Positions 1 to 64,000 of a stretch of DNA of 64,000 bases are shown piece by piece. This DNA is from an uncultured Prevotella sp. (GTDB lineage Bacteria > Bacteroidota > Bacteroidia > Bacteroidales > Bacteroidaceae). Numbering within the stretch: the first letter of the stretch is position 1; every line of letters begins with the position of its first letter. Location: positions 1 through 64,000 of the forward strand of contig OMZM01000008.1 in assembly GCA_900315545.1 (NCBI GenBank). The letters run 5' to 3'. The notes beneath the pieces are model-generated. The model was not told where the DNA came from. It saw nothing but the letters and a program-made list of their open reading frames with translations, and searched no databases. Position numbers and translations under genes: made by a program.

Positions 1-2
1 CT

Positions 3-2633
3 ATAATAATCTTATCTTCAACTACCATGTCGGCAACATTTAATGCAACCCAAACTGGAAATATGTATGTAGGTTTCCACCACTGTACAACAGGAGAAAA
101 GTACTCGGAAAATGTTTACATCTACTCAATCAAAGTGACGGAGCAAGCCGCAGCAACTGCAGTACCAGTTAAAGTGAGTGGTCTGAAAGTGACACCGGCG
201 ACCACCGGCGAACTGAAAGCAACAGTAGAGTTCACCACTCCATCACTTGCAGCTGACGGCACAACACTCACGGAACTGACAAAAATCGACGTGAAGCGTG
301 ACGGAGAAGTCATTAAAACATTTGCCAATCCAACCACTGGAGCAACCCTGAGTTTCGAAGATACAGGTATGACAATCGGAAACCACACTTATTCGGTAGT
401 GGCAGCAAACAGTGTAGGAGAAGGAGAGGCTGAAACAACACAAGTGTTTATTGGTGAAGACCTGCCAGGACAGGTGACCAACTTGCGATTCGTATACGAC
501 TACGAAACAAAGACGAGTACCCTTACATGGGATGCACCTACAACGGGAGCAAATGGAGGAGTAATTAACCCTGACAATCTCACATATGAAATTAGACGAG
601 CTAACGCCGATGCACCGGAAGTAACAGGATTGAGTGAGTTAACATACTCAGAAGAACTGACTATAGATTACCTCCATGAGGCAGAAGAAAGGCAACGCCA
701 GAAATATGAGGCAGAAGGCAGAAATGTACTGGTACGTTTTGTCGTCGACGGACAGGGAACGATGAACTACTATGTGAAAGCAGTGAACGCAGCAGGTAGC
801 GGCAATGAAGTGAAGACAAATCCAGTAATCATAGGCGAACAAAATGTCATTCCTTACGCTGAATCATTTGCTGACGGCGGACTCACTCATTACTGGCGAT
901 TGAGTGAAACAACTGGACGTTCGTTCTTCCTGAATGTCGAAGACTTCCGCTATTCGCAAGATGGGGACGATGGATATCTCTCTTACACCATCATGGACGA
1001 CCAGCCTACAATAGCCATGGCACACACTGGAATGATTTCAATGAAGGATGCAACAAATCCTGTAATCTCGTTCCACTACTTTACTGCCACACCTTTTGAA
1101 AAACCGCTGAAGGTAAAGGTGGCTAAGAACACTCTCAATTTCGAAGATATTGCTGAAGTTGATTTGGCAGAAGACATCAGTGCAATTGAGAATTGGACAA
1201 AGGTAATCATACCGCTGACAGGATGTGCAGGGGAAGAACATGTTTACGTAGGTCTCGAGATATTCAGCCAGTCGAGCGGCGATCTGTTCTATATAGACAA
1301 CGTAAAGATATACGACCAAAAAGATAACGACCTTGCTGTAGTAGAAACCACACTGCCTCCAGCACTTAAAGTGGACGAACAGCGCAATTTGAAGGTTGAC
1401 ATAGAGAATCTTGGGACCACTGACGTAGCGGCAGCAGACTACAGAGTACGCGTAATGGTTGACAACCGTCAGGCTGGCTTTGCCAATGGATTGGCAATCG
1501 AGGCTGGACAGACAGCAACGATTGTTGTACCTGTAACAGCAACAAACCACATGGATGAGAAAAGTGAAATCTATGCTGAAATAGTCTATGCGAACGACAA
1601 TGCAGTTGAGAACAACCGCAGCAAAGTAGCAGAAATAAGCGTCAAGATGCCTAATCTGCCAAAACCAGAAAATCTGCTGGCTGCAAACGCAGGAACAGGA
1701 ATTAACTTGAACTGGACTGCAGCGGCAGCTCCACGCACTGCAGACGAACAGATTACTGAAGGATTCGAAGATTATGATGCTTTCCAGCGCACAACAAAAC
1801 CATTTGGAGAATGGGCGATTATTGACAAAGACAACCGCGTTACATATTCTATAAAGAACTATTCATTCAAGAAAGCTGGAGCACCAATGGCGTTTATAAT
1901 ATTCAACCCAGGACAAGTAAGAAACGAAACAGATGGAACAATGGGCATGACACAAGCTATGTGGCAACCTCGAACAGGGCAACAACTTGCAGTATCGTTC
2001 TCACCGGCAGGAGAAGGCAACGACTGGCTTATATCGCCGGAACTGTCAGGAAACCCACAGACAATATCGTTCTATGCTCATCAGGCTGAAACTTATGTAG
2101 AGAGTTTCAACGTCCTCTATTCTACGACAGGAACAGACGAGAGCAACTTCGTAACTTTGTCAAGTGCTGACAAAACAGAAGGCACTGATTGGAAGAAATA
2201 TGAATATACACTGCCTATGGGCGCAAAGTATTTTGCGATACAGAAGGTATCAAACGAAGCTTATGCATTTATGCTCGACGACGTGACATTCTCACCATAT
2301 GAACTCGGAGCACAAACAGGTGCAGAGCTTGCAGGCTACAACGTATTCCGCAATGGTGAACTCATCAACGGCGCACTTGTCAGTTCTACAAATTTCAATG
2401 ATGCTGAAGGAAAAGCAGGCGACGTGTATTATGTAACGGCTGTATACAACAATGGCGAGTCCGGACGTTCAAATTATGCGCAAGTAGTAGACGAAACAGC
2501 TGTTGAAGATGTATCAACTGGCGTTGAAACAGGAGCAACTAATGACGATGCTTACGACCTGCAAGGCCGCAGAGTAAGCCGTGATTACAAGGGTATTGTC
2601 GTCACAAAGGGAAAGAAGATGATAAAACGATAA
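3..2633 (+). CDS. Large secreted multi-domain surface protein, 5'-truncated by the window edge
   Basis: The frame is open to the first bases of the window, so the true start lies upstream; the ATG at 27 is internal. About 876 codons are visible. The order is the end of a cleaved-adhesin-like jelly-roll, two fibronectin type III-like domains (about 45-265, counted from the ATG at 27), a second jelly-roll (about 275-435), a CARDB-like segment beginning DLAVVETTLPP, then a third jelly-roll of choice-of-anchor J type around DWLISPELSG. The tail YDLQGRRV...GIVVTKGKKMIKR resembles the short sorting tails of Bacteroidales T9SS cargo. The layout is close to that of the gene at 45417. A strong terminator follows directly. 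Role inferred: cell-surface or secreted adhesin or binding protein; no catalytic residues were recognised. Confidence 0.85.
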   Translation: MIILSSTTMSATFNATQTGNMYVGFHHCTTGEKYSENVYIYSIKVTEQAAATAVPVKVSGLKVTPATTGELKATVEFTTPSLAADGTTLTELTKIDVKRDGEVIKTFANPTTGATLSFEDTGMTIGNHTYSVVAANSVGEGEAETTQVFIGEDLPGQVTNLRFVYDYETKTSTLTWDAPTTGANGGVINPDNLTYEIRRANADAPEVTGLSELTYSEELTIDYLHEAEERQRQKYEAEGRNVLVRFVVDGQGTMNYYVKAVNAAGSGNEVKTNPVIIGEQNVIPYAESFADGGLTHYWRLSETTGRSFFLNVEDFRYSQDGDDGYLSYTIMDDQPTIAMAHTGMISMKDATNPVISFHYFTATPFEKPLKVKVAKNTLNFEDIAEVDLAEDISAIENWTKVIIPLTGCAGEEHVYVGLEIFSQSSGDLFYIDNVKIYDQKDNDLAVVETTLPPALKVDEQRNLKVDIENLGTTDVAAADYRVRVMVDNRQAGFANGLAIEAGQTATIVVPVTATNHMDEKSEIYAEIVYANDNAVENNRSKVAEISVKMPNLPKPENLLAANAGTGINLNWTAAAAPRTADEQITEGFEDYDAFQRTTKPFGEWAIIDKDNRVTYSIKNYSFKKAGAPMAFIIFNPGQVRNETDGTMGMTQAMWQPRTGQQLAVSFSPAGEGNDWLISPELSGNPQTISFYAHQAETYVESFNVLYSTTGTDESNFVTLSSADKTEGTDWKKYEYTLPMGAKYFAIQKVSNEAYAFMLDDVTFSPYELGAQTGAELAGYNVFRNGELINGALVSSTNFNDAEGKAGDVYYVTAVYNNGESGRSNYAQVVDETAVEDVSTGVETGATNDDAYDLQGRRVSRDYKGIVVTKGKKMIKR

Positions 2634-2651
2634 TATACGGAGATACAGAAT

Positions 2652-2697
2652 TAAACCTAACGTGAGTTCTACCATCTCACGTTAGGTTTAGTCTTTT
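2652..2697 (+). terminator. Rho-independent terminator
   Basis: A perfect 15-bp stem (2652-2666 with 2676-2690, left arm TAAACCTAACGTGAG) with a 9-nt loop is followed by GTCTTTTA. It lies 18 bases after the stop codon of the surface-protein gene and probably ends its transcript. Confidence 0.85.
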
Positions 2698-2899
2698 ATA
2701 GCAATTTTACTATATAATAGTAAACATTTGTCCTTTTTCATCTTGGGAATATGGAGTCTAACCTTCTTAATCCAATTAGGCAATTCAATAATATATGACA
2801 GGGCAAACAGACAACTAATAGCTAGTGTAAAAAAAGTTGGCGTATATTCGCATACCCGCCAACCCAAAAGTGTGTAAATATAAGTATTAAAAAAGATAA

Positions 2900-3295
2900 T
2901 TAAAGAATTATCTTCTTTCCCTTGTGAATGTAAATTCCGCTTCTCGGATTAGCAACAACACACCCTTGCAGGTCGTAGTAGCGTCCGTCAGTGTCGTCGC
3001 GCATTACATCCATAATTCCAATATCCTCTACAGGCTCAAAGATATAGTCGCCGTCCATTATCTTGTGTGGGAACGCATTGTCTGTGCCTTCCTACTCCAG
3101 ACGAATGTAGTAGCGGTAGCCTTTCATCTTTACACTTATCTCGTTAGAACCTATGAAGTAGAGGTCTATATTTATTTGCAGTTCGTAAAACAAAGATCTG
3201 TGTGGCATTATTTCCCAATCATTGTTCTTTTCGAGGTGTCCGTTATTTCCTACTGGACTTATACTTTGCGTCTTTAATACAAATAGTATGTACAA
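2900..3295 (-). pseudogene. Remnant of the 3' end of a T9SS-tailed surface protein gene
   Basis: On the minus strand the last about 65 codons (3091 down to 2900) end in YYDLQG...GIYIHKGKKIIL and a TAA, a clear Bacteroidales sorting tail. Upstream in the same frame is an in-frame TAG at 3092-3094. Beyond it the frame stays open to about 3295 and reads KMKGYRYYIRLE, which fits the stretch before such a tail. No signal peptide or further body of a cargo protein is seen upstream, and the rest of the gap to 3676 looks non-coding. I read this as a truncated gene with a nonsense codon. The upstream limit is uncertain. Confidence 0.7.
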
Positions 3296-3483
3296 GACAA
3301 ATTAAAGCAATACTATTTCCTCTTATCTAAAAGTCAAATTATTGGCTTATTTTTCAATCCACGTTGCAAAGATAAACATGTTTATATTATTTCTCAAAAA
3401 CATTTAACATACGTTTAGAACTTTCGTTGCGTTTTAATGTTTCGTAACAAAGTTTTCTGATTATTTCACTTTCGATGCTAACT

Positions 3484-3543
3484 ATAACGGTATTCTTAAC
3501 GTTAACGGGGACGGGAACGCTAACGGGGACGAGAACGCTAACT
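3484..3543 (+). repeat. Degenerate hexamer repeat (NNAACG/NNGACG), about ten units
   Basis: From 3484 the sequence reads in phase as hexamers ATAACG, GTATTC, TTAACG, TTAACG, GGGACG, GGAACG, CTAACG, GGGACG, AGAACG, CTAACT. An 18-bp super-period is visible at 3502-3537. It lies about 130 bases upstream of ung. A shorter run of the same hexamer family in the opposite orientation lies just after the next gene, at 5050-5084. Confidence 0.75.
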
Positions 3544-3645
3544 GAGAGTTATGCCCTGCGGGTCTGAACTAAAAAGCGAGCCGGATTGTTGGTGTTATAC
3601 GATAAATTATTATTAATAATATGTGTGTGAATGAATAAAAAGTAG

Positions 3646-3653
3646 TATCTTCG
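3646..3653 (+). promoter_or_regulatory. Possible -7 element for ung
   Basis: TATCTTCG differs by one base from the Bacteroidetes -7 consensus TAnnTTTG and lies 23 bases before the ung start codon. No clear TTTG -33 box sits 19-20 bases upstream, so support is weak. Confidence 0.3.
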
Positions 3654-3676
3654 CAGGCGAAAATAAGTGTTAGACT

Positions 3677-4342
3677 ATGGATGTAAAGATAGAATCTTCG
3701 TGGAAGTCGGTGCTTGCCGACGAGTTTGATAAGCCTTATTTCGCGCAGCTGGCGGCAGCGGTGAGGGCGGAGTATCAGAGCCAGACGTGCTATCCGCCTG
3801 CACGGCTCGTCTTCAATGCTTTCAACCTTTGCCCGTTCGACAGTGTGAAGGCCGTCATACTGGGGCAGGACCCTTACCATGAGCCTGGACAGGCGCACGG
3901 ACTGAGTTTTTCCGTTCTCGACGGCGTGGCGTTTCCTCCGTCGCTGCAAAACATTTTCAAGGAGATACACGACGATACGGGCAGTGCCGTGCCTGTGAGC
4001 GGCAATCTCACGCGGTGGGCTGAGCAGGGCGTGCTGCTGCTTAACTCTACGCTGACGGTGCGTGCGCATCAGGCTAACTCGCATGCCCGTCTGGGATGGC
4101 AGACGTTTACCGATGCTGCCATCAGCCGCTTGTCGGAACGTCGCGACAACATTGTGTTCATGCTGTGGGGCGGTTATGCGCGCGGCAAGAAATACCTCAT
4201 CGACGGCAGCCGCCACTGTGTGCTGGAGTCGGTGCATCCCTCGCCGCTGTCGGCAAACAGGGGCGGATGGTTTGGCAATCATCATTTCTCGCGCTGCAAC
4301 GATTATCTGACAAGTACAAGCCAGAAGCCGATAGAGTGGTAG
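3677..4342 (+). CDS. ung: Uracil-DNA glycosylase, family 1
   Basis: Removes uracil from DNA to start base-excision repair in the cytoplasm. The 221-residue protein has the full family-1 length. Visible motifs are GQDPYH at 63-68 with the water-activating Asp65, the uracil-pocket motif LLLNSTLTVR, and the minor-groove intercalation loop HPSPLSANRG starting at His187. The ATG at 3677 gives the normal N-terminus. The gene is followed 46 bases later by a DUF3109 gene on the same strand, so the two may be co-transcribed. Degenerate hexamer repeats flank the pair in opposite orientations. The large minus-strand reading frame across this gene is only a shadow. Confidence 0.96.
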   Translation: MDVKIESSWKSVLADEFDKPYFAQLAAAVRAEYQSQTCYPPARLVFNAFNLCPFDSVKAVILGQDPYHEPGQAHGLSFSVLDGVAFPPSLQNIFKEIHDDTGSAVPVSGNLTRWAEQGVLLLNSTLTVRAHQANSHARLGWQTFTDAAISRLSERRDNIVFMLWGGYARGKKYLIDGSRHCVLESVHPSPLSANRGGWFGNHHFSRCNDYLTSTSQKPIEW

Positions 4343-4388
4343 GGCGAAAAAACGAAGGTTTCATCGAACGAAAATAAAGTGAAGACAC

Positions 4389-4982
4389 ATGAATGACAAG
4401 ACATTACCTATATTGCAGTTGGACGATGTGCTGCTGTCGCCCGACATCATAACGGAGTTTTTCTGCTGCGACTACGACAAGTGCAAGGGCATCTGCTGCG
4501 TAGAGGGCGATGCCGGTGCGCCTGTGCTGATGGACGAGATAGCTGAACTGGAAGACTGTCTGGACTGCGTCTGGCACGACCTTTCGGCTCAGGCACAGGC
4601 TGTCATCGACCAGCAGGGCGTGGCTTACAGCGACCGCGACGGCGACATGGTTACGAGCATAGTCAACGGCAAGGACTGTGTCTTCACCTGCTACGACGGC
4701 GAGAGCTGTCTCTGCGCTCTCGAAAGGGCATACCGAGAGGGCAAGACGCGCTTCTGCAAGCCTATCAGTTGCTCGCTCTATCCGATACGCGAAAAGCAGT
4801 TTTCCAATGGTTTCATCGGGCTTAACTATCATCGCTGGGACGTGTGCAGCGATGCCGTGAGGAAGGGCAGGGCTGAGAATGTCAGGGTGTATGAGTTTCT
4901 GAAGGAACCGCTGACGCGCCGATTCGGCAAGGAATGGTATGCCGACCTGTGTGCCCTCGCAAAAGAGATATTGGAACGATAA
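4389..4982 (+). CDS. DUF3109 family cysteine-rich protein
   Basis: This 197-residue protein has the DUF3109 signature of Bacteroidetes: an N-terminal cluster CCDYDKCKGICC (Cys26, 27, 32, 36, 37), a mid-protein CVFTCYDGESCLCALE, and CKPISCSLYP, about ten cysteines in all. The pattern resembles the YkgJ/Fe-S or zinc cluster-binding families, so metal binding is likely, but no reaction is known. No signal peptide or membrane segment is seen, so it should be cytoplasmic. It starts 46 bases after ung and is probably its operon partner. The function is unknown and any link to DNA repair is only positional. Confidence 0.88.
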   Translation: MNDKTLPILQLDDVLLSPDIITEFFCCDYDKCKGICCVEGDAGAPVLMDEIAELEDCLDCVWHDLSAQAQAVIDQQGVAYSDRDGDMVTSIVNGKDCVFTCYDGESCLCALERAYREGKTRFCKPISCSLYPIREKQFSNGFIGLNYHRWDVCSDAVRKGRAENVRVYEFLKEPLTRRFGKEWYADLCALAKEILER

Positions 4983-5049
4983 CATTAGCGGGGACTGATT
5001 TATGCGAGTGGGGATGCTCACGCTACATATTCGCTGTTCACATCGTGGA

Positions 5050-5084
5050 GTTAACGTTAACGTTCTCGTTATCGTTAAGGTTAG
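5050..5084 (-). repeat. Degenerate hexamer repeat, inverse orientation to 3484-3543
   Basis: On the minus strand the bases read as hexamers TTAACG, ATAACG, AGAACG, TTAACG, TTAAC, the same NNAACG family as at 3484-3543. The two runs therefore flank the ung-DUF3109 pair in opposite orientations. This run lies just outside the dispersed element that begins at about 5092. Confidence 0.65.
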
Positions 5085-5091
5085 AAAAGGA

Positions 5092-5544
5092 TATAATCAA
5101 TTTTGAGGTCGTTTACTGTCGCGTGAGTGGCGGCGAAAGTCGTTTCTGAAATCTGAGGGGCAAAATATGCGAGTATTTTGAAGGTTGTTGTAATTGTCTG
5201 AGGGTCAGTTTGTTATCCCTAAATGTAAGTATTTTATGCAAGAAACACAAGTGTTAAAATTGTCAAAGAGCATGTTTGAGATTGTCAAACAGTGTGTTTG
5301 AGGCGGTCAGACATAGTGTTTGGGGGTATCGGACACTGTGTTTTGCAGGGCGAAAATGAAGAAATAGGTGCGTCAAAGGTACTCTTTGACAATTTTAACA
5401 GTTATCGCTGACTCGGAATTTAACGGATTTTTGCACTTTCAGGGGCTAAAATTTTTCTATTTGGAGAGTTTTTGTCTGTCAAAAGTTTTCATAATTTTCG
5501 TGGTCGGGAGGGAGGGCGCGAACACTTTGGCACGGTTTTTGCAG
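5092..5544 (-). repeat. Dispersed 450-bp non-coding element, copy A
   Basis: The reverse complement aligns over its whole length with copies at 33340, 41841 and 54020. Shared landmarks on the minus strand are GCAAAAA...GTGCCAAAGTG at the 5544 end, TTTTGACAGA, CCAAATAGAA, the seven-unit 22-bp core (5247-5400), TTTTGCCCCTCAGATTTCAG and CGCGACAGTAAAC near 5111, then ATTGATTATA at 5092. It lies in the convergent gap between the DUF3109 gene and the flavin oxidoreductase gene. Reading frames that cross it are not conserved between copies, so it is non-coding. Confidence 0.85.
5247..5400 (-). repeat. Seven tandem 22-bp units, core of copy A
   Basis: The core is exactly 154 bp, 7 x 22. The outer ends form a perfect 19-bp inverted repeat, 5252-5270 with 5382-5400 (arm CTCTTTGACAATTTTAACA). 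Inner units follow the pattern GTTTGAC-N4-TCAAACA-N4, each a near-palindrome. Confidence 0.85.
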
Positions 5545-5562
5545 GGAGGAAGAAAATCAATA

Positions 5563-5652
5563 ATGAAACAAGAATGTAGATTGACTCTTGAAGAACAGGA
5601 AAAAATAGAGAGTCCAGACGGTGCGGGATATAGGGAGAATATAGAAATATGA
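5563..5652 (+). other. Short open frame of 29 codons, doubtful
   Basis: The ATG at 5563 opens 29 codons (MKQECRLTLEEQEKIES...) ending in TGA. A GGGAGG stretch lies about 15-20 bases upstream. The composition is charged and protein-like, but there is no recognised family and the frame starts just after a non-coding repeat. It may be a small gene, a remnant or chance. The remaining bases to 5703 show nothing else. Confidence 0.2.
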
Positions 5653-5703
5653 GAAAGTATGGACTATCTGTAGGAATTATGAGGGTCAGGTTATAAAAAG
5701 GTT

Positions 5704-5734
5704 ATTATGCGGCGCATGACACGCCGCATAATCT
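5704..5734. terminator. Bidirectional terminator hairpin
   Basis: An 11-bp perfect stem ATTATGCGGCG (5704-5714) with CGCCGCATAAT (5722-5732), 7-nt loop, is followed by CTTTATTT on the plus strand and AACCTTTTTATAA on the minus strand. It lies directly after the stop codon of the minus-strand oxidoreductase gene. Confidence 0.8.
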
Positions 5735-6400
5735 TTATTTCAGTCTTTTTTCAGCCTGGTTGACCAGTCTTTTGCCGAGTTCGTAGGCATTGTGCAGGTC
5801 TATGGGAAACTGTATGGCGCGCGTTTGCTCTTTTGCGTCGACGCTGAACTGTGCCGCGTCGTATCGGCTGTAGTCGTTAAACTGATATGTGTTCATCGAC
5901 AGCAGAGTCTCCGTGTGTCCGAACATTCCGAGCTGCGACGCGTTGGCACCCATCAGCACGTTGTATTTCACCTGCTCGTAGGTAGTCTCGTCGGGGCAGT
6001 TCATGGTGTAGATGGTAGCCGAGTCCTTCTGTTTCAGTATGACGGGATGCGCAAAGTCGGAATAGTTGACAGCCGGGAAGATGAGCCTTTCCATGAATGC
6101 ACGCAGGTTGGCAGACGGATAGTTGCAGTAGACCGGCGAGCCGCATACGAGCACGTCAGCCTCGACAGCTTTCTCCATTATCGGCTGCAAGTCGTCCCTG
6201 AACGAGCAGACGCCCTTCTTTCCGTTCTTCACCTTGCATGCAAAGCAGCTCATGCAGCCCTTGTAGTTCAGCTGGCGGTCGTAGAGATTGACCATTTCCA
6301 CTTCCGCTCCAGCCTCTTCTGCACCTCTCATGGCCTCTTTCAGCAGCTGCGCGGTGTTGTTGTTGCGGCGTGGACTGCCGTTTATGAATAATGCTTTCAT
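5735..6400 (-). CDS. NADPH-dependent FMN reductase-like / iron-sulfur flavoprotein family
   Basis: The 221-residue protein has a flavodoxin-like fold. The phosphate-binding loop is GSPRRNNNTAQLL (about 8-20), followed by a CMSCFAC cluster at about 49-55 and a later GVCSFRDD segment. The flavin-ring region is VCGSPVYCNYPSANLRAFMERL. Proteins of this type reduce quinones, nitro compounds or act as multimeric flavoproteins; whether the cysteines hold an Fe-S cluster here is not certain. It starts 39 bases after speA on the same strand and looks like the last gene of the topA-aroK-speA transcript. A bidirectional terminator follows the stop. Confidence 0.88.
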   Translation of the reverse strand: MKALFINGSPRRNNNTAQLLKEAMRGAEEAGAEVEMVNLYDRQLNYKGCMSCFACKVKNGKKGVCSFRDDLQPIMEKAVEADVLVCGSPVYCNYPSANLRAFMERLIFPAVNYSDFAHPVILKQKDSATIYTMNCPDETTYEQVKYNVLMGANASQLGMFGHTETLLSMNTYQFNDYSRYDAAQFSVDAKEQTRAIQFPIDLHNAYELGKRLVNQAEKRLK

Positions 6401-6439
6401 AATGTTTTGCTTGATGTGAAGTCTTCGTATGTGTTGATA

Positions 6440-8332
6440 TTATTCCAGATAAGTATATCCGTATAGTCCCGAGCGATAGTTAGACAAGAACTCCTTGCCC
6501 TCCTCGAGCGAGATCTTGCCCTGCTTTACACTCTTTGTAACCCATATCTCGAGCTGTCGCACAAGTTTCTTCGGGTTGTACTGAACATAGTCGAGCACCT
6601 CCTCAACCGTCTCGCCGTCGAAAATCTGGTCGATGTGGTATGTTCCGTCCTTTATCGAGATGTGTACGGCGTTGGTGTCGCCAAACAGGTTGTGCATGTC
6701 GCCGAGAATTTCCTGATATGCTCCCACGAGGAACACGCCCAGATAGTAAGGCTCCTGCTTGCGCAGCGTGTGTACGGGCAGTATCTGCGAGTTGTTTCTG
6801 TTGGTTACGAAGTTGGCAATCTTCCCGTCGCTGTCGCATGTTATGTCCTGCAGTGTTGCGCTGCGTGTGGGTCTCTCGTCGAGCCTCTGGATAGGCACAA
6901 TAGGGAAGAGCTGGTCTATAGCCCAGCTGTCGGGCAGCGACTGGAACAGCGAGAAGTTGCAGAAATACTTGTCGGCAAGCGTCTTGTCGAGCTTGCGCAG
7001 TTCCTCCGGAGTGTGCTTCATGCGCTTAGCCAGCACGTTAATCTCGCGGCAAACGCTCCAGTACATGCTTTCCACTTCGGCACGCGTCTTCAGGTCGATG
7101 ATGCCGTGTGAGAACAGGTCGAGCGCCTCGTCGCGTATCTGTTCGGCATCGTGCCAGTCCTCAAGCATTGTGCGCGTGTTGAGGTTGTCCCAGATGTCGT
7201 AGAGTTCCTTCACGAGCTTGTGAGCATCCTCGTTAGGCTCAAACTCCTCGTTCATCTCCGGCAGCGTAGCCGTTTCGAGCACGTCAATGACCAGCACCGA
7301 GTGGTGGGCAGCAAGGCTTCTGCCGCTCTCTGTGATGATGTTCGGATGAGCAATATTATTCTGGTTGGCTGCATCGACGAAGGTGTAGATACAGTCGTTG
7401 ACATATTCCTGTATGGTATAGTTGACCGAGCTCTCGCTGCTTGGCGAGCGTGTGCCGTCGTAGTCGACACCCAGTCCGCCGCCACAGTCTACAAAGTCGA
7501 CATTGTAGCCCATCTTGTGCAACTGAATGTAGAACTGTGCCGCCTCGCGCAGCGCAGTCTGTATGCGTCGTATCTTTGTTATCTGGCTGCCTATGTGGAA
7601 ATGTATCAGTCTGAGCGAGTCGTGCAGTCCCTTCCTGTCGAGTATCTCCAGCGCCTCAAGCAGTTCGCTCGACGTCAGTCCGAACTTGGAAGCGTCGCCT
7701 CCGCTCTCCTCCCACTTGCCGCTGCCCGACGAAGCCAGCTTTATGCGTATGCCGAGATTGGGCTTGACATTGAGTTTCTTGGCAGCTTTGGCTATAGTCT
7801 CGAGCTCGTTCAGTTTCTCTACCACGATGAAGATGCGCTTGCCCATCTTCTGTGCCAGCAGCGCCAGCTCTATGTAGCTCTGGTCCTTGTAGCCGTTGCA
7901 TATTATCAGCGAGTCGCTCTGGCACTGCACGGCAATGACAGCATGCAACTCAGGCTTTGAGCCAGCCTCGAGCCCGAGATTGAACTTGCGCCCGTGAGAA
8001 ATAATCTCCTCAACGACAGGCTGCATCTGGTTGACCTTTATCGGATAGATGACAAAGTTCTCAGCCTTGTAATCATACTCCTTAGCCGCCCTTTTGAAGC
8101 ACGAAGCCGTCTTTTCGATGCGACTGTCGAGAATGTCTGGAAATCGCAGCAGTACCGGCGACGTAACGTCGCGCAGCGCCAGCTCGTTCATGACTTCGCG
8201 CAGGTTTATCTCTCCTTGTCCTTCGCGCGGCGTGACGATCAGGTCGCCATCGTTGTTTACGTTGAAATATGGAGTACCCCAACCGTTAATGTTGTACAGT
8301 TCCTTAGAATCTTCTGTTGTCCATTTCTTCAT
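6440..8332 (-). CDS. speA: Biosynthetic arginine decarboxylase, PLP-dependent
   Basis: Converts arginine to agmatine and CO2, the first step of the agmatine route to putrescine and spermidine. From the ATG at 8332 the protein is 630 residues, the normal size for Bacteroidetes SpeA. The start MKKWTTEDSKELYNINGWG matches the family; the longer frame to 8563 would overlap aroK. The N-terminal alanine-racemase-type barrel carries the PLP lysine in YPIKVNQMQP (Lys99). Further family motifs are GLEAGSKPEL, HFHIGSQI, DCGGGLGVDYDG and ITESGRSL. It begins 26 bases after aroK and ends 39 bases before the flavin oxidoreductase gene. Confidence 0.95.
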   Translation of the reverse strand: MKKWTTEDSKELYNINGWGTPYFNVNNDGDLIVTPREGQGEINLREVMNELALRDVTSPVLLRFPDILDSRIEKTASCFKRAAKEYDYKAENFVIYPIKVNQMQPVVEEIISHGRKFNLGLEAGSKPELHAVIAVQCQSDSLIICNGYKDQSYIELALLAQKMGKRIFIVVEKLNELETIAKAAKKLNVKPNLGIRIKLASSGSGKWEESGGDASKFGLTSSELLEALEILDRKGLHDSLRLIHFHIGSQITKIRRIQTALREAAQFYIQLHKMGYNVDFVDCGGGLGVDYDGTRSPSSESSVNYTIQEYVNDCIYTFVDAANQNNIAHPNIITESGRSLAAHHSVLVIDVLETATLPEMNEEFEPNEDAHKLVKELYDIWDNLNTRTMLEDWHDAEQIRDEALDLFSHGIIDLKTRAEVESMYWSVCREINVLAKRMKHTPEELRKLDKTLADKYFCNFSLFQSLPDSWAIDQLFPIVPIQRLDERPTRSATLQDITCDSDGKIANFVTNRNNSQILPVHTLRKQEPYYLGVFLVGAYQEILGDMHNLFGDTNAVHISIKDGTYHIDQIFDGETVEEVLDYVQYNPKKLVRQLEIWVTKSVKQGKISLEEGKEFLSNYRSGLYGYTYLE

Positions 8333-8358
8333 AAAGCACGTAGTATGTATGATTGTTA

Positions 8359-8883
8359 TTATAAAAGTAAGTTCTGTATCTGTTCTATCGACGCCCTTAT
8401 CTTCTCCCTGCTGTCGAGAACATCGACGGAGAAGGTATGCTTCGCCTTGCTGTAGAACGCCTCTCGCTGAGCCATCTGCTGCCTGACGAAAGCCAGCATC
8501 TCGTCGTCGCTCTTGCCCCTGAGCAGCGGACGCTCGTTGAGCGACATCTTCAGATGGCTGCATATAACGTCGGGCGATGCCTTCAGATAGATGGTTTCTG
8601 CCTGGGCGTTCATGTATTCCATGTTGTCAAAGAAACATGGTGTTCCGCCTCCGCAGCTGATGACTACGTCCTCAAACTCAGCCACCTCGTGCAGCATGTT
8701 ATGCTCAATCTTTCGGAAGCCATCCTCGCCGCGCTCCTCGAAGATTTGCGGAATCTTCTTCCGCATGCGTGTCTCTATGTACCAGTCGAGGTCGTAGAAC
8801 TGCAATCCGTTGCATTTAGCCATCTGCCGACCTATCGTGGTCTTGCCGGCTCCCATGTATCCTATGAAGATAATCCTTCTCAT
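8359..8883 (-). CDS. aroK: Shikimate kinase
   Basis: Phosphorylates shikimate at the 3-OH with ATP in the pathway to chorismate and aromatic amino acids. The 174-residue protein begins MRRIIFIGYMGAGKTT with the Walker A loop at 8-16. The shikimate-binding region DLDWYIE, the FRKIE arginine site and the GGGTPC motif follow. I chose the ATG at 8883 because it places the P-loop at the usual distance from the N-terminus; an ATG at 8895 adding MPSG is also possible. It lies 35 bases after topA and 26 before speA, so it is likely co-transcribed with both. Confidence 0.94.
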   Translation of the reverse strand: MRRIIFIGYMGAGKTTIGRQMAKCNGLQFYDLDWYIETRMRKKIPQIFEERGEDGFRKIEHNMLHEVAEFEDVVISCGGGTPCFFDNMEYMNAQAETIYLKASPDVICSHLKMSLNERPLLRGKSDDEMLAFVRQQMAQREAFYSKAKHTFSVDVLDSREKIRASIEQIQNLLL

Positions 8884-8918
8884 TCCACTTGGCATGTTTG
8901 TTCGGCAGTGGCATAGCG

Positions 8919-11234
8919 CTACTGTCTGCGTCGAGGCTTTTCAGGCGTTTGCTCAATTATCTTCATACATTCGTCGAGCGTCAGGTCAGCCACCTTGCCG
9001 TGCATGGCTTTCGGAATGCGATAGTTCTTGCCCTTGTAGGCTATGTATGGTCCGTATTTTCCGTTGAGCAATTCAAGGTCCTTGTCTTCCTCGAACGCCT
9101 TGATGTGTCGCTGCTGCTCCTGTGTGCGCTTCTCCATGATGAGCTGCGTAGCCTCTTCGAGAGTAATCGTCATAGGGTTCAGCGACTTAGGCAGCGACAC
9201 GTATTTCTTGTTGTGCATGACGTATGGACCGAACTTTCCTGCTCCTATGACTACGTCGGTGCCTTCCAGTTGACCTACTGTGCGCGGCAACTTGAACAGT
9301 TCGAGCGCCTCGTCGAGCGTGATGGTGCTGATGCTCTTGTCTGCCGGTATCTGTGCAAACTGTGGTTTCTCTGCATCGTCGGCAGAGCCAATCTGCACTA
9401 ACGGTCCGAACCTGCCAATCTTGACAAACACTTTCCTGCCCGTCTTCGGGTCGACGCCTATCTCGCGCTCGCCCACCTTGTGCTCCGAGCGCTCGCTTGA
9501 AGCCTTCTTAACCTCAGGCTCGAAGTCCTTGTAGAAGTGCTGCAGCGTACTCTCCCATTTCGATTTGCCCTCAGCAATCTGGTCGAACTGCTCCTCTATC
9601 TTGGCAGTGAAGTTGTAGTCTACAATGTCTTTGAAGTGTTCCGTGAGGAAATCGTTTACAACGATACCTATGTCGGTAGGCATCAGCTTGCCCTTGTCGT
9701 TGCCCACCATTTCCTTCTTGGTCTTCGATGTCAGCCTGTTGCCCTTCAGCGTGTCGATGGTATAGTTGCGCTCGGTGCCCTTCTTGTCGCCCTTCACGAC
9801 ATACTCGCGCTGCTGTATGGTAGAGATGGTAGGTGCGTAGGTAGACGGTCTGCCGATGCCCAGTTCCTCCATCTTGTGTACGAGCGTAGCCTCCGTATAT
9901 CTCTGCGGACCTTGCAGGTATCTCTCCGTAACCACAATCTCGTCTCTCTGCAGCGTGTCGCCAATGTTCATAGGTGGCAGCAGGTGTCCTGTCTCGGTCT
10001 TGCCGGCATCGTCGTCGTCGACAGACTCGTGGTAAACTTTCAGGAATCCGTCGAATGTTATTACTTCGCCGGTGGCAACAAACAAGTCGTCGCAGCCTTC
10101 CATACCAATCTCTATAATGGTTTTCTCAAGCATGGCATCAGCCATCTGCGATGCTATGGTGCGCTTCCAAATCAGTTCGTAAAGCCTGCGCTCCTGCTTG
10201 TTGCTGTCAATTTCCTGCGTACTGATGTACGACGGACGTATGGCTTCGTGAGCCTCCTGAGCTCCTTTGGCGTTTGTATGGTAGTTGCGTGGACGGCTAT
10301 ATTGCTCGCCATAGAGTTTGGTAACCTCCTCCTTGCTCGTGCCAATGCACAGCGATGAAAGGTTTACGGAGTCGGTACGCATATATGTTATGAAACCGTT
10401 TTCGTAGAGATGCTGTGCCAGCATCATTGTCTGGCTGACCGTAAATCCTAGTTTGCGAGCCGCCTCCTGCTGTAGTGTCGACGTCGTAAACGGTGGCGCC
10501 GGAGCACGCTTGACAGGCTTCTTCGTTACGCTGTTGACCTTGAACTTGGCATCCTTGCACTTCTCAAGGAAAGCCAGAGCTTCCTCGTGAGTGCTGAAGC
10601 GCGTGTTCAGCTCTGCCCTTATCTGCTGTGCGTTGCCCTCTGTATTGAACACAGCCACTACCCTGTAGTAGGGCTCGGTCTTGAAGTTCTGTATTTCTCT
10701 CTCTCTCTCGACGATGAGTCTCACTGCCACGCTCTGCACGCGTCCAGCCGACAGTGCCGGCTTAACCTTCTTCCAGAGTACCGGCGACAGCTTGAATCCC
10801 ACCAGACGGTCGAGCAAACGGCGTGCCTGCTGAGCGTTGACAAGGTTCATGTCAATGTGTCGCGGGTTTGCAATGGCATCCAGAATAGCCTGCTTCGTTA
10901 TCTCGTGGAATACGATGCGGTTGGTCTTGTCTTCATCCAGTCCGAGAACCTCGCACAGATGCCATGAGATTGCTTCTCCCTCGCGGTCTTCATCGGAAGC
11001 AAGCCACACCTTCTCAGCCTTCTCCGACTGTTTCTTCAGCTCAGCAACGAGGCGTCTCTTCTCGTCGGGGATTTCGTAGTGAGGCTGGAGATTGTCCAAA
11101 TCTATACTAATTTCCTTCTTTTTCAAGTCGCGAATGTGTCCATAGCTTGACATCACTTTGTAGTCTTTGCCAAGAAAGCGCTCTATTGTTTTTGCCTTTG
11201 CCGGACTCTCTACTATAACCAAATTCTGTTGCAT
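8919..11234 (-). CDS. topA: DNA topoisomerase I (type IA)
   Basis: Relaxes negatively supercoiled DNA through a 5'-phosphotyrosine link. From the ATG at 11234 (MQQNLVIVESPAKAKTIERFLG) the protein is 771 residues. The Toprim acidic triad is seen in VESPAKA and ASDEDREGEAI, and the active tyrosine in ITYMRTDS is Tyr284. The C-terminal third has three lysine- and glycine-rich repeats of the type GKFGPYV...K.Y..LPK in place of the zinc ribbons of enterobacterial TopA; no four-cysteine cluster is seen. The longer frame to 11288 is unlikely because a promoter-like TACTTTTG (11264-11271) lies within it. First gene of a probable topA-aroK-speA unit. Confidence 0.95.
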   Translation of the reverse strand: MQQNLVIVESPAKAKTIERFLGKDYKVMSSYGHIRDLKKKEISIDLDNLQPHYEIPDEKRRLVAELKKQSEKAEKVWLASDEDREGEAISWHLCEVLGLDEDKTNRIVFHEITKQAILDAIANPRHIDMNLVNAQQARRLLDRLVGFKLSPVLWKKVKPALSAGRVQSVAVRLIVEREREIQNFKTEPYYRVVAVFNTEGNAQQIRAELNTRFSTHEEALAFLEKCKDAKFKVNSVTKKPVKRAPAPPFTTSTLQQEAARKLGFTVSQTMMLAQHLYENGFITYMRTDSVNLSSLCIGTSKEEVTKLYGEQYSRPRNYHTNAKGAQEAHEAIRPSYISTQEIDSNKQERRLYELIWKRTIASQMADAMLEKTIIEIGMEGCDDLFVATGEVITFDGFLKVYHESVDDDDAGKTETGHLLPPMNIGDTLQRDEIVVTERYLQGPQRYTEATLVHKMEELGIGRPSTYAPTISTIQQREYVVKGDKKGTERNYTIDTLKGNRLTSKTKKEMVGNDKGKLMPTDIGIVVNDFLTEHFKDIVDYNFTAKIEEQFDQIAEGKSKWESTLQHFYKDFEPEVKKASSERSEHKVGEREIGVDPKTGRKVFVKIGRFGPLVQIGSADDAEKPQFAQIPADKSISTITLDEALELFKLPRTVGQLEGTDVVIGAGKFGPYVMHNKKYVSLPKSLNPMTITLEEATQLIMEKRTQEQQRHIKAFEEDKDLELLNGKYGPYIAYKGKNYRIPKAMHGKVADLTLDECMKIIEQTPEKPRRRQ

Positions 11235-11263
11235 AATTGTACTAATGTTCTTATTTGGAGCGG

Positions 11264-11271
11264 CAAAAGTA
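11264..11271 (-). promoter_or_regulatory. Possible -7 element for topA
   Basis: On the minus strand TACTTTTG matches TAnnTTTG and would start transcription near 11257, 23 bases before the topA ATG at 11234. No TTTG -33 box is seen at the right spacing. Confidence 0.4.
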
Positions 11272-11344
11272 AGCAAAAAGTTTTTCATATACCTTATTAT
11301 ATATAGAATTTTTGCATTTTTTTAGTATTAGACATCTATATTAT

Positions 11345-11375
11345 TTTGCTACTTGAGTCCTTTTCCGTAAATTTG
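11345..11375 (+). promoter_or_regulatory. Bacteroidetes-type promoter for dapB
   Basis: TTTG (11345-11348), a 19-bp spacer, then TAAATTTG (11368-11375) is an exact match to the Bacteroidetes sigma-ABfr consensus. The predicted start is near 11382, about 20 bases before the dapB ATG. Confidence 0.8.
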
Positions 11376-11401
11376 CAACGGTTTTAAACACGATAATTCA
11401 G

Positions 11402-12094
11402 ATGAAAATTGCAATTATAGGCTATGGCAAGATGGGGCGTATGATAGAGCGCGTTGCCATAGAGCGAGGACACGAAATAGTATGTACCATTGACGTAGAC
11501 AACAGGGATGATTTTTCGTCGGAAGCTTTCCGCTCGGCTGACGTGGCAATAGAGTTCACCAACCCGACGTCTGCCTACGACAACGTTATGCGTGCTTTCG
11601 GCGAGGGTGTGAAGGTCGTATGTGGCAGTACGGGATGGTTTGCTGACCACAAGGATGAGATGCTGACTATGTGCAGCGAAAAGGGGAAGACCCTTTTCTG
11701 GGCAAGCAACTTCTCTGTGGGCGTAGCCATCTTCTCGGCTGTAAACCGTTATCTGGCTCATATCATGAACAGTTTCCCACAGTATGATGTCAAGTTGGAA
11801 GAAACCCACCATATACACAAGCTCGACAAGCCGAGCGGCACAGCGATTACTTTGGCTGAGGCAATAGCAGGCGAGATAGACCGCACCGACGGCAAGTTGC
11901 CTCCGATAGAGAGTTATCGTGAGGGTGAGGTTCCGGGCATACATACTATTATATACGATTCACTGGCAGACAGCATACGCATCACCCACGATGCACATTC
12001 GCGCGAGGGGCTGGCGCTGGGTGCCGTGCTGGCTGCGGAATATACGCAGGCACACGAGGGACTGCTGACAATTAACGACTTATTCAAATTCTGA
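11402..12094 (+). CDS. dapB: 4-hydroxy-tetrahydrodipicolinate reductase
   Basis: Reduces 4-hydroxy-tetrahydrodipicolinate in the lysine and meso-diaminopimelate pathway, feeding the peptidoglycan genes later in the window. The 230-residue protein begins MKIAIIGYGKMGR with the Rossmann nucleotide-binding loop. The GSTGW and ASNFSVGV motifs and the catalytic EETHHIHKLDKPSGTA segment (about 133-147) are present. It follows an exact Bacteroidetes promoter and heads a plus-strand run of four genes: dapB, WG-repeat gene, lepB, wbqC-like. Confidence 0.95.
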   Translation: MKIAIIGYGKMGRMIERVAIERGHEIVCTIDVDNRDDFSSEAFRSADVAIEFTNPTSAYDNVMRAFGEGVKVVCGSTGWFADHKDEMLTMCSEKGKTLFWASNFSVGVAIFSAVNRYLAHIMNSFPQYDVKLEETHHIHKLDKPSGTAITLAEAIAGEIDRTDGKLPPIESYREGEVPGIHTIIYDSLADSIRITHDAHSREGLALGAVLAAEYTQAHEGLLTINDLFKF

Positions 12095-12121
12095 GTATCA
12101 ACCCATAATTCCCAACACAAC

Positions 12122-13438
12122 ATGAAATGCATCCAATTTGCCATTGCTATCATTGTGGGCATGTTGCCAATGAAAGCCCAATCACAGGGCGGTGCACCAA
12201 ACTGGGTAGACCATCCTACAATAGAAGTTGACTTCGATTATTTTGAGTGGGCTAAGGTAACTAATGTCTATGACGATATCTTCGCAATACAGAAGTCAGA
12301 CGACAAAGGCATCATCTGGAATTTCTATAATGTGAAAACCGCAAAGGCTGTATCGAACAGAGGATGGCGTACGCAAGACACGCCGCGGTTCGACAACGGA
12401 ATATGTGCCGTGTGCGACACTACACCTGCAAATGGAAGTTCTGCCGGCGATCCTAAATATCAATGGTATATCCTTCACAAGTCAGGCGAGACGACAGCTC
12501 TCGACCACAGTATCACCGCTGTCGGCAACTTCTGCGACGGACTGGCTGTGGCTAAAGCCAATGGCAAGATGTTCTTTATCAACGACAAAGGGAAAGCCGT
12601 ATTGCCAAACGTCAAGCCCAACAGTTTCGTTACATATCCGCTGAAAGATGCACGACGGCTGTTTCTCGGCGGTTTCATGAAGTTCGGCTACCTCGATGCT
12701 GAGGGGCGCGTTATCATAGAGCCACAGTATAAATATGCTCGCAACTTCAGCAGCAATCATGCTGTAGTGCGTAATGCAAGTGGAAAGAACATCATCATCG
12801 ATCCCACAGGGCGTGAGGTCAGCGAGATTCCCTCGCAATACATGTCGTTCACAGGTACGACGGTTACTGATTTTGTCGGCGGCGGAGCTGTGGCTCTCAA
12901 TACCGAGACCAACCGCTATGACATTATCACACCAACCCTTGAGGTGCGCGGCAGTTTCGACAAGGCTACCGCTTTCTATAACACCATTATCAGCGAAGAT
13001 GCCACAGCCATCGTAATGAACAACGAATGGAAGCATCCGCGACTATGCAAAACCACCGGAGAGACGTCGGACGGAAGCATATTTATCAGCATTCGGGGAG
13101 ATAATGGAGACGAAGTGTTCCTGCAGCCAGAACCAGATGGCGAAGCCGACAATCCACTGGCTGCCGACCTTCTGGAGCGAAGCTACTGGAACAATACCGG
13201 GCTGCGGCTGGCTAACGTATATTTGATAAACACTACCGGAGCACTCTTCAATAGCAATGGTCAAATAGAATGGAAATATGACAACGAATACTTCAAACCC
13301 GAAGACTTCTCGCCAGCAGGCTATGCCAAGGGCATCGTACGTACAGCCGTGAAGGGTGATACTTCTGGCAATATGATCGACCATTTTGTATTCTTCGACA
13401 GACAAGGGAACATCAAACTTGAAGTAGTCAAAAGATAA
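12122..13438 (+). CDS. WG-repeat secreted protein
   Basis: This 438-residue protein starts with a signal peptide (MKCIQFAIAIIVGMLPMKAQS) cleaved at about 20. The body has several degenerate WG repeats, for example FCDGLAVAKANGKMFFINDKGK, which recurs as FGYLDAEGRVIIEPQYKYARNF and as HAVVRNASGKNIIIDPTGR. WG repeats form beta-rich scaffolds of unknown role. No T9SS-like tail is seen, so periplasmic location is likely. It sits 27 bases after dapB and 50 before lepB, so it is probably co-transcribed, although its function has no evident relation to either. Confidence 0.85.
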   Translation: MKCIQFAIAIIVGMLPMKAQSQGGAPNWVDHPTIEVDFDYFEWAKVTNVYDDIFAIQKSDDKGIIWNFYNVKTAKAVSNRGWRTQDTPRFDNGICAVCDTTPANGSSAGDPKYQWYILHKSGETTALDHSITAVGNFCDGLAVAKANGKMFFINDKGKAVLPNVKPNSFVTYPLKDARRLFLGGFMKFGYLDAEGRVIIEPQYKYARNFSSNHAVVRNASGKNIIIDPTGREVSEIPSQYMSFTGTTVTDFVGGGAVALNTETNRYDIITPTLEVRGSFDKATAFYNTIISEDATAIVMNNEWKHPRLCKTTGETSDGSIFISIRGDNGDEVFLQPEPDGEADNPLAADLLERSYWNNTGLRLANVYLINTTGALFNSNGQIEWKYDNEYFKPEDFSPAGYAKGIVRTAVKGDTSGNMIDHFVFFDRQGNIKLEVVKR

Positions 13439-13488
13439 AGATGATAATAGTTTAATATAATTAAGACATAGATACAAAACAATTCATT

Positions 13489-14955
13489 ATGGCAAAAAAT
13501 ATATATAAAACAGAAATGAAAGACGTAAACATGAAGGTGCAATGGGCTAAGTTCATCGTAGTGCTGTTGCTGTATATAGCATTCCTGATTTGGCTGAAAA
13601 GCTGGCTGGGAATAGTCGTCATACCTTTTATTTTCGATGCCTATATAACCAAGAAGATACGCTGGCAGTGGTGGAAGGATGCAGAGAAACCCGTGCGTGT
13701 GATAATGAGCTGGGTCGACGCCATCGTGTTTGCACTTGTGGCTGTGTACTTCATCAATCAGTTCTTCTTCCAGAACTATGTCATACCTTCGTCATCACTC
13801 GAGAAATCGCTGCTCACGGGCGACTATCTGTTCGTGTCGAAAGTAAGTTACGGACCGCGCATACCAGAAACACCGCTGACGATGCCGCTGACGCAGCACA
13901 CCTTGCCTGTATTCAAATGCCAGTCGTACATCCCTGTGCCGCACTGGGACTATCGTCGAGTAAAAGGACTCGGCAATGTGAAGATAAACGACATAGTTGT
14001 GTTCAACTATCCGGCAGGCGACTCAGTGATGATGGCAGACCAGTATCAGCCACAAGACTACTATCAGTATTGCTATTCCTTCGGCATGCAGAACTCGCCA
14101 GAGGGGCAGCGCAGCACTGAGGGAATGTCGCCGGCAGATGTGTTTACACACTACAACCGCATCATTGCCGACGGTGCAGACTTCATAAAGCAGAACTTTG
14201 CCGAGTTCGGAAAGATAAAGTACCGACCCACCGACCGTCGCGAGAACTATGTCAAGCGCTGTGTCGGTCTGCCAGGACAGACTTTGCAGATAAAAGACCG
14301 CATCGTATATATCAACGGCAAGGCAAACAAGGAACCAGACAACGTACAGTACACGTATTTCGTCAAGTTGCGACAGGCAATAACGGAAATACCGGAAGAG
14401 CTGCTGATAGACTTGGGCATATCTACCGAAGACCTCATAAGCCTCAATCAGAATGGCTACATGCCGATGACTGAAAAGGCATACAAGACGTTGCAGGCAA
14501 GGAAAGACATCGTCGAGCATATTCGTCCTGTGAAAGACAGCGACCGCATAGACGTGTTCAAGTGCTATCCGCTGAACGGAAACCACAACTGGACACGCGA
14601 CAACTACGGACCGGTGGTCATACCGAAGAAGGGTATGACGATGAAACTGACACTCGACAACATTGCCGTCTACGACCGCCCGATACGCGTGTATGAGAAA
14701 AACGACCTGCAAGTGAGGGGAGGAAAGATATTCATCAACGGCAAACAGACCGACAGCTACACGTTCAAGATGGATTATTACTGGATGATGGGCGACAACC
14801 GACACAATTCGGCTGACTCGCGCTATTGGGGATTTGTGCCAGAAGACCATGTCGTGGGCAAGCCTATCTTCATCTGGCTCTCTGTCAATCCCGACAGCTA
14901 TGGCTCAAAGATACGCTGGAACAGGCTGTTCCGCTGGGTCGACAACATAAAGTAA
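13489..14955 (+). CDS. lepB: Signal peptidase I (long Bacteroidetes form)
   Basis: Cleaves signal peptides of exported proteins on the outer face of the inner membrane. At 488 residues it is longer than the enterobacterial enzyme, as is usual in Bacteroidetes. Hydrophobic segments lie at about 20-50 and 72-92. The catalytic serine is in VIPSSSLEKSLLTGD (probably Ser103, with Leu where Met is usual) and the lysine general base is Lys256 in ENYVKRCVGLPG. The C-terminal box E is MMGDNRHNSADSR. About 150 residues lie between the serine and the lysine boxes, a large insertion. It ends 3 bases before the wbqC-like gene. Confidence 0.94.
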   Translation: MAKNIYKTEMKDVNMKVQWAKFIVVLLLYIAFLIWLKSWLGIVVIPFIFDAYITKKIRWQWWKDAEKPVRVIMSWVDAIVFALVAVYFINQFFFQNYVIPSSSLEKSLLTGDYLFVSKVSYGPRIPETPLTMPLTQHTLPVFKCQSYIPVPHWDYRRVKGLGNVKINDIVVFNYPAGDSVMMADQYQPQDYYQYCYSFGMQNSPEGQRSTEGMSPADVFTHYNRIIADGADFIKQNFAEFGKIKYRPTDRRENYVKRCVGLPGQTLQIKDRIVYINGKANKEPDNVQYTYFVKLRQAITEIPEELLIDLGISTEDLISLNQNGYMPMTEKAYKTLQARKDIVEHIRPVKDSDRIDVFKCYPLNGNHNWTRDNYGPVVIPKKGMTMKLTLDNIAVYDRPIRVYEKNDLQVRGGKIFINGKQTDSYTFKMDYYWMMGDNRHNSADSRYWGFVPEDHVVGKPIFIWLSVNPDSYGSKIRWNRLFRWVDNIK

Positions 14956-14958
14956 GCA

Positions 14959-15573
14959 ATGGACAGCCTGCTCAGCACAACTTATTTCGGACCTGTACAG
15001 TGGTATCAGAAACTGTACAGGTCTGACCATGTTTATATGGAACAGCACGAGTCGTTCATAAAGCAGACCTACCGCAACAGGTGCATCATAGCCACTACGA
15101 ACGGACCGCTTGCCCTGTCGGTGCCCGTCATACACGAGTCGAAGCACGAGTCGGTGCGCGACATACTGATAAGCTCGCACGGCAACTGGCAGCACCAGCA
15201 CTGGAATGCCATACAGACGGCTTACGGCGACTCGCCATTTCTGATGTATTATGCCGACGAACTGCGACCTTTCTTCGAGAAACAGTGGAAATATCTGTTC
15301 GATTTCAACACCGAGATAACCGAAAACGTCTGCCGACTCATCGACATAAGCCCCGATATACGGCTTACCGAAGGTTATGTAAGCGCCGACCGTCTGCCGT
15401 CAGCGACCGCCGACTATCGCGAGGCGATAAACCCGAAGCAGCCTGCCGACGACCCCGACTTCGAGCCCAGACGCTACTGGCAGGTCTTCGAGCAGCGCTA
15501 CGGCTTCATGCCCAACCTCTCGGTGCTCGACCTTCTTTTCTGTTGCGGTCTCGAAAGCATCTACTTTCTCTGA
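14959..15573 (+). CDS. WbqC-like family protein
   Basis: The 204-residue protein has the WbqC-like signature: an early STTYFGPVQWYQKL, NRCIIATTNGPLALSVPV, and HGNWQHQHWNAIQTAYGDSPFLMYY, with a C-terminal DLLFCCGLES. WbqC proteins occur in O-antigen and polysaccharide loci, but the linkage after lepB is common in Bacteroidetes and the activity is not established. No signal peptide is seen. It follows lepB by 3 bases and is the last gene of the dapB unit. Confidence 0.88.
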   Translation: MDSLLSTTYFGPVQWYQKLYRSDHVYMEQHESFIKQTYRNRCIIATTNGPLALSVPVIHESKHESVRDILISSHGNWQHQHWNAIQTAYGDSPFLMYYADELRPFFEKQWKYLFDFNTEITENVCRLIDISPDIRLTEGYVSADRLPSATADYREAINPKQPADDPDFEPRRYWQVFEQRYGFMPNLSVLDLLFCCGLESIYFL

Positions 15574-15651
15574 CCGCTTTCATTCTTTATAGGTAGTGGT
15601 GGCGGTGGGTGATTACTCATTTATGGTTATTACGGTGTGTGGGCGAGGGCA

Positions 15652-15690
15652 TAAAAGACATTAGCCGACAGGTGTGCTGCCGGCTAATGT
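15652..15690 (-). terminator. Terminator hairpin after the flavodoxin-DUF2023 unit
   Basis: The stem ACATTAGCCG (15658-15667) pairs with CGGCTAATGT (15681-15690), with a further CAG/CTG in the loop. On the minus strand it is followed by TCTTTTATG, so it fits as the end of the minus-strand fldA transcript. The plus strand has no T run, though it may also slow transcripts from wbqC. Confidence 0.65.
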
Positions 15691-15779
15691 GCGTTGATAA
15701 TGGTAGTAACTTGACTGATTTCCAGCCTCTCTCTAAATGATTTCTCATGTGTTTGTGCTGACCGTATGCTGTCTCTGCG

Positions 15780-16178
15780 TCAGCTGATGGCAGCTGTCTG
15801 CGTCTGTGTTTCGGCTGCCTGTGTGCGTCTGGCGTTGCCCTTGCGCAGGCAGAAACGCTCGCACTGTGCGCAGATGTCGTAGCCGAGCATTGCTCCGAGA
15901 ATGAAGTCTTCTTCGGGCGACAGTTCGTTCAGCGGTCGGGTGATGATGAGCTTTATGGCGTCAAGACACTCGCTGCGTCCGAAATAAAGGTTGAGGTTGC
16001 GTTTGCCTGCCGGTTGCAGCATGTATGGTATGCCCAGGCGTTGCAGGTGCGACGTGGCAAATTCCTCATACTTGCGGTTGCAGGTGAACAGTACCATTCG
16101 ACGTACGCCCTTGCGGTACTCGTAGATATGGTTCATCAGCACTTTCATTTCTGTCGGTAGTGGTCTTGCTGCGCTCAT
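15780..16178 (-). CDS. DUF2023 family small protein
   Basis: A 132-residue protein with the DUF2023 core: MNHIYEYRKGVRRMVLFTC, then LQRLGIPYMLQPAGKRNLNLYFG, then FILGAMLGYDICAQCERFC. The final CxxCERFC gives a small cysteine cluster. The last about 20 residues are a low-complexity Q/T/A tail beyond the family core. DUF2023 genes commonly sit next to flavodoxin genes in Bacteroidetes, as here (19 bases after fldA). A redox partner or maturation role is an inference from that link only. Confidence 0.85.
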   Translation of the reverse strand: MSAARPLPTEMKVLMNHIYEYRKGVRRMVLFTCNRKYEEFATSHLQRLGIPYMLQPAGKRNLNLYFGRSECLDAIKLIITRPLNELSPEEDFILGAMLGYDICAQCERFCLRKGNARRTQAAETQTQTAAIS

Positions 16179-16197
16179 GTTTTCGGTGTCAGTTATA

Positions 16198-16692
16198 TTA
16201 TAGTTGTGGTTTTATTTCCTCTATCCATGCGTCTATGCGGCTGTCGGTCTTGTCGTCTTCGTTGACGTCGTCGAGCGGCAGTCCGATGAACTTTCCGTCT
16301 ACAAGGGCTTCAGAGTCGTTGAAGGTGTAGCCGTCGGTAGGCACAGAGCCTATGAACGTTGCGCCGCACGACTTCAGTCCGTTGTAGAGTTCGCCTATTC
16401 CGCCCACGAAGGTGTCGCCGTAGGATGCGCAGTCGCCGCAGCCGAACAGGGCTATAGTCTTGCCGTTAAGGTCGCTGTTGCGCAGCATGTTCAGTCCGTC
16501 GTACCAGTCGTCCTGCAGTTCGCCGGCGCCCCATGTCGACGTGCCCAGTATCAGGTTATCGTGGCTGTTGATTGTGTCTACACTCATGTCGGCAACGTTG
16601 ATGGCTTCAGCGCCCAGCTTGCCGGCTATCTTCTCGGCTATCGCCTCGCATGTTCCGGTTGAGGAACCATAGATTACGATTGTTGATTTCAT
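16198..16692 (-). CDS. fldA: Flavodoxin
   Basis: A 164-residue FMN-binding electron carrier. The phosphate loop is YGSSTGTCEAIAEKI (8-22), the first FMN-flanking loop STWGAGELQDDW, and the second GCGDCASYGDTF. Length and the acidic C-terminus (DDVNEDDKTDSRIDAWIEEI) fit long-chain flavodoxins. A promoter-like TATCTTTG lies about 35 bases upstream. It forms a two-gene unit with DUF2023. A five-unit 22-bp repeat array lies 277-386 bases upstream. Confidence 0.95.
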   Translation of the reverse strand: MKSTIVIYGSSTGTCEAIAEKIAGKLGAEAINVADMSVDTINSHDNLILGTSTWGAGELQDDWYDGLNMLRNSDLNGKTIALFGCGDCASYGDTFVGGIGELYNGLKSCGATFIGSVPTDGYTFNDSEALVDGKFIGLPLDDVNEDDKTDSRIDAWIEEIKPQL

Positions 16693-16727
16693 TGTCTTTT
16701 AATGTTTTGTCTGTTAATAATCCGCTG

Positions 16728-16759
16728 CAAAGATAGGCTTAAAACCAGACTGCTGCAAT
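16728..16759 (-). promoter_or_regulatory. Probable promoter for fldA
   Basis: On the minus strand ATTG (16759-16756), a 20-bp spacer and TATCTTTG (16735-16728) fit the Bacteroidetes pattern with one mismatch in the -33 box. The predicted start is about 30 bases before the ATG. Confidence 0.6.
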
Positions 16760-16842
16760 ACTCAAAACCGACGATTTCGGTATATCCATAACTTGGTATG
16801 CTGCCGCTACCGTAATATGATGAGCCGCTGGAAGGAAAACGA

Positions 16843-16874
16843 AGACGAGCCTGACATTGCTGTCTGACTCGTCT
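16843..16874 (-). terminator. Possible terminator distal to ftsZ
   Basis: AGACGAG (16843-16849) pairs with CTCGTCT (16868-16874), with a further GACA/TGTC pairing inside. On the minus strand it is followed by TCGTTTTCC. It could end the dcw transcript about 310 bases beyond ftsZ. Support is moderate. Confidence 0.4.
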
Positions 16875-16968
16875 GTCATTTTGTTGGATTATGCCTTGAC
16901 TGCCCGTTTACCATGCTATGCGAACAGGGCTGTTGCCATCGTTTGTGTAAACTCAGGATTACAGAAAT

Positions 16969-17078
16969 TTGACATGCAACTTGTAATCCTTTTACAAGCT
17001 GCCTGTAATATCGTTACAGAGTATCTGTCACGCTGTTACGGAGTATCTGTCACGTTATTACAAGCCGTCTGTAAACTG
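16969..17078. repeat. Five tandem 22-bp units between ftsZ and fldA
   Basis: Units start at 16969, 16991, 17013, 17035 and 17057. All share a left TTACA-type half and a right CTGTAA- or CTGTCA-type half; the third and fourth differ at only two positions (GTTACRGAGTATCTGTCACG). Each unit is an imperfect dyad TTACA-N7-TGTAA. No spacers separate the units, so this is not a CRISPR. Apart from this array and the hairpin at 16843, nothing else was found in 16760-17180. Confidence 0.8.
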
Positions 17079-17180
17079 GCGACGGTTTTCCGTTCGTTTT
17101 CAGCCGAATAAGCCTTATGTTTCCCGCACCTGCAGGTTGAGATTCTTCCCAAAGGCTTTCGGATGTTTTGCCCGATACGT

Positions 17181-18563
17181 TTATTCAAAAGAGATAGTGC
17201 CCTGCACGGTGTCGCGCATGCTCTCGCTGCCCTTGCCCGTATCCTCGCCGGTAGCCAGTTTGCGTATGTCGTCGAGGCTCTGGCGTGTGCGCTTGAACGT
17301 CGGCGTGTTCTCTACGGCGAGTATCACATCGTCGTTGTCCAGGTCTTCAGGTCTGAACAGGAAGATGTGCGGTCTGCGCTTGTACTGTGCGCTGTTGCCC
17401 TCGCGTCCGTAGTATCGGTTTCTGCGGTCGAGACGCTCAGCCGCCTTCTCCTCCTCGCGTGCCAGTCGGTCTACCTCCTCCTGCGTATGCTTCTTCAGGT
17501 GGCTGTTCATGCCGTCCACATTCTCTATGCCGAAGCCCGTCGCGAGTATCGTAACCTTCACCTTCGGACCGAGAGTCTGGTCGAGAGCCAGACCCCACTT
17601 TATCTCGAAGTCCTCGCCAAAGCGCGCCATGAAGTCGTTGACGTCGTTCATCTCGTCCATCATCAGACTTGTCTGGTCCTTCTTCTCGCTTGAGAACGTG
17701 ATGTTCAGAAGAATCTTCTTAGAATTGAATATGTCGTTGTCGTTGAGCAGCGGTGAGTTCAGCGCGTCGTTGATAGCCTGCTTTACGCGGCCCTCGCCCT
17801 CGCCGTAGCCTGTCGACATGATGGCTACACCACCGTCTTTCAGCACCGTCTTCACGTCGTTGAAGTCGAGGTTCATCAGTCCGTGCTCGGTAATAATCTC
17901 TGCTATTGAGCGTGCAGCCACCGACAGCGTGTCGTCGGCTTTGGCAAAAGCGTCGAGCACCGTGAACTCCGGGTAAATCTGTCGCAGGCGCTCGTTGTTG
18001 ATGACGAGCAGCGCGTCGACGTGCTTCGACATCTCCTCCACGCCGTCGAGAGCCTGGTCAATCTTCTTGGGACCCTCGAAACGGAACGGAATGGTAACGA
18101 TGCCCACCGTCAGTATGTCCAGTTCCTTAGAAATGCGGGCAATCACCGGTGCAGCGCCAGTGCCCGTACCGCCGCCCATGCCGGCAGTGATGAAAGCCAT
18201 CTTCGTGCCGTCGCTCAGCATGTTCTTTATGTCGCCTATGCTCTCCTCAGCCGCCTCGCGAGCCTTGGCAGGCTTGTTGCCGGCGCCGAGACCCTCGTGT
18301 CCGAGTTGCAGATGGATAGGCACCGGACTGTCGTTAAGCGCCTGGATGTCGGTGTTGCACACGACGAAACTGACGTCGTGGATGCCTTCTCGGAACATGT
18401 GGTTTACGGCATTGCCACCGCCACCGCCTACACCTATAACCTTGATGATACTCTTGTTTTTGTCGGGCTCACCGAAGTCGAGCCGCTTGTCTGTAAAGTT
18501 TATGTTCTCGTTTCCAACTTCACCGAAGTCGAGGAAACTGTCATTTCTATCGTTATCTTGCAT
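17181..18563 (-). CDS. ftsZ: Cell division GTPase FtsZ
   Basis: Tubulin-like GTPase that forms the Z ring. The 460-residue protein has an acidic N-terminal extension of about 38 residues before the GTPase core. It shows VGGGGGNAVNHM (45-56) and the GGGTGTG signature at 130-136, and the catalytic T7 loop is NLDFNDVKTVL. The C-terminal third is a long charged linker with REEEKAAERLDRRNRYYG, then PTFKRTRQSLDDIR, probably the conserved C-terminal peptide region, and a further 24 residues. It is the last gene of the dcw cluster, 66 bases after ftsA. Confidence 0.97.
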   Translation of the reverse strand: MQDNDRNDSFLDFGEVGNENINFTDKRLDFGEPDKNKSIIKVIGVGGGGGNAVNHMFREGIHDVSFVVCNTDIQALNDSPVPIHLQLGHEGLGAGNKPAKAREAAEESIGDIKNMLSDGTKMAFITAGMGGGTGTGAAPVIARISKELDILTVGIVTIPFRFEGPKKIDQALDGVEEMSKHVDALLVINNERLRQIYPEFTVLDAFAKADDTLSVAARSIAEIITEHGLMNLDFNDVKTVLKDGGVAIMSTGYGEGEGRVKQAINDALNSPLLNDNDIFNSKKILLNITFSSEKKDQTSLMMDEMNDVNDFMARFGEDFEIKWGLALDQTLGPKVKVTILATGFGIENVDGMNSHLKKHTQEEVDRLAREEEKAAERLDRRNRYYGREGNSAQYKRRPHIFLFRPEDLDNDDVILAVENTPTFKRTRQSLDDIRKLATGEDTGKGSESMRDTVQGTISFE

Positions 18564-18629
18564 AATCCTTTGTTTTTTGTATTGATGAATAATTGGGCTT
18601 TTGTTGTCGGCACATCAGTGCGCACCGTG

Positions 18630-20096
18630 TCAGTCTACCTTGTCGGAAACAACCTGGTCGAGGAATTTCTTGATATTCTTGAAGAATTTGTTAATAGGTT
18701 TGTTCTCCCTTTTCTTCTTTTCCTCCTCTTCCTGCAATCTGCGCTCTTCCTCTTCCTCTTCTTCCCTGCGCCTGCGTTCCTCTTCTTCCTTGCGCTGCTG
18801 TTCTTCCTCAGCCTTCTTCTTCTCAGCCTCAGTCAGCACGATGCCGTCGCCTGTCTCGCCAATCTTGCGTGGCTGGCGATGTATGTCGCTGTTGCCAGCC
18901 GCAGTATTGCCGATGCCGTCGTCGAAGAGGTCGCCGTCGGGATTGATTTCCTTGCCTGCACAGTTCATGTCGCCCTTGATGAGCAATCCTAAGATGGTGT
19001 TCATCATGCAGTTGTTTGCATTGATGTCGGGGTCGTTTGAACTGACAGTCTGCGTAACAGTCTTGGCAATGCGAATCTTCTCTATGTGTGTATGGTGTCT
19101 GAAGGCACGCTCGATGTTTCTCATGTTGGCACCGCCTCCAGTGATGATGATGCCTCCGAGCAGCTTGTCGTCGTACTCCGACGGCACCTGGAACTTGACG
19201 TTCTCTATGATTTCCTGCATGCGTGCCTCTACAATCTCTACGAAACGCCTTGCCTCAATGTTCCTGTCTTGGTCGATAGGTATGGTCTGTCCGTTGTCGA
19301 TGTCGTTGTTCTCAGTCCATGCAGAAGCATATTCCAGCTTCAGACGCTCGGCATTGCTCTCCTCCATTTGCAGTGCCGCAATGTCTTTAGTGATGTTGTT
19401 TCCGCCGAGAGGGATGACAGCAAGATGGCGCAAGATGTTTTTGTAGTACACCGACACCGTCGTGGTGTCTGCTCCCAAGTCAACGAGCATACATCCGGCA
19501 CGCTTCTCAGCCTCTGTCAGCACGTTGTCTGCAAGCATCAGCGGTGCCAGCAGCATGTCGGCAATAGGTATGCCTGCCGTCTCGAAACACTTGTTGAGGT
19601 TCTTGTAGAAAGCCTTTCTCCAAAGAATATTCAGTATGTTGCCCTCCAGTCGTGAGCATGGTATTCCCACAGGGTCGAGCTGGAACTGTGTGCCGACCTT
19701 GTACTCCTGTGTTGCAGCATACAGAATTTCCTGGTCAGGGTAAGCCATAGTGCGGTTGGCATCCATCAGTTCGTCGACCATCTGCTGCGTAACGACTTCC
19801 TCAGTCTGCAGCTCCTTGACAATGACGTTCTTTACACTTCTGATAGATTGTCCGCCTACTCCGACATAAACATGCGTGATGTCGGTGCGCAGTTGCGTAC
19901 GCAGGCGTTTCACAATATTCGTCAGACAAGCGCATGTCTTGTCGATGTTGTAAATCACTCCCTTGCGTATGCACTGTGTAGAATCTTCCTTCACAACGGC
20001 AAGCACGCTGATGCTTCCGTCCAAATTTTTCCGTCCGGCAATACCGGTAATCTTCGATGAGCCTAATTCGATGGCTACTACAAATTCTTTTGCCAT
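18630..20096 (-). CDS. ftsA: Cell division protein FtsA with long charged C-terminal helix
   Basis: Actin-like ATPase that anchors FtsZ to the inner membrane. The ATG at 20096 (MAKEFVVAIELGSSKITG) gives 488 residues; the longer frame overlaps ftsQ. Phosphate loops are VAIELGSSKITG and LVDLGADTTTVSVY; the adenosine motif is GGIIITGGGANM. From about 423 to 464 the sequence is almost only Glu, Lys, Arg and Gln, predicted to be a single charged helix. After it comes an amphipathic segment INKFFKNIKKFLDQVV (about 468-483) that should be the membrane-targeting helix. The start is 4 bases after ftsQ. Confidence 0.96.
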   Translation of the reverse strand: MAKEFVVAIELGSSKITGIAGRKNLDGSISVLAVVKEDSTQCIRKGVIYNIDKTCACLTNIVKRLRTQLRTDITHVYVGVGGQSIRSVKNVIVKELQTEEVVTQQMVDELMDANRTMAYPDQEILYAATQEYKVGTQFQLDPVGIPCSRLEGNILNILWRKAFYKNLNKCFETAGIPIADMLLAPLMLADNVLTEAEKRAGCMLVDLGADTTTVSVYYKNILRHLAVIPLGGNNITKDIAALQMEESNAERLKLEYASAWTENNDIDNGQTIPIDQDRNIEARRFVEIVEARMQEIIENVKFQVPSEYDDKLLGGIIITGGGANMRNIERAFRHHTHIEKIRIAKTVTQTVSSNDPDINANNCMMNTILGLLIKGDMNCAGKEINPDGDLFDDGIGNTAAGNSDIHRQPRKIGETGDGIVLTEAEKKKAEEEQQRKEEEERRRREEEEEEERRLQEEEEKKKRENKPINKFFKNIKKFLDQVVSDKVD

Positions 20097-20100
20097 AAGC

Positions 20101-21027
20101 TTATATTGTTTTTTGTTGTTTCTGACCATTTTGCTGATTATCAGCAGGAGTCTTGGTTTGGTTTATTGTGCTGTCTTTGCTTACAGAGTCTGCTTCGTTG
20201 TAAATCTGAGTCTTCGGCTGATACTCGTCGTTGTCGAACTCTGCATTGCGCTTGCAGATGATCTGATTGTCGAACTCCATGTTGATATAGTTATATCTGT
20301 TCCAGCCTATCTGCGACAAGCCATATTTGTAGAACTTCTCCAGCCTTTTCAGTTTGAACGCCAGAAACTCGTCGATTTCCTTGTTCCTGCGCTGCTTGTC
20401 GGCAGACTTCGGCAGATTGCCCAGCAACACAATGTGGTCTCCGACACGCGGCACCAGCTCTACAGACAGGTCTGGCAGGATGTTTATCTGCTCTATCTGA
20501 TTTCTCCATAAGTCGTCCTGCATGATGTAAAGAGCAAGAGGCGTGATATAGTTCTGCGCATACGACTTGCTGATGTTGCCAGTAGCGATAATCAGGTCTG
20601 ACGTATATTTGGAGTTAGGCATTATGCCTCCCTTGTCGTCTATGTAGTAGTCGTTGCCGTTGGCACTTTTTATCCGTATCAGCGGTGTGCGCTGCGTTAT
20701 GTCTATGTGCACCTGTCCGCCTTCGGTCTTGTAGCACTGCGCAGTGTTGACGAATGGAGTTACCTTCAGCAGGTCTTCTATCTGTCGTGGATTTATCCTC
20801 GACATGGGCTTCGTCTTGGGGTAGAGTCCCTTGTCGATGAGAATCTGCTTTATCTCGTTTGGCGACAGAAAGCCGTTCGTGTTTTCGTCGGAAATGTTTA
20901 TTACCACTTCCTCGCACGTCTGTCCGCTGTCCTTCGGCGTGTTGAAGGCAGTGATGGCAAGCAGCAGATACACGGCAAGCACAGTGTCGAGCAGAATCAG
21001 CGATATTTTCCTCCAGTTTTTCTTCAT
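20101..21027 (-). CDS. ftsQ: Cell division protein FtsQ
   Basis: A 308-residue bitopic protein with a short cytoplasmic tail, one transmembrane segment (SLILLDTVLAVYLLLAITAF, about 9-28), and a periplasmic POTRA-like domain with FLSPNEIKQILIDKGLYPKT. The FtsQ segment VDITQRTPLIRI is represented by HIDITQRTPLIRI. The tail after about 265 is polar. It connects early and late divisome proteins. The position between murC and ftsA agrees with the assignment, which is otherwise based on weak sequence signals typical of this family. Confidence 0.92.
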   Translation of the reverse strand: MKKNWRKISLILLDTVLAVYLLLAITAFNTPKDSGQTCEEVVINISDENTNGFLSPNEIKQILIDKGLYPKTKPMSRINPRQIEDLLKVTPFVNTAQCYKTEGGQVHIDITQRTPLIRIKSANGNDYYIDDKGGIMPNSKYTSDLIIATGNISKSYAQNYITPLALYIMQDDLWRNQIEQINILPDLSVELVPRVGDHIVLLGNLPKSADKQRRNKEIDEFLAFKLKRLEKFYKYGLSQIGWNRYNYINMEFDNQIICKRNAEFDNDEYQPKTQIYNEADSVSKDSTINQTKTPADNQQNGQKQQKTI

Positions 21028-21037
21028 TATAGTTATG

Positions 21038-22432
21038 TCATGCTTTATCGTTGTTGTTGAGCCTTTCAGCCAGAATGTCTTTTATCTGCGGCATCTTCAT
21101 GTCTAAGTCGCCGGCTCCCAGAATGACGAGCACGTCGAAGTCGCGGCTCTTCACCAGGTCGATGACGTCGTCGAGATTGATAAGCTGTTTCTTTATGTCA
21201 TTGCGCAGACAGTCGTATATCAGTTTCGACGAAACACCCTCGATAGGCTCCTCGCGGGCAGGGTAGATATCGGTAAGTATAACCTCGTCGAGCACATTGA
21301 GTGCTTCGGCAAACTCGCGGTAGAAATCCTTAGTGCGGCTGTAAAGATGCGGCTGGAAAATCACGGTTATCTTGCGGTCGTGATAAACCTGTCTCAGGCT
21401 TCTGGCACTCTCCAGAATTTCTTTTGGATGATGGGCGTAGTCGCTTATCAGAACAAGTTTGTCGGTCTTTATCTTGAAGTCGAAACGACGCTCAGCACCC
21501 TGAAATGTCTTCATGCCATACCGCAATTCTTCTTCGTTGCAACCTGCCAACTGTGCCATAGCCATAGCAGCCACACCGTTCTCTACATTGATAGGTATAG
21601 GCAAGCCAAGCTCAACGTCCTTAATTGACTGTATGGGCGAAACGAAATCGAATGTTATTTCGCCGTTTTCAATGCGTATGTTGTCAGCATGGAAATCTCC
21701 TTCGCCGATGCCGTAGTCGTAGACTTTCACACCTTCAGCCACGTCTGGCTTCAGTTCGATGCCCTTACGTATTATCAGTGTTCCCTCAGGACGGATGAGA
21801 CTGGAGTAGTGTCTGAAACTTTCAAGATAGGCTTCCTTTGTTCCGTATATGTCGAGGTGGTCGGGGTCGGTGGATGTTATGACCGAGATGTATGGTCGCA
21901 GCCAGTGGAAAGAGCGGTCGTATTCATCGGCTTCGATAACGACATATTCGCTTTCCGACAGGATGTAGTTTGTTCCATAGTTCTTGGAAATACCACCGAG
22001 AAAGGCATTGCAGTCGACGTGGCTCTGATGCAGCAGGTGTGCGCACATGGTGGAAGTGGTGGTCTTGCCATGCGTGCCTGCAACGCAGAGAGCCTTGTAA
22101 GCCTCAGTCAAGCGCCCGAGTACCTGAGCGCGCTTCTCAATGTTGAAACCTTCGCGACGGAAGTATTGCAGCTCAGCATGTTCTGCGGGAACGGCAGGAG
22201 TGTAGATGACGAGAGTGGACTCCCGCTTGCGGCATGCTCTCGGAATGGCATCCACGTCCTCTTCATAGTGCAGGAGCATGCCCTCTTTCTCCAAGTGTGC
22301 TGTCAGCTCGGTAGGGGTCTTGTCGTAGCCAGCCACTACCATTCCCTTGTGCATGAAATAGCGGGCAATGGCACTCATGCCGATACCGCCGGCGCCAATG
22401 AAATATACCGCCTTTATGTCTTTTAGTTTCAT
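21038..22432 (-). CDS. murC: UDP-N-acetylmuramate--L-alanine ligase
   Basis: Adds L-alanine to UDP-MurNAc, the first amino-acid step of peptidoglycan precursor synthesis. The 464-residue protein has the N-terminal Rossmann loop FIGAGGIGMSAIARYF, the ATP loop CVAGTHGKTTTSTM, VIEADEYDRSF and DPDHLDIYG. The C-terminal ligase domain contains SDYAHHPKEI and FQPHLYSRTKDF. It starts 29 bases after murG and ends 10 bases before ftsQ. Confidence 0.96.
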   Translation of the reverse strand: MKLKDIKAVYFIGAGGIGMSAIARYFMHKGMVVAGYDKTPTELTAHLEKEGMLLHYEEDVDAIPRACRKRESTLVIYTPAVPAEHAELQYFRREGFNIEKRAQVLGRLTEAYKALCVAGTHGKTTTSTMCAHLLHQSHVDCNAFLGGISKNYGTNYILSESEYVVIEADEYDRSFHWLRPYISVITSTDPDHLDIYGTKEAYLESFRHYSSLIRPEGTLIIRKGIELKPDVAEGVKVYDYGIGEGDFHADNIRIENGEITFDFVSPIQSIKDVELGLPIPINVENGVAAMAMAQLAGCNEEELRYGMKTFQGAERRFDFKIKTDKLVLISDYAHHPKEILESARSLRQVYHDRKITVIFQPHLYSRTKDFYREFAEALNVLDEVILTDIYPAREEPIEGVSSKLIYDCLRNDIKKQLINLDDVIDLVKSRDFDVLVILGAGDLDMKMPQIKDILAERLNNNDKA

Positions 22433-22461
22433 TATCTAAATCTTGTTCTTAATTGTTTCTT

Positions 22462-23571
22462 TTATCTTGTTGCCATTTTAATTACTTCGTCTGCAATGAT
22501 GTCGGCAGAATTAGGCAAAGCCATTTTCAGAATGTTGCTGCTCAACTCAGCCAGCTTGTCTTCGTTGCGGACAGTCTCAAATGCCAGGTCCAGCAACTTG
22601 TCTGTTGCACAGCAGTCCTTAACCATAAGTGCTGCGTTGTTGTTAGCCAGAGCCATAGCATTCTTTGTCTGGTGATCTTCTGCCACGTTTGGACTCGGAA
22701 CCAAAATGACAGGTTTCCCTATCAGGCAAAATTCGCTGATGGAACTTGCACCTGCACGGCTTACGACCAAGTCGGCAGCCTTGTAGGCAGTGCCCATATC
22801 GCTGATGAAGTCGACGACTTTCAGGTTTGGTATGTTCTTATGTTCCGACAGTTTCTTCTTTATGTCGTCGAAATAGTAGCTACCTGTCTGCAGCATAACC
22901 TGTATGTCGCTGTTCTCTATTCTGTCGAGATGCTGCATGATGCTCTCGTTTATCGTTCTTGCACCCAGACTGCCTCCTACAAGAAGAATCAGTGGCTTGC
23001 TTTCGTCGAAACCAAGTGCTCTTATTGCATCTTCACGCGAAATGTCGGTATCCAGCAACGACTGTCTGACAGGATTGCCGGTGAGCATTATCTTTTCTTT
23101 CGGGAAGAAACGCTCCATGCCTTCGTATGCCACGCAGATGCGCTCAGCTTTCTTGGCAAGCAGCTTGTTGGTTACGCCTGCATAACTGTTTTGCTCTTGT
23201 ATCAGACACGGTATTCCCATAGATGCGGCAATGTTGAGTGTTGGACCGCTGGCATATCCGCCCACACCTACGGCTGCCATAGGGCGAAATTCCTTTAAGA
23301 ATTGTTTTGCTATGCGTTGGCTTTTCCATATCTTGAAAAGCACAGATATGTTTTTCAGCAAGTTCTTGCGGTCGAATCCGCAGATGGGAAGACCTAGAAT
23401 TTCGTAGCCAGCAGCAGGCACTCGCTTCATCTCCATTCTGCCTAATGCTCCCACGAAGCGAATATCAGCATCCGGACGCTTGTTCCTGATAGCATTGGCT
23501 ATCGACACGGCTGGAAATATATGTCCGCCTGTGCCACCTCCACTTATTACAATTCTTAGTTTATCTGTCAT
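22462..23571 (-). CDS. murG: Undecaprenyldiphospho-muramoylpentapeptide beta-N-acetylglucosaminyltransferase
   Basis: Transfers GlcNAc to lipid I to make lipid II on the inner face of the membrane. The 369-residue GT28 protein has the N-terminal glycine loop ISGGGTGGHIFPAVSIA, GVGGYASGP, IPCLIQEQNSYAG and GGSLGARTINE. The donor-binding C-terminal signature is VVSRAGASSISEFCLIGKPVILVPSP. It is in its usual place between ftsW and murC. Confidence 0.96.
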   Translation of the reverse strand: MTDKLRIVISGGGTGGHIFPAVSIANAIRNKRPDADIRFVGALGRMEMKRVPAAGYEILGLPICGFDRKNLLKNISVLFKIWKSQRIAKQFLKEFRPMAAVGVGGYASGPTLNIAASMGIPCLIQEQNSYAGVTNKLLAKKAERICVAYEGMERFFPKEKIMLTGNPVRQSLLDTDISREDAIRALGFDESKPLILLVGGSLGARTINESIMQHLDRIENSDIQVMLQTGSYYFDDIKKKLSEHKNIPNLKVVDFISDMGTAYKAADLVVSRAGASSISEFCLIGKPVILVPSPNVAEDHQTKNAMALANNNAALMVKDCCATDKLLDLAFETVRNEDKLAELSSNILKMALPNSADIIADEVIKMATR

Positions 23572-23592
23572 GATATGTTTCTTATGTTTTAT

Positions 23593-24837
23593 TTATGTAG
23601 TTATTGTTTCGGTTTCATTCTTTTTCTTCGCCCAGAGACTTACACTGAGAATGGCACCTATATACATGCAGTTTATTATTGTTGACGTTCCTCCCCTGCT
23701 TATGAGTGGCAATGGCTGACCAGTTATAGGCGCAAGACCAACGGCAACCATCATGTTGAACATTGCCTGTGCCGCAAGCAGCAGTGCCAGCCCCATGGCA
23801 AGTAGTGCGGGGAAGGAATTCTCGCACCTGTTGGCTATGCGACCTGTCCTGAACAGTAGAATTACATACAACAGTGCAACGAATATTCCGCCTATTATTC
23901 CCATTTCCTCTATTATGATGGCATATATGAAGTCTGAATATGCCTGTGGCAGGAAGTCGCGCTCTACGGAGTTGCCCGGTCCGCGTCCCACTGCGTTTGA
24001 AGATGCAATAGCTATGTTTGAGTGTCCCTCCTGAGAATTTTTGTTTAAGTCGAACTTCTCTGGCGCTACACCCTCTTTGTCCAAGAAATTGAACATCCTG
24101 CTTCGCCATGTAGCTGCACGGTGGAATATGCTGCGCTTGTTAGATTTTTCCACTACTTCGGTCTTGTCTGTCATTGTCGTTTCAGATGCCACTTGCTCTT
24201 TATCGTTGGATGCGAGAAAGAGGACGGTGGCAATGACAATAACGATAAACAGTGCAAAGAAACCTAATAGCTTGCCCATCTGTACCATAGGCACCCTGCC
24301 AATAAACATCATCAGCACGATAACTCCGGTGAGCAAAGCGGCGGTGGATAGGTTCTCAATACCTATCAGTAGGATAAATCCTCCGCATAGGAACAGTATA
24401 TAGCTCATAGCCTTGCGGTCGGCTCCATGTTCTGTCTGCATGGCACTGAGTATCTGAGCCACAGCAAGAATAAGAGAACCTTTGGCAATCTCTGAGGGCT
24501 GGAACTGTATCAGCCCTAAGTTAATCCATCGGCTTCCGTCGTTGACGGCATGTCCGGGCAGAAGTACCCATAGAAGGAAGACGATAGATAAGATAAGTAG
24601 GAACGGTGTTATTATTTTATAATATTGACAACGAACATTCATAACAATTATCGTACACACGATGCCAATAGCAAAGATGACACAGTGCTTGATGATAGGA
24701 CCCCAGTAGCTCTGTCCCTTATATGTCAGCGAACTTGAAGCACTGAATACTTCTATTATAGAGATGATACACAGGAAAAAGAACACCATCCATATAACCT
24801 TGTCGCCTTTAAATATGTTATTCAGTTTTTTGTTCAT
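23593..24837 (-). CDS. ftsW: Peptidoglycan glycosyltransferase FtsW (SEDS family)
   Basis: Polymerises lipid II into glycan at the septum together with FtsI. The 414-residue protein has about ten hydrophobic segments. Typical SEDS elements include PGHAVNDGSRWINLGLIQFQPSEIAK, YSDFIYAIIIEEMGIIGG and PLISRGGTSTI near the C-terminus. A periplasmic loop between the middle segments is enlarged (about residues 210-265, rich in charged residues). It lies 43 bases after murD and 21 before murG. Confidence 0.95.
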   Translation of the reverse strand: MNKKLNNIFKGDKVIWMVFFFLCIISIIEVFSASSSLTYKGQSYWGPIIKHCVIFAIGIVCTIIVMNVRCQYYKIITPFLLILSIVFLLWVLLPGHAVNDGSRWINLGLIQFQPSEIAKGSLILAVAQILSAMQTEHGADRKAMSYILFLCGGFILLIGIENLSTAALLTGVIVLMMFIGRVPMVQMGKLLGFFALFIVIVIATVLFLASNDKEQVASETTMTDKTEVVEKSNKRSIFHRAATWRSRMFNFLDKEGVAPEKFDLNKNSQEGHSNIAIASSNAVGRGPGNSVERDFLPQAYSDFIYAIIIEEMGIIGGIFVALLYVILLFRTGRIANRCENSFPALLAMGLALLLAAQAMFNMMVAVGLAPITGQPLPLISRGGTSTIINCMYIGAILSVSLWAKKKNETETITT

Positions 24838-24880
24838 TGTTTGTCTGTTCCGTATGTTGTCCGTTTATCAGTTTCAATAT

Positions 24881-26212
24881 TTAAAGATTGCGTGCCAGTG
24901 TTTTAAACTGTTCTCCTCTGTCTTCCATGTTCTTGAATAGGTCGAATGACGCGCAGCACGGACTGAGCAACACGGTATCGCCCGGTTGTGCCAGTTCATA
25001 GCATGTGTTGACGCAGTCTTTCATGTTGTTGGTGTCGCGTGTTGTTATTCCTATGCCGTCGAAGAAGTTGTGCAACTTCGTGTTGTCGGCACCGAGATAT
25101 ACAATGGCACGACATTTCTTCTGTACCAGCTCGCGTATTGGCTCATAGTCGTTGCCTTTGTCTTTTCCACCGATGATAAGTATGACGGGTGTCGTCATGC
25201 TTTCCAATGCATACCAGCATGCATCTACGTTTGTCGCCTTGCTGTCGTTGATGAAAGTAACGCCGCCTACGGTTGTAACCTTTTCGAGACGATGTTCCAC
25301 ACCAGGGAAGTCGCTGAGGGCTTTCCTTATGTCATCTTTGCTTATGCCTGCTATGTTTGCCGTGATTCCTGCTGCAAGCGAGTTGTAGATGTTGTGTTTT
25401 CCTGTAAGGCTCAGGGATTCCTGCTCCATGTTGAATGGTGTAGGATATTCTATTTTGTATTGTCCCTCCTCTATATAACCTATTACGCCGTTCTTCTTTA
25501 TTTCTGCAAATGGGCATGTAGCGGCAGCAATGTTATATTTCTGCAGTTCTTTTTTTATTATCGGATCGTCTGCCCAGTATATGAAAGCATCGTCAGCCGT
25601 CTGGTTTTGCAGTATGCGCATCTTGGCGTCCACATAGTTCTGCATTTCGCCGCCATAACGGTCGAGATGGTCTGGAGTAATATTCAGCAACACAGCTATG
25701 TTTGCCCTGAAATCATACATGTTGTCCAGTTGGAACGAACTAAGTTCTATTATATAGTATTCGTGTGGTTCTTCAGCCACCTGAAGAGCCAGCGAATGCC
25801 CTATGTTGCCAGCCAGTCCGGCGTCGTAGCCAGCCTGACGGAAGATGTGATAGATAAGCGATGTTGTCGTTGTTTTGCCGTTAGAGCCGGTAATACATAT
25901 CATCTTTGAGTCCGTATACCTGCCTGCAAATTCTATTTCGCTAATAATTGGAATGTTGCGTTCCATCGCCTTAACAATCATGGGCGCATCATCTGGAATG
26001 CCGGGGCTTTTTATTATCTCGTCAGCATCCAGTATCTGCTCTTGCGTATGTTTGCCTTCTTCCCATGCAATGTTGCGGTCGTCAAGCATTTTCTTGTAGC
26101 GTTCCTTGATGGTTCCCATGTCTGATACAAACACGTTGAAACCTTCTTTTTTTGCCAATACGGCGGCACCTGCACCGCTCTCTGCTGCTCCAAGTATCAC
26201 TATCTTCTTCAT
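24881..26212 (-). CDS. murD: UDP-N-acetylmuramoylalanine--D-glutamate ligase
   Basis: Adds D-glutamate to UDP-MurNAc-L-Ala. The 443-residue protein has the N-terminal GAAESGAGAAVLAKKEG loop, the ATP loop CITGSNGKTTTTSLIYHI, a DNMYDFRANIAVLLNITPDHLDRYG segment and INDSKATNVDACWYAL in the C-terminal half, followed by IIGGKDKGNDY. The end LSPCCASFDLFKNMEDRG is typical of MurD. It is 17 bases after mraY. Confidence 0.96.
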   Translation of the reverse strand: MKKIVILGAAESGAGAAVLAKKEGFNVFVSDMGTIKERYKKMLDDRNIAWEEGKHTQEQILDADEIIKSPGIPDDAPMIVKAMERNIPIISEIEFAGRYTDSKMICITGSNGKTTTTSLIYHIFRQAGYDAGLAGNIGHSLALQVAEEPHEYYIIELSSFQLDNMYDFRANIAVLLNITPDHLDRYGGEMQNYVDAKMRILQNQTADDAFIYWADDPIIKKELQKYNIAAATCPFAEIKKNGVIGYIEEGQYKIEYPTPFNMEQESLSLTGKHNIYNSLAAGITANIAGISKDDIRKALSDFPGVEHRLEKVTTVGGVTFINDSKATNVDACWYALESMTTPVILIIGGKDKGNDYEPIRELVQKKCRAIVYLGADNTKLHNFFDGIGITTRDTNNMKDCVNTCYELAQPGDTVLLSPCCASFDLFKNMEDRGEQFKTLARNL

Positions 26213-26229
26213 CGTCGTATGTATGTTTT

Positions 26230-27498
26230 CTATCTTATCTTTAATGTTATTATTGTCAGTGCTGCCAGGATTATGCTGATAATCCAGAAGCGTATGGTGA
26301 TTTTCGATTCAAACTGCAGTTCTTTCGGACCTTTTATTATGTATTTGCAGTCCTTTTCCATCTTGTCAGGACCAGTGCGGAAGTGGTCGTGGATAGGAGT
26401 ACGCTTAAAAATGCGCTGCTTTACGCCGCGACGCTTGCCCGACTTGTAGTAGCCGACCTGCATCATCACGCTCAGACTCTCAACGAAGAATATGCCGCAC
26501 AGTATCGGCAGCATCAGTTCCTTATGTATTATGATGGCGCAAACGGCTATGATGCCACCTATCGTCAGCGAGCCTGTATCGCCCATGAATACCTGAGCAG
26601 GGTAGGAGTTGTACCATAGAAATCCTATCAGCGCACCGATGAATGCACACATGAACACCACAAGCTCCTGTGAGCCTGGAATATACATTATGTTAAGGTA
26701 TGATGCAAACTCTATGTGCGAACTGACGTATGCAAATATTCCCAGTGCCACACCTATAATGGCGCTGTTTCCGGCACACATGCCGTCCATACCGTCGTTC
26801 AGGTTGGCTCCGTTGCTTACTGCCGTAACGACAATAATGGTCATTATCACAAACAGTATCCAGCCTGCCGCAGTCTTATAGTCGCCCATAAATCCCATCA
26901 CTTCAGAGTAGTCGAGATTGTGTTCTTTTATGAATGGTATTGTTGTCTTCAGCGACTTGACTGGCTCTGAGCGATGTTTGATAACTGTTTCCATACCTTG
27001 TCGCTCGATGCTCACGTTCTCGTTGATTTTAGCATCGGGACTTGCCCACAGCACCAGTCCTACGATTAAGCCCAATCCCACTTGTCCGATAATCTTGAAC
27101 TTGCCGTGCAGACCTTCCTTGTCGTGCCTGAATATTTTTATGTAGTCGTCGAGTCCGCCGAGTATTCCCAGCCACACCGTTGTGATAATCATAAGAATGA
27201 GATAGATGTTTCGCATTCTTCCGAGTAGTATAACCGGTATGAGTATGGCTGCAATGATTACTATTCCTCCCATAGAAGGTACTCCCACCTTTGCCGTTCC
27301 AAACGGGTCGATTTTCTCGTCGCGTGCAGTTTCCGTTATCTGCCTGCGCTTCAGGTAGTTTATTATCTTCTTGCCGAAGTATATACTTATGACAAGCGAC
27401 AAAATGAGTGCCAGCAGTGCCCTGAACGATATATATCCCCAGATGTGCGAGCCTGTGATGCCGAACTGGTCTAAAAATCTAAACAGATAGTATAGCAT
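26230..27498 (-). CDS. mraY: Phospho-N-acetylmuramoyl-pentapeptide-transferase
   Basis: Makes lipid I by linking the precursor to undecaprenyl phosphate in the inner membrane. The 422-residue polytopic protein shows the acidic motifs GGLDDYIKIF, NLNDGMDGMCAGN and GDTGSLTIGG, and the C-terminal loop KRIFKRTPIHDHF with the substrate-binding histidines. An extended loop around 150-205 is usual for Bacteroidetes MraY. It is 28 bases after murE. Confidence 0.96.
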   Translation of the reverse strand: MLYYLFRFLDQFGITGSHIWGYISFRALLALILSLVISIYFGKKIINYLKRRQITETARDEKIDPFGTAKVGVPSMGGIVIIAAILIPVILLGRMRNIYLILMIITTVWLGILGGLDDYIKIFRHDKEGLHGKFKIIGQVGLGLIVGLVLWASPDAKINENVSIERQGMETVIKHRSEPVKSLKTTIPFIKEHNLDYSEVMGFMGDYKTAAGWILFVIMTIIVVTAVSNGANLNDGMDGMCAGNSAIIGVALGIFAYVSSHIEFASYLNIMYIPGSQELVVFMCAFIGALIGFLWYNSYPAQVFMGDTGSLTIGGIIAVCAIIIHKELMLPILCGIFFVESLSVMMQVGYYKSGKRRGVKQRIFKRTPIHDHFRTGPDKMEKDCKYIIKGPKELQFESKITIRFWIISIILAALTIITLKIR

Positions 27499-27526
27499 AT
27501 TCTATTATTATCTTTGTTGTTTGCAT

Positions 27527-28978
27527 TTATTCATTGAAAATCTCCTCAACAATCTCACGGTCGTCAAAGTGATGCTTCACGCCGGCTATTTCCTGATAGT
27601 CCTCGTGTCCTTTTCCTGCGATGAGAATGACGTCTCCCTTTTCTGCCAGCATTATGGCTGTACGTATCGCTTCCTTGCGGTCTACTATCGAAAGTGTTTT
27701 CTTTCTCTGCTGTGCAGACAGTCCTTCCAGCATTTCGTTGATAATCTCCTGCGGGTCTTCAAAACGTGGATTGTCGCTTGTCAGTATCACCTTGTCGCTC
27801 TGTCTTGCAGCCTCCTGTGCCATGATGGGTCGCTTACCCTTGTCGCGGTTGCCGCCGGCACCACACACGGTTATAACCTTTCCTCTGCCGTTGAGCACTT
27901 CGTGAATAGCATTGAGCACGTTGCTGAGGGCATCGGGTGTATGTGCATAGTCGACAATGGCTGTTATTCCGCTTGCTGAGTTTACTGGTTGCAGTCTGCC
28001 GCTTACACTCTTCAGTGTGCTCATGACTACCAGTATGTCTTCCGGTTTCTTGCCTAAGCAAACGGCAGTGCCGTATACGGCAAGCAGGTTGCTGACGTTG
28101 AACTTGCCGATGAACTGCACGCCCACCTCGCGACCGTCTATCTCCAGATACATTCCCTCAAAGTGGCATTCCAGAAGACGTGCCCTGAAGTCTGCCATCT
28201 GGCGTGTAGAGTAGGTCTTTACGTTTGCCTTTGTGTTCTGTACCATGAATGTTCCATTCTTGTCGTCGGCGTTAATAACGGCGAAACTGCCTTTTGGCAG
28301 CATGTCGAAGAACATTTTTTTTGCATCGCGGTACGCCTCTACTGTCTTGTGATAGTCAAGATGGTCGCGTGTGAGGTTAGTGAATATACCTCCTGCAAAG
28401 TTCAGTCCGCCGATACGTTTCTGGTGTATGGCATGAGAGGAGCATTCCATGAAGGCATATTCGCATCCTGCATCCACCATCCGTGCCAGCAATTTGTTCA
28501 GTTCTATTGCGTCGGGTGTCGTATGGTCGGCTGCTATTGCCTCGTCTTCTATGTAGTTGCAGACAGTTGAGAGCAATCCGCAGCGGTGTCCCATTTTGCG
28601 GAACATGTCGAACAGCAGGGTAGCAATGGTAGTCTTGCCGTTAGTACCTGTTACGCCTATCAGTTTCAGTTTGTCCGACGGATTGCCATAGAACATTGTT
28701 GCAACATGCCCAACTGCATCCTGCGTAGATGCCACCTTTATGTAAGTAACGTTTTCTTTCTGTTCTTCGGGCGTGTCTTCGCAGACAATGGCAACGGCAC
28801 CCTGTTCCTCTGCCTTGCCTATAAAGCGGTGTCCGTCGACCTGTGTTCCGCGCATAGCCACAAACAGATGACCGTCTGAAACCTGCCGTGAGTCGATGTC
28901 AACACCGGTAATTTCTTTGTCGGTGCTTCCTGTTACTGCCAATGTCTTTATGTTTTTTATCAATTCTTTTAGTGTCAT
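27527..28978 (-). CDS. murE: UDP-MurNAc-tripeptide synthetase (meso-diaminopimelate adding)
   Basis: Adds the third residue of the stem peptide. The 483-residue protein has the N-terminal [19 protein letters not shown] loop [15 protein letters not shown], and the substrate motif DNPRFEDP in the C-terminal domain. DNPR predicts meso-diaminopimelate rather than lysine specificity, in agreement with dapB in this window. It lies between ftsI (77 bases upstream) and mraY. Confidence 0.96.
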
Positions 28979-29055
28979 GGCTTTGCTCTATTTATCTTAT
29001 ATAATATTATTAATGTACGCGCGATAAGTTATAATGTCATGTTTCCGTTCTGCGT

Positions 29056-31209
29056 TCAGTTCATCTGAAGTGTGCAGACGTCTCCTTTCTTTATTTTGTG
29101 TCCGGCTGGCAGGCTCTGTGAGTTAACCTTTCCTCTGCCCGCCAGTTTCACCTTGACGCCTCTGCTCTCTATTGCGTAGACGGCATCGCGTGCTCCCATG
29201 CCTATCACGTTTGGCATTAACTGCGATGCGTAGACGGGTTCTTTCTTCAATGCCATTGTTTTTCCTGACGCTGGCTGTACCGTTCCCCATATAGGTTTTC
29301 CAGTGGCATACTTCCCGTTCCATCCTCCGCTGGTGCTGTAGCCCAGCTTAGAAAGCACATAGTCGGCAGCGAGCATGTTTCCGAACTTCACTTCCGGCAT
29401 TATCACATCCAGTGGCTCGTCAGAGTTAATGATTTTTCTCTTTATGCTCTGAGCCATTATTCCTTCTGCTATTCTGCGCACTACGACGCCACTGTGCTTG
29501 CCTCCCGATGCCGGAAGTCCGCTTTTCTGTATGCATACGATGCAGCTGTAGCGTGGGTCTTCGTACGGGAAATATCCTGCAAAGCTGACAAGATACCCGG
29601 TCTTCCCGCTTGAGTTGTTGCCTATGCGCTGCCATATCTGTGCCGTTCCAGTCTTGCCGGCTATGCCGAACGACTGTGTGTTGACGATTTTTCCTGTTCC
29701 GATGAGCACCACGTTGCGCAGTACCTGCTGGATAGTCTTTACGGTCGACTCCTTGCAAATCCTTTCGCGCATGACCTTTGGCGGTATTTCCTCTATCACC
29801 TCGCCGTCTTTCACAATCTGCTTTACAAATCGGGGCTGCATCATACGTCCGTTGTTGGCAATGGCGTTGTAGAATGTCAGTGTAGAGATAGGCGGTACCT
29901 GTGTTTCGTAGCCTATGCTCATCCATGGCAGAGCCGTCTTGCTCCAGTTGACGTACTGTCCTCTTTCGTTTTTCTTTGGCATTCTCACGCGTGCCGACGA
30001 TGCGCCCATGATTGGTATGCCCAGATTGTCGGTGAGTCCCGTGCGGTATATGCCCTCCACAAACTTCTCCGGATTGTTGCTGTAGTGCTTGTCTATGATG
30101 TAGCTGATACCTATGTTCGAGCTTACTTCGAGAGCCCTTGCGAAGTTTATCGTGCCGTAGCCGCCACTCGACCAGTTGTGGTCTTTCATGTATCGGCTGT
30201 GCATCTGCATTATTCCGCCGCCCGTATTGATGATGGCTGTAGTGTCAACGACTCCGTCGTCGAGAGCCACCATCATCGATGCCGTCTTGAAAACTGAGCC
30301 TGGTTCGAGCAGGTCACTGACTGCATGGTTCTGCCTTTCGGTGTAGTTACCCTCGCTGTCTCTTTCCATGTTGACAATGGCTTTCACGTCGCCTGTCTTT
30401 ACTTCCATGACGATGGCTACTCCTACGTTTGCACTTATCTCCTTCAGCATGTCTACGAGGCATCGTTCTGCCAAGTCCTGCATGCCCACGTCGATGGTTG
30501 TAACGATGTCGGCTCCGTCGACAGGCGGTGTGTCTGTGATGTCGAGGAACTGGTCCATCACCTTGCGGCGGTGCTTGATGCCGTTCTTACCTCTTAGTAT
30601 TGAGTCGTACGACAGTTCCAGTCCGTATCGTGCCACGTCCTTGCCGGCATAGAGGTCACCAATGGTTCGCCTTGCCAGATTGCCGAACGGTCGCTGACGC
30701 GCGTTGAAGTCTTCCTTGTGGAAGCCGCCCTTGTAAGGTGAGAGCTTGAATACCGGCAGTTTCTTCACTGCCATGTATGTATTGTAGTCCACGCGTTTGG
30801 GCCATATAGCCCAGTTCTGGCTCATCCTGCTGTGTCCTTCCTCGAGGTGCTGCTTGAACTCTTTTGCACTTTTCTGAGGGAATATCTTGCTCAGACCTTC
30901 GCATATCAGGTCTACGCTGTCGCGCCACATTGAGTCTTTTTTCTCGCCGCCAGCCTTGAAATCCATGTACAGCATGTATTTCGGCAGCGAGCTCGACATG
31001 AGTTGCATGTCGCAACTGAGGATGTTTCCACGCTGCGACGGTATGGGAAGGCTGTCTATCTTCTTCTGTTCTGCCACCTTCATCCAGTAGTCGTGTCGTG
31101 CAGTCATAGTGTATAGAGCCTTCATTATGACGGCAGTGGCTATGAGTGTCATCAGCACGGCAACCAGCGTGTAGCGTGGCATTACTTTCTTATAATTGAA
31201 CTTACTCAT
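29056..31209 (-). CDS. ftsI: Septal penicillin-binding protein (transpeptidase) with PASTA domain
   Basis: Cross-links septal peptidoglycan, working with FtsW. The 717-residue protein has an N-terminal membrane anchor (about 11-33), the dimerisation domain with RGNIL, and the transpeptidase domain. The active serine motif is SVFK (about 305), the second motif SSN, the third KTGT in AGKTGTAQIW (about 517). The last about 62 residues, from MPNVIGMGARDAVYAIE, form one PASTA domain, as in many Bacteroidetes enzymes. It starts 13 bases after ftsL. Confidence 0.95.
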   Translation of the reverse strand: MSKFNYKKVMPRYTLVAVLMTLIATAVIMKALYTMTARHDYWMKVAEQKKIDSLPIPSQRGNILSCDMQLMSSSLPKYMLYMDFKAGGEKKDSMWRDSVDLICEGLSKIFPQKSAKEFKQHLEEGHSRMSQNWAIWPKRVDYNTYMAVKKLPVFKLSPYKGGFHKEDFNARQRPFGNLARRTIGDLYAGKDVARYGLELSYDSILRGKNGIKHRRKVMDQFLDITDTPPVDGADIVTTIDVGMQDLAERCLVDMLKEISANVGVAIVMEVKTGDVKAIVNMERDSEGNYTERQNHAVSDLLEPGSVFKTASMMVALDDGVVDTTAIINTGGGIMQMHSRYMKDHNWSSGGYGTINFARALEVSSNIGISYIIDKHYSNNPEKFVEGIYRTGLTDNLGIPIMGASSARVRMPKKNERGQYVNWSKTALPWMSIGYETQVPPISTLTFYNAIANNGRMMQPRFVKQIVKDGEVIEEIPPKVMRERICKESTVKTIQQVLRNVVLIGTGKIVNTQSFGIAGKTGTAQIWQRIGNNSSGKTGYLVSFAGYFPYEDPRYSCIVCIQKSGLPASGGKHSGVVVRRIAEGIMAQSIKRKIINSDEPLDVIMPEVKFGNMLAADYVLSKLGYSTSGGWNGKYATGKPIWGTVQPASGKTMALKKEPVYASQLMPNVIGMGARDAVYAIESRGVKVKLAGRGKVNSQSLPAGHKIKKGDVCTLQMN

Positions 31210-31222
31210 GTCTTTCTTCTGC

Positions 31223-31786
31223 TTATTCTTCTATTTTTATGATGTATGGCGGTTGCGATGATATTTTCAGCGTCGAGTCGTTGTTGTTGTTGAGGTTGCT
31301 CAGCACATTGCTCTCGCGCGACATTTCCGTCAGTTCGCTTGATATTGACAGAGCCTTGTACTTGGCATTCTGCAACTCTTTGTTCAGTCTGTTTATCTCT
31401 ATGAGTTTTTTCTGACAGCTGTATCTGTTGGCAACGTAGACGACAGTGAATGCGGCAATGAGCAGTATGAGCCATATCTGGCTTCGTATTGCTTCGGTAG
31501 ACAGTATGTCGCCGCCGAGAATTTTCGTCAGCGTGAAGTTGCGCGACAGTGGCTGTTCGTCCTCGCGTGCATTTTCCTTTATAACCTTTTTCAGTTCGGC
31601 AGCTGCCCGTTCCTCTCTTTCCTCTTGTGTCTCGGCTTCCTTTTTGTTGTCGGCGTCATCGTCGTCGATGGCATCGCCGTTGTCGCCTGGCTGAGCATCA
31701 GGGGCTTCAGGAGTCTGCATGGCTCTTTCGAGCAGTGCGTCTATCTGAGCGTTGTCGTTTTTTTCTATGTCGTCTGGTCTACTCAT
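31223..31786 (-). CDS. ftsL: FtsL-like cell division protein
   Basis: A 187-residue bitopic protein in the position of ftsL. Residues 1-100 are acidic and probably disordered, a longer cytoplasmic region than in enterobacterial FtsL. One transmembrane segment IWLILLIAAFTVVYVAN lies at 104-120, followed by a periplasmic coiled coil KKLIEINRLNKELQNAKYKALS. It belongs to the FtsL/DivIC-like family of Bacteroidetes by layout. The start overlaps the end of rsmH by 4 bases, suggesting translational coupling. Confidence 0.88.
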   Translation of the reverse strand: MSRPDDIEKNDNAQIDALLERAMQTPEAPDAQPGDNGDAIDDDDADNKKEAETQEEREERAAAELKKVIKENAREDEQPLSRNFTLTKILGGDILSTEAIRSQIWLILLIAAFTVVYVANRYSCQKKLIEINRLNKELQNAKYKALSISSELTEMSRESNVLSNLNNNNDSTLKISSQPPYIIKIEE

Positions 31787-32727
31787 ATCTTTTCAGCTAT
31801 TCTTAACTTGGCGCTCCTTGAGCGTGGGTTGCGTTCCTGTTCGTCGTCGGTGGGTGTTATTACCTTGCTGTTTACCAGTCGGAACGGTGTCTCGCGACGT
31901 CCGAAGAAGTCCTGGCTTATCTTTCCTTCTGCGTTTCCCGAGCGCATGAAGTTCTTTACTATTCGGTCTTCCAGCGAGTGGTATGTTATGACCGAGAGCC
32001 TTCCGCCCGGCTTTATCAGTTGTGTTGCGGCAGCGAGCATTTCCCTGAGTGTCGTCATTTCGTTGTTCACTTCTATGCGCAGAGCCTGAAACAGTCGTGC
32101 CATGTCTTTCTTTTCGCGCTCTCTGTTGAGGTGTTTCTCTGCGATGGCGGTCAGTTGTGCCGTTGTCTTTATCTTTGTTTCCGTCCGTGCCTTGCATATC
32201 GTTGCAGCCAGTCGCCTTGCCTGTTTCAGCTCTCCGTATATGTAGAATACGTCAGCCAGTTGCTGTTCGGTGTATGTTTCTATTATGTCGGCAGCCGTCA
32301 TGCTTGCCCTCTTGTTCATTCTCATGTCGAGCGGCGCGTCCTGCCTGAATGAAAATCCGCGCTCGAAGTCGTCGAAGTGGTGGGATGACACTCCGAGGTC
32401 TGCCAGCAGTCCGTCGATGTTTTCCTCACCGTAGTATCTCATCCAGTTCTTCAGGTAGCGGAAGTTAGACCTTACAAACGTGAAGTTTGCGTCTGCTCCT
32501 GTGCCTTTTCCTCTTTCTCCCAGCCGTTTCTCTATGTTCTTTTCGGCATCGGCGTCCTGGTCGAAGCTGTACAGGTGTCCCGTGCCGTCAAGCCGTTGCA
32601 GTATCTCGGATGAATGTCCTCCACCTCCGAAGGTTACGTCTACGTAGACGCCTCCGGGCTTAATGTCGAGTCCGTCGATGCTTTCTTTCAGCAGTACGGG
32701 TATGTGGTAGGGCATCGTGTCAGTCAT
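31783..32727 (-). CDS. rsmH: 16S rRNA (cytosine(1402)-N(4))-methyltransferase
   Basis: Methylates C1402 of 16S rRNA. The 314-residue protein has HIPVLLKESIDGL at the N-terminus, the SAM loop DVTFGGGGHSSEIL, GLLADLGVSSHHFDDFERGFSF and the C-terminal VITYHSLEDRIVKNF with NPRSRSAKLR. The start overlaps mraZ by 8 bases. Confidence 0.96.
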   Translation of the reverse strand: MTDTMPYHIPVLLKESIDGLDIKPGGVYVDVTFGGGGHSSEILQRLDGTGHLYSFDQDADAEKNIEKRLGERGKGTGADANFTFVRSNFRYLKNWMRYYGEENIDGLLADLGVSSHHFDDFERGFSFRQDAPLDMRMNKRASMTAADIIETYTEQQLADVFYIYGELKQARRLAATICKARTETKIKTTAQLTAIAEKHLNREREKKDMARLFQALRIEVNNEMTTLREMLAAATQLIKPGGRLSVITYHSLEDRIVKNFMRSGNAEGKISQDFFGRRETPFRLVNSKVITPTDDEQERNPRSRSAKLRIAEKI

Positions 32728-33187
32728 TGTCGTCAGTGTCGTTGCTGTCGCTCATCAGTTCCTCTATGGTCTTGCTGAACGTCTCGTCGTCTACGAATGG
32801 TTCTGCGGCATTCTTTCCGCTCCAAATTTCTATGGTGTTTCCCACGCCGATGAAGACAATGTCTTGTTCTATCTCTGCCATGCTGAGGTATCTCTTTGGT
32901 ATGAGAAACCTGCCGTTGCCGTCGAGTTTCACTTCTATTGCTTCCCTGACGAACTGGCGGAAGATGTGCTGTTGCTGCTTGTTCCATCGGCTCAGACGCT
33001 TGCGCAGGGCGTCCTCTTGCTCGTTCCAAACGCTCTGCGGATAGAGCACGAGGCAGTCTTGGAAAATGTCTTTGCGAAGCATCAGACTTTCCTCGCCTGC
33101 TGTCTGCAGTACGCGACGGAAGGCGGAGGGGAGAAAGGCTCTGCCTTTGGCGTCGGTTTTGGCTTCTATGTTTCCGAGAAATCGCAT
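32720..33187 (-). CDS. mraZ: Transcriptional regulator MraZ
   Basis: A 155-residue protein of two SpoVT/AbrB-like domains that binds repeats before the dcw operon. I chose the ATG at 33187 (MRFLGNIEAKTDAKGRAFLPSAFRR); the longer frame depends on a TTG at 33196. The second half repeats the fold with VKLDGNGRFLIPKRYLSMA. Three 10-bp direct repeats resembling MraZ boxes lie 43-73 bases upstream, supporting self-control of the cluster. The C-terminus is acidic and low-complexity (DSNDTDDND). Confidence 0.94.
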   Translation of the reverse strand: MRFLGNIEAKTDAKGRAFLPSAFRRVLQTAGEESLMLRKDIFQDCLVLYPQSVWNEQEDALRKRLSRWNKQQQHIFRQFVREAIEVKLDGNGRFLIPKRYLSMAEIEQDIVFIGVGNTIEIWSGKNAAEPFVDDETFSKTIEELMSDSNDTDDND

Positions 33188-33214
33188 TATTTTCAATTTT
33201 GGGTTATTCGCTTA

Positions 33215-33222
33215 CAAAATTA
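33215..33222 (-). promoter_or_regulatory. -7 element of the dcw operon promoter
   Basis: TAATTTTG on the minus strand matches TAnnTTTG. It would start transcription near 33208, about 20 bases before mraZ. The usual -33 TTTG is absent; that position is occupied by the MraZ-box-like repeats. Confidence 0.55.
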
Positions 33223-33230
33223 TAAACTTT

Positions 33231-33260
33231 TCTCCACATTTCCCCACTTTTCTCCACTTT
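33231..33260 (-). promoter_or_regulatory. MraZ-binding repeats upstream of mraZ
   Basis: On the minus strand three 10-bp direct repeats follow each other without gap: AAAGTGGAGA (33260-33251), AAAGTGGGGA (33250-33241), AATGTGGAGA (33240-33231); a fourth partial AAAG begins at 33230. This fits both the TGGGA-N5 spacing known for E. coli MraZ and the AAAGTGK-N3 repeats known for Mycoplasma MraZ. It lies directly upstream of the -7 element. Confidence 0.75.
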
Positions 33261-33339
33261 ATTTTTAAAATATGTGTTTTTTAACAATCTTTATTACTTT
33301 TCGCGCGTCTCGGTTGAGTTTCGATTTGTTACCATTTCT

Positions 33340-33770
33340 TGGAAAATGAGGAACCAAGTCAACGTCTGAAATGCTGAATTTATGAAAATTTTTGACAGAG
33401 AAAAAGTATCCAAATAGAATTTTTACAGCCTCTGAAACTGCTAATTTGTGTTAATTTTGAGGTCGGTTGTAATTGTTAAAATTGTCAAAGAGTACCTTTG
33501 AGGTGCCCATTTTGCATTTTCGGACTTGCGAAACATAGTGTTAGATACCCTCAAACACACTGTTTGGCATCCTCAAACACACTCTTTGACAATGTCAAAC
33601 ATGCTCTTTGACAATTTTAACACTCGTGTTTCCTGCACATATTGGCTGTATTTGTGGTTATCATGCTGACTGTCAGACGATTATAAATGTACGCAAAATA
33701 CTCGCATATTTGTGCGGAAAAAGTTTTCAGCGGCAAAATACGGCACTCACGCAGATGGTATCTCTTAATC
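33340..33770 (+). repeat. Dispersed 450-bp non-coding element, copy B (right flank diverged)
   Basis: Matches copies A, C and D from TATGAAAATTTTTGACAGAG (33381-33400) through CCAAATAGAAT, CCTCTGAAA, the 22-bp core (33474-33627) and CAAAATACTCGCATATTT. Beyond about 33715 the TTTCAGAAACGACTTTC segment kept by the other copies is replaced by diverged sequence. It lies in the divergent gap between mraZ and the glsA-like gene. The rest of the gap (33771-33953) shows only AT-rich sequence. Confidence 0.8.
33474..33627 (+). repeat. Seven tandem 22-bp units, core of copy B
   Basis: Exactly 154 bp. The 19-bp arms at 33474-33492 and 33604-33622 are perfect inverted repeats. Units 4-6 follow the TGTTTG-N6-CTCAAACA pattern with small changes. 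Confidence 0.85.
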
Positions 33771-33953
33771 AAAAACCTGTTTTCCAACAGGTTACGGACT
33801 GTAAGCAGGATGCTGCGGCAACAGTCGTGCCGAGAGACGGGAAATTGCGACGTAAAACAAAACAAACAATCTGAAAACCGACAAAAATGTCTGTTTTTCA
33901 AACCAAAAATAAAAAAATATTAAGAAAATGTTACGATTTTTGTTTTTTTTATT

Positions 33954-33961
33954 TATATTTG
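33954..33961 (+). promoter_or_regulatory. Possible -7 element for the glsA-like gene
   Basis: TATATTTG matches TAnnTTTG and lies 22 bases before the start codon. A TTTG is present at 33939 but at 11 rather than 19 bases, so support is limited. Confidence 0.35.
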
Positions 33962-33983
33962 CATGTCATAATTACTTAGGACA

Positions 33984-34841
33984 ATGATTGAAGTTACAGA
34001 AAAAACGATTGATATCGAGGCTGTGCTCCGCAGCAAGATGGGAGAAAAAGTAAGGCTTATGCCTGCTTTCGTGAAGCGCTGGCTCAAGAAAATCATACAT
34101 CAGGATGAAGTAAACGCTTTCCTTTGGGAAAACAAGGAGAAGACAGGTGTGGAGTGGCTGTGGGCTACGGTGCGCTATCTCGACATGAGACTGGAAGTGG
34201 AAGGCGAGGAAAACCTGCCCGACCCTAACGACGGACACCTCTACACGTTTGTGTCGAACCATCCGCTCGGAGGCATCGACGGAGTGGCGCTCGGAGCAAT
34301 AATAGGCAGACACTATGACGGCAAGTTCCGCTATCTTGTCAACGACCTGCTGATGAATCTGCCAGGACTGGCACCGCTGTGCATACCGATAAACAAGACC
34401 GGAGCGCAGAGCCGCAACTTCCCCGCAATGGTGGAGGCAGGATTCAACGGCGAAAACCACATACTGATGTTTCCTGCCGGACTATGCTCGAGAAAGACCG
34501 ACGGCAAGATAGCCGACCTCGAATGGAAGAAAGCATTTGTAACAAAAAGCGTGGAGCATCAGCGAAACGTCATACCTATACATTTCAGCGGACAGAACTC
34601 AAACAAGTTCTACCGCATAGCAAACATCTGCAAGAAACTTGGCATAAAGTTCAACATAGCCATGCTGTTTCTCGTCGATGAAATGTATAAAAACAGACAT
34701 AAATCGTTCAAGATAACGATAGGCAAGCCAATATCGTGGGAAAAATTCGACAGGTCGAAGTCGCCGGCAAAATGGGCTAACCTGGTCAGGGCTCGCGTGT
34801 ATGAAAACGACCTGCTCACGACAACGGCACCACTGGGCTGA
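33984..34841 (+). CDS. Lysophospholipid-type acyltransferase, probable glycine-lipid O-acyltransferase (GlsA-like)
   Basis: A 285-residue PlsC-superfamily protein. The acyltransferase block I is VSNHPLGGIDGVALG (an NHxxxxD variant), followed by FRYLVNDLLMNLPGLAPLCIPINK and block III FPAGLCSR. The gene just downstream encodes a GNAT-type N-acyltransferase. In Bacteroides thetaiotaomicron a pair of this type, GlsA and GlsB, makes N- and O-acylated glycine lipids; OlsA/OlsB do the same for ornithine. I infer that this gene adds the second, ester-linked acyl chain. No signal peptide is seen; a membrane-associated cytoplasmic enzyme is expected. Substrate (glycine or another amino acid) cannot be read from the sequence. 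Confidence 0.85.
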   Translation: MIEVTEKTIDIEAVLRSKMGEKVRLMPAFVKRWLKKIIHQDEVNAFLWENKEKTGVEWLWATVRYLDMRLEVEGEENLPDPNDGHLYTFVSNHPLGGIDGVALGAIIGRHYDGKFRYLVNDLLMNLPGLAPLCIPINKTGAQSRNFPAMVEAGFNGENHILMFPAGLCSRKTDGKIADLEWKKAFVTKSVEHQRNVIPIHFSGQNSNKFYRIANICKKLGIKFNIAMLFLVDEMYKNRHKSFKITIGKPISWEKFDRSKSPAKWANLVRARVYENDLLTTTAPLG

Positions 34842-34920
34842 GAAAGGAATAAAACGGCAGAAAAATAAAGATTTCATCGAGACAAAACAGGCAAAAATAA
34901 AATTCTACAAATAATAATTT

Positions 34921-35910
34921 ATGCAAAATATCATACCACCAGTAGACAAGGCATTGCTTCGCAGCGAACTCACTCCCGACAAGCAGTTGAGGATGACAAA
35001 CAAGAGCAATAACGAAATATATATTGTAGACTATCATGATTCGCCAAATGTCGTGTGCGAGATAGGCAGACAGCGCGAGGAGACATTCCGCGCAGCCGGA
35101 GGTGGTACCGGCAAGGCTCTCGATATCGACGAGTTCGACACGATGGAGAAGTGCTACAAGCAGCTGATTGTATGGAATCCGGACGAGGAAGAAATAATAG
35201 GCGGATACCGATACAAGCTCGGAAACGAAGTAGACTTCGACGACAACGGACAGCCCATTCTGGCAACAAGCCATATCTTCCATTTCTCAGAGAGATTTAT
35301 CGAAGACTATCTCCCGCAGACCGTAGAGCTGGCGCGCTCGTATGTTACGCTGCCTTACCAAAGCTCGAAGATGGGCTCGAAAAGCCTATTTGCACTCGAC
35401 AACCTATGGGACGGACTCGGAGCACTGACAGTCATCATGCCCAACGTGAAGTATTTTTTCGGAAAGATGACGATGTATCCGTCTTACGACAGGCAGGGAC
35501 GCGACATGATACTCTACTTCCTGAAAAAGCATTTCAATGACAGGGATAACCTGATAATGCCGATGAAACCTTTGAAAATCGAAAGCAATGAAGACGAACT
35601 GGCACGCCTGTTCTGCTACGAAGACTTCAAGGAAGACTATAAGGTGCTGAACCGAGAAATACGCAATCTCGGTTTCAACATCCCGCCGCTCGTAAACGCA
35701 TACATGGGACTGAGCCCTACGATGAGAATGTTCGGCACAGCCATAAACGACGGATTTGGCGACGTGGAGGAAACAGGCATACTCATCGCCGTAGACGAGA
35801 TACTGGAGCAGAAACGGGTAAGACACATCGACTCTTTCGTGAAGAACAATCCGGAAGCCCTGCGCATCACGTCAGGAGCAAACAAGGTATTTTATAAAGA
35901 TAACAAATAA
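34921..35910 (+). CDS. GNAT-type amino-acid N-acyltransferase, probable GlsB
   Basis: A 329-residue protein of the OlsB/GlsB group. It has IYIVDYHDSPNVVCEIGRQREETFRAAGGGTG, KQLIVWNPDEEEIIGGYRY, ELARSYVTLPYQ and a C-terminal region NIPPLVNAYMGLSPTMRMFGTA that is typical of this group. The first step is transfer of a 3-hydroxyacyl chain to the amino group of glycine, giving a commendamide-like lipid in Bacteroides. It lies 79 bases after the PlsC-type gene on the same strand, which supports a two-enzyme pathway. The assignment to glycine is by analogy. Confidence 0.85.
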   Translation: MQNIIPPVDKALLRSELTPDKQLRMTNKSNNEIYIVDYHDSPNVVCEIGRQREETFRAAGGGTGKALDIDEFDTMEKCYKQLIVWNPDEEEIIGGYRYKLGNEVDFDDNGQPILATSHIFHFSERFIEDYLPQTVELARSYVTLPYQSSKMGSKSLFALDNLWDGLGALTVIMPNVKYFFGKMTMYPSYDRQGRDMILYFLKKHFNDRDNLIMPMKPLKIESNEDELARLFCYEDFKEDYKVLNREIRNLGFNIPPLVNAYMGLSPTMRMFGTAINDGFGDVEETGILIAVDEILEQKRVRHIDSFVKNNPEALRITSGANKVFYKDNK

Positions 35911-35923
35911 AAATTGTAAAAAA

Positions 35924-35955
35924 TTTGTTTTTAACATTTTAATGTTGTAACTTTG
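35924..35955 (+). promoter_or_regulatory. Bacteroidetes-type promoter for the gene at 36065
   Basis: TTTG (35924-35927), a 20-bp spacer and TAACTTTG (35948-35955). The predicted start near 35962 gives a leader of about 103 bases. Confidence 0.78.
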
Positions 35956-35961
35956 TCGCCC

Positions 35962-36064
35962 GAAAATGTAATAAATTAATATAAACAAAAGGCTAAGCCG
36001 ACTAAATAGGGTTCTTTCGGCACAGCCTTGACCTAACAAACCTGAGGACCCTAACAACATCAAC
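35962..36064 (+). promoter_or_regulatory. Structured 5' leader with pseudoknot potential
   Basis: AAGGCT (35989-35994) pairs with AGCCTT (36024-36029) and GCCG (35997-36000) with CGGC (36018-36021), making a two-tier hairpin. Its loop contains TAGGGT (36007-36012), which can pair with ACCCTA (36048-36053), 11 bases before the start codon, giving an H-type pseudoknot. I do not recognise a riboswitch class. Confidence 0.5.
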
Positions 36065-38152
36065 ATGAAGAAATTAATTACTTTAATTAGCTTAGTGACA
36101 GTTTCGCTGTCGATGATGGCGCAGCCTATGGGCAAAAGAAAAGCCTACGACGATTATGGTGAACTCGTGAGAATCTTATATGAAGATTTCTCTAAGATGA
36201 CAACGGGTGAAGTCGGTAATCCCGACTTTGCAACGTCTCTCTGCATGGATCTTGGAGAATATGAGTATCCATGGTGGAACGTTAAACCGGAGTTCACAGA
36301 TCAGGAGCACTGGGGCGGTATAAATATATGGTCTGCAGGTGGCACTGTATACTTGGAAGCAACAACAGATATGGGTGGCGCCCGCCTAAGTTTACCAAAT
36401 ATTGACGGAACGGCACGTGGTGGAAAAGTAATCCTTCGGTTCAAGGCTCGTACAGACGAAGGACAGACATGCAACGCTGCCTTTGTTGAAGCTGGAGAAA
36501 CAAACAATATGGGTCCAGATTGGAGATTGCTTCCTAAAAATGCTGTGGGAGAAATAACAGACGAATGGAAAACCTTTGAGTTTTTGTATGATGAAGTAGG
36601 TCCTACTACAATTTTCATTATTGGTGCGGAGACAGGAAGTGGGTCTTCACTCAATCCGTTTTATGTGGACGATGTAGAGCTTCTACAGATTGAACAGGTT
36701 ATTGCCTCTCCTGAACTACTGCCACACAGCAACTATGAGGGACATGGCGAATACGCATCGTTCCAGGCAAACTGGAAGGCCGTAGAAGGCGCAGAAAGCT
36801 ATCTGCTCAATGTTTACACAAAGGACATTCAGGGTAACAAGACTTATTTTATGGAAATGCAGCCTGTCAATGGCACATCTTACACAGTTGAAGGTGTTGC
36901 ATCAGGACAGGTTTACTACTATGATGTTTGCTCTGTGAAAGGCGAAGACGTATCTCTGCCGTCTGCTCCTATTATGGTGGAAGACATAGCAGTTCCAGAG
37001 AACCTGACATCTACAGAAATAGTAGATGGCAAGTATACGGCATCATGGGATGCGGTTCCAACAGCTGAGGCTTACAACTATGTAGCTTATTTTGAGCAGA
37101 ATATAGGGGAAGACGCCGAAATCGCAGTAACAGACGAAAAAATGGATTATCTCCGTTTTCCTGAAAATCCTTCATTGGGAGACCTTTCGGGTGAAATATC
37201 AAACTTGACAGACGAGGAGTTCATCAACCAAATTAACTATTATAGAAATGGTGAACACGAAAACATAGATAATGTCTATTTCCAGTCATTCGATACATAC
37301 TATATAAATGATTTCCAGCAGTCTGGCTGGTATGCAACACACGCTCTGCCTTTGCGCAAGTGCCTTAAAGTTGACGGATGGTTCTATCAGCATAATGCAG
37401 GTGATGCTGGACTTATCTCTCCAGCTCTCGACCTATCGAAGAACAACGGTGAGTTCGACCTGTCTGTAAAGACGCTCGGTTTCACCGACGAGTATGGAGT
37501 ACTTACATCCTGTGCCGTTGCACTGTTCACATTCGACGAAACCAAGGGAGACTATACTCAGCAGGAATTGATATATATAGACCAAAAAGAAGAAGCATGG
37601 CAGGAAAACAGCATACATTTTGCAAATGGTGCTGAGAATTCCATTATCGGTCTTTACGCTGTACGCGGTGCAGAAGCTCTGCTCCTCGATGACTTGAAGA
37701 TAACCCAGAACTACAAGGCAGGCGACAAGTTCCTCAACCCATTCTTTGCAGAGCCACGATATTTCGAAACATCAACAGAAGTGGTACTTCCGCATCAAGT
37801 TGTTGATGCTGACATTTATCACCGCGTTCAGGCTGTACGCACAAAAGCATCAAGCAATCCGAACAAACAATTTGACGAGATAATAAGCAAGTTCTCTAAC
37901 ATGGAATATGTTGGCAAGGGAACTTCTACGGGCATCTGCACACCAGCTGTATCTTTGTCAAACGCAACAGTTCAGCTGCGCAACGGTCAGTTGATAGTAA
38001 ACAATGCTAACTCTGGTGTCGTTGAGGTTTACACACTCGCGGGCGAAAAGGTTTACACCGACCGCTCATGCAATACAACAGTGAATGTACCTGTTAAGCG
38101 TGGTACATATCTTGTTAAGGTAGGCAATCAGACAGTTAAGGTTGTATTCTAA
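36065..38152 (+). CDS. Secreted T9SS-tailed surface protein with jelly-roll and Fn3 domains
   Basis: A 695-residue protein with a signal peptide (MKKLITLISLVTVSLSMMA). An N-terminal carbohydrate-binding-like jelly-roll covers about 35-220 (VILRFKARTDEG...FYVDDVELLQ). One or two Fn3-like domains follow (about 225-400), then a second jelly-roll (about 410-575, with GDAGLISPALDLS and LLDDLKITQNY). The tail from about 630 (QLRNGQLIVNNANSGVVEVY, then GEKVYTDRS and KRGTYLVKVGNQTVKVVF) is a clear Por-type sorting domain. Role inferred: surface attachment or glycan binding; no catalytic motif. An exact promoter and a structured leader precede it. A terminator-like hairpin separates it from the next gene. 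Confidence 0.85.
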   Translation: MKKLITLISLVTVSLSMMAQPMGKRKAYDDYGELVRILYEDFSKMTTGEVGNPDFATSLCMDLGEYEYPWWNVKPEFTDQEHWGGINIWSAGGTVYLEATTDMGGARLSLPNIDGTARGGKVILRFKARTDEGQTCNAAFVEAGETNNMGPDWRLLPKNAVGEITDEWKTFEFLYDEVGPTTIFIIGAETGSGSSLNPFYVDDVELLQIEQVIASPELLPHSNYEGHGEYASFQANWKAVEGAESYLLNVYTKDIQGNKTYFMEMQPVNGTSYTVEGVASGQVYYYDVCSVKGEDVSLPSAPIMVEDIAVPENLTSTEIVDGKYTASWDAVPTAEAYNYVAYFEQNIGEDAEIAVTDEKMDYLRFPENPSLGDLSGEISNLTDEEFINQINYYRNGEHENIDNVYFQSFDTYYINDFQQSGWYATHALPLRKCLKVDGWFYQHNAGDAGLISPALDLSKNNGEFDLSVKTLGFTDEYGVLTSCAVALFTFDETKGDYTQQELIYIDQKEEAWQENSIHFANGAENSIIGLYAVRGAEALLLDDLKITQNYKAGDKFLNPFFAEPRYFETSTEVVLPHQVVDADIYHRVQAVRTKASSNPNKQFDEIISKFSNMEYVGKGTSTGICTPAVSLSNATVQLRNGQLIVNNANSGVVEVYTLAGEKVYTDRSCNTTVNVPVKRGTYLVKVGNQTVKVVF

Positions 38153-38172
38153 AACAATGCAGAACATATAAA

Positions 38173-38212
38173 TATGAGATGGCGGGGAAAGTTCCTGCCA
38201 CCTCATACTTTT
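38173..38212 (+). terminator. Terminator or attenuator hairpin between two cargo genes
   Basis: A 14-bp stem with two G-U pairs (38173-38186 with 38193-38206; TATGAGATGGCGGG / CCTGCCACCTCATA) is followed by CTTTTATAAAA. It lies 20 bases after the stop of the upstream gene and 38 before the next start. No separate promoter for the downstream gene was found, so partial readthrough is likely. Confidence 0.65.
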
Positions 38213-38249
38213 ATAAAAACAAATTATTAACTAACAATATTAATACATT

Positions 38250-41200
38250 ATGAAACAGATTTTACGTTTGAATGTCCTGCTAATGTTGATGTTGACAGGC
38301 GTTTTGGGCGTGAAGGCAGATGTATCGAGCTTAGCCGAGCTGAAAGCAGCTAAGGCGGGATGCGATTATGTGATACCTGCAGAACACCCAATTTATGTTG
38401 TCAGCAACGCTGGCGGCGACTATTTGCTGTATGACGGTACGGCAGGTTTGATGATTACTGACGGTAGTGGAGCTTTGGGCGGTCAGAAGAGTGGCAGCAT
38501 GATAACAGCTGGAATCTTGTACTTCGGATTTATCAACTTTGGAGGAGGAGCATTCTATCCTTACAAAAATGCTACTGGTTTGACAGTAACAGAGAATGCT
38601 ACTATTCCTGCACCAATGGACATCTCTGGCATAGAAAGCCTCACGACTAAGGATGGTGGTACATATTTCACTGCACACGGCTCGTTCGTAGAAAGCGGTG
38701 AAGATACTTACTTCACGACAGACAACGGTCTGTCGTACAAGATGACTAACTTCTTCAAGTTAGCATCGCCTAACTTTGCTTCTTATGTTGGCAAGACAGG
38801 CACGCTGACAGCAGTTGTTACCTATGAAAACAATGGTGCAAGATTCTCTCCGCTGACTAGCAACTTCTTCGTAGAGGATGGAGCAACTCCTCCTGTAGTT
38901 GCTCCAGCAAATCCAACATTCGAACCAGTTTCTGGTACAAAACTGAAAATTGGCGACGTAGTTATTATCGCTGCTCCTGGTTCTGATGTTTACTATACAT
39001 TAGACGGAACTGACCCTACTGTAGAAACAGGCATACCATGTGACCATTTTATCAAATTTGTCGCTGTCGGAACATACACAGTAAAGGCCATCGCAGTGGA
39101 TAAAGGAATTGCAAGCGAAGTAGTTACGGCCACGTACGAAGTAGTTGATGACACTCCAAATACATTCCGCGAAATGCTGGATGCAAAGAATACGTCGTCC
39201 GTGAAATACACTATGCCTGACAATGCACAGGTATTGCGCTTGATACCGTCAAAGCGTTTGGTTTTGTGGGACGGCACTGCTGCAATCCTTGTTTACATGG
39301 ACAACTTGGACGGCAAGTTCACTAACCTGTCATACAGCGATGCTAATTACTATTCAGGCTATACGGGATGCAGTATAAGTGGAGAAGCGGAAATGTGCTT
39401 CGAAGAAAATTATTATGACTTCTATATTCAAGGCAATGCTACACTGACATTCGGAACTAAGAGCCCGCTCACTCCTATTACTGTAACAGGTACAGAGGCT
39501 ATAAAGGCTGACAAGAGCAATCTGTATGCTTACGCTCAGATGCACGGAACAATGAACGGCGATACGTTCACTGCTGACGACGGCACAGAGTTTAAAATAA
39601 ATGAAGAATTCGAGAAAGGCGTAAAAGGCAAGTCTGGTGCCGGAACTATCAAGGCCATGTTGGGAAATCCTTATGGCTCTGCGGTTGAGAGTTTGCTGAC
39701 TATCGTTGAAACCAATGCATGGACAGCCGATCCTTCTGAGGCTGACTTCGAGGGCGAGGTAATGTCGTTGGCAGAACTCAAGACCAAGAACTACGATACT
39801 GTCAGATTTAAGTTTGAACAGGATAAGGTACAGGTTGTTGCAACCAATACAGAGAATGGTTTCGACTATATGTATCTCTGGGACGGCACTGACGGTGTAC
39901 TTATAAATGGATACCTTTCTAACAGTGTTGACTTCAACTTAGAACAGGGACAGATAATAAACGGCGGTATCGAAGCAACATACACCGGAAGCTATGGCAA
40001 TGCCCTGTATTTCAATCAAGAATATTATCCAACAAACGAATTTGTACTGAACAAGGATATCGTTAAAGACCTTATCCCTCTCAAGAAGACACTGGCGGAA
40101 GTAACTGCTACTAAGGGTGAGGCTACATACGAGTTCTCTTATCTTGCTATCGACGGTAAGATAGAGAATGGTAAACTTGTTTCTGGCGACAAGTCGGTAG
40201 ATTTGTCTACATCGGTATGTGCAACAGCCGACCTGACGAAGTATGAAGGTCAGACTGGTACGTTCTACGGACTCTATCAGTCTCGCGGTGCGGAAGCGCT
40301 CATGCCTATCAGCGAATACTACTTCGCCAAGGCAGACAATCCCAACCCCAATCCTACAACGATAGCAGAACTTTGTGCTATTGAGGAGGAAGGCGACTAT
40401 ACTCTCACTCTGACAGAAGAGGACTACTATAAGGTACAGGTACTTGCAGTTGAAGGAACTACAGTCAATCTGTGGGATGGCGCCGACGGTATGGTAACCG
40501 TCGACCTGACAGAGAGCATAGGTTCCGACAAGGTCGGTTCGTTCATCTATGGCGACGTTGTATTCGGAGTAAGCAATCCTTACGGCGATGGAATGGAATA
40601 TACTATCAAGGATTTAGCCAGTGCTTCTTTCTCTGAGCCAACAGACTTCCTGCCGGCAATAGTGAAGGTAGACATGCACGAGGGCGACTTCGTTAAGTTT
40701 GACGGAACAATAGAAGCAGATGCAGAAAATCAGTTTGTTAACGTTAATGGCAATAAGTATTGGCTCTTCGATTCTATGATTGATGTCAATATAGCCGACT
40801 ATGTAGGCAAGACTGGTACTATCACGGCTATTTGCAACGGACTGGATGAGGAAGGCAACTTCCTGATGGCGGTTTATCCGGAACTCTGGTTCGCAGAAGT
40901 TGAAGACCCACAGCCTGCCGGCACATTTGCAGAATTACTGTCATCAGTAGACAATGGTACAACTCTAACTGTTGAAATGCCTGAAAATGCACAGATGCTA
41001 TATGAGTTCGTCACTTCAGGTGAAGATGATTTTGAATGTGTTTTGTGGGACGGAACAGCAGGAATACGTTTGTATGCAAACTCTATGCTTTCTTCTATAT
41101 TCACAAACCGTGAAGCACATACACGCAACTTTGGCAAGAAGGTTACTGGTTCATTCACCGGTACATACGAGGCAAACTTCGAAGACTTCTACATTTTCAG

Positions 41201-41672
41201 CGTAGAAAACACTATGCTGCTGGGAGAAGAATCTGCGGTTACTCCATTGGAGGTTGAAGGTGCCGACTGCATGAAGGAAGACAAGTCAATGCTGCACTCT
41301 TATGTCAAGATGTCTGGTGAGTACGATGCTGAGTCTATGAAGTTTGTTGCCAACGACGGTACAGAGTTCTTTGTAGACAACGAAATGTCGACAGTAGCCC
41401 TTCCAACAGAGAGTGGCAAGTGCACAATCAAGGCAATGTTTGCCGGCGACAAGTACGGTAGCCTTGCCGGCACATCTTCAGAGAAGTCATATCTCTTCCT
41501 GCTCGAAGAAACAGCAGTAGAGTTTGGCGAAGTGAATGCTATCAACGGCATCAGCGTTGAAGAGGCTGCCAACGGCATCTATACTCTCGACGGACGTTTC
41601 GTAGGCAAGTCTGCAAAGAATCTTGCTAAGGGAATCTACGTTGTAAACGGAAAGAAAGTTGCTGTGAAATAA
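38250..41672 (+). CDS. Secreted repeat protein, five copies of an about 200-residue domain, T9SS tail
   Basis: A 1140-residue protein with a signal peptide (to about 24). Five related domains begin at about 26, 303, 503, 705 and 890. Each starts with a helix of the type SLAELKA or TFREMLDA and has a LWDGTAG...-type strand about 40 residues later, with a [S/T]VTPLEV / GxYG segment further on. The layout is reminiscent of OB-fold-like extracellular domains in Bacteroidales. Between the first and second is a chitobiase C-terminal-type domain (about 218-298; APGSDVYYTLDGTDPT). The end GIYTLDGRFVGKSAKNLAKGIYVVNGKK is a Por-type tail. The function is unknown; a binding or structural surface protein is likely. 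A strong terminator follows. Confidence 0.83.
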   Translation: MKQILRLNVLLMLMLTGVLGVKADVSSLAELKAAKAGCDYVIPAEHPIYVVSNAGGDYLLYDGTAGLMITDGSGALGGQKSGSMITAGILYFGFINFGGGAFYPYKNATGLTVTENATIPAPMDISGIESLTTKDGGTYFTAHGSFVESGEDTYFTTDNGLSYKMTNFFKLASPNFASYVGKTGTLTAVVTYENNGARFSPLTSNFFVEDGATPPVVAPANPTFEPVSGTKLKIGDVVIIAAPGSDVYYTLDGTDPTVETGIPCDHFIKFVAVGTYTVKAIAVDKGIASEVVTATYEVVDDTPNTFREMLDAKNTSSVKYTMPDNAQVLRLIPSKRLVLWDGTAAILVYMDNLDGKFTNLSYSDANYYSGYTGCSISGEAEMCFEENYYDFYIQGNATLTFGTKSPLTPITVTGTEAIKADKSNLYAYAQMHGTMNGDTFTADDGTEFKINEEFEKGVKGKSGAGTIKAMLGNPYGSAVESLLTIVETNAWTADPSEADFEGEVMSLAELKTKNYDTVRFKFEQDKVQVVATNTENGFDYMYLWDGTDGVLINGYLSNSVDFNLEQGQIINGGIEATYTGSYGNALYFNQEYYPTNEFVLNKDIVKDLIPLKKTLAEVTATKGEATYEFSYLAIDGKIENGKLVSGDKSVDLSTSVCATADLTKYEGQTGTFYGLYQSRGAEALMPISEYYFAKADNPNPNPTTIAELCAIEEEGDYTLTLTEEDYYKVQVLAVEGTTVNLWDGADGMVTVDLTESIGSDKVGSFIYGDVVFGVSNPYGDGMEYTIKDLASASFSEPTDFLPAIVKVDMHEGDFVKFDGTIEADAENQFVNVNGNKYWLFDSMIDVNIADYVGKTGTITAICNGLDEEGNFLMAVYPELWFAEVEDPQPAGTFAELLSSVDNGTTLTVEMPENAQMLYEFVTSGEDDFECVLWDGTAGIRLYANSMLSSIFTNREAHTRNFGKKVTGSFTGTYEANFEDFYIFSVENTMLLGEESAVTPLEVEGADCMKEDKSMLHSYVKMSGEYDAESMKFVANDGTEFFVDNEMSTVALPTESGKCTIKAMFAGDKYGSLAGTSSEKSYLFLLEETAVEFGEVNAINGISVEEAANGIYTLDGRFVGKSAKNLAKGIYVVNGKKVAVK

Positions 41673-41693
41673 GTAGCGGCAATTCTCAATAGT

Positions 41694-41730
41694 AAAACTG
41701 CGGAAACATCATGTTTCCGCAGTTTTTTTT
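41694..41730 (+). terminator. Strong rho-independent terminator
   Basis: A 14-bp perfect stem AAAACTGCGGAAAC / GTTTCCGCAGTTTT with a 5-nt loop, ending in a run of eight T. It ends the transcript of the five-domain surface protein. Confidence 0.9.
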
Positions 41731-41840
41731 ATTTTGCAGCCTGCTGAAGTTTATAGGTATAAGCGTCGGTTTGCGCAGTAAAGTGTTGCAAGGTTGCCTT
41801 GTGCAGGCTGGGATGCCTGCAATCCATATTTTTTTTGTTA

Positions 41841-42290
41841 CAGCAAAAAGTGTGCCAAAGTGAACAAGATTTTGTTTCGGGTCGAAAATGTATGAAAATT
41901 TTTGACAGAGAAAAAGTTGCAAAATAGATGCGGAATAGGCTCTGGAAGTGTGAATGTTTGTGAAAAATCGGCTCGGGGATAATTGTTAAAAATGTCAAAG
42001 AGTATCTTTGAGGCGGCTATTTCGTCTTTTTGTCCTGCAAAACACTGTGTCCGACTGCCCCAAACACTATGTTTGGCATCCTCAAACAGTGTGTTTGACA
42101 TTGTCAAACATGCTCTTTGACAATTTTAACACTTGCTTTTCCTGCACAAAAGATATGTGTTTGCTAATAACAAACTGACTGTCAGTATGTTGCGGATGCA
42201 CGCGAAATACGCGCGTATTTTGCCCCTCAGATTTCAGAAACGACTTTCTCGGGCATTCTCGCGACAGTAAACGGGCGAATATTGATTATA
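41841..42290 (+). repeat. Dispersed 450-bp non-coding element, copy C
   Basis: Begins CAGCAAAAAGTGTGCCAAA and ends ATTGATTATA, like copy D, and aligns along its whole length. Its right flank is nearly identical to copy D over TTTCAGAAACGACTTTC, CGGGCATTCTC and GCGACAGTAAA. It lies in the convergent gap between the five-domain surface protein gene and murF. Bases 42291-42400 show only a weak GACATG/CATGTC hairpin (42354-42374). Confidence 0.88.
41984..42136 (+). repeat. Seven tandem 22-bp units, core of copy C
   Basis: The core is 153 bp, one base shorter than the others because unit 3 has 21 bases. The arms at 41984-42002 and 42113-42131 pair with one mismatch. Confidence 0.85.
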
Positions 42291-42400
42291 GTTTTTTGCT
42301 GTCATCAGACAGTAAAATGTCGCGCAACAGATGTGCCATTGCCTGAATTTGCAGACATGCCTTTAAGACATGTCGCTCTTTGTGAAGTCATTTTTCGCTG

Positions 42401-43735
42401 CTAAAGCAGCTCGGTCAGTTCGGAAAGATGAAGGCTGTTGCTGCCTTTAATTAGTATCAGACAGTCTTTCTTCGGGTTTTCTTTCAGTTCTTTCTTCACT
42501 TCCTCTGCGTTGTTGAACTTCTGATAGTGGCATTTTATCTTTGCGTAAGCCTCGCCGACAAGCCAAACATTCGACATTGACATCTGACGTATGCGGTTGA
42601 CAATGCGACGGTGTTCCTCATCGCTGTTTGCGCCGAGTTCGTTCATCTGCCCTATAATCACCATCTTGTTTTCTGCTTTTATCTGCTCGAAGTTGTCAAG
42701 TGCCGCCAGCATTGACGTAGGGTTGGCGTTGTAGGCATCTACGATGAGCCTGTTGCTGCCAGTAGTTATCAGTTGCGAGCGGTTGTTTGTCGGCACATAT
42801 TCGTTCAGCGCCTTACATATTTTCTTCGGTTCCACCCCGAAGTTGATGCCCACAGCCACAGCCGCCAGCACGTTGTCGATGTTGTATCTGCCAATGAGTT
42901 GTGTCCTGACCTCGTGCCATGTCATCTCCTCGCCCCTTTCCGAAAGCTCATTTAGTGGCTCGTGCCATCTCATTGTCAGGTAAGGCTCGCAGGAAACTAC
43001 TTCGCCTATGATGCAGTCTTCCTCGTTGTCCTTGTTGGTAGAGTATGGCGTTACCCATACGTTGTCGGGCAATATCTCCAGCAGGTTGTTGTTGTCGGCA
43101 TTTATGAAGACAGTAGAGTCTTCCTTCGATGCAAGAAACTTATACAGTTCGCCTTTAGTCCTGATAACACCTTTCAGCGAGCCGAAGCCCTGCAGGTGAG
43201 CCAGTCCCACGTTAGTTATTATGCCGTAGTCGGGCTCGGCAGTCTCAGCCAGCGTCTTTATGTCTCCCGGATGGCTTGCTCCCATTTCAATTATTGCAAT
43301 CTCATGCTCCTTGTTCATCCTGAACAGCGTTTTCGGCACTCCCACGTCGTTGTTGAAGTTGCCCTCCGTAGCCAGTACGTTGTATTTCTGTCGCAGCACA
43401 GAGGCTATGAGTTCCTTAGTCGTAGTCTTTCCGTTAGTGCCGGTAATGCCGATGACTGGAATGTCGAATTGCCGTCTGTGCTCGCGTGCCAAAGCCTTGT
43501 AGGTTTGCAGCGTGTCGCTTACAAGTATATATCTCTCGTCGTTTTCCTCCACATATTCACTGTTGTCAACCACAGCGTATGAGCAGCCACTCGCAAGAGC
43601 CTGCGCGGCAAACTTGTTGCCGTCGAAAGTTTCGCCCTTCAGGGCAATGAATATTGAGCCTTCCGGGCAGTTCCTGCTGTCGGTAGTTATGACAGGGTGC
43701 TGCTTGTATAAATCGTAGAGATTTCTAGTATTCAT
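42401..43735 (-). CDS. murF: UDP-N-acetylmuramoyl-tripeptide--D-alanyl-D-alanine ligase
   Basis: Adds D-Ala-D-Ala to complete the UDP-MurNAc pentapeptide. From the ATG at 43735 (MNTRNLYDLYKQHPVITTDSRN) the protein is 444 residues. The ATP loop is [19 protein letters not shown], followed by NFNNDVGVPKTLF, EMGASHPGDI, NVGLAHLQGFGS and DAYNANPTSM. The frame to 43774 extends past a promoter-like element and is rejected. The gene stands outside the dcw cluster, as is usual in Bacteroidales. Confidence 0.95.
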   Translation of the reverse strand: MNTRNLYDLYKQHPVITTDSRNCPEGSIFIALKGETFDGNKFAAQALASGCSYAVVDNSEYVEENDERYILVSDTLQTYKALAREHRRQFDIPVIGITGTNGKTTTKELIASVLRQKYNVLATEGNFNNDVGVPKTLFRMNKEHEIAIIEMGASHPGDIKTLAETAEPDYGIITNVGLAHLQGFGSLKGVIRTKGELYKFLASKEDSTVFINADNNNLLEILPDNVWVTPYSTNKDNEEDCIIGEVVSCEPYLTMRWHEPLNELSERGEEMTWHEVRTQLIGRYNIDNVLAAVAVGINFGVEPKKICKALNEYVPTNNRSQLITTGSNRLIVDAYNANPTSMLAALDNFEQIKAENKMVIIGQMNELGANSDEEHRRIVNRIRQMSMSNVWLVGEAYAKIKCHYQKFNNAEEVKKELKENPKKDCLILIKGSNSLHLSELTELL

Positions 43736-43771
43736 ATAGCTATATATTATAATATGTGTTCCTAATGCATG

Positions 43772-43779
43772 CAAAATTA
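43772..43779 (-). promoter_or_regulatory. Possible -7 element for murF
   Basis: TAATTTTG on the minus strand, matching TAnnTTTG, 36 bases before the murF ATG. No -33 TTTG at standard spacing. It supports the start at 43735. Confidence 0.4.
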
Positions 43780-43822
43780 GTTATTTTCATCGACATAATA
43801 ATTATTTTTCACGTAAAATGAG

Positions 43823-43830
43823 TAATTTTG
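43823..43830 (+). promoter_or_regulatory. Possible -7 element for the dGTPase gene
   Basis: TAATTTTG, matching TAnnTTTG, 26 bases before the ATG at 43857. It overlaps the longer reading frame that starts at 43818, which argues for the later start. Confidence 0.4.
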
Positions 43831-43856
43831 CAGAAATATTTTATATCGCTATAAAA

Positions 43857-45185
43857 ATGAACTGGCAGCAACTCATAACCAACAAGCGACTCGGACAGGA
43901 AACTCGCCATGCTGAACGCTACGACGACCGTTCTGAGTTCAAGCGCGACTACGACCGCCTTATCTTCTCAGCGCCATTCCGCCGTCTGCAAAACAAGACA
44001 CAGGTGTTTCCGCTACCCGGCAGCATTTTCGTACACAACCGACTGACACATTCGCTGGAAGTGGCATCTGTGGGCATGTCGCTCGGCAACGATGTGGCTC
44101 ACGAACTAATAGCCAGGCACGCAGAACTGAAGGGAACGCTTTTCGAGGAGATAGGAACGATAGTGTCGGCGGCATGTCTTGCACACGACTTGGGCAATCC
44201 CCCTTTCGGACATTCGGGCGAGAAAGCAATACAGACCTTCTTCACCGAAGGACAGGGACTGCAGTTGCGTGAGCAAGTGTCAGACGACTTCTGGAACGAC
44301 GTAACCCATTTCGACGGCAATGCCAACGCCTTCCGACTGCTGACACACCGCTTCTGCGGACGCAGGGACGGCGGATTTGTAATGACCTACAGCACTTTGG
44401 CAAGCATCGTGAAATACCCGTTTTCTTCGTCAAACGCAAAGAAAAACAAGTTCGGCTTCTTCAGTACTGAACGCGACAAATATCTCCGCATCGCCAAAGA
44501 GCTCGGCATCCCGCAGATGGCAGGCGAAGAAAACAAGTGGGTGCGCTACCCGCTGGTGTATCTCGTGGAAGCAGCCGACGATATATGCTATGAGATAATG
44601 GACATAGAGGATGCGCACAAACTGAAGATACTCACGTTTGACGAGACAATGCAACTGCTGCTGGCTTTCTTCGACGATGAGCAATGCAGAAACATACTGA
44701 AAAGAATAGACGACGAAGGAATAACCGACGAAAACGAAAAGATTGTCTTCATGCGCGCCAGAGTGATAGGAATATTGGAGCACGAGTGTGTCAGTGTATT
44801 CGTCAACAATGAGGAAGCCATACTCAACGGAACGTTCTCCGGCAGCCTCGTAGACCACATCTCAGACGTGCCATGCCGTGCCTACAGGCACTGTACAGAG
44901 CTGTCGCGCAAGCGAATATACAACAGCAAGCCTGTGCTCGACGTGGAACTGTCGGGTTATAAAATAATGGAAACACTCATGCAGGTTATGGTCAGCGCCG
45001 TCGTGCATCCTGAAAGATACTACTCAAAGCAGCTGATACAGAGAGTGTCCAACCAGTATGACATCAACTCCGACAATCTCGAAACCCGTCTGATGGCAGT
45101 AGTAGACTACATAACAGGCATGACCGACATCTATGCGCTTGATGTCTACCAGAAAATCAACGGCATATCGCTGCCCATAATATAA
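43857..45185 (+). CDS. dgt: Deoxyguanosinetriphosphate triphosphohydrolase (dGTPase-like, HD domain)
   Basis: Hydrolyses dNTPs to nucleoside and triphosphate, which affects the dNTP pool. From the ATG at 43857 (MNWQQLITNKRLGQE) the protein is 442 residues. The N-terminal FSAPFRRLQNKTQVFPLP is typical, with metal ligands His65 in RLTHSLEVA and His110-Asp111 in CLAHDLGNPPFGHSGE. A further conserved segment is VEAADDICYEIMDIEDA. It is divergent to murF and stands alone. Substrate preference (dGTP or other dNTP) is not certain from sequence. Confidence 0.93.
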   Translation: MNWQQLITNKRLGQETRHAERYDDRSEFKRDYDRLIFSAPFRRLQNKTQVFPLPGSIFVHNRLTHSLEVASVGMSLGNDVAHELIARHAELKGTLFEEIGTIVSAACLAHDLGNPPFGHSGEKAIQTFFTEGQGLQLREQVSDDFWNDVTHFDGNANAFRLLTHRFCGRRDGGFVMTYSTLASIVKYPFSSSNAKKNKFGFFSTERDKYLRIAKELGIPQMAGEENKWVRYPLVYLVEAADDICYEIMDIEDAHKLKILTFDETMQLLLAFFDDEQCRNILKRIDDEGITDENEKIVFMRARVIGILEHECVSVFVNNEEAILNGTFSGSLVDHISDVPCRAYRHCTELSRKRIYNSKPVLDVELSGYKIMETLMQVMVSAVVHPERYYSKQLIQRVSNQYDINSDNLETRLMAVVDYITGMTDIYALDVYQKINGISLPII

Positions 45186-45310
45186 GCATACCAGGCAGAC
45201 ACGCCATACAAGAACACATAAGCCAACATACGTCTAAACACGCAGGCAAGTAACAGATTATAATTAAATTATAATTTAATACTAAAAAAATATATATTTT
45301 GAGTTATTAA

Positions 45311-45342
45311 TTTGTCAGTTCTGAAAAATATATATAAATTTG
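45311..45342 (+). promoter_or_regulatory. Bacteroidetes-type promoter for the gene at 45417
   Basis: TTTG (45311-45314), a 20-bp spacer, TAAATTTG (45335-45342): an exact match. Predicted start near 45349, leader of about 68 bases. Confidence 0.82.
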
Positions 45343-45416
45343 CCCCGAATTATGGAGATTAGGTAAAGATATACAAACCGACTGAAATATTATTAACAAT
45401 AAAAACCAAATTAGTT

Positions 45417-48400
45417 ATGAAAAAAATCCTTACACTTTTAGTGATTGCTGTTGCAAGTTTCACTATGGGTAATGCACAGCCTACGAAAGGCGTCTACTCA
45501 AAGGCAACACAATCGCTTGCAGGTCAGCTGCCTATGGATAGTAAAGCTGCAGCAGTTACTTCAACGAATTACAATGCACCTATCGCTGCTCAGCCGAAGA
45601 AAGCCCGTTTCAGTGGCGCCGACGGCTTTGTAGACGGCTATGCTTTCATTCCGTTTGACAAGCGCTACAACAGTCTTGTATGGGCAAAGTTCAATACAGG
45701 CGACTTCACAAGCTACAAGAGCATACGCGACTATGGTACTGTTCAGCAAGAGTCAACAGTTTACCAGACAGCTACATTCGTTGGCGACCGCGTATTTGCA
45801 CAGCAGTGTGTATACTATTTCGGCGGTGTCTTCGGCTCAAAGGCATTTGGATGGCTCGACCCAGAGACTACAGAGTTCACACCATGCTTCACATGGACAA
45901 CATTCGAGAACTTGTTCCGCGACATGACATACGACCCTGTATCTGACAAGATATACCTCGTGGACACAGACAACGAGTTTCAGAATGCGGACATCTATGT
46001 CATCGACCCAAACAATCCCACAACTATAACGAAGGCATGTACCGTAAACGCAGGTTTACTCACTCTTTCAGCAGACAACGGATATCTTTATGGTGTAGTT
46101 CCCAACACACTTGGAGCTTCAAATTCACGTCTTGTAAAGATTAACACAAGCTCTATCAACACAGCAAATCAGACATGTGTGTTAGAGGAAATCCGCCCTT
46201 CTGGCATGAACATTGCAATTGCTTACGCCATGGGTGACGGTGCGCCACAAGTTTATTGGCAGAGCATGGAATTTGACAAGACTAATCACCGACTGTGGTG
46301 GATAACATCAGATGCTGGCGGCAGTTCTCTCGCTATTGAAATCAACCACAAGACAGGTGCTATCATCTCAAGAACTCCGTTCACAACCGATCCTCTTATG
46401 ATAGCATTGAGCATCCCTTATCAAACAGCAGAAATAAATACACCTTCTTATGTTTGCAACCTCACAGGTGAAGCAGGTGCTTCGGGTGCGTCTACGGCAA
46501 AGTTTACATGGAAGAACCCAACACAGACTTACATGAAAGAGAACCTGACACAGCTGAACGGTGTTAAGGTATATCGCAACGATGAACTCGTTAAGACAGT
46601 CAACACAACACAGGTTGGCGCAGAAATAACATTCGAGGATACAAACGTACCGACAGGCTACCACAACTATAAGTTCGTTACATACAATGCCGCAGGCGAT
46701 GGTCTTTATAAAGATATGGACTTGTTCGTAGGACGCGATACTCCAGAAGGTGTTATCGACGCGAAGCTTACAGCCGAAGGTGGAAATGCACATGTTACAT
46801 GGTCTGCACCTGTAAAGGGACAGCACGATGGTTGGATTGACGCAGCAACACTTACATATAAGGTTGTTCGTTACCCTGACAATAAGGTTATCGAGACAGC
46901 TACAACATCTACAGACATCGTAGACAACACAATCACTACATGGGGTGGTTACTATTATGAAATCACAGCATCAACATCTGACGGAGAAGGTGCTAAGGTT
47001 CAGACAAACGTTGTTGCTATGGGTCCTGGTATGGGCGTGCCTTATAGCAATGATTTCTCTACACAAAAGAAGTTCAACGAATGGACAGTGTTAGACCACA
47101 ATGATATTGGTGGTGGTTTCTATGGAGATGGTATAAGTTGGGCTTATGACTCATTCAGAGGTCTTGCAAGCTATACAAGCTATGCAACTCTCAATAAGGC
47201 AGAAGACTATCTCATATCACCTAAGTTCAACTTCGAGCCCGGCAAGGAATACCAGATTCGATACAAATATTACACAATCAATTGGGTGGATGAAAACAAG
47301 AATCCTTACAAGGAAGAAATGCAGGTTTACTATGGACAGCAGCCTACGGCAGAGGGAATGACAACCATGCTGAAAGACCTTGGAGAATTCAGCACGGCAT
47401 CTGCAGAATATCTCTATGGCAAGGACATCTTCAAGCCGGAAGCAGGCGAGGGTTATATAGCATTCAAGGCAACTTCTCCCGGTGATAGGAGTATAATCTT
47501 CCTGAGTTCATTCTCTATACGTGAATATAGTGAAAAGGATCTTAGTGTTACAAAGTTCAACGCCTCAAATATTGCAAATGCTACTATTCGCCAAGAGGCA
47601 GGCATAGAAGTAACCAACGAAGGTAAAGCCGCACAGAGCAACTACACCGTTGAGGTGTTCGATGTTAATACGAACGAGGTTCTAGGACAGGCAACAGGTA
47701 TGGATGTTAATCCAGGCGAGAGTGTAAACGTTAAGGTTTCATGGACTCCGAAGGAGGTTGGGACTACAATAATTTCGGCACGCGTGATACTCGATGGAGA
47801 TACATACCCGGAAGATAATGTATGGAAGGAAAATGTAACAGTACAGATTGATGATGCGAATGGAAATCGCTGGTTTTCTGCCAATACAGATGAGAGAAGA
47901 TGGGATGAGAGTGTCAGCGACTACTTGAATAGAGGCTGGAATGGTCCTGTACATCTACACTGGGATAATAGTGTGGTTCAGCAATTGTTCCTCGATTCTG
48001 AAATGCGCTCAGGAGTTTACCTCACTGGTCTGCAGTTCGTATATGATGGTGATGCAAATGGCGACATTGACGGTTTCACGACAGATGTAACAATCAGCAT
48101 CAAGAACACCGACCGTACCACCTTGCAGGCCGATCCAAATGACTTCGGTGGTGCTTTGACAAAAAAGGGTGTTGAGGAAATTGGTGGCTGGACTCAGGTT
48201 TACAGTGGTCCAATAGTATTCGACGGTGCAGGTGAAAACAACCTTTTGACAATCATGTTCGACGATGAATACAAGTATGACGGTGGCAACGTGATTATAA
48301 AGTATGACTATTCAGGATACAATATAGACTTCTCTCCATACTGGCACTTCTATGAGTATAAGTACCAGACAGAAACATACCGCACAACATACAAGAGATG

Positions 48401-48722
48401 GGATGGTTCACCTTCTCTCGGGACCAGCGCAGAAACACATGCTTATACTTATGCAACGCACACACGTTTCGGATATAAGGATAATCCAGAAGTTTCGGTA
48501 AAGAATGCAAAGGTTGCCAACGTTAATATATATCAGTCTGGCGACAATGTAATGCTGACCAACACTTGCGATTGCATTGAAATGTTTAACACCGCAGGTG
48601 CATGCGTAATGGCTGCAAAGAATGTTAACACAGTCAGCACACGCAGCCTGGCTAAGGGCGTTTACACTGTAAAGGCTTATGTTGACGGACAGGTTGTAAC
48701 AAAGAAACTTGTAATTAGATAA
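45417..48722 (+). CDS. Secreted multi-domain adhesin-like protein with T9SS tail
   Basis: An 1101-residue protein with a signal peptide (MKKILTLLVIAVASFTMGNAQ). Residues about 55-340 look like a beta-propeller-type domain (repeated DPETTEFTPCF, DPVSDKIYLVD, SADNGYLYGV segments). Two Fn3-like domains (about 345-545) follow, then a cleaved-adhesin jelly-roll (about 545-705; PYSNDFSTQKKFNEWTVLDHN, DYLISPKFNFEPG), a CARDB-like domain (about 708-815) and a further domain. The tail from about 1030 (NVNIYQSGDNVMLTNTCD then SLAKGVYTVKAYVDGQ and KKLVIR) is a Por-type sorting domain. The Fn3/jelly-roll part resembles the protein at the start of the window. Likely surface-bound; ligand unknown. Confidence 0.85.
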   Translation: MKKILTLLVIAVASFTMGNAQPTKGVYSKATQSLAGQLPMDSKAAAVTSTNYNAPIAAQPKKARFSGADGFVDGYAFIPFDKRYNSLVWAKFNTGDFTSYKSIRDYGTVQQESTVYQTATFVGDRVFAQQCVYYFGGVFGSKAFGWLDPETTEFTPCFTWTTFENLFRDMTYDPVSDKIYLVDTDNEFQNADIYVIDPNNPTTITKACTVNAGLLTLSADNGYLYGVVPNTLGASNSRLVKINTSSINTANQTCVLEEIRPSGMNIAIAYAMGDGAPQVYWQSMEFDKTNHRLWWITSDAGGSSLAIEINHKTGAIISRTPFTTDPLMIALSIPYQTAEINTPSYVCNLTGEAGASGASTAKFTWKNPTQTYMKENLTQLNGVKVYRNDELVKTVNTTQVGAEITFEDTNVPTGYHNYKFVTYNAAGDGLYKDMDLFVGRDTPEGVIDAKLTAEGGNAHVTWSAPVKGQHDGWIDAATLTYKVVRYPDNKVIETATTSTDIVDNTITTWGGYYYEITASTSDGEGAKVQTNVVAMGPGMGVPYSNDFSTQKKFNEWTVLDHNDIGGGFYGDGISWAYDSFRGLASYTSYATLNKAEDYLISPKFNFEPGKEYQIRYKYYTINWVDENKNPYKEEMQVYYGQQPTAEGMTTMLKDLGEFSTASAEYLYGKDIFKPEAGEGYIAFKATSPGDRSIIFLSSFSIREYSEKDLSVTKFNASNIANATIRQEAGIEVTNEGKAAQSNYTVEVFDVNTNEVLGQATGMDVNPGESVNVKVSWTPKEVGTTIISARVILDGDTYPEDNVWKENVTVQIDDANGNRWFSANTDERRWDESVSDYLNRGWNGPVHLHWDNSVVQQLFLDSEMRSGVYLTGLQFVYDGDANGDIDGFTTDVTISIKNTDRTTLQADPNDFGGALTKKGVEEIGGWTQVYSGPIVFDGAGENNLLTIMFDDEYKYDGGNVIIKYDYSGYNIDFSPYWHFYEYKYQTETYRTTYKRWDGSPSLGTSAETHAYTYATHTRFGYKDNPEVSVKNAKVANVNIYQSGDNVMLTNTCDCIEMFNTAGACVMAAKNVNTVSTRSLAKGVYTVKAYVDGQVVTKKLVIR

Positions 48723-48738
48723 TTTTATTTAAGAGATG

Positions 48739-48788
48739 GGAGTGTAGACAATCTGCGTGCAACAGTAAGGTTGTTTACATTCCTTTTT
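48739..48788 (+). terminator. Terminator or attenuator hairpin between cargo genes
   Basis: A 13-bp stem with G-U pairs (48739-48751, GGAGTGTAGACAA, with 48771-48783, TTGTTTACATTCC) is followed by TTTTT. No promoter for the next gene is evident, so some readthrough is likely. Confidence 0.65.
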
Positions 48789-48806
48789 AAAAAAACAACA
48801 CATATT

Positions 48807-49280
48807 ATGAAGAAAATATTGTATTCAGTTGTAATGTCATTCATGCTTGTCATGAATTCTTATGCCCAAGATAATGTAGTTGTCAACAAGAACGATGGTG
48901 GCAGTCAGTCGTTCGATATGAGTACCATCAGGAAGATAACGTTAGGCGACAACTCGTTAACCGTTGTAGCACAGGACGGCAGCGAGACGGCAACAATAAG
49001 CTACGATGAAATAAGAAAGATAACATTTGAACTTGCTGACGGCATCGAGCAAGTTGTTGAGACTGAACAAGGTAAACTGACGCTGCTGAAAGAAGGTAAT
49101 ATTATAAAAATCAAAGGTTTCAACGGCAAAGAAGGACGTCTTGCTATTTATTCGGCTAACGGCACAATGGTAGAGTCTTCTACTTTCTCTGGCGATAATC
49201 TGAGTGTGGGGATAGACAATCTTCCAGACGGATTATACATTCTAAATATTAACGGACAATCAATTAAATTCACAAAGTAA
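48807..49280 (+). CDS. Small secreted protein with T9SS-type tail
   Basis: From the ATG at 48807 the protein is 157 residues; the upstream ATG at 48771 lies in the terminator hairpin. It has a signal peptide (MKKILYSVVMSFMLVMNSYAQ). The mature part has only about 60 residues with an internal echo, SFDMSTIRKITLGDNSLTV and TISYDEIRKITFE. The rest is a Por-type tail (LLKEGNIIKIKGFNGKEGRLAIYSANG, LPDGLYILNINGQSIKF). It is therefore almost a bare sorting domain. It overlaps the next start by one base (TAATG). Confidence 0.82.
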   Translation: MKKILYSVVMSFMLVMNSYAQDNVVVNKNDGGSQSFDMSTIRKITLGDNSLTVVAQDGSETATISYDEIRKITFELADGIEQVVETEQGKLTLLKEGNIIKIKGFNGKEGRLAIYSANGTMVESSTFSGDNLSVGIDNLPDGLYILNINGQSIKFTK

Positions 49281-50578
49281 TGAAAAGATTTGTAATATTT
49301 TGTGCAGTAGTTGTATTTGCAATTGCAACATATGCACAAACACCAAACCGAATATTGGTTGTAGACAAGACAAGGGCATACAAGGGCTTTGCCATCAATC
49401 AGCTCGACAGCATCGTGTTCGAGAGTGTGGTTGGCGAAGTAAAAGCTAACCTTGAGTTTCTCGGTTACGAGAAAAATGCAGAAGGAAAGGACGTAGTTAA
49501 ATGTTCTATTACGCGAACACCAGAATGCTACGGTTTCAAGATTACATGTCAGCCGAAGTCAATCATCGACGCATATACAAGTGATATCTCCCTGATGAAC
49601 TTTGTTGACCGCACAACGGGACAGACATATTATCAGGATTTCACAAATGCTGAGATGACAGGTTTCGATTTTGAGATGCAGGCTAACACATCATACTCGC
49701 TTGTAACAGTGGCTTACGACAGATACGGTGTGGCATGCAGTACATCAAGGGCAGACTTCACAACCCCGGCAGCAGAGATAATAGGCAATCCTACTGTAGT
49801 GTGGGAAGTTTTAGAGACTACGCAGACATCGTTCAAGATGAAGTTCACTCCAAACAGCGACTGCGTAGAGTATTACACATGTCAGTTTGGTGCAGGAGAA
49901 GCAGAGAGCCAGTTCAACATGTTCAGTTCATTTTTTGGATTTGCCAATATGGGCGACATGATAAAGCAGTTCAGCGGCAAGTCTTATGCTACAATACATG
50001 AACAGGAATGGACAAAACTTGTTCCAGCGACAGACTATGAAGTATATATTCTCCCTATCGATGAAAACGGTGAGTATGGCGAAATGGTAATTGCAAGTGT
50101 AACGACAGCTGCACAGGGTGGACACGGAGTAGCAGAAGTGGAAATCACTATCGGTGACTTTGGTGGCGATGCAACTAACGGTTATTGGCAGATGGTTACC
50201 TATACTCCAAATGACCAGGTTTCATTTTTCCGCGATATGATTATTGAGAAGCAGGCTTATGAGGCAGAGGGTGGCGACAGTTATGTTCTGGAATATCTCA
50301 AGAACGATGAAAACCATCAGGGACCTTATGGAAATCAATATTCTACCGACGTGGCTCAGTGGAATGCAACTCCAAATACAGAATACATAGCATTTGCAAT
50401 GGGTCAGAATATTGACGGCGAGTGGGGTACACTTGCTCGCAAGGAATTCAAGACACCTGCATCTGCCGGAGCTCCTGTTAAGGCTAACGTTATCGGTAAG
50501 CGCATGAACAAACCTGCAAAAACAGTCGGAACAGTTCCTTCTGTTGAGAAGAAAGGCGTTAAGCTTGTTCAGCGTTAA
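49280..50578 (+). CDS. Secreted protein of unknown function, translationally coupled to the small T9SS protein
   Basis: A 432-residue protein with a signal peptide (MKRFVIFCAVVVFAIATYAQ). The first about 35 mature residues (ILVVDKTRAYKGFAINQLDSIVFESV) echo the tail-proximal segment of the preceding small protein. Two or three Fn3-like domains follow (LVPATDYEVYILPIDENGEYG is typical of the Fn3 end). It ends EKKGVKLVQR without the G-x-Y-hydrophobic pattern of a Por tail, so the sorting route is unclear. The start shares one base with the upstream stop. No homologous family recognised. Confidence 0.82.
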   Translation: MKRFVIFCAVVVFAIATYAQTPNRILVVDKTRAYKGFAINQLDSIVFESVVGEVKANLEFLGYEKNAEGKDVVKCSITRTPECYGFKITCQPKSIIDAYTSDISLMNFVDRTTGQTYYQDFTNAEMTGFDFEMQANTSYSLVTVAYDRYGVACSTSRADFTTPAAEIIGNPTVVWEVLETTQTSFKMKFTPNSDCVEYYTCQFGAGEAESQFNMFSSFFGFANMGDMIKQFSGKSYATIHEQEWTKLVPATDYEVYILPIDENGEYGEMVIASVTTAAQGGHGVAEVEITIGDFGGDATNGYWQMVTYTPNDQVSFFRDMIIEKQAYEAEGGDSYVLEYLKNDENHQGPYGNQYSTDVAQWNATPNTEYIAFAMGQNIDGEWGTLARKEFKTPASAGAPVKANVIGKRMNKPAKTVGTVPSVEKKGVKLVQR

Positions 50579-50671
50579 CAGCAAAGATAATATGACATTT
50601 TGATATGTTTTGCGTTAATTATTTAAACAAATTGTAATGTAAAATATCGAAAAGTGTTAAACAAGTTTAAT

Positions 50672-50699
50672 AATCGCGCTTTTATAGCGCGATTATTTG
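50672..50699 (+). terminator. Terminator hairpin after the secreted-protein block
   Basis: AATCGCGCT (50672-50680) pairs perfectly with AGCGCGATT (50686-50694) over a 5-nt loop, followed by ATTTG. It lies 94 bases after the last secreted-protein gene. Confidence 0.75.
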
Positions 50700-50727
50700 T
50701 TTATGTAAATAATGTGCATTACCTTTG
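50696..50727 (+). promoter_or_regulatory. Bacteroidetes-type promoter for a small RNA
   Basis: TTTG (50696-50699), a 20-bp spacer, TACCTTTG (50720-50727): an exact match with no protein gene downstream on this strand before the terminator at 50811. Confidence 0.72.
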
Positions 50728-50732
50728 TACTC

Positions 50733-50845
50733 ACTAATAAGGCAAGCGTGCCGAATTAGTCCTAATATGATAATAATAATCAGGTTTGTAGAATCAATTT
50801 AAGTTATAGAAACGTAGCTCTCGTGAGAAAGCTACGTTTTTGTTT
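50733..50845 (+). ncRNA. Candidate small RNA of about 113 nt
   Basis: It is bounded by the promoter at 50696-50727 and the terminator at 50811-50842. The predicted 5' end begins with a hairpin: ACTAAT (50733-50738) with ATTAGT (50755-50760), and GGCA (50741-50744) with TGCC (50749-50752) closing an AGCG loop. About 50 unpaired A/U-rich bases follow before the terminator stem. An 11-codon frame (MIIIIRFVESI, 50767-50802) is present, so a tiny mRNA is the alternative. It does not match a family I can name. Confidence 0.6.
50811..50842 (+). terminator. Terminator of the candidate small RNA
   Basis: AACGTAGCT (50811-50819) pairs with AGCTACGTT (50830-50838), followed by TTTGTTTT. The convergent ackA gene ends at 50931. 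Confidence 0.8.
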
Positions 50846-50930
50846 TAATAGTTTTATTATGACTGCAACCTGTTGCACATGGCAATTGGTTTTCCTATGT
50901 TTTATTACTGTATTTTTGTTTGTTGTAAGA

Positions 50931-52136
50931 TTATTTCATGTTGGTTACGAGCGACATGGTGTCTGATGCAATCATCAGTTCCTCGTCTGTTGGAATCAGC
51001 ACTATCTTCACTTTGCTTTCCGGCATTGAGAGTACAGCCTCTTCAGCCCTGATTTTGCTGTTTTTCTCCACATCCATTTCCACGCCCATGTATTCCATGT
51101 CTGTGCACACCAGTTCGCGTACGATGTCCTGGTTTTCGCCTACGCCGGCAGTAAAGACTATAATGTCGCATCCTCCCATAGCAGCCGCGTATGCACCAAC
51201 ATATTTCTTTATGCAGTAGGTGTACATGCTTATTGCGAGTTTAGCCCTTTCATTTCCATTTTCGGCAGCCTCTCTCACTTCGCGCATGTCCGACGATATG
51301 CCTGAGATGCCGAGCATTCCGCTTTTTTTATTGAGCAAATCCGACAATTCATCGGCACTCAGTCCGAGTTTTTTCTGCAAGTAGACGAGTGCTCCGGCGT
51401 CTACGTTTCCAGAGCGAGTGCCCATCATTATTCCTTCCAGCGGAGTCAGTCCCATCGACGTGTCTATGCACTTGCCGTTCTTTATGGCAGCCACAGAGCC
51501 ACCATTGCCTATGTGGCATGTTATGATGCGTTGCTTTTCGTAGTCCAGTCCCAGATATTCGCATGCCCGTGCCGACACGTATCTGTGGCTTGTTCCGTGA
51601 AATCCATATCTTCGTATGCCGTATTTCTCATACAGTTCGTATGGCAGTGCGTACATAAATGCGTGTTTAGGCATTGTCTGGTGGAAGGCAGTGTCGAACA
51701 CACCCACCTGCGGCATGTTCGGCATAAGGCTTCTTACTGCGTTCACTCCTTTCAGGTTTGCAGGATTATGCAGTGGTGCGAGGTCTATACACTCTTCGTA
51801 TGCCTTTATCACCTCGTCGTCAATCACTACGCTGTGTGCAAATTTCTCGCCTGCATGCACCATTCTGTGCCCTACGGCATCTATCTCTTCGAGTGATTTT
51901 ATAGCGCCGATAGCTTTGTCGGTAAGTAGGCTGAATATCAGTTTCACGCCTTCGGTATGCTCCGGAATGTCGTGTTCTATCGTTCGTTTCTCTCCGTTAG
52001 GCAATTTAACCTTCACGAATGCGCCTTCCATGCCCACTCGTTCTATTCCTCCCTGTGCCATTACGGAACGGTCGTCCATGTCGTAGAGGGCATACTTTAT
52101 TGACGATGAGCCGCAGTTTAGTACCAATATTTTCAT
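50931..52136 (-). CDS. ackA: Acetate kinase
   Basis: Interconverts acetyl phosphate and acetate with ATP formation. The 401-residue ASKHA-fold protein begins MKILVLNCGSSSIKYALYD. It shows FDTAFHQTMP, RYGFHGTSHRYVS, THIGNGGSVAAI in the form CHIGNGGSVAAIKNG, and MGLTPLEGIMMGTRSGNVD. The active-site histidine and arginine segments are present. Phosphotransacetylase, often adjacent in Bacteroidales, is not in the window. It lies 91 bases after cdaA on the same strand and may belong to the folP-cdaA transcript. Confidence 0.96.
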   Translation of the reverse strand: MKILVLNCGSSSIKYALYDMDDRSVMAQGGIERVGMEGAFVKVKLPNGEKRTIEHDIPEHTEGVKLIFSLLTDKAIGAIKSLEEIDAVGHRMVHAGEKFAHSVVIDDEVIKAYEECIDLAPLHNPANLKGVNAVRSLMPNMPQVGVFDTAFHQTMPKHAFMYALPYELYEKYGIRRYGFHGTSHRYVSARACEYLGLDYEKQRIITCHIGNGGSVAAIKNGKCIDTSMGLTPLEGIMMGTRSGNVDAGALVYLQKKLGLSADELSDLLNKKSGMLGISGISSDMREVREAAENGNERAKLAISMYTYCIKKYVGAYAAAMGGCDIIVFTAGVGENQDIVRELVCTDMEYMGVEMDVEKNSKIRAEEAVLSMPESKVKIVLIPTDEELMIASDTMSLVTNMK

Positions 52137-52227
52137 AGTAGCAAAATGTTTGATGTGTATTTTTTATGTAAGTTTAAGTCGAATATGCGTTTTTGTCCGA
52201 TGAAATCACTGATTTTTGTCAGTTTCG

Positions 52228-53010
52228 TCAGTTTTCTCCCAGTTCCTTAGTCAGCAGGCTTTCCAGTTCTTCGGCAGACAGGTTGAGTTGGAAACTGCCC
52301 TGCATGGCAACAGAGATGTATCCCGTTTCCTCCGACACAATTATAGTCAGAGCATCGCTTTCCTGCGACATTCCCATTGCGGCGCGGTGTCTCAGTCCGA
52401 GCGCCTTCGGTATGTTGGTGTCGTGAGATACCGGCAGGATACATCCGGCAGCAACGATGCGCTTCTTTTGTATAACCATTGCGCCGTCGTGCAGCGGTGA
52501 ATTCTTGAAAAATATGTTCTCTATGAGTCGCTGGTTGATGTTGGAATCGATGATTTCACCGGACTTTATTATGTCGTCGAGCGGTGTCTTGCGTTCTATT
52601 ACGATAAGTGCGCCCACCTTACCCTTAGCCATGTTCATGCACGCCATGACTATAGGCATGATGTTTTTCTTGTCAGCGTCTTTCTTGTTGTGGCTGTTTG
52701 TAAACCATTTGAACAGTTTGTTTACTCGCTGGTGCGTACCCAGTGAATAGAGAAATTTCCTTATTTCGTCCTGGAAGAGTACTATAAGTGCGATGACGCC
52801 ATAGCTCACGAACTTGTCGAGTATTGCTCCGAGCAGTTTCATTTCCAGTATCTGGCTGACGATGAGCCATAGAATGAGGAATATAATGATGCCCGTGAAC
52901 ACGTTTATCGAGCGCGACTTCTTCATCAGTCGGTAGATGTAGAAAAGCATTGTGGCTACAAGGAAGATGTCGATGAAATCTTTAATTCCAAAGTTTAAGA
53001 ATGTAATCAT
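52228..53010 (-). CDS. cdaA: Membrane diadenylate cyclase (c-di-AMP synthase, CdaA type)
   Basis: Makes c-di-AMP from two ATP. The 260-residue protein has three N-terminal hydrophobic segments (about 11-29, 36-53, 60-80) and a DisA_N/DAC domain from about 112. The catalytic motifs DGA (175-177, in SPLHDGAMVI) and RHR (207-209, in LGLRHRAAMGMS) are intact. The gene follows folP by 15 bases, so both are probably transcribed from the promoter in front of folP. No phosphodiesterase or c-di-AMP receptor gene was recognised in this window. Confidence 0.95.
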   Translation of the reverse strand: MITFLNFGIKDFIDIFLVATMLFYIYRLMKKSRSINVFTGIIIFLILWLIVSQILEMKLLGAILDKFVSYGVIALIVLFQDEIRKFLYSLGTHQRVNKLFKWFTNSHNKKDADKKNIMPIVMACMNMAKGKVGALIVIERKTPLDDIIKSGEIIDSNINQRLIENIFFKNSPLHDGAMVIQKKRIVAAGCILPVSHDTNIPKALGLRHRAAMGMSQESDALTIIVSEETGYISVAMQGSFQLNLSAEELESLLTKELGEN

Positions 53011-53025
53011 ACTATGTTTTTAGCG

Positions 53026-53916
53026 TTATATGTTGTCATTGTTTTTGTTTTCGTTTCCCGTGCAGTTGCTTTGCCTTGTCAATTCGCAAATTTTCAAGGT
53101 TTCAACGGCTTCTTTCACGTCGTGAACGCGCAGAATGGCAGCGCCTTTCATCAGTGCTATGGTGTTCAGCGCCGTCGTTCCGTTGAGTGCATGGTCGGCG
53201 TCGGTGCCGAAAAGCCGTGAAATCATCGATTTTCGCGATATACCCACGAGCAGTGGCAGCTGCAGGACATGCAGTTTTTCCAAGTCTTTCATAATCTCAT
53301 AGTTTTCTTCGAGCGTCTTGCCGAAGCCGAAACCCGGATCGAAGATAATATCTTTCACTCCCATCTGGCGCAGCATCGACACCTCCTTTGCAGCGTTCAG
53401 CAGCATTGTCTGTATGTCGTTTCTGACAGACATCAGTATGTATGGCACTCCAAGTTCTGCAACTGTCCTGAATATAGCCGGTGTTTCGCTTTCCGACGGC
53501 TCGAGGCTGACGTTTGCAATGCCCGTTATTCCTCCCTCCGACACGTCGTTGATGATGTCAGCTCCATATTCCTCCACGCACATCCGCGCCACGTCGGGAC
53601 GGTAGGTGTCTACGCTGACTATTGCATTGGGCTGTTGCCGACGCACTATTTCCAGCCCCATGCGCATGCGCGCCATTTCCTCCTGCTCGCTCACCTCGTT
53701 GGCTCCGGGCCGCGTAGAGAATGCTCCGACGTCTATTATGTTGCCCCCTTCGCTGACGATAGCGTTGGCGCGTTCCGCTATTTCGTGTTCGCTCTGCTTT
53801 CGGCTGCCGCTGAAGAAAGAGTCGGGCGTAACGTTCAGTATGCCCATCACCATTGGCTTGTCGGTGCTGACGAGCCTGCCGCGAATGTTGATAAAACTGT
53901 TTCCTGTAGTCATCAT
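53026..53916 (-). CDS. folP: Dihydropteroate synthase
   Basis: Joins p-aminobenzoate and the pterin pyrophosphate in folate synthesis; target of sulfonamides. The 296-residue TIM-barrel protein shows MGILNVTPDSFFSGSR, IIDVGAFSTRPGA, IVSVDTYR, INDVS, FDPGFGFGKTLEENYEIM and VGISRKSMI. The GFGK and SRKSMI segments are the substrate loops. Two ATGs are in a row (53916 and 53913). It has an exact upstream promoter and heads folP-cdaA. Confidence 0.95.
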   Translation of the reverse strand: MMTTGNSFINIRGRLVSTDKPMVMGILNVTPDSFFSGSRKQSEHEIAERANAIVSEGGNIIDVGAFSTRPGANEVSEQEEMARMRMGLEIVRRQQPNAIVSVDTYRPDVARMCVEEYGADIINDVSEGGITGIANVSLEPSESETPAIFRTVAELGVPYILMSVRNDIQTMLLNAAKEVSMLRQMGVKDIIFDPGFGFGKTLEENYEIMKDLEKLHVLQLPLLVGISRKSMISRLFGTDADHALNGTTALNTIALMKGAAILRVHDVKEAVETLKICELTRQSNCTGNENKNNDNI

Positions 53917-53936
53917 GCTGATATTTATCTTTCATG

Positions 53937-53967
53937 CAAAGTTAGTTATTGTTATTCTAAGCACAAA
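53937..53967 (-). promoter_or_regulatory. Bacteroidetes-type promoter for folP-cdaA
   Basis: On the minus strand TTTG (53967-53964), a 19-bp spacer and TAACTTTG (53944-53937) match exactly. The predicted start is near 53930, 14 bases before the ATG. Confidence 0.8.
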
Positions 53968-54019
53968 ATAAAAAAACAAAAAAGTAGAGTTTGCCTGCAA
54001 TATTTTGTTTTTCCGCTCA

Positions 54020-54470
54020 CAGCAAAAAGTGTGCCAAACTCGTCAGGATTTTCTTTCTCGACGAAAAATGATGAAAAATTTTGACAGAGAAAAATCGTCC
54101 AAATAGAATCAGAATAGCCTCTGAAAGTGCAAAATACTGTTAAATTCCGAGTCGACGATAACTGTTAAAATTGTCAAAGAGTACCTTTGACGTGCCTATT
54201 TTGCCCTTTTTGCCCTATCAGACATAGCGTGCGAGACCCTCAAACACTATGTCTGACACCCTCAAACAGTGTGTTTGACAATCTCAAACATGCTCTTTGA
54301 CAATTTTAACACTTGTGTTTCTCGCATAAAACGCTTATATTTTGAGTTAATAAACTGATAGTCAGGGAATTATAGGACTATGCGGATTTTGGGCATATTT
54401 TGCCCCTTTGATTTCAGAAACGACTTTCTCGGGCATTCTCGCGACAGTAAATGAGCCAAAATTGATTATC
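54020..54470 (+). repeat. Dispersed 450-bp non-coding element, copy D
   Basis: Begins CAGCAAAAAGTGTGCCAAA and ends ATTGATTATC. Left flank landmarks are TTTTGACAGAGAAAAA, CCAAATAGAATC and CCTCTGAAAGTGC. The right flank has TTTGCCCCT, TTTCAGAAACGACTTTC and GCGACAGTAAA. It lies in the divergent gap between folP and the outer-membrane protein gene. The remaining bases to 54600 show nothing else certain. Confidence 0.88.
54163..54316 (+). repeat. Seven tandem 22-bp units, core of copy D
   Basis: Units start at 54163, 54185, 54207, 54229, 54251, 54273 and 54295, total 154 bp. Units 4-6 follow GTNTGA-N5-CTCAAACA-N3-T. The first and last carry the perfect 19-bp inverted arms (54163-54181 and 54293-54311). 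Confidence 0.87.
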
Positions 54471-54600
54471 ATTTTTTCGTGCCGGCAATGCTGTCTGACA
54501 GCAAGAATTGATGCTGAAATGTTAAAATATAATAAATAATATGTCTTTCGTGTAAACTTTTCGCCACCTCATACGTTTAATATACAAAACGATTACACCA

Positions 54601-57600
54601 ATGAAGATTATGAAATCAGAGAAGACACAAAACCAACCCTTGGCTACGGCAGACAGCAACAGTAGCCGCAGTGAGAAGCAGGCAGTGCTTGCTGCGCGAA
54701 AAATACTGCCAATAGTTTTTCTGTTCAGCCTTTTTGTACAGACAGTCCCGGCTCGCTCAACATTGCCTAACGACACCACGACACAGCAGAACGCCAAGAA
54801 AGAACGCACCATAGTGCTCAACGGCCGCACCATCGACTCATTTACCAAAGCCGACATAAAGTCGTTTGTAACCGTCATGACGCGCGACAGTGCCGTCGTA
54901 GACACAACAACGGTGTTCATCTGGGACAACACCTCATACTTTGAACTCCATGTCCCGATGCGCCCGGCAAAGTATATTCTCAAGGCAGAAGCCGCAGGCT
55001 ATGCTCCCGGATACGTCGACTACGACATTAAATATATAGGCAGAAACCGCGATTTTGAAGTACCTCCCATATCCATGAAACGCCTCATGGAAGAAGATAC
55101 GGCGTCGCTCGGCGAGGAACTGGAAGGCGTTACAGTAAAGGGAACACGCATAAAAATGATTCACAAGGGCGACACGCTCGTCTTCAACGCATCAGCCTTC
55201 AAGCTGCCTGAGGGCTCCATGCTCGACGGACTGATACGCCAGATGCCCGGCGTAGAACTGAAAGACAACGGCGACATATACGTCAATGGCAGGAAAGTGG
55301 ACTTCCTGACGCTCAACGGCGAAGACTTTTTCAAGGGCAACAACAAGATGATGCTCGAAAACCTGCCATACTACACCGTAGAAACCGTGCAGGTCTACAA
55401 CAAGGACACTGAGCGAAACCGCATGACTGGACTGCAAACGGAGATGAAAGACTACGTCATGGACGTGAAACTGAAACGGCAGTACAACCGCAACGTCATG
55501 GCAAACATAGAAGCCGGAGGCGGCACGCGCGACAGATACATGGCACGCCTGTTCTCACTATACTTCGACGACAGGTCGCGCGTAACGCTCTTTGCCAACA
55601 GCAACAACGTGAACGAGAACCGCAAGCCTGGCGAAGACGGCGACTGGTCGCCCAAGAAAGAACCCAACGGAGTGAGAAAGACAAACATGATAGGCTTGGA
55701 ATGGAAGACCGCCGACAAGGACAAGAACATTAAAAATGAGTTTAATGCCTCATTCGAGTGGGAGAACACCGACCACCAGACCCGCTCCGCAGCAGAGCAG
55801 TTTACCACCGGCGGCAGCAACATCTTCAGCCGCAGCGACGCCAGAGACCTCTACAGTCAGTTCACGGTGAATGCCACCAACACCTTCTCGCTGGAGAAAC
55901 CAATATCTGTCTACTCCATAACGCAGTTCATGCTCCATCGCTGGGACAAGACAGGCACAAGCCGCTCAGCCACGTTCAACACCGACATAGACCGCTACGG
56001 CACGACCAGCGCACTGCTGGACAGCCTGACGAGAAAGCAGACATCGCCTCTGGAGAAACACACTCTTAACGTGCAGGCTACCGAAACAGCATCAGACTAC
56101 GACTATGTGATGCTGTCGCAAAGAGTCTGGATGGACAAGAAACTGGCATGGGGCGACCACATCAACATGCAGGCTTATGGCTCCTGGTCGAAACAACTGA
56201 CCGACAACTTCACGCGATACTCAACACGCTATCCGCAGAACGGCGATGCCGACACGCGAAACACATACTGCAAAGTGCCGAAACACAACTACGACATCAG
56301 CTTGGAGATGGCTTACGAAATGCCGTTCAACAACGGTCTGCACGTCGTGCCAGGCATCAGCTTCAGCCAGTCGTACAACTCAGATGAAGACATGTGGTAC
56401 CGTCTCGACCGTCTCGGCGGCAAATGGAGCGACCCTACGACACCGCTGACAATGCAGCTGCCGTCGACGCGCGAGGAAATGATGCAGGCGATGGATGCCG
56501 ACAACAGTTATAGAATGAGGAAAATGGTAAGGAGCATGCTAGAAACTCTCAGCATCGGCTGGTCGAAAAACACAAAGGGAGGCTATCAGACCGTGAACCT
56601 GAACCTGCCGCTGACCCACTACTACGACAAGGCATCATACCTGCACCTGCCATTCGACACTACGATGACACGCCACTATACCACGTTCACGCCACAGGTG
56701 GTAGGCTTTGTCAGTTTCGACAACTATCAGCGTACGCTGTTCGTAAACTATAATGCCAACGTGCAACAGGCAGACTGGCTGCAGATGGCAGGCAACATAA
56801 ACACGCGGCAGTCGTCAGCCATACGACTGAAAAACCCAAATCTGGGCAAGACGGTTACCCACAACTGGATGCTGTTGTGGACGCGCAACAAGAACGAGAT
56901 AAACCAAACGCTGCAGCTCACTCTGAACGGAAACATACGGCACGGAGCTGTCGGCACGCGGACATACTACCTGCCGCAGACAGGAACATACATCTATCAG
57001 AGTGGCAACGTAGACGGCAACTGGACAGGAGCGGCAAAAATATTCTTCGGACGCAACGCCGACAAAAAGAAACACATATATGTGAGCAACCAACTGAATG
57101 CATCGCTCGAACACAACGTAGACTTCAGCGCCGCCTCGCTCGACCTGCCGGAGTCAGCACTGGCGGACTATCATCTGCTGGGCAGTATCATCGGCTCGCA
57201 GACGGACAACCTGAGCAAGGTGAACACGCTGACGCTGACCGACCAGCTGAAGGCAGAATACACACTGGGCGACCTGAAAGTGGGACTCAACGGACAATTC
57301 ACATGGTATAACTCAACGAGCAACAGGACGGAGTTTGAAACTATCAGCGCATCGGAATTCAACTATGGCGCCACGCTGCAATATAAGTTGCCGCTGGCTA
57401 TACAGCTCGCCACCGACATAAAGATGTTCTCGCGCAGAGGCTATCAGACAGCCGAAATGAACACCGACGACCTGATATGGAACGCATCGCTGTCGCGCTC
57501 GTTCGTCAAAGGCAAGCTGACCTGCAAGCTCGAAGCATTCGACATATTGCATCAACTGTCGAACACCACCTACACCGTAAATGCTCAGGGGCACGTAGAG

Positions 57601-57666
57601 ACATGGGCAAACAAGATACCAAACTATGCCATGCTGCACGTCATATATAAGTTTGCAAAGAAATAA
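54601..57666 (+). CDS. Outer-membrane beta-barrel protein, TonB-receptor-like (CarboxypepD_reg plus barrel)
   Basis: A 1021-residue protein. The hydrophobic signal (ILPIVFLFSLFVQTVPA, about 36-52) is preceded by about 35 polar residues, an unusually long n-region; a start at 54610 is equally possible. A carboxypeptidase-regulatory-like beta-sandwich (about 75-165) is followed by a plug-like segment (LDGLIRQMPGVELKDNGDIYVNGRKVD). The rest, from about 280, has alternating aromatic strands typical of the Bacteroidetes outer_membrane beta-barrel family and ends in a strand MLHVIYKFAKK. No SusD partner is adjacent, so it is not a typical SusCD pair. A terminator follows directly. Transport or adhesion is possible; the substrate is unknown. 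Confidence 0.88.
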   Translation: MKIMKSEKTQNQPLATADSNSSRSEKQAVLAARKILPIVFLFSLFVQTVPARSTLPNDTTTQQNAKKERTIVLNGRTIDSFTKADIKSFVTVMTRDSAVVDTTTVFIWDNTSYFELHVPMRPAKYILKAEAAGYAPGYVDYDIKYIGRNRDFEVPPISMKRLMEEDTASLGEELEGVTVKGTRIKMIHKGDTLVFNASAFKLPEGSMLDGLIRQMPGVELKDNGDIYVNGRKVDFLTLNGEDFFKGNNKMMLENLPYYTVETVQVYNKDTERNRMTGLQTEMKDYVMDVKLKRQYNRNVMANIEAGGGTRDRYMARLFSLYFDDRSRVTLFANSNNVNENRKPGEDGDWSPKKEPNGVRKTNMIGLEWKTADKDKNIKNEFNASFEWENTDHQTRSAAEQFTTGGSNIFSRSDARDLYSQFTVNATNTFSLEKPISVYSITQFMLHRWDKTGTSRSATFNTDIDRYGTTSALLDSLTRKQTSPLEKHTLNVQATETASDYDYVMLSQRVWMDKKLAWGDHINMQAYGSWSKQLTDNFTRYSTRYPQNGDADTRNTYCKVPKHNYDISLEMAYEMPFNNGLHVVPGISFSQSYNSDEDMWYRLDRLGGKWSDPTTPLTMQLPSTREEMMQAMDADNSYRMRKMVRSMLETLSIGWSKNTKGGYQTVNLNLPLTHYYDKASYLHLPFDTTMTRHYTTFTPQVVGFVSFDNYQRTLFVNYNANVQQADWLQMAGNINTRQSSAIRLKNPNLGKTVTHNWMLLWTRNKNEINQTLQLTLNGNIRHGAVGTRTYYLPQTGTYIYQSGNVDGNWTGAAKIFFGRNADKKKHIYVSNQLNASLEHNVDFSAASLDLPESALADYHLLGSIIGSQTDNLSKVNTLTLTDQLKAEYTLGDLKVGLNGQFTWYNSTSNRTEFETISASEFNYGATLQYKLPLAIQLATDIKMFSRRGYQTAEMNTDDLIWNASLSRSFVKGKLTCKLEAFDILHQLSNTTYTVNAQGHVETWANKIPNYAMLHVIYKFAKK

Positions 57667-57681
57667 ACACAAGACACATAA

Positions 57682-57721
57682 CAGAAGTGGGCACCAGACG
57701 ACAGTCTGATGCCCACTTCTG
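57682..57721. terminator. Bidirectional terminator
   Basis: CAGAAGTGGGCA (57682-57693) pairs perfectly with TGCCCACTTCTG (57710-57721), with an inner CAGAC/GTCTG stem. It separates the outer-membrane protein gene from the convergent tRNA gene. Confidence 0.82.
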
Positions 57722-57748
57722 CTGTAATAAATATATCTTCCAGACGAG

Positions 57749-57821
57749 AGCGGAATACGAGGCTCGAACTCGCGACCCCGACTTTGGGAAAGTCGTGCTC
57801 TGCCAACTGAGCTAATTCCGT
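57749..57821 (-). tRNA. tRNA-Gly (anticodon CCC)
   Basis: The minus strand folds as a cloverleaf. The D arm is GCTC...GAGC and the anticodon arm CGACT-TTCCCAA-AGTCG with CCC at 57788-57786. The T arm has GCGAG-TTCGAGC-CTCGT. The acceptor stem pairs ACGGAAT with ATTCCGC, with a mismatch at the first pair (A1:C72). The 3' CCA is not encoded. CCC reads glycine GGG codons. Confidence 0.9.
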
Positions 57822-57841
57822 AACAATGCCGCAATGGCATG

Positions 57842-57849
57842 CAAAGGTA
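57842..57849 (-). promoter_or_regulatory. -7 element for the tRNA gene
   Basis: TACCTTTG on the minus strand matches TAnnTTTG, about 20 bases before the mature 5' end. A TTGG lies 18 bases further upstream in place of TTTG. Confidence 0.5.
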
Positions 57850-57900
57850 ATAAAAAAGATAAAGAAACCAACTTATTTTCCCAAAAAGTCTTTATTTAAT

Positions 57901-57931
57901 TTTGAACTTTGCTCAACTTACTGTAAATTTG
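57901..57931 (+). promoter_or_regulatory. Bacteroidetes-type promoter for dut
   Basis: TTTG (57901-57904), a 19-bp spacer, TAAATTTG (57924-57931): an exact match. Predicted start near 57938; leader of about 64 bases. It probably serves all four genes from dut to the EnvC-like gene. Confidence 0.83.
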
Positions 57932-58001
57932 CAGCATAATACGCAGACACAGCAAGTGCAACGCTCTGCAAAGAGGCAAAAACGAAGAAAAACAACGCAA
58001 C

Positions 58002-58439
58002 ATGACCGAAGTAAAAGTAATAAACAAGAGTCATCATCCGCTGCCCGCATACGCAACGGCAAACAGTTCTGGAATCGACCTGCGAGCAAACATCAGCGAG
58101 CCGATAGTGCTGAAGCCAATGGAACGACGGCTCATTCCGACAGGACTCTACATAGCCCTGCCAGAAGGGACAGAGGCACAGGTGCGCCCCAGAAGCGGAC
58201 TTGCACTGAAACACGGAATAACCGTTCTCAATACACCTGGAACGATAGATGCCGACTATCGCGGAGAAATAGGAGTCGTACTGATAAATTTCTCAGATAA
58301 AGACTTTGTAGTCAACGACGGAGAACGCATAGCCCAGATGGTCGTGGCACGATATGAGAAAGTGGAACTCAGACTTGTGGAACAGCTCGACGAAACCGAG
58401 CGAGGCGCAGGAGGATACGGACACACCGGCGTGAAATAG
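58002..58439 (+). CDS. dut: dUTP pyrophosphatase (dUTPase)
   Basis: Splits dUTP to dUMP and pyrophosphate, keeping uracil out of DNA and supplying dTMP synthesis. The 145-residue protein has all five trimeric dUTPase motifs: NSSGIDLRA (motif 1, with NSS where GAA is usual), [31 protein letters not shown], and the C-terminal [10 protein letters not shown] (motif 5, with Tyr and His where Phe and Ser are usual). It is the first gene of a plus-strand unit and ends 2 bases before the TPR gene. Confidence 0.95.
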
Positions 58440-58441
58440 AC

Positions 58442-60211
58442 ATGCTTGACGGAAAGAGAAACATAGCAGTAGCGGTAGCCGTTGTCATTCTCATGGCAAT
58501 GGTGGCTGTGTCGTGCAGTGCACCAAAGCGTGTGCCGTCAGGAAGCATAGCCGACAGGATAGGGGAGGATGCCCGCAAACGTTTCGACATGGCATATCTG
58601 GAGGCAATAAATCAACAGGAGAACGACAACTATGCTGCCGCCTTCGACCTGCTGAACTACTGCCTGTCAATCGACTCGCTGTCGCCAGCTGTCTACGATA
58701 TGCTGTCGGCATATTATTTTGAGATGGGCAACAACGAGAAGGGTATGCAGTATGTCGGCAAGGCATACACCCTGAACCCGCAAAACGAATACTATGCAGA
58801 GCGATATGCACGCTCAATGGTTGTAGACAAGAAGTTCAGCGAGGCAGCCAAGATATATGAGGGGCTCGTGGAGCATGACCATTCACGAACCGACATACTC
58901 GACGTGCTGGCACAGATATATGACGTTGTCGGCGACAATGAAGGCGCACTGCGCACCCTCGACCGCATGGAAACGGCGGAAGGCAGCAGCGAAGAAATAA
59001 CAATGGCAAAGATGTTTATCTATTCCAAGCAGGGAAAGAAAGACATGGAGCTTGCCGAACTGCGCAAACTGGCAGACAAGCATCCATACGACATGAAGTA
59101 TCGTGTGATGATGGGCAACTGGCTTATGCAGAACGAAAGAAAGGGAGAGGCTTACGACGAATACATGAAAGTGCTGAAGAAAGAGCCTGACAATATTGCG
59201 GCACGTCTGTCGCTCATAGACTATTATCAGGCTGAAGGCAACGACTCTGTGGCAGACGACATGGCGAGAGAACTCATATTCGACAGGAAAAACGATACGG
59301 AAACACGCGTAAGCCTGATACGCGGACTCATTGCCAACCACGAACAGCAGCAGCGAGACTCAACGGAGATACTGAAAATGCTCGATACCCTGATGGCAGG
59401 TGAGCCTACTGTGGCAGACTTCGCAATAATGAAGGCAGCATACATGTCGCTGAAGCAGATGCCACAGGAGAGCATCAACGATGTAAACAGGCAGATACTG
59501 GCTGTCTCGCCAGACTATTCTCCGGCACGCTTCAGACTCGTACAGGCGCTGTGGAACACAGAAAGTTACGACGAAGTGATAAGCCTCTGCAAGGCAGGAA
59601 ATGAATACAATCCTGACGATATGGCTTTCTACTACTTCTTGGGAATGGCTTATTCGCAGAAAGACGATATCGACCAGTCGCTCGATGCCTTTCAGCGCGG
59701 AGTGAGCCAGATAAACAGCGACAGCAACGCAGATATCGTTTCCGACTTCTATGGCATGATGGGCGACCTGCTGCACGAGAAAGGTGAGATAGAGAAAGCC
59801 TTTGCAGCATACGACAGTTGCCTGCATTGGAAAGATGACAACTATTACTGCATGAACAACTATGCCTATTTCCTTGCTCTCAGAGGAGAACAGTTGGAGC
59901 GTGCTGAGGCAATGAGCTATAAGACAATACAGGCTGAGCCGAAGAACGGAACATATCTCGACACTTACGCGTGGGTGCTGTTTGTGAGAGGAAAATATGA
60001 GGAGGCAAAAACATATATTGACAAAATGATGGAAGAAGGAAACGGCGGCAGTGCTGTGGAATATGAGCATGCAGGCGACATTTACTACATGTGCGGACTG
60101 ACAGACGAGGCTGTGGAATTCTGGAAAAAGGCTCTCGAACAAAACAGAGACAACGCTGTTGTCAGAGAAAAGATAAGGCAAAGAAAATATATAGAAACAA
60201 TATCGAAATGA
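58442..60211 (+). CDS. TPR-repeat lipoprotein
   Basis: A 589-residue protein. The N-terminal hydrophobic segment (IAVAVAVVILMAMVAVSC) ends in a lipobox-like AVSC, so it is probably a lipoprotein with Cys25 acylated. The body is mostly TPR repeats from about 40 to 580, for example PAVYDMLSAYYFEMGNNEKG and DLLHEKGEIEKAFAAYDSC. It is an assembly scaffold for an unknown periplasmic or surface complex. It lies 2 bases after dut and overlaps the DUF4292 gene by 4 bases, so the three may be translationally coupled. Confidence 0.88.
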   Translation: MLDGKRNIAVAVAVVILMAMVAVSCSAPKRVPSGSIADRIGEDARKRFDMAYLEAINQQENDNYAAAFDLLNYCLSIDSLSPAVYDMLSAYYFEMGNNEKGMQYVGKAYTLNPQNEYYAERYARSMVVDKKFSEAAKIYEGLVEHDHSRTDILDVLAQIYDVVGDNEGALRTLDRMETAEGSSEEITMAKMFIYSKQGKKDMELAELRKLADKHPYDMKYRVMMGNWLMQNERKGEAYDEYMKVLKKEPDNIAARLSLIDYYQAEGNDSVADDMARELIFDRKNDTETRVSLIRGLIANHEQQQRDSTEILKMLDTLMAGEPTVADFAIMKAAYMSLKQMPQESINDVNRQILAVSPDYSPARFRLVQALWNTESYDEVISLCKAGNEYNPDDMAFYYFLGMAYSQKDDIDQSLDAFQRGVSQINSDSNADIVSDFYGMMGDLLHEKGEIEKAFAAYDSCLHWKDDNYYCMNNYAYFLALRGEQLERAEAMSYKTIQAEPKNGTYLDTYAWVLFVRGKYEEAKTYIDKMMEEGNGGSAVEYEHAGDIYYMCGLTDEAVEFWKKALEQNRDNAVVREKIRQRKYIETISK

Positions 60212-61092
60212 AAACAATAAGAAACATCATCCTGTCAATGGCTGTGCTTGCATTGGCAGCGTGCGGAACACAACGCCAGGCAACAGGCGACGACAGCAAA
60301 AGCAAGACATCTGTAGGCAGCGACATGGAATTGCGCAGACACGAACTGGCATTCGTGCAGAAAGTATCAGACAATACTGTATATGCAAAAAACATATCGT
60401 CGAAGATTTCTTTCAACCTTAAGAAAGGAACAAAGAATATCAGTGTAGACGGACAACTGCACATGCGACGGAACGAAGTGATAAGAATACAACTGGCACC
60501 GCTCGGACTCGTAGAGGTAGGACGAATAGAACTGACTCCTGAGAACGTGCTCATCATCATACGTCCGACAAAGGAATACATACTCGCCAACTATAAAGAC
60601 ATAGACTTTCTGAACCGCAACGGACTCGATTTCTATTCTCTGCAGGCTTTGTTCTGGAACCAGTTGTTCATGCCTAACGAGCAGCGCGTGAGCGAACAGT
60701 TGCTGGAGAAGTTTTCAGCAATGATAGAAGGAAACTCAAAGGAAGTTCCAGTCAGACTGAACGACGGACAAATGAAATATGAATGGACAGCCGACAGGAC
60801 GACAGGACGCATCGTAAGGACAAACGCAACCTATCAGAGCAAGACAAACGGAACGTCTACATTGCAGTGGAACTATGGCGATTTTGTAGCAGTAGGCTCA
60901 AAGTTTTTCCCTGCAAACCATAACTTCAAACTTGCCACGCCAGCCGTTTCAGGTAAGGAAACGTCGTTTGAGGTAACATTAAGGCTGAAGAAAATAGACA
61001 CTGACGGCAACTTTGAAAAGAAAACAGACGTGTCGTCAAGATATAAGCAGATAACTGTTGAACAGGCAGTAAAACGCATAATGAATTTATAA
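60208..61092 (+). CDS. DUF4292 family lipoprotein
   Basis: From the ATG at 60208 (MKTIRNIILSMAVLALAACGTQ) the protein is 294 residues with a good lipobox (LAAC), so it is membrane-anchored. The longer frame to 60091 lies inside the TPR gene. The core, ISFNLKKGTKNISVDGQLHMRR, VIRIQLAPLGLVEVGRIELTP and LQALFWNQLF, is the DUF4292 pattern, a beta-rich fold that may resemble LolA/LolB-type lipid-handling domains. Function unknown. It is between a TPR lipoprotein and an EnvC-like protein, suggesting an envelope role. Confidence 0.87.
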   Translation: MKTIRNIILSMAVLALAACGTQRQATGDDSKSKTSVGSDMELRRHELAFVQKVSDNTVYAKNISSKISFNLKKGTKNISVDGQLHMRRNEVIRIQLAPLGLVEVGRIELTPENVLIIIRPTKEYILANYKDIDFLNRNGLDFYSLQALFWNQLFMPNEQRVSEQLLEKFSAMIEGNSKEVPVRLNDGQMKYEWTADRTTGRIVRTNATYQSKTNGTSTLQWNYGDFVAVGSKFFPANHNFKLATPAVSGKETSFEVTLRLKKIDTDGNFEKKTDVSSRYKQITVEQAVKRIMNL

Positions 61093-61116
61093 ACATTATC
61101 AACAGAAAATACAACG

Positions 61117-62739
61117 ATGAAGAAATATGTCGCTATATTACTCCTGCTAAGCGCTTCTTTATGTGCCAGTGCGCAGAAGAAAACAACACCTCAGCGCACA
61201 CAGCAGAAAAAAACTGCTGTAACTAAACAAGGCGCTGCAAAGGGAAAGCAGCCTGCAAAGAAAAATAATACAAAAAAATCGACTATAAACAATAAGGCGT
61301 CGATGTATCAGACGAAAGAGATAAAAGGCTTGCAAAACCAGAAGTCGCAGGTGCAGAAAAACATAAAGGAGCAGCAGAAAAAACTGCAAAGCAACAAGGC
61401 AGATGTAGAACAGCGACTGAAACAGTTGATGTCTATAAACGGTGAAATAGATGCCAACAAGAAAGCTATAGAAAACTATCAGACCGACGTCAATACACTG
61501 AGCGACAATATAAACCTGCTGGAAGTGCAACTGAAAAACCTCGAACAGCAGTTGCAGGACCGTAAGCAGAGATATGTGAAGTCTGTGAGATATGTAGCCA
61601 AACATCGCAAGATACAAGACCGGCTGATGTTCATTTTCAGTGCAAAGAGTCTGGCACAGTCGTATCGACGTCTGCGCTTTGTACGCGAATACGCTGCCTA
61701 TCAGCGTACCCAGGGAGAAATAATAAAAGCTAAGCAGGCGGAGATAGATGAAAAGCGTAACCAGCTTTCCGATGCTCGAAAACAGAAAAACAACCTGATA
61801 GCAAAAGGACGGCAGGCACAGGCAAATCTCGAAGTGAAGCAGACCGAACAGGAATCTATGGTAAAGTCGTTGCAGCAACAGCAGAAAACAATACAGCAGG
61901 TTATAGCAGAACAGCAGAAAAAGCAAGCACAACTTAATGCTGAGATAGACCGGCTTGTGGCAATAGAAGTGGAAAAGGCGCGAAAGCGCGCTGCGGAGGA
62001 GGCAAGAAAGAAAGCAGAGGCTGAGGCTGCCAAGAAACGTGCAGCCGAAATAGCACGCAAGAAGGCAGAAGCCGAGAAAGCAGCGAGAGAGGCAGAGAAA
62101 CGAATAGCAGAAGCCAAGAAGCGTGAGGCAGAAGCCAAGCAACGCGCAGAAGAGGCAAAGAAACGCAACGATGCTGCTGCGCGTGAAAGAGCACAGCAGG
62201 AGGCGAGAGAGGCGGAAGCAGAGCGACAAGCAGCAGAACGAAAGGCAAAAGTAGATGCCGAGAGACACAAGAAAGATGTTGAGAAGGCAAAGAAAGAAAG
62301 TGCTTCCGTCGGACATGTAAGTTCGGCAGACCGACAACTCAACGGTACTTTTGAACACAACAAGGGACGCTTGCCTATGCCTATCACAGGCTCATATAAG
62401 ATAATCACTCATTTCGGACAATACAACGTAGAGGGACTGAAAGGTGTGAAACTCGACAATCGTGGTATAAACATTCAGGGTTCATCTGGATGTCAGGCAC
62501 GTGCTATTTTCGATGGAGAGGTTACAAGTGTCTTCAATGCAGCCGGTCAGTGGGGCGTGCTCGTAAGGCATGGCAGTTATCTGTCTGTATATGTCAACTT
62601 ACGCTCGGTAAGCGTCTCGCGAGGACAGAAGGTTTCTGCAAGACAGGTTCTTGGGTCTGTGGCTGCCGACAACGTGTTGCAGTTCCAGCTGAGAAAGGAG
62701 TCGTCGCTGCTGAATCCAGAGTCGTGGCTCGCAAGATAA
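61117..62739 (+). CDS. EnvC-like coiled-coil protein with degenerate LytM (M23) domain
   Basis: A 540-residue protein with a signal peptide (MKKYVAILLLLSASLCASAQ). A long basic and Gln-rich coiled coil covers about 60-400, with a second half of almost pure A/E/K/R repeats. The C-terminal LytM/M23 domain (about 420-540) keeps the fold (KGRLPMPITGSYKIITHFG, GEVTSVFNAAGQWGVLVRHGSYLSVYVNL) but lacks the zinc ligands: the HxxxD site reads KLDNRGINI and the HxH site reads FQLRKE. It is therefore probably an activator of amidases, like EnvC or NlpD, not an enzyme. It ends the dut unit. Confidence 0.9.
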   Translation: MKKYVAILLLLSASLCASAQKKTTPQRTQQKKTAVTKQGAAKGKQPAKKNNTKKSTINNKASMYQTKEIKGLQNQKSQVQKNIKEQQKKLQSNKADVEQRLKQLMSINGEIDANKKAIENYQTDVNTLSDNINLLEVQLKNLEQQLQDRKQRYVKSVRYVAKHRKIQDRLMFIFSAKSLAQSYRRLRFVREYAAYQRTQGEIIKAKQAEIDEKRNQLSDARKQKNNLIAKGRQAQANLEVKQTEQESMVKSLQQQQKTIQQVIAEQQKKQAQLNAEIDRLVAIEVEKARKRAAEEARKKAEAEAAKKRAAEIARKKAEAEKAAREAEKRIAEAKKREAEAKQRAEEAKKRNDAAARERAQQEAREAEAERQAAERKAKVDAERHKKDVEKAKKESASVGHVSSADRQLNGTFEHNKGRLPMPITGSYKIITHFGQYNVEGLKGVKLDNRGINIQGSSGCQARAIFDGEVTSVFNAAGQWGVLVRHGSYLSVYVNLRSVSVSRGQKVSARQVLGSVAADNVLQFQLRKESSLLNPESWLAR

Positions 62740-62772
62740 GCCATATTTTCACGCAGGAAAAATACTAAAACC

Positions 62773-62818
62773 GCAACATTTTGCGTTATATATTATATAT
62801 GTAACAGTCATTTGTTGC
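62773..62818. other. Inverted-repeat region upstream of the mannose-1-phosphate guanylyltransferase gene
   Basis: GCAACA (62773-62778) pairs with TGTTGC (62813-62818), and inside GTTATATAT pairs with ATATGTAAC-type sequence around 62785-62805. The region is extremely A/T rich. It may be a promoter or operator; no TTTG-N19-TAnnTTTG match is present. Confidence 0.3.
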
Positions 62819-62846
62819 AGTTTAACAATAACTAAAAGAATCAGCC

Positions 62847-63938
62847 ATGAAAACACAAAACGATATCTACTGTATAATCCTTGCAGGTGGCAAGGGACGC
62901 AGGTTGTGGCCGTGCAGCAGGCAGGAACGTCCCAAGCAGTTCGTCGATTTCTTCGGAACAGGACGCACTCAGTTGCAGCAGACTTTCGACCGTATGCGTA
63001 AAATCATACCTGTCAGCAATATATATATAAGTACAAATAAACTATTTGCTGATATTGTTGCTGAACAAATACCGGAGGTTTCTGCTGAAAACATCATGGC
63101 TGATCCGATACACCGTAACACTGCACCAAGCGTTGCATGGATAAACTACCGCATATTGAGGCGCAATTCCAATTCCAATGTTATCGTGGCGCCATCAGAC
63201 CAAATGATTTTTAACGAGGAAGAGTTTGGCAAGGCAGTGCTGAATGGGTTTGAGTTTGTTTCCCGAACAGACAGTCTGCTTACGTTAGGAGTAAAGCCTA
63301 CGCGTCCGGAGCCAGGATATGGATACATCCAGAAAGGTGAGCCTACTGATATAGATGACCTCTATAAGGTAAGAAGTTTTACCGAAAAGCCTGAACGAGA
63401 GTTTGCACGCATGTTCATGGAGAGTGGTGAATTTTATTGGAACACAGGTCTTTTCATGAGCAATTCAAGGTATCTGCAAACATGCTTCGACAGGATATTG
63501 CCGGAAGTATTGCGCAAGTTAGTTAAGGAGAAACCTGACTGCACGTTGGAAGAAGAAAATAAGTATATTGAAGAAAACTTCTCTCTGTATCCTAACTTAT
63601 CAATAGACTATGGACTGTTGGAACGCAATGAGCAAGTGTACGTTATGCGTTGCAATTTCGGTTGGGCAGACTTGGGAACATGGCATTCCATCTATGAGGC
63701 TATGAGCAAGAAGGCAGACGACAATATTGTGCTTGATTCGCACGTCATCATTGAGGATAGCAAGAACAACATCATCAAGTTGCCGAAAGACAAGCTGTGT
63801 GTAATAAACGGTTTGGAGGGATTTATTGTTGTAGAAAACGACAATGTCTTGTTAATCTGCAAGAAAGAAGATTCGTCTGCATTGATAAGGAAGTATGTCA
63901 ACGAAGTTGAAATACGAAAAGGTAAGGAATATATATAA
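62847..63938 (+). CDS. manC: Mannose-1-phosphate guanylyltransferase (GDP-mannose pyrophosphorylase)
   Basis: Makes GDP-mannose from mannose 1-phosphate and GTP for polysaccharide synthesis. The 363-residue protein has the nucleotide loop ILAGGKGRRLWPCSRQERPKQF, then VAPSDQMIF, PEPGYGYIQKG, VRSFTEKPE, FYWNTGLFMS and FGWADLGTWHSIYEAM. It lacks the C-terminal phosphomannose isomerase domain of two-domain ManC enzymes. It stands alone, 107 bases after the EnvC-like gene. A 40-bp palindrome covers the stop codon and serves as terminator. Confidence 0.94.
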   Translation: MKTQNDIYCIILAGGKGRRLWPCSRQERPKQFVDFFGTGRTQLQQTFDRMRKIIPVSNIYISTNKLFADIVAEQIPEVSAENIMADPIHRNTAPSVAWINYRILRRNSNSNVIVAPSDQMIFNEEEFGKAVLNGFEFVSRTDSLLTLGVKPTRPEPGYGYIQKGEPTDIDDLYKVRSFTEKPEREFARMFMESGEFYWNTGLFMSNSRYLQTCFDRILPEVLRKLVKEKPDCTLEEENKYIEENFSLYPNLSIDYGLLERNEQVYVMRCNFGWADLGTWHSIYEAMSKKADDNIVLDSHVIIEDSKNNIIKLPKDKLCVINGLEGFIVVENDNVLLICKKEDSSALIRKYVNEVEIRKGKEYI

Positions 63939-63980
63939 AACAACGAGGAGGAAGTCGACTTCCTCCTCGTTGTTTTCTTT
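63937..63980. terminator. Perfect 40-bp palindrome, bidirectional terminator
   Basis: Bases 63937-63976 are a perfect palindrome (left half AAAACAACGAGGAGGAAGTC). It begins at the second base of the manC stop codon and has T runs on both strands. It separates manC from a convergent gene that ends at 63980. Confidence 0.87.
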
Positions 63981-64000
63981 TATTTGTTGAACTCGCTGTA
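63980..64000 (-). CDS. Possible last codons of a minus-strand gene entering from the right
   Basis: The minus strand reads YSEFNK followed by TAA (63982-63980), open to the window edge and placed just behind a bidirectional terminator, as a convergent gene end would be. Too short to identify. Confidence 0.3.
   Translation of the reverse strand, partial: YSEFNK

What the first reader, a model, noticed from the sequence alone, without database searches (positions are those of the whole stretch)
54163..54316. Core of the element is seven 22-bp units in strict phase
In copy D units start every 22 bases for 154 bp. Cores in A and B are also exactly 154 bp, and C is 153. The first and last units carry a perfect 19-bp inverted repeat (CTCTTTGACAATTTTAACA; one mismatch in C), and inner units are dyads GTTTGA...TCAAACA. 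Units have diverged much more than the spacing. That suggests a protein binding on one face of the helix (22 bp is about two turns), or an RNA of stacked hairpins, rather than recent slippage.
Basis: partly seen in the sequence, partly recalled or inferred. Interest (0 to 1): 0.85.

Follow-up and report, generated by a model that had tools for sequence, protein, structure and literature searches.

The report
Phased 22-bp repeat arrays spacing chromosome
A bacterium of the order Bacteroidales carries well over a hundred copies of an intergenic DNA element whose core is a rigid row of seven 22-letter palindromic units, and these rows lie roughly every 12,000 letters along its contigs, which suggests DNA landmarks read by a protein rather than random junk repeats.

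Summary
Confirmed and enlarged. The core (D, 54163-54311) is 149 bp between inverted 19-mers. It lies inside a dispersed 446-bp intergenic element, with about 137 pairs of core ends in the 2.29-Mb genome. Length is almost fixed: 97 of 101 cores are 148 or 149 bp, and 69 of the 72 elements with both ends readable are 445-446 bp, although cores differ by about 16%. Core ends are nearly invariant, also where the arms have decayed.

The dyads show no covariation, against stacked RNA hairpins. No terminal inverted repeat, no target duplication, no inversion of core against arms (96 of 96). A second core type, half-site TTACA instead of TCAAA, sits in the same arms, 22 bp shorter, and also occurs without arms.

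Arrays are evenly spaced here: median gap 12 kb, 2 of 86 gaps under 6 kb against 35% expected. Four relatives, chosen because patterns had matched, carry arrays of other half-sites in the same 21-22-bp phase.

Best reading: a protein-bound architectural array; protein unknown. Nearest known repeats: PINSR, BIMEs, BrickBuilt.

The parts
54023..54468 (+). copy D of the dispersed 446-bp element (CAAAAA...GATTA); arms plus core
   Evidence: left-end motif at 54023, total length 446, ends read, conserved across copies
54163..54311 (+). core of D: 149 bp, seven 22-bp phases, capped by inverted 19-mers
54163..54181 (+). left cap TGTTAAAATTGTCAAAGAG
   Evidence: nearly invariant across copies
54293..54311 (+). 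right cap CTCTTTGACAATTTTAACA
   Evidence: nearly invariant across copies
54023..54162 (+). left arm of D
54312..54468 (+). right arm of D
5094..5541 (-). copy A of the element, core 5252-5400; low end placed by eye at GATTA (448 bp)
33474..33622 (+). copy B: core intact, outer halves of the arms at 0.33-0.38 identity to the consensus, inner halves 0.70-0.77
41844..42288 (+). copy C of the element (445 bp), core 41984-42131 (148 bp)
16970..17074 (.). free-standing array of the second half-site type (TTACA/TGTAA), five 22-bp units, no arm motif within its locus

Best explanation
The core is a double-stranded DNA signal: a fixed row of half-sites, alternately inverted and on average 11 bp apart, so that all face one side of the helix, capped at both ends by a variant half-site (TTTAACA). 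A dimeric or polymerising DNA-binding protein reads it. Arrays of this geometry, one per about 12 kb, mark the chromosome and probably serve its architecture (domains, looping or nucleoid organisation). In this species the array was captured by a dispersed 446-bp element that spread it; sampled relatives carry arrays with other half-site sequences and the same phase. SHOWN: fixed length, conserved half-sites and caps, absence of pairing covariation, two half-site types in one geometry, even spacing in this genome, the class in the sampled relatives. INFERRED: the protein, its binding to one helix face, and the architectural function.
For: Fixed length with diverged sequence. Tips: 278 matches genome-wide at up to three mismatches (control 8) and 274 at up to one with position 9 free (control 0), so decayed tips are nearly lacking; 98 of 101 fetched copies have at most one mismatch over both 16-bp tips; the six measurable of ten copies found through the left arm also have at most one mismatch per tip. 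Core kept where arms have decayed (B, L116, L117). No covariation. Second half-site type in the same arms at 423 or 424 bp, 22 bp shorter (6 of 9 measured). Even spacing: 2 of 86 gaps under 6 kb against 35% expected; CV 0.53 against 0.91, none of 2000 simulations as low. Nine armless TTACA arrays lie at least 7.6 kb from any element copy listed (p = 2e-5). Dyad arrays in relatives have period 22 in 16 of 17 (G335), 27 of 30 (G211) and 9 of 12 (G170); one shuffled version of each set gave none; 150 kb of E. coli K-12 gave none at 22. Density in G335 and G211 one per 9.1-11.8 kb, 67 of 71 intergenic.
Against: No binding protein was found or tested. Across families the dyad is kept while its sequence changes, which a hairpin or cruciform would also give. 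The four relatives were not drawn at random: a pattern or its reversed control had matched in them. G008 has mostly 21-bp arrays (11 of 17; 22 in 2). Spacing is not significantly even in G335 (CV 0.84, p 0.21) and only weakly so in G211 (p 0.03 and 0.01). In G211 arrays are enriched between convergent genes (14 of 34 against 7 of 64, p 0.0006), in G335 not significantly (p 0.15), which could mean a gene-end role. Several left units of the core are degenerate in the consensus. Most copies were found through the tips, so tip conservation is partly selected for. There is no clean 10.75-bp GC period as in gyrase sites.
Confidence: 0.45

Rival explanations
1. A selfish dispersed repeat of REP/BIME/PINSR type, moved by an unidentified enzyme. 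The array is the enzyme's recognition signal, and a target-immunity rule keeps new copies away from old ones, which produces the spacing.
For: 446-bp unit with defined ends in about 137 copies, essentially one species; truncated left-end fragments and one copy cut by an IS-like insertion in G005; no target duplication, as in IS200/IS605-type movers (recalled).
Against: Armless arrays of the other half-site type obey the same spacing. In the one other family aligned (G170, five copies) homology ends about 10-15 bp outside the array. No autonomous partner was seen, but none was searched for genome-wide.
Confidence: 0.3
2. Tandem operators of ordinary transcription regulators, each half-site type belonging to one regulator.
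For: Palindromic sites with conserved half-sites and variable centres.
Against: No promoter preference: 50 tandem, 31 divergent and 18 convergent gene pairs around 99 cores, background 34, 15 and 6. Fixed seven-unit length and even spacing are not expected of operators.
Confidence: 0.12
3. A transcribed stack of RNA hairpins (terminator, stabiliser or sRNA).
For: Four cores tried fold far better than shuffles (z -8.7 to -10.2); convergent-gene enrichment in G211; dyads kept across families with different sequences.
Against: No compensatory excess in tips or dyads of the 76 aligned cores; no Rfam family at its threshold in 53900-54600; no orientation preference in tandem gene pairs (21 same, 29 opposite).
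Confidence: 0.08
4. An ordinary minisatellite made by slippage, or an invertible switch flanked by the 19-bp inverted repeats.
For: 22-bp tandem period; inverted 19-mers around the segment; one linker exists in two mutually inverted forms, GTG in 54 and CAC in 21 of 76 copies, GTA in one.
Against: Unit number fixed in 97 of 101. All 96 copies that have a 148- or 149-bp core and could be oriented by their arms have the core the same way round.
Confidence: 0.04

Closest known systems
[quoted passage not shown] abstract, passages and section 3.4 read)
   [quoted passage not shown] similar copy number
   Different: Section 3.4 describes no 22-bp phase, no alternating half-sites and no even spacing. 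Its sequence is in a figure that is not held, so homology could not be tested.
BIME-2 / REP arrays of enterobacteria (PMC2817692 and PMC6379681, passages read)
   Same: Extragenic, high copy, regularly spaced palindromes in alternating orientation, proposed role in chromosome organisation, bound by gyrase in E. coli
   Different: Units here are 22 bp with half-sites on average 11 bp apart, the phase is exact, and several half-site sequences share it; no clean gyrase-like GC period was found.
BrickBuilt MITE of Porphyromonas gingivalis (PMC4596501; abstract, section 'Identification' and part 1 of 'Homology' read)
   Same: Intergenic dispersed element with leader and tail around a 23-nt tandem array, in another member of the order
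   Different: BrickBuilt units number 1 to 22.8 per copy and it has IS5-like terminal inverted repeats; here unit number is fixed, units are dyads, and no terminal inverted repeats or duplications were seen.

Membership tests
MITE (incl. BrickBuilt) | terminal inverted repeats | tested here: not met
   by inspection: ends CAAAAANNGTGCC... and ...AAAATTGATTA are not inverted copies
MITE (incl. BrickBuilt) | target-site duplication | tested here: not met
   72 copies: no fixed-offset direct repeat above permutations (k=4: 9 against a permuted maximum of 10); mean common substring 4.75 against 4.55, sd 0.11
BrickBuilt | variable number of tandem units | tested here: not met
   97 of 101 cores 148-149 bp
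PINSR | sequence similarity to the 188-bp consensus | not testable with these tools
   consensus only in a figure; record NC_017860 not in the collections
PINSR | intergenic, high copy, lineage-restricted, no terminal inverted repeats | tested here: met
   22 of 101 cores overlap a naive ORF call of at least 90 codons
REP/BIME | extragenic palindromes in alternating orientation, high copy | tested here: met
   a dyad plus a 22-bp period implies the second centre, so alternation is not independent evidence
REP/BIME | GTAG or CGTC tag and a REP-associated tyrosine transposase (RAYT) | not tested
   no genome-wide search was left for a transposase
strong gyrase site | about 10.75-bp periodic GC content over 130 bp (PMC6379681, passages) | tested here: inconclusive
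   GC autocorrelation at lag 11 is -0.16 in 97 type-1 cores and -0.27 to 0.05 in four other sets; at lags 10 and 12 it is positive in four of five sets (type 1 0.28 and 0.16, TTACA 0.11 and 0.07, G211 0.18 and 0.23, G170 0.20 and 0.20) and not in G335
invertible DNA switch | segment found in both orientations between its inverted repeats | tested here: not met
   96 of 96 scored copies have one orientation; five of the 101 (four of odd length, one without clear arms) were not scored
minisatellite | unit number varies between copies | tested here: not met

The most novel reading that the evidence does not exclude
A chromosome-spacing system of this genus: intergenic arrays in which only geometry is conserved (dyads in exact 22-bp, in one species 21-bp, phase) while the half-site sequence differs between and within genomes, placed about every 10-12 kb, each type read by its own member of a protein family that organises the chromosome.
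Probability: 0.35. Interest if true: 0.92.

Novelty: new variant of a known kind. Interest (0 to 1): 0.75.

Why it matters
Dispersed bacterial repeats such as PINSR still lack a function, and for BIMEs an organising role is proposed rather than proven. Here the repeats have a rigid measurable geometry, two sequence types that obey one spacing rule, and an exclusion zone of about 6 kb. That turns 'do bacterial dispersed repeats organise the chromosome?' into direct tests: pull down the protein, shift the phase, delete arrays and map contacts.

Tried and rejected
Rfam on 53900-54600: three matches, all far below their family thresholds. Plasmids: no match to 54050-54420. Viral contigs: no exact match to a three-dyad TTACA or TCAAA pattern or to a TTCCA pattern. 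Invertible switch, free slippage, target duplication and hairpin covariation were tested and rejected; the gyrase GC period is inconclusive. A fixed neighbour gene was looked for: DUF6078 flanks arrays in three species (Pfam), with a BT4734-like protein on the other side in one by Pfam and in a second by eye, and a tyrosine recombinase in a fourth, so no constant partner among the 20 loci looked at. Large gaps in G335 were checked for mobile DNA, ten proteins each: one holds two integrases and a VapE-like gene, one a Rep3 initiator, one only chromosomal-looking genes, so gaps are not simply mobile islands. Symmetry about the second centre is no independent evidence, because a dyad repeated at 22 bp implies it. 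Unit identity at half-sites is inflated because arrays were selected on it. Family clustering was too loose (single linkage) and is not used. Paper searches listed no description of such arrays; led to PINSR. Only the open library was searched, and most papers were seen as listings.

Full report
OBSERVATION. The inverted 19-mers are at the stated places in all four copies, with 0.04 matches expected by chance against 8 found. The core is 149 bp in A, B and D and 148 in C. Clear TCAAA-7-TTTGA dyads fill the right-hand part of the core and the first linker; the second to fourth head dyads from the left are degenerate.

THE WHOLE ELEMENT. Comparison of copies shows homology well beyond the core. 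With both ends recognised in 72 of 96 oriented copies (24 dropped because an end failed my six-mismatch limit), the distance CAAAAA...GATTA is 446 in 53, 445 in 16, 447 in 2 and 406 in 1. The genome has 141 + 137 tip matches at up to three mismatches (control 4 + 4) and 138 + 136 at up to one mismatch with position 9 free (control 0), so about 137 pairs. It is essentially one species: 10 of 399 genomes of the genus have a tip match; besides this one only G005 shows more of the element, cut by an IS-like insertion; in the other eight the 350 bp printed show no further part of it, by inspection. One contig of a Bacteroidales assembly, RUG13423, holds two copies with 149-bp cores. The genus was not told; Prevotella is my inference.

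FIXED LENGTH. Of 101 paired cores, 77 are 149 bp and 20 are 148; the others are 145, 163, 184 and 480. Mean pairwise identity of 76 aligned 149-bp cores is 83.5%, range 72-98.

WHAT IS CONSERVED. Both 16-bp tips are perfect in 66 of 101 copies; 32 have one mismatch in total and 3 have two. Some copies with decayed arms keep the core and tips: B (outer halves 0.33-0.38), L117 (outer halves 0.28-0.36) and L116, which in the orientation that fits its core has 0.32, 0.33, 0.51 and 0.37 over the four half-arms. Copies were mostly found through the tips, so this is partly selected; but six of ten copies found through the left arm could be measured and have at most one mismatch per tip, and tips with two or three mismatches are nearly lacking genome-wide.

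DNA, NOT HAIRPIN. Over the tip stem and twelve dyads of 76 copies, compensated double changes number 20 against 19.9 expected from independence, with 821 one-sided changes (sums over the lines). Tip position 9 and its mirror 141 vary between T and A independently (48, 18, 8 and 2 copies). One linker is GTG in 54, CAC in 21 and GTA in one of 76; a symmetric site would not feel this flip. All 96 scored copies have the core in one orientation to the arms.

A SECOND CORE TYPE. Nine elements have the same arms around a core with half-site TTACA in the same 5-7-5-5 geometry. The six that could be measured are 423 or 424 bp, one 22-bp unit shorter. Arrays of this type also occur without arms, one of them in the window at 16970-17074; 11 such loci were checked and none has the arms, one holding a single short motif match (L241). 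Copies of the first type show no context preference: 50 tandem, 31 divergent, 18 convergent of 99 with both neighbours, background 34, 15 and 6; 22 of 101 cores overlap a naive ORF call of at least 90 codons.

SPACING. Coordinates of 111 element copies on 25 of 56 contigs (lists in part truncated by the tool, which thins the set and works against regularity) give 86 gaps, median 12.0 kb. Two are under 6 kb; uniform placement gives 35%. CV is 0.53 against 0.91 with sd 0.08, and none of 2000 simulations was as low. Nine armless TTACA arrays lie 7.6-17.1 kb from the nearest listed element copy, p = 2e-5 for the minimum and 0.002 for the mean; they are those the tool listed, not all. The null is uniform on contigs, not restricted to intergenic DNA.

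THE CLASS IN THE GENUS. A two-unit TTACA pattern occurs in 31 of 399 genomes of the genus including this one, with no control match in the listing, but only in this one of 393 genomes sampled across the order. The TCAAA pattern occurs in two of 399. Its reversed control, which spells half-site ACAAACT, matched ten genomes, three of them with 29-54 matches per strand. Stretches of four relatives with such matches were scanned for dyad arrays of any sequence and any period from 15 to 40: period 22 in 16 of 17 arrays of G335, 27 of 30 of G211 and 9 of 12 of G170; G008 has 21 in 11 of 17 and 22 in 2; window 5 of 5; one shuffled version of each, none. In 554,634 bases of the own genome, mostly chosen around copies, 124 of 127 have period 22. 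In 150 kb of E. coli K-12 one array of period 24 was found. Several half-site sequences coexist in one genome by inspection. G170 has a family of three units in five of five copies, whose homology ends about 10-15 bp outside the array. Under looser thresholds density is one array per 9.1 to 11.8 kb and 67 of 71 are intergenic.

RESULTS AGAINST. Spacing is not significantly even in G335 (p 0.21) and only weakly in G211 (0.03, 0.01). G211 arrays favour convergent gene pairs (p 0.0006), G335 not significantly. Retention of the dyad with changing sequence across families is what a hairpin would also show. GC autocorrelation is not positive at lag 11 in four of five sets, though positive at 10 and 12 in four of five, so gyrase wrapping is neither supported nor excluded. 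No partner protein.

COMPARISON. PINSR (PMC4755523, section 3.4 and passages read) is the closest described repeat: intergenic, 177 and 184 copies, lineage-specific, no terminal inverted repeats, function unknown. Its sequence could not be compared. BIMEs share alternating palindromes and a proposed architectural role (passages). BrickBuilt shares the plan of arms around an array, but varies in unit number and has IS-like ends. I therefore call this a new variant of a known kind; I found no description of the exact phase shared by several sequences or of the spacing rule (searches listed under Tried and rejected).

Noticed in passing
window 5050-5083 and flanks of several copies (L037, L061, L069, L040, L056, L092): Degenerate hexanucleotide runs of the form GTTNNC lie directly beside the element in about 7 copies, by eye.
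   Followed up: no
L070 2023-2502: A truncated copy and a full copy lie head on, giving a 480-bp tip-to-tip distance.
   Followed up: partly
core positions 107-109 of the alignment: Linker present as GTG (54 copies) or its exact inverse CAC (21), GTA once, and similar flips at 85-87: looks like local inversion between short inverted repeats.
   Followed up: partly
L220 (G314) about 1917-1977: Array with a further half-site, TTCCA/TGGAA, in the same 22-bp phase, near a TTACA pair.
   Followed up: no
L230 (G211), L234 (G282), L235 (G280): A DUF6078 gene lies beside the array in three species, with a BT4734-like protein on the other side in L234 and, by eye, L235.
   Followed up: partly
L228 (G146) 353-1468: A tyrosine recombinase (Phage_int_SAM_5, Phage_integrase) lies beside an array.
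   Followed up: no
G008 stretches L277-L292: This species has mainly 21-bp dyad arrays of several sequences, e.g. around TTTGCTAGCAAA.
   Followed up: partly
L072 about 1456-1630 (G005): The one further partial copy among 399 genomes of the genus is truncated in its first unit by an IS-like insertion with a transposase-like frame.
   Followed up: partly
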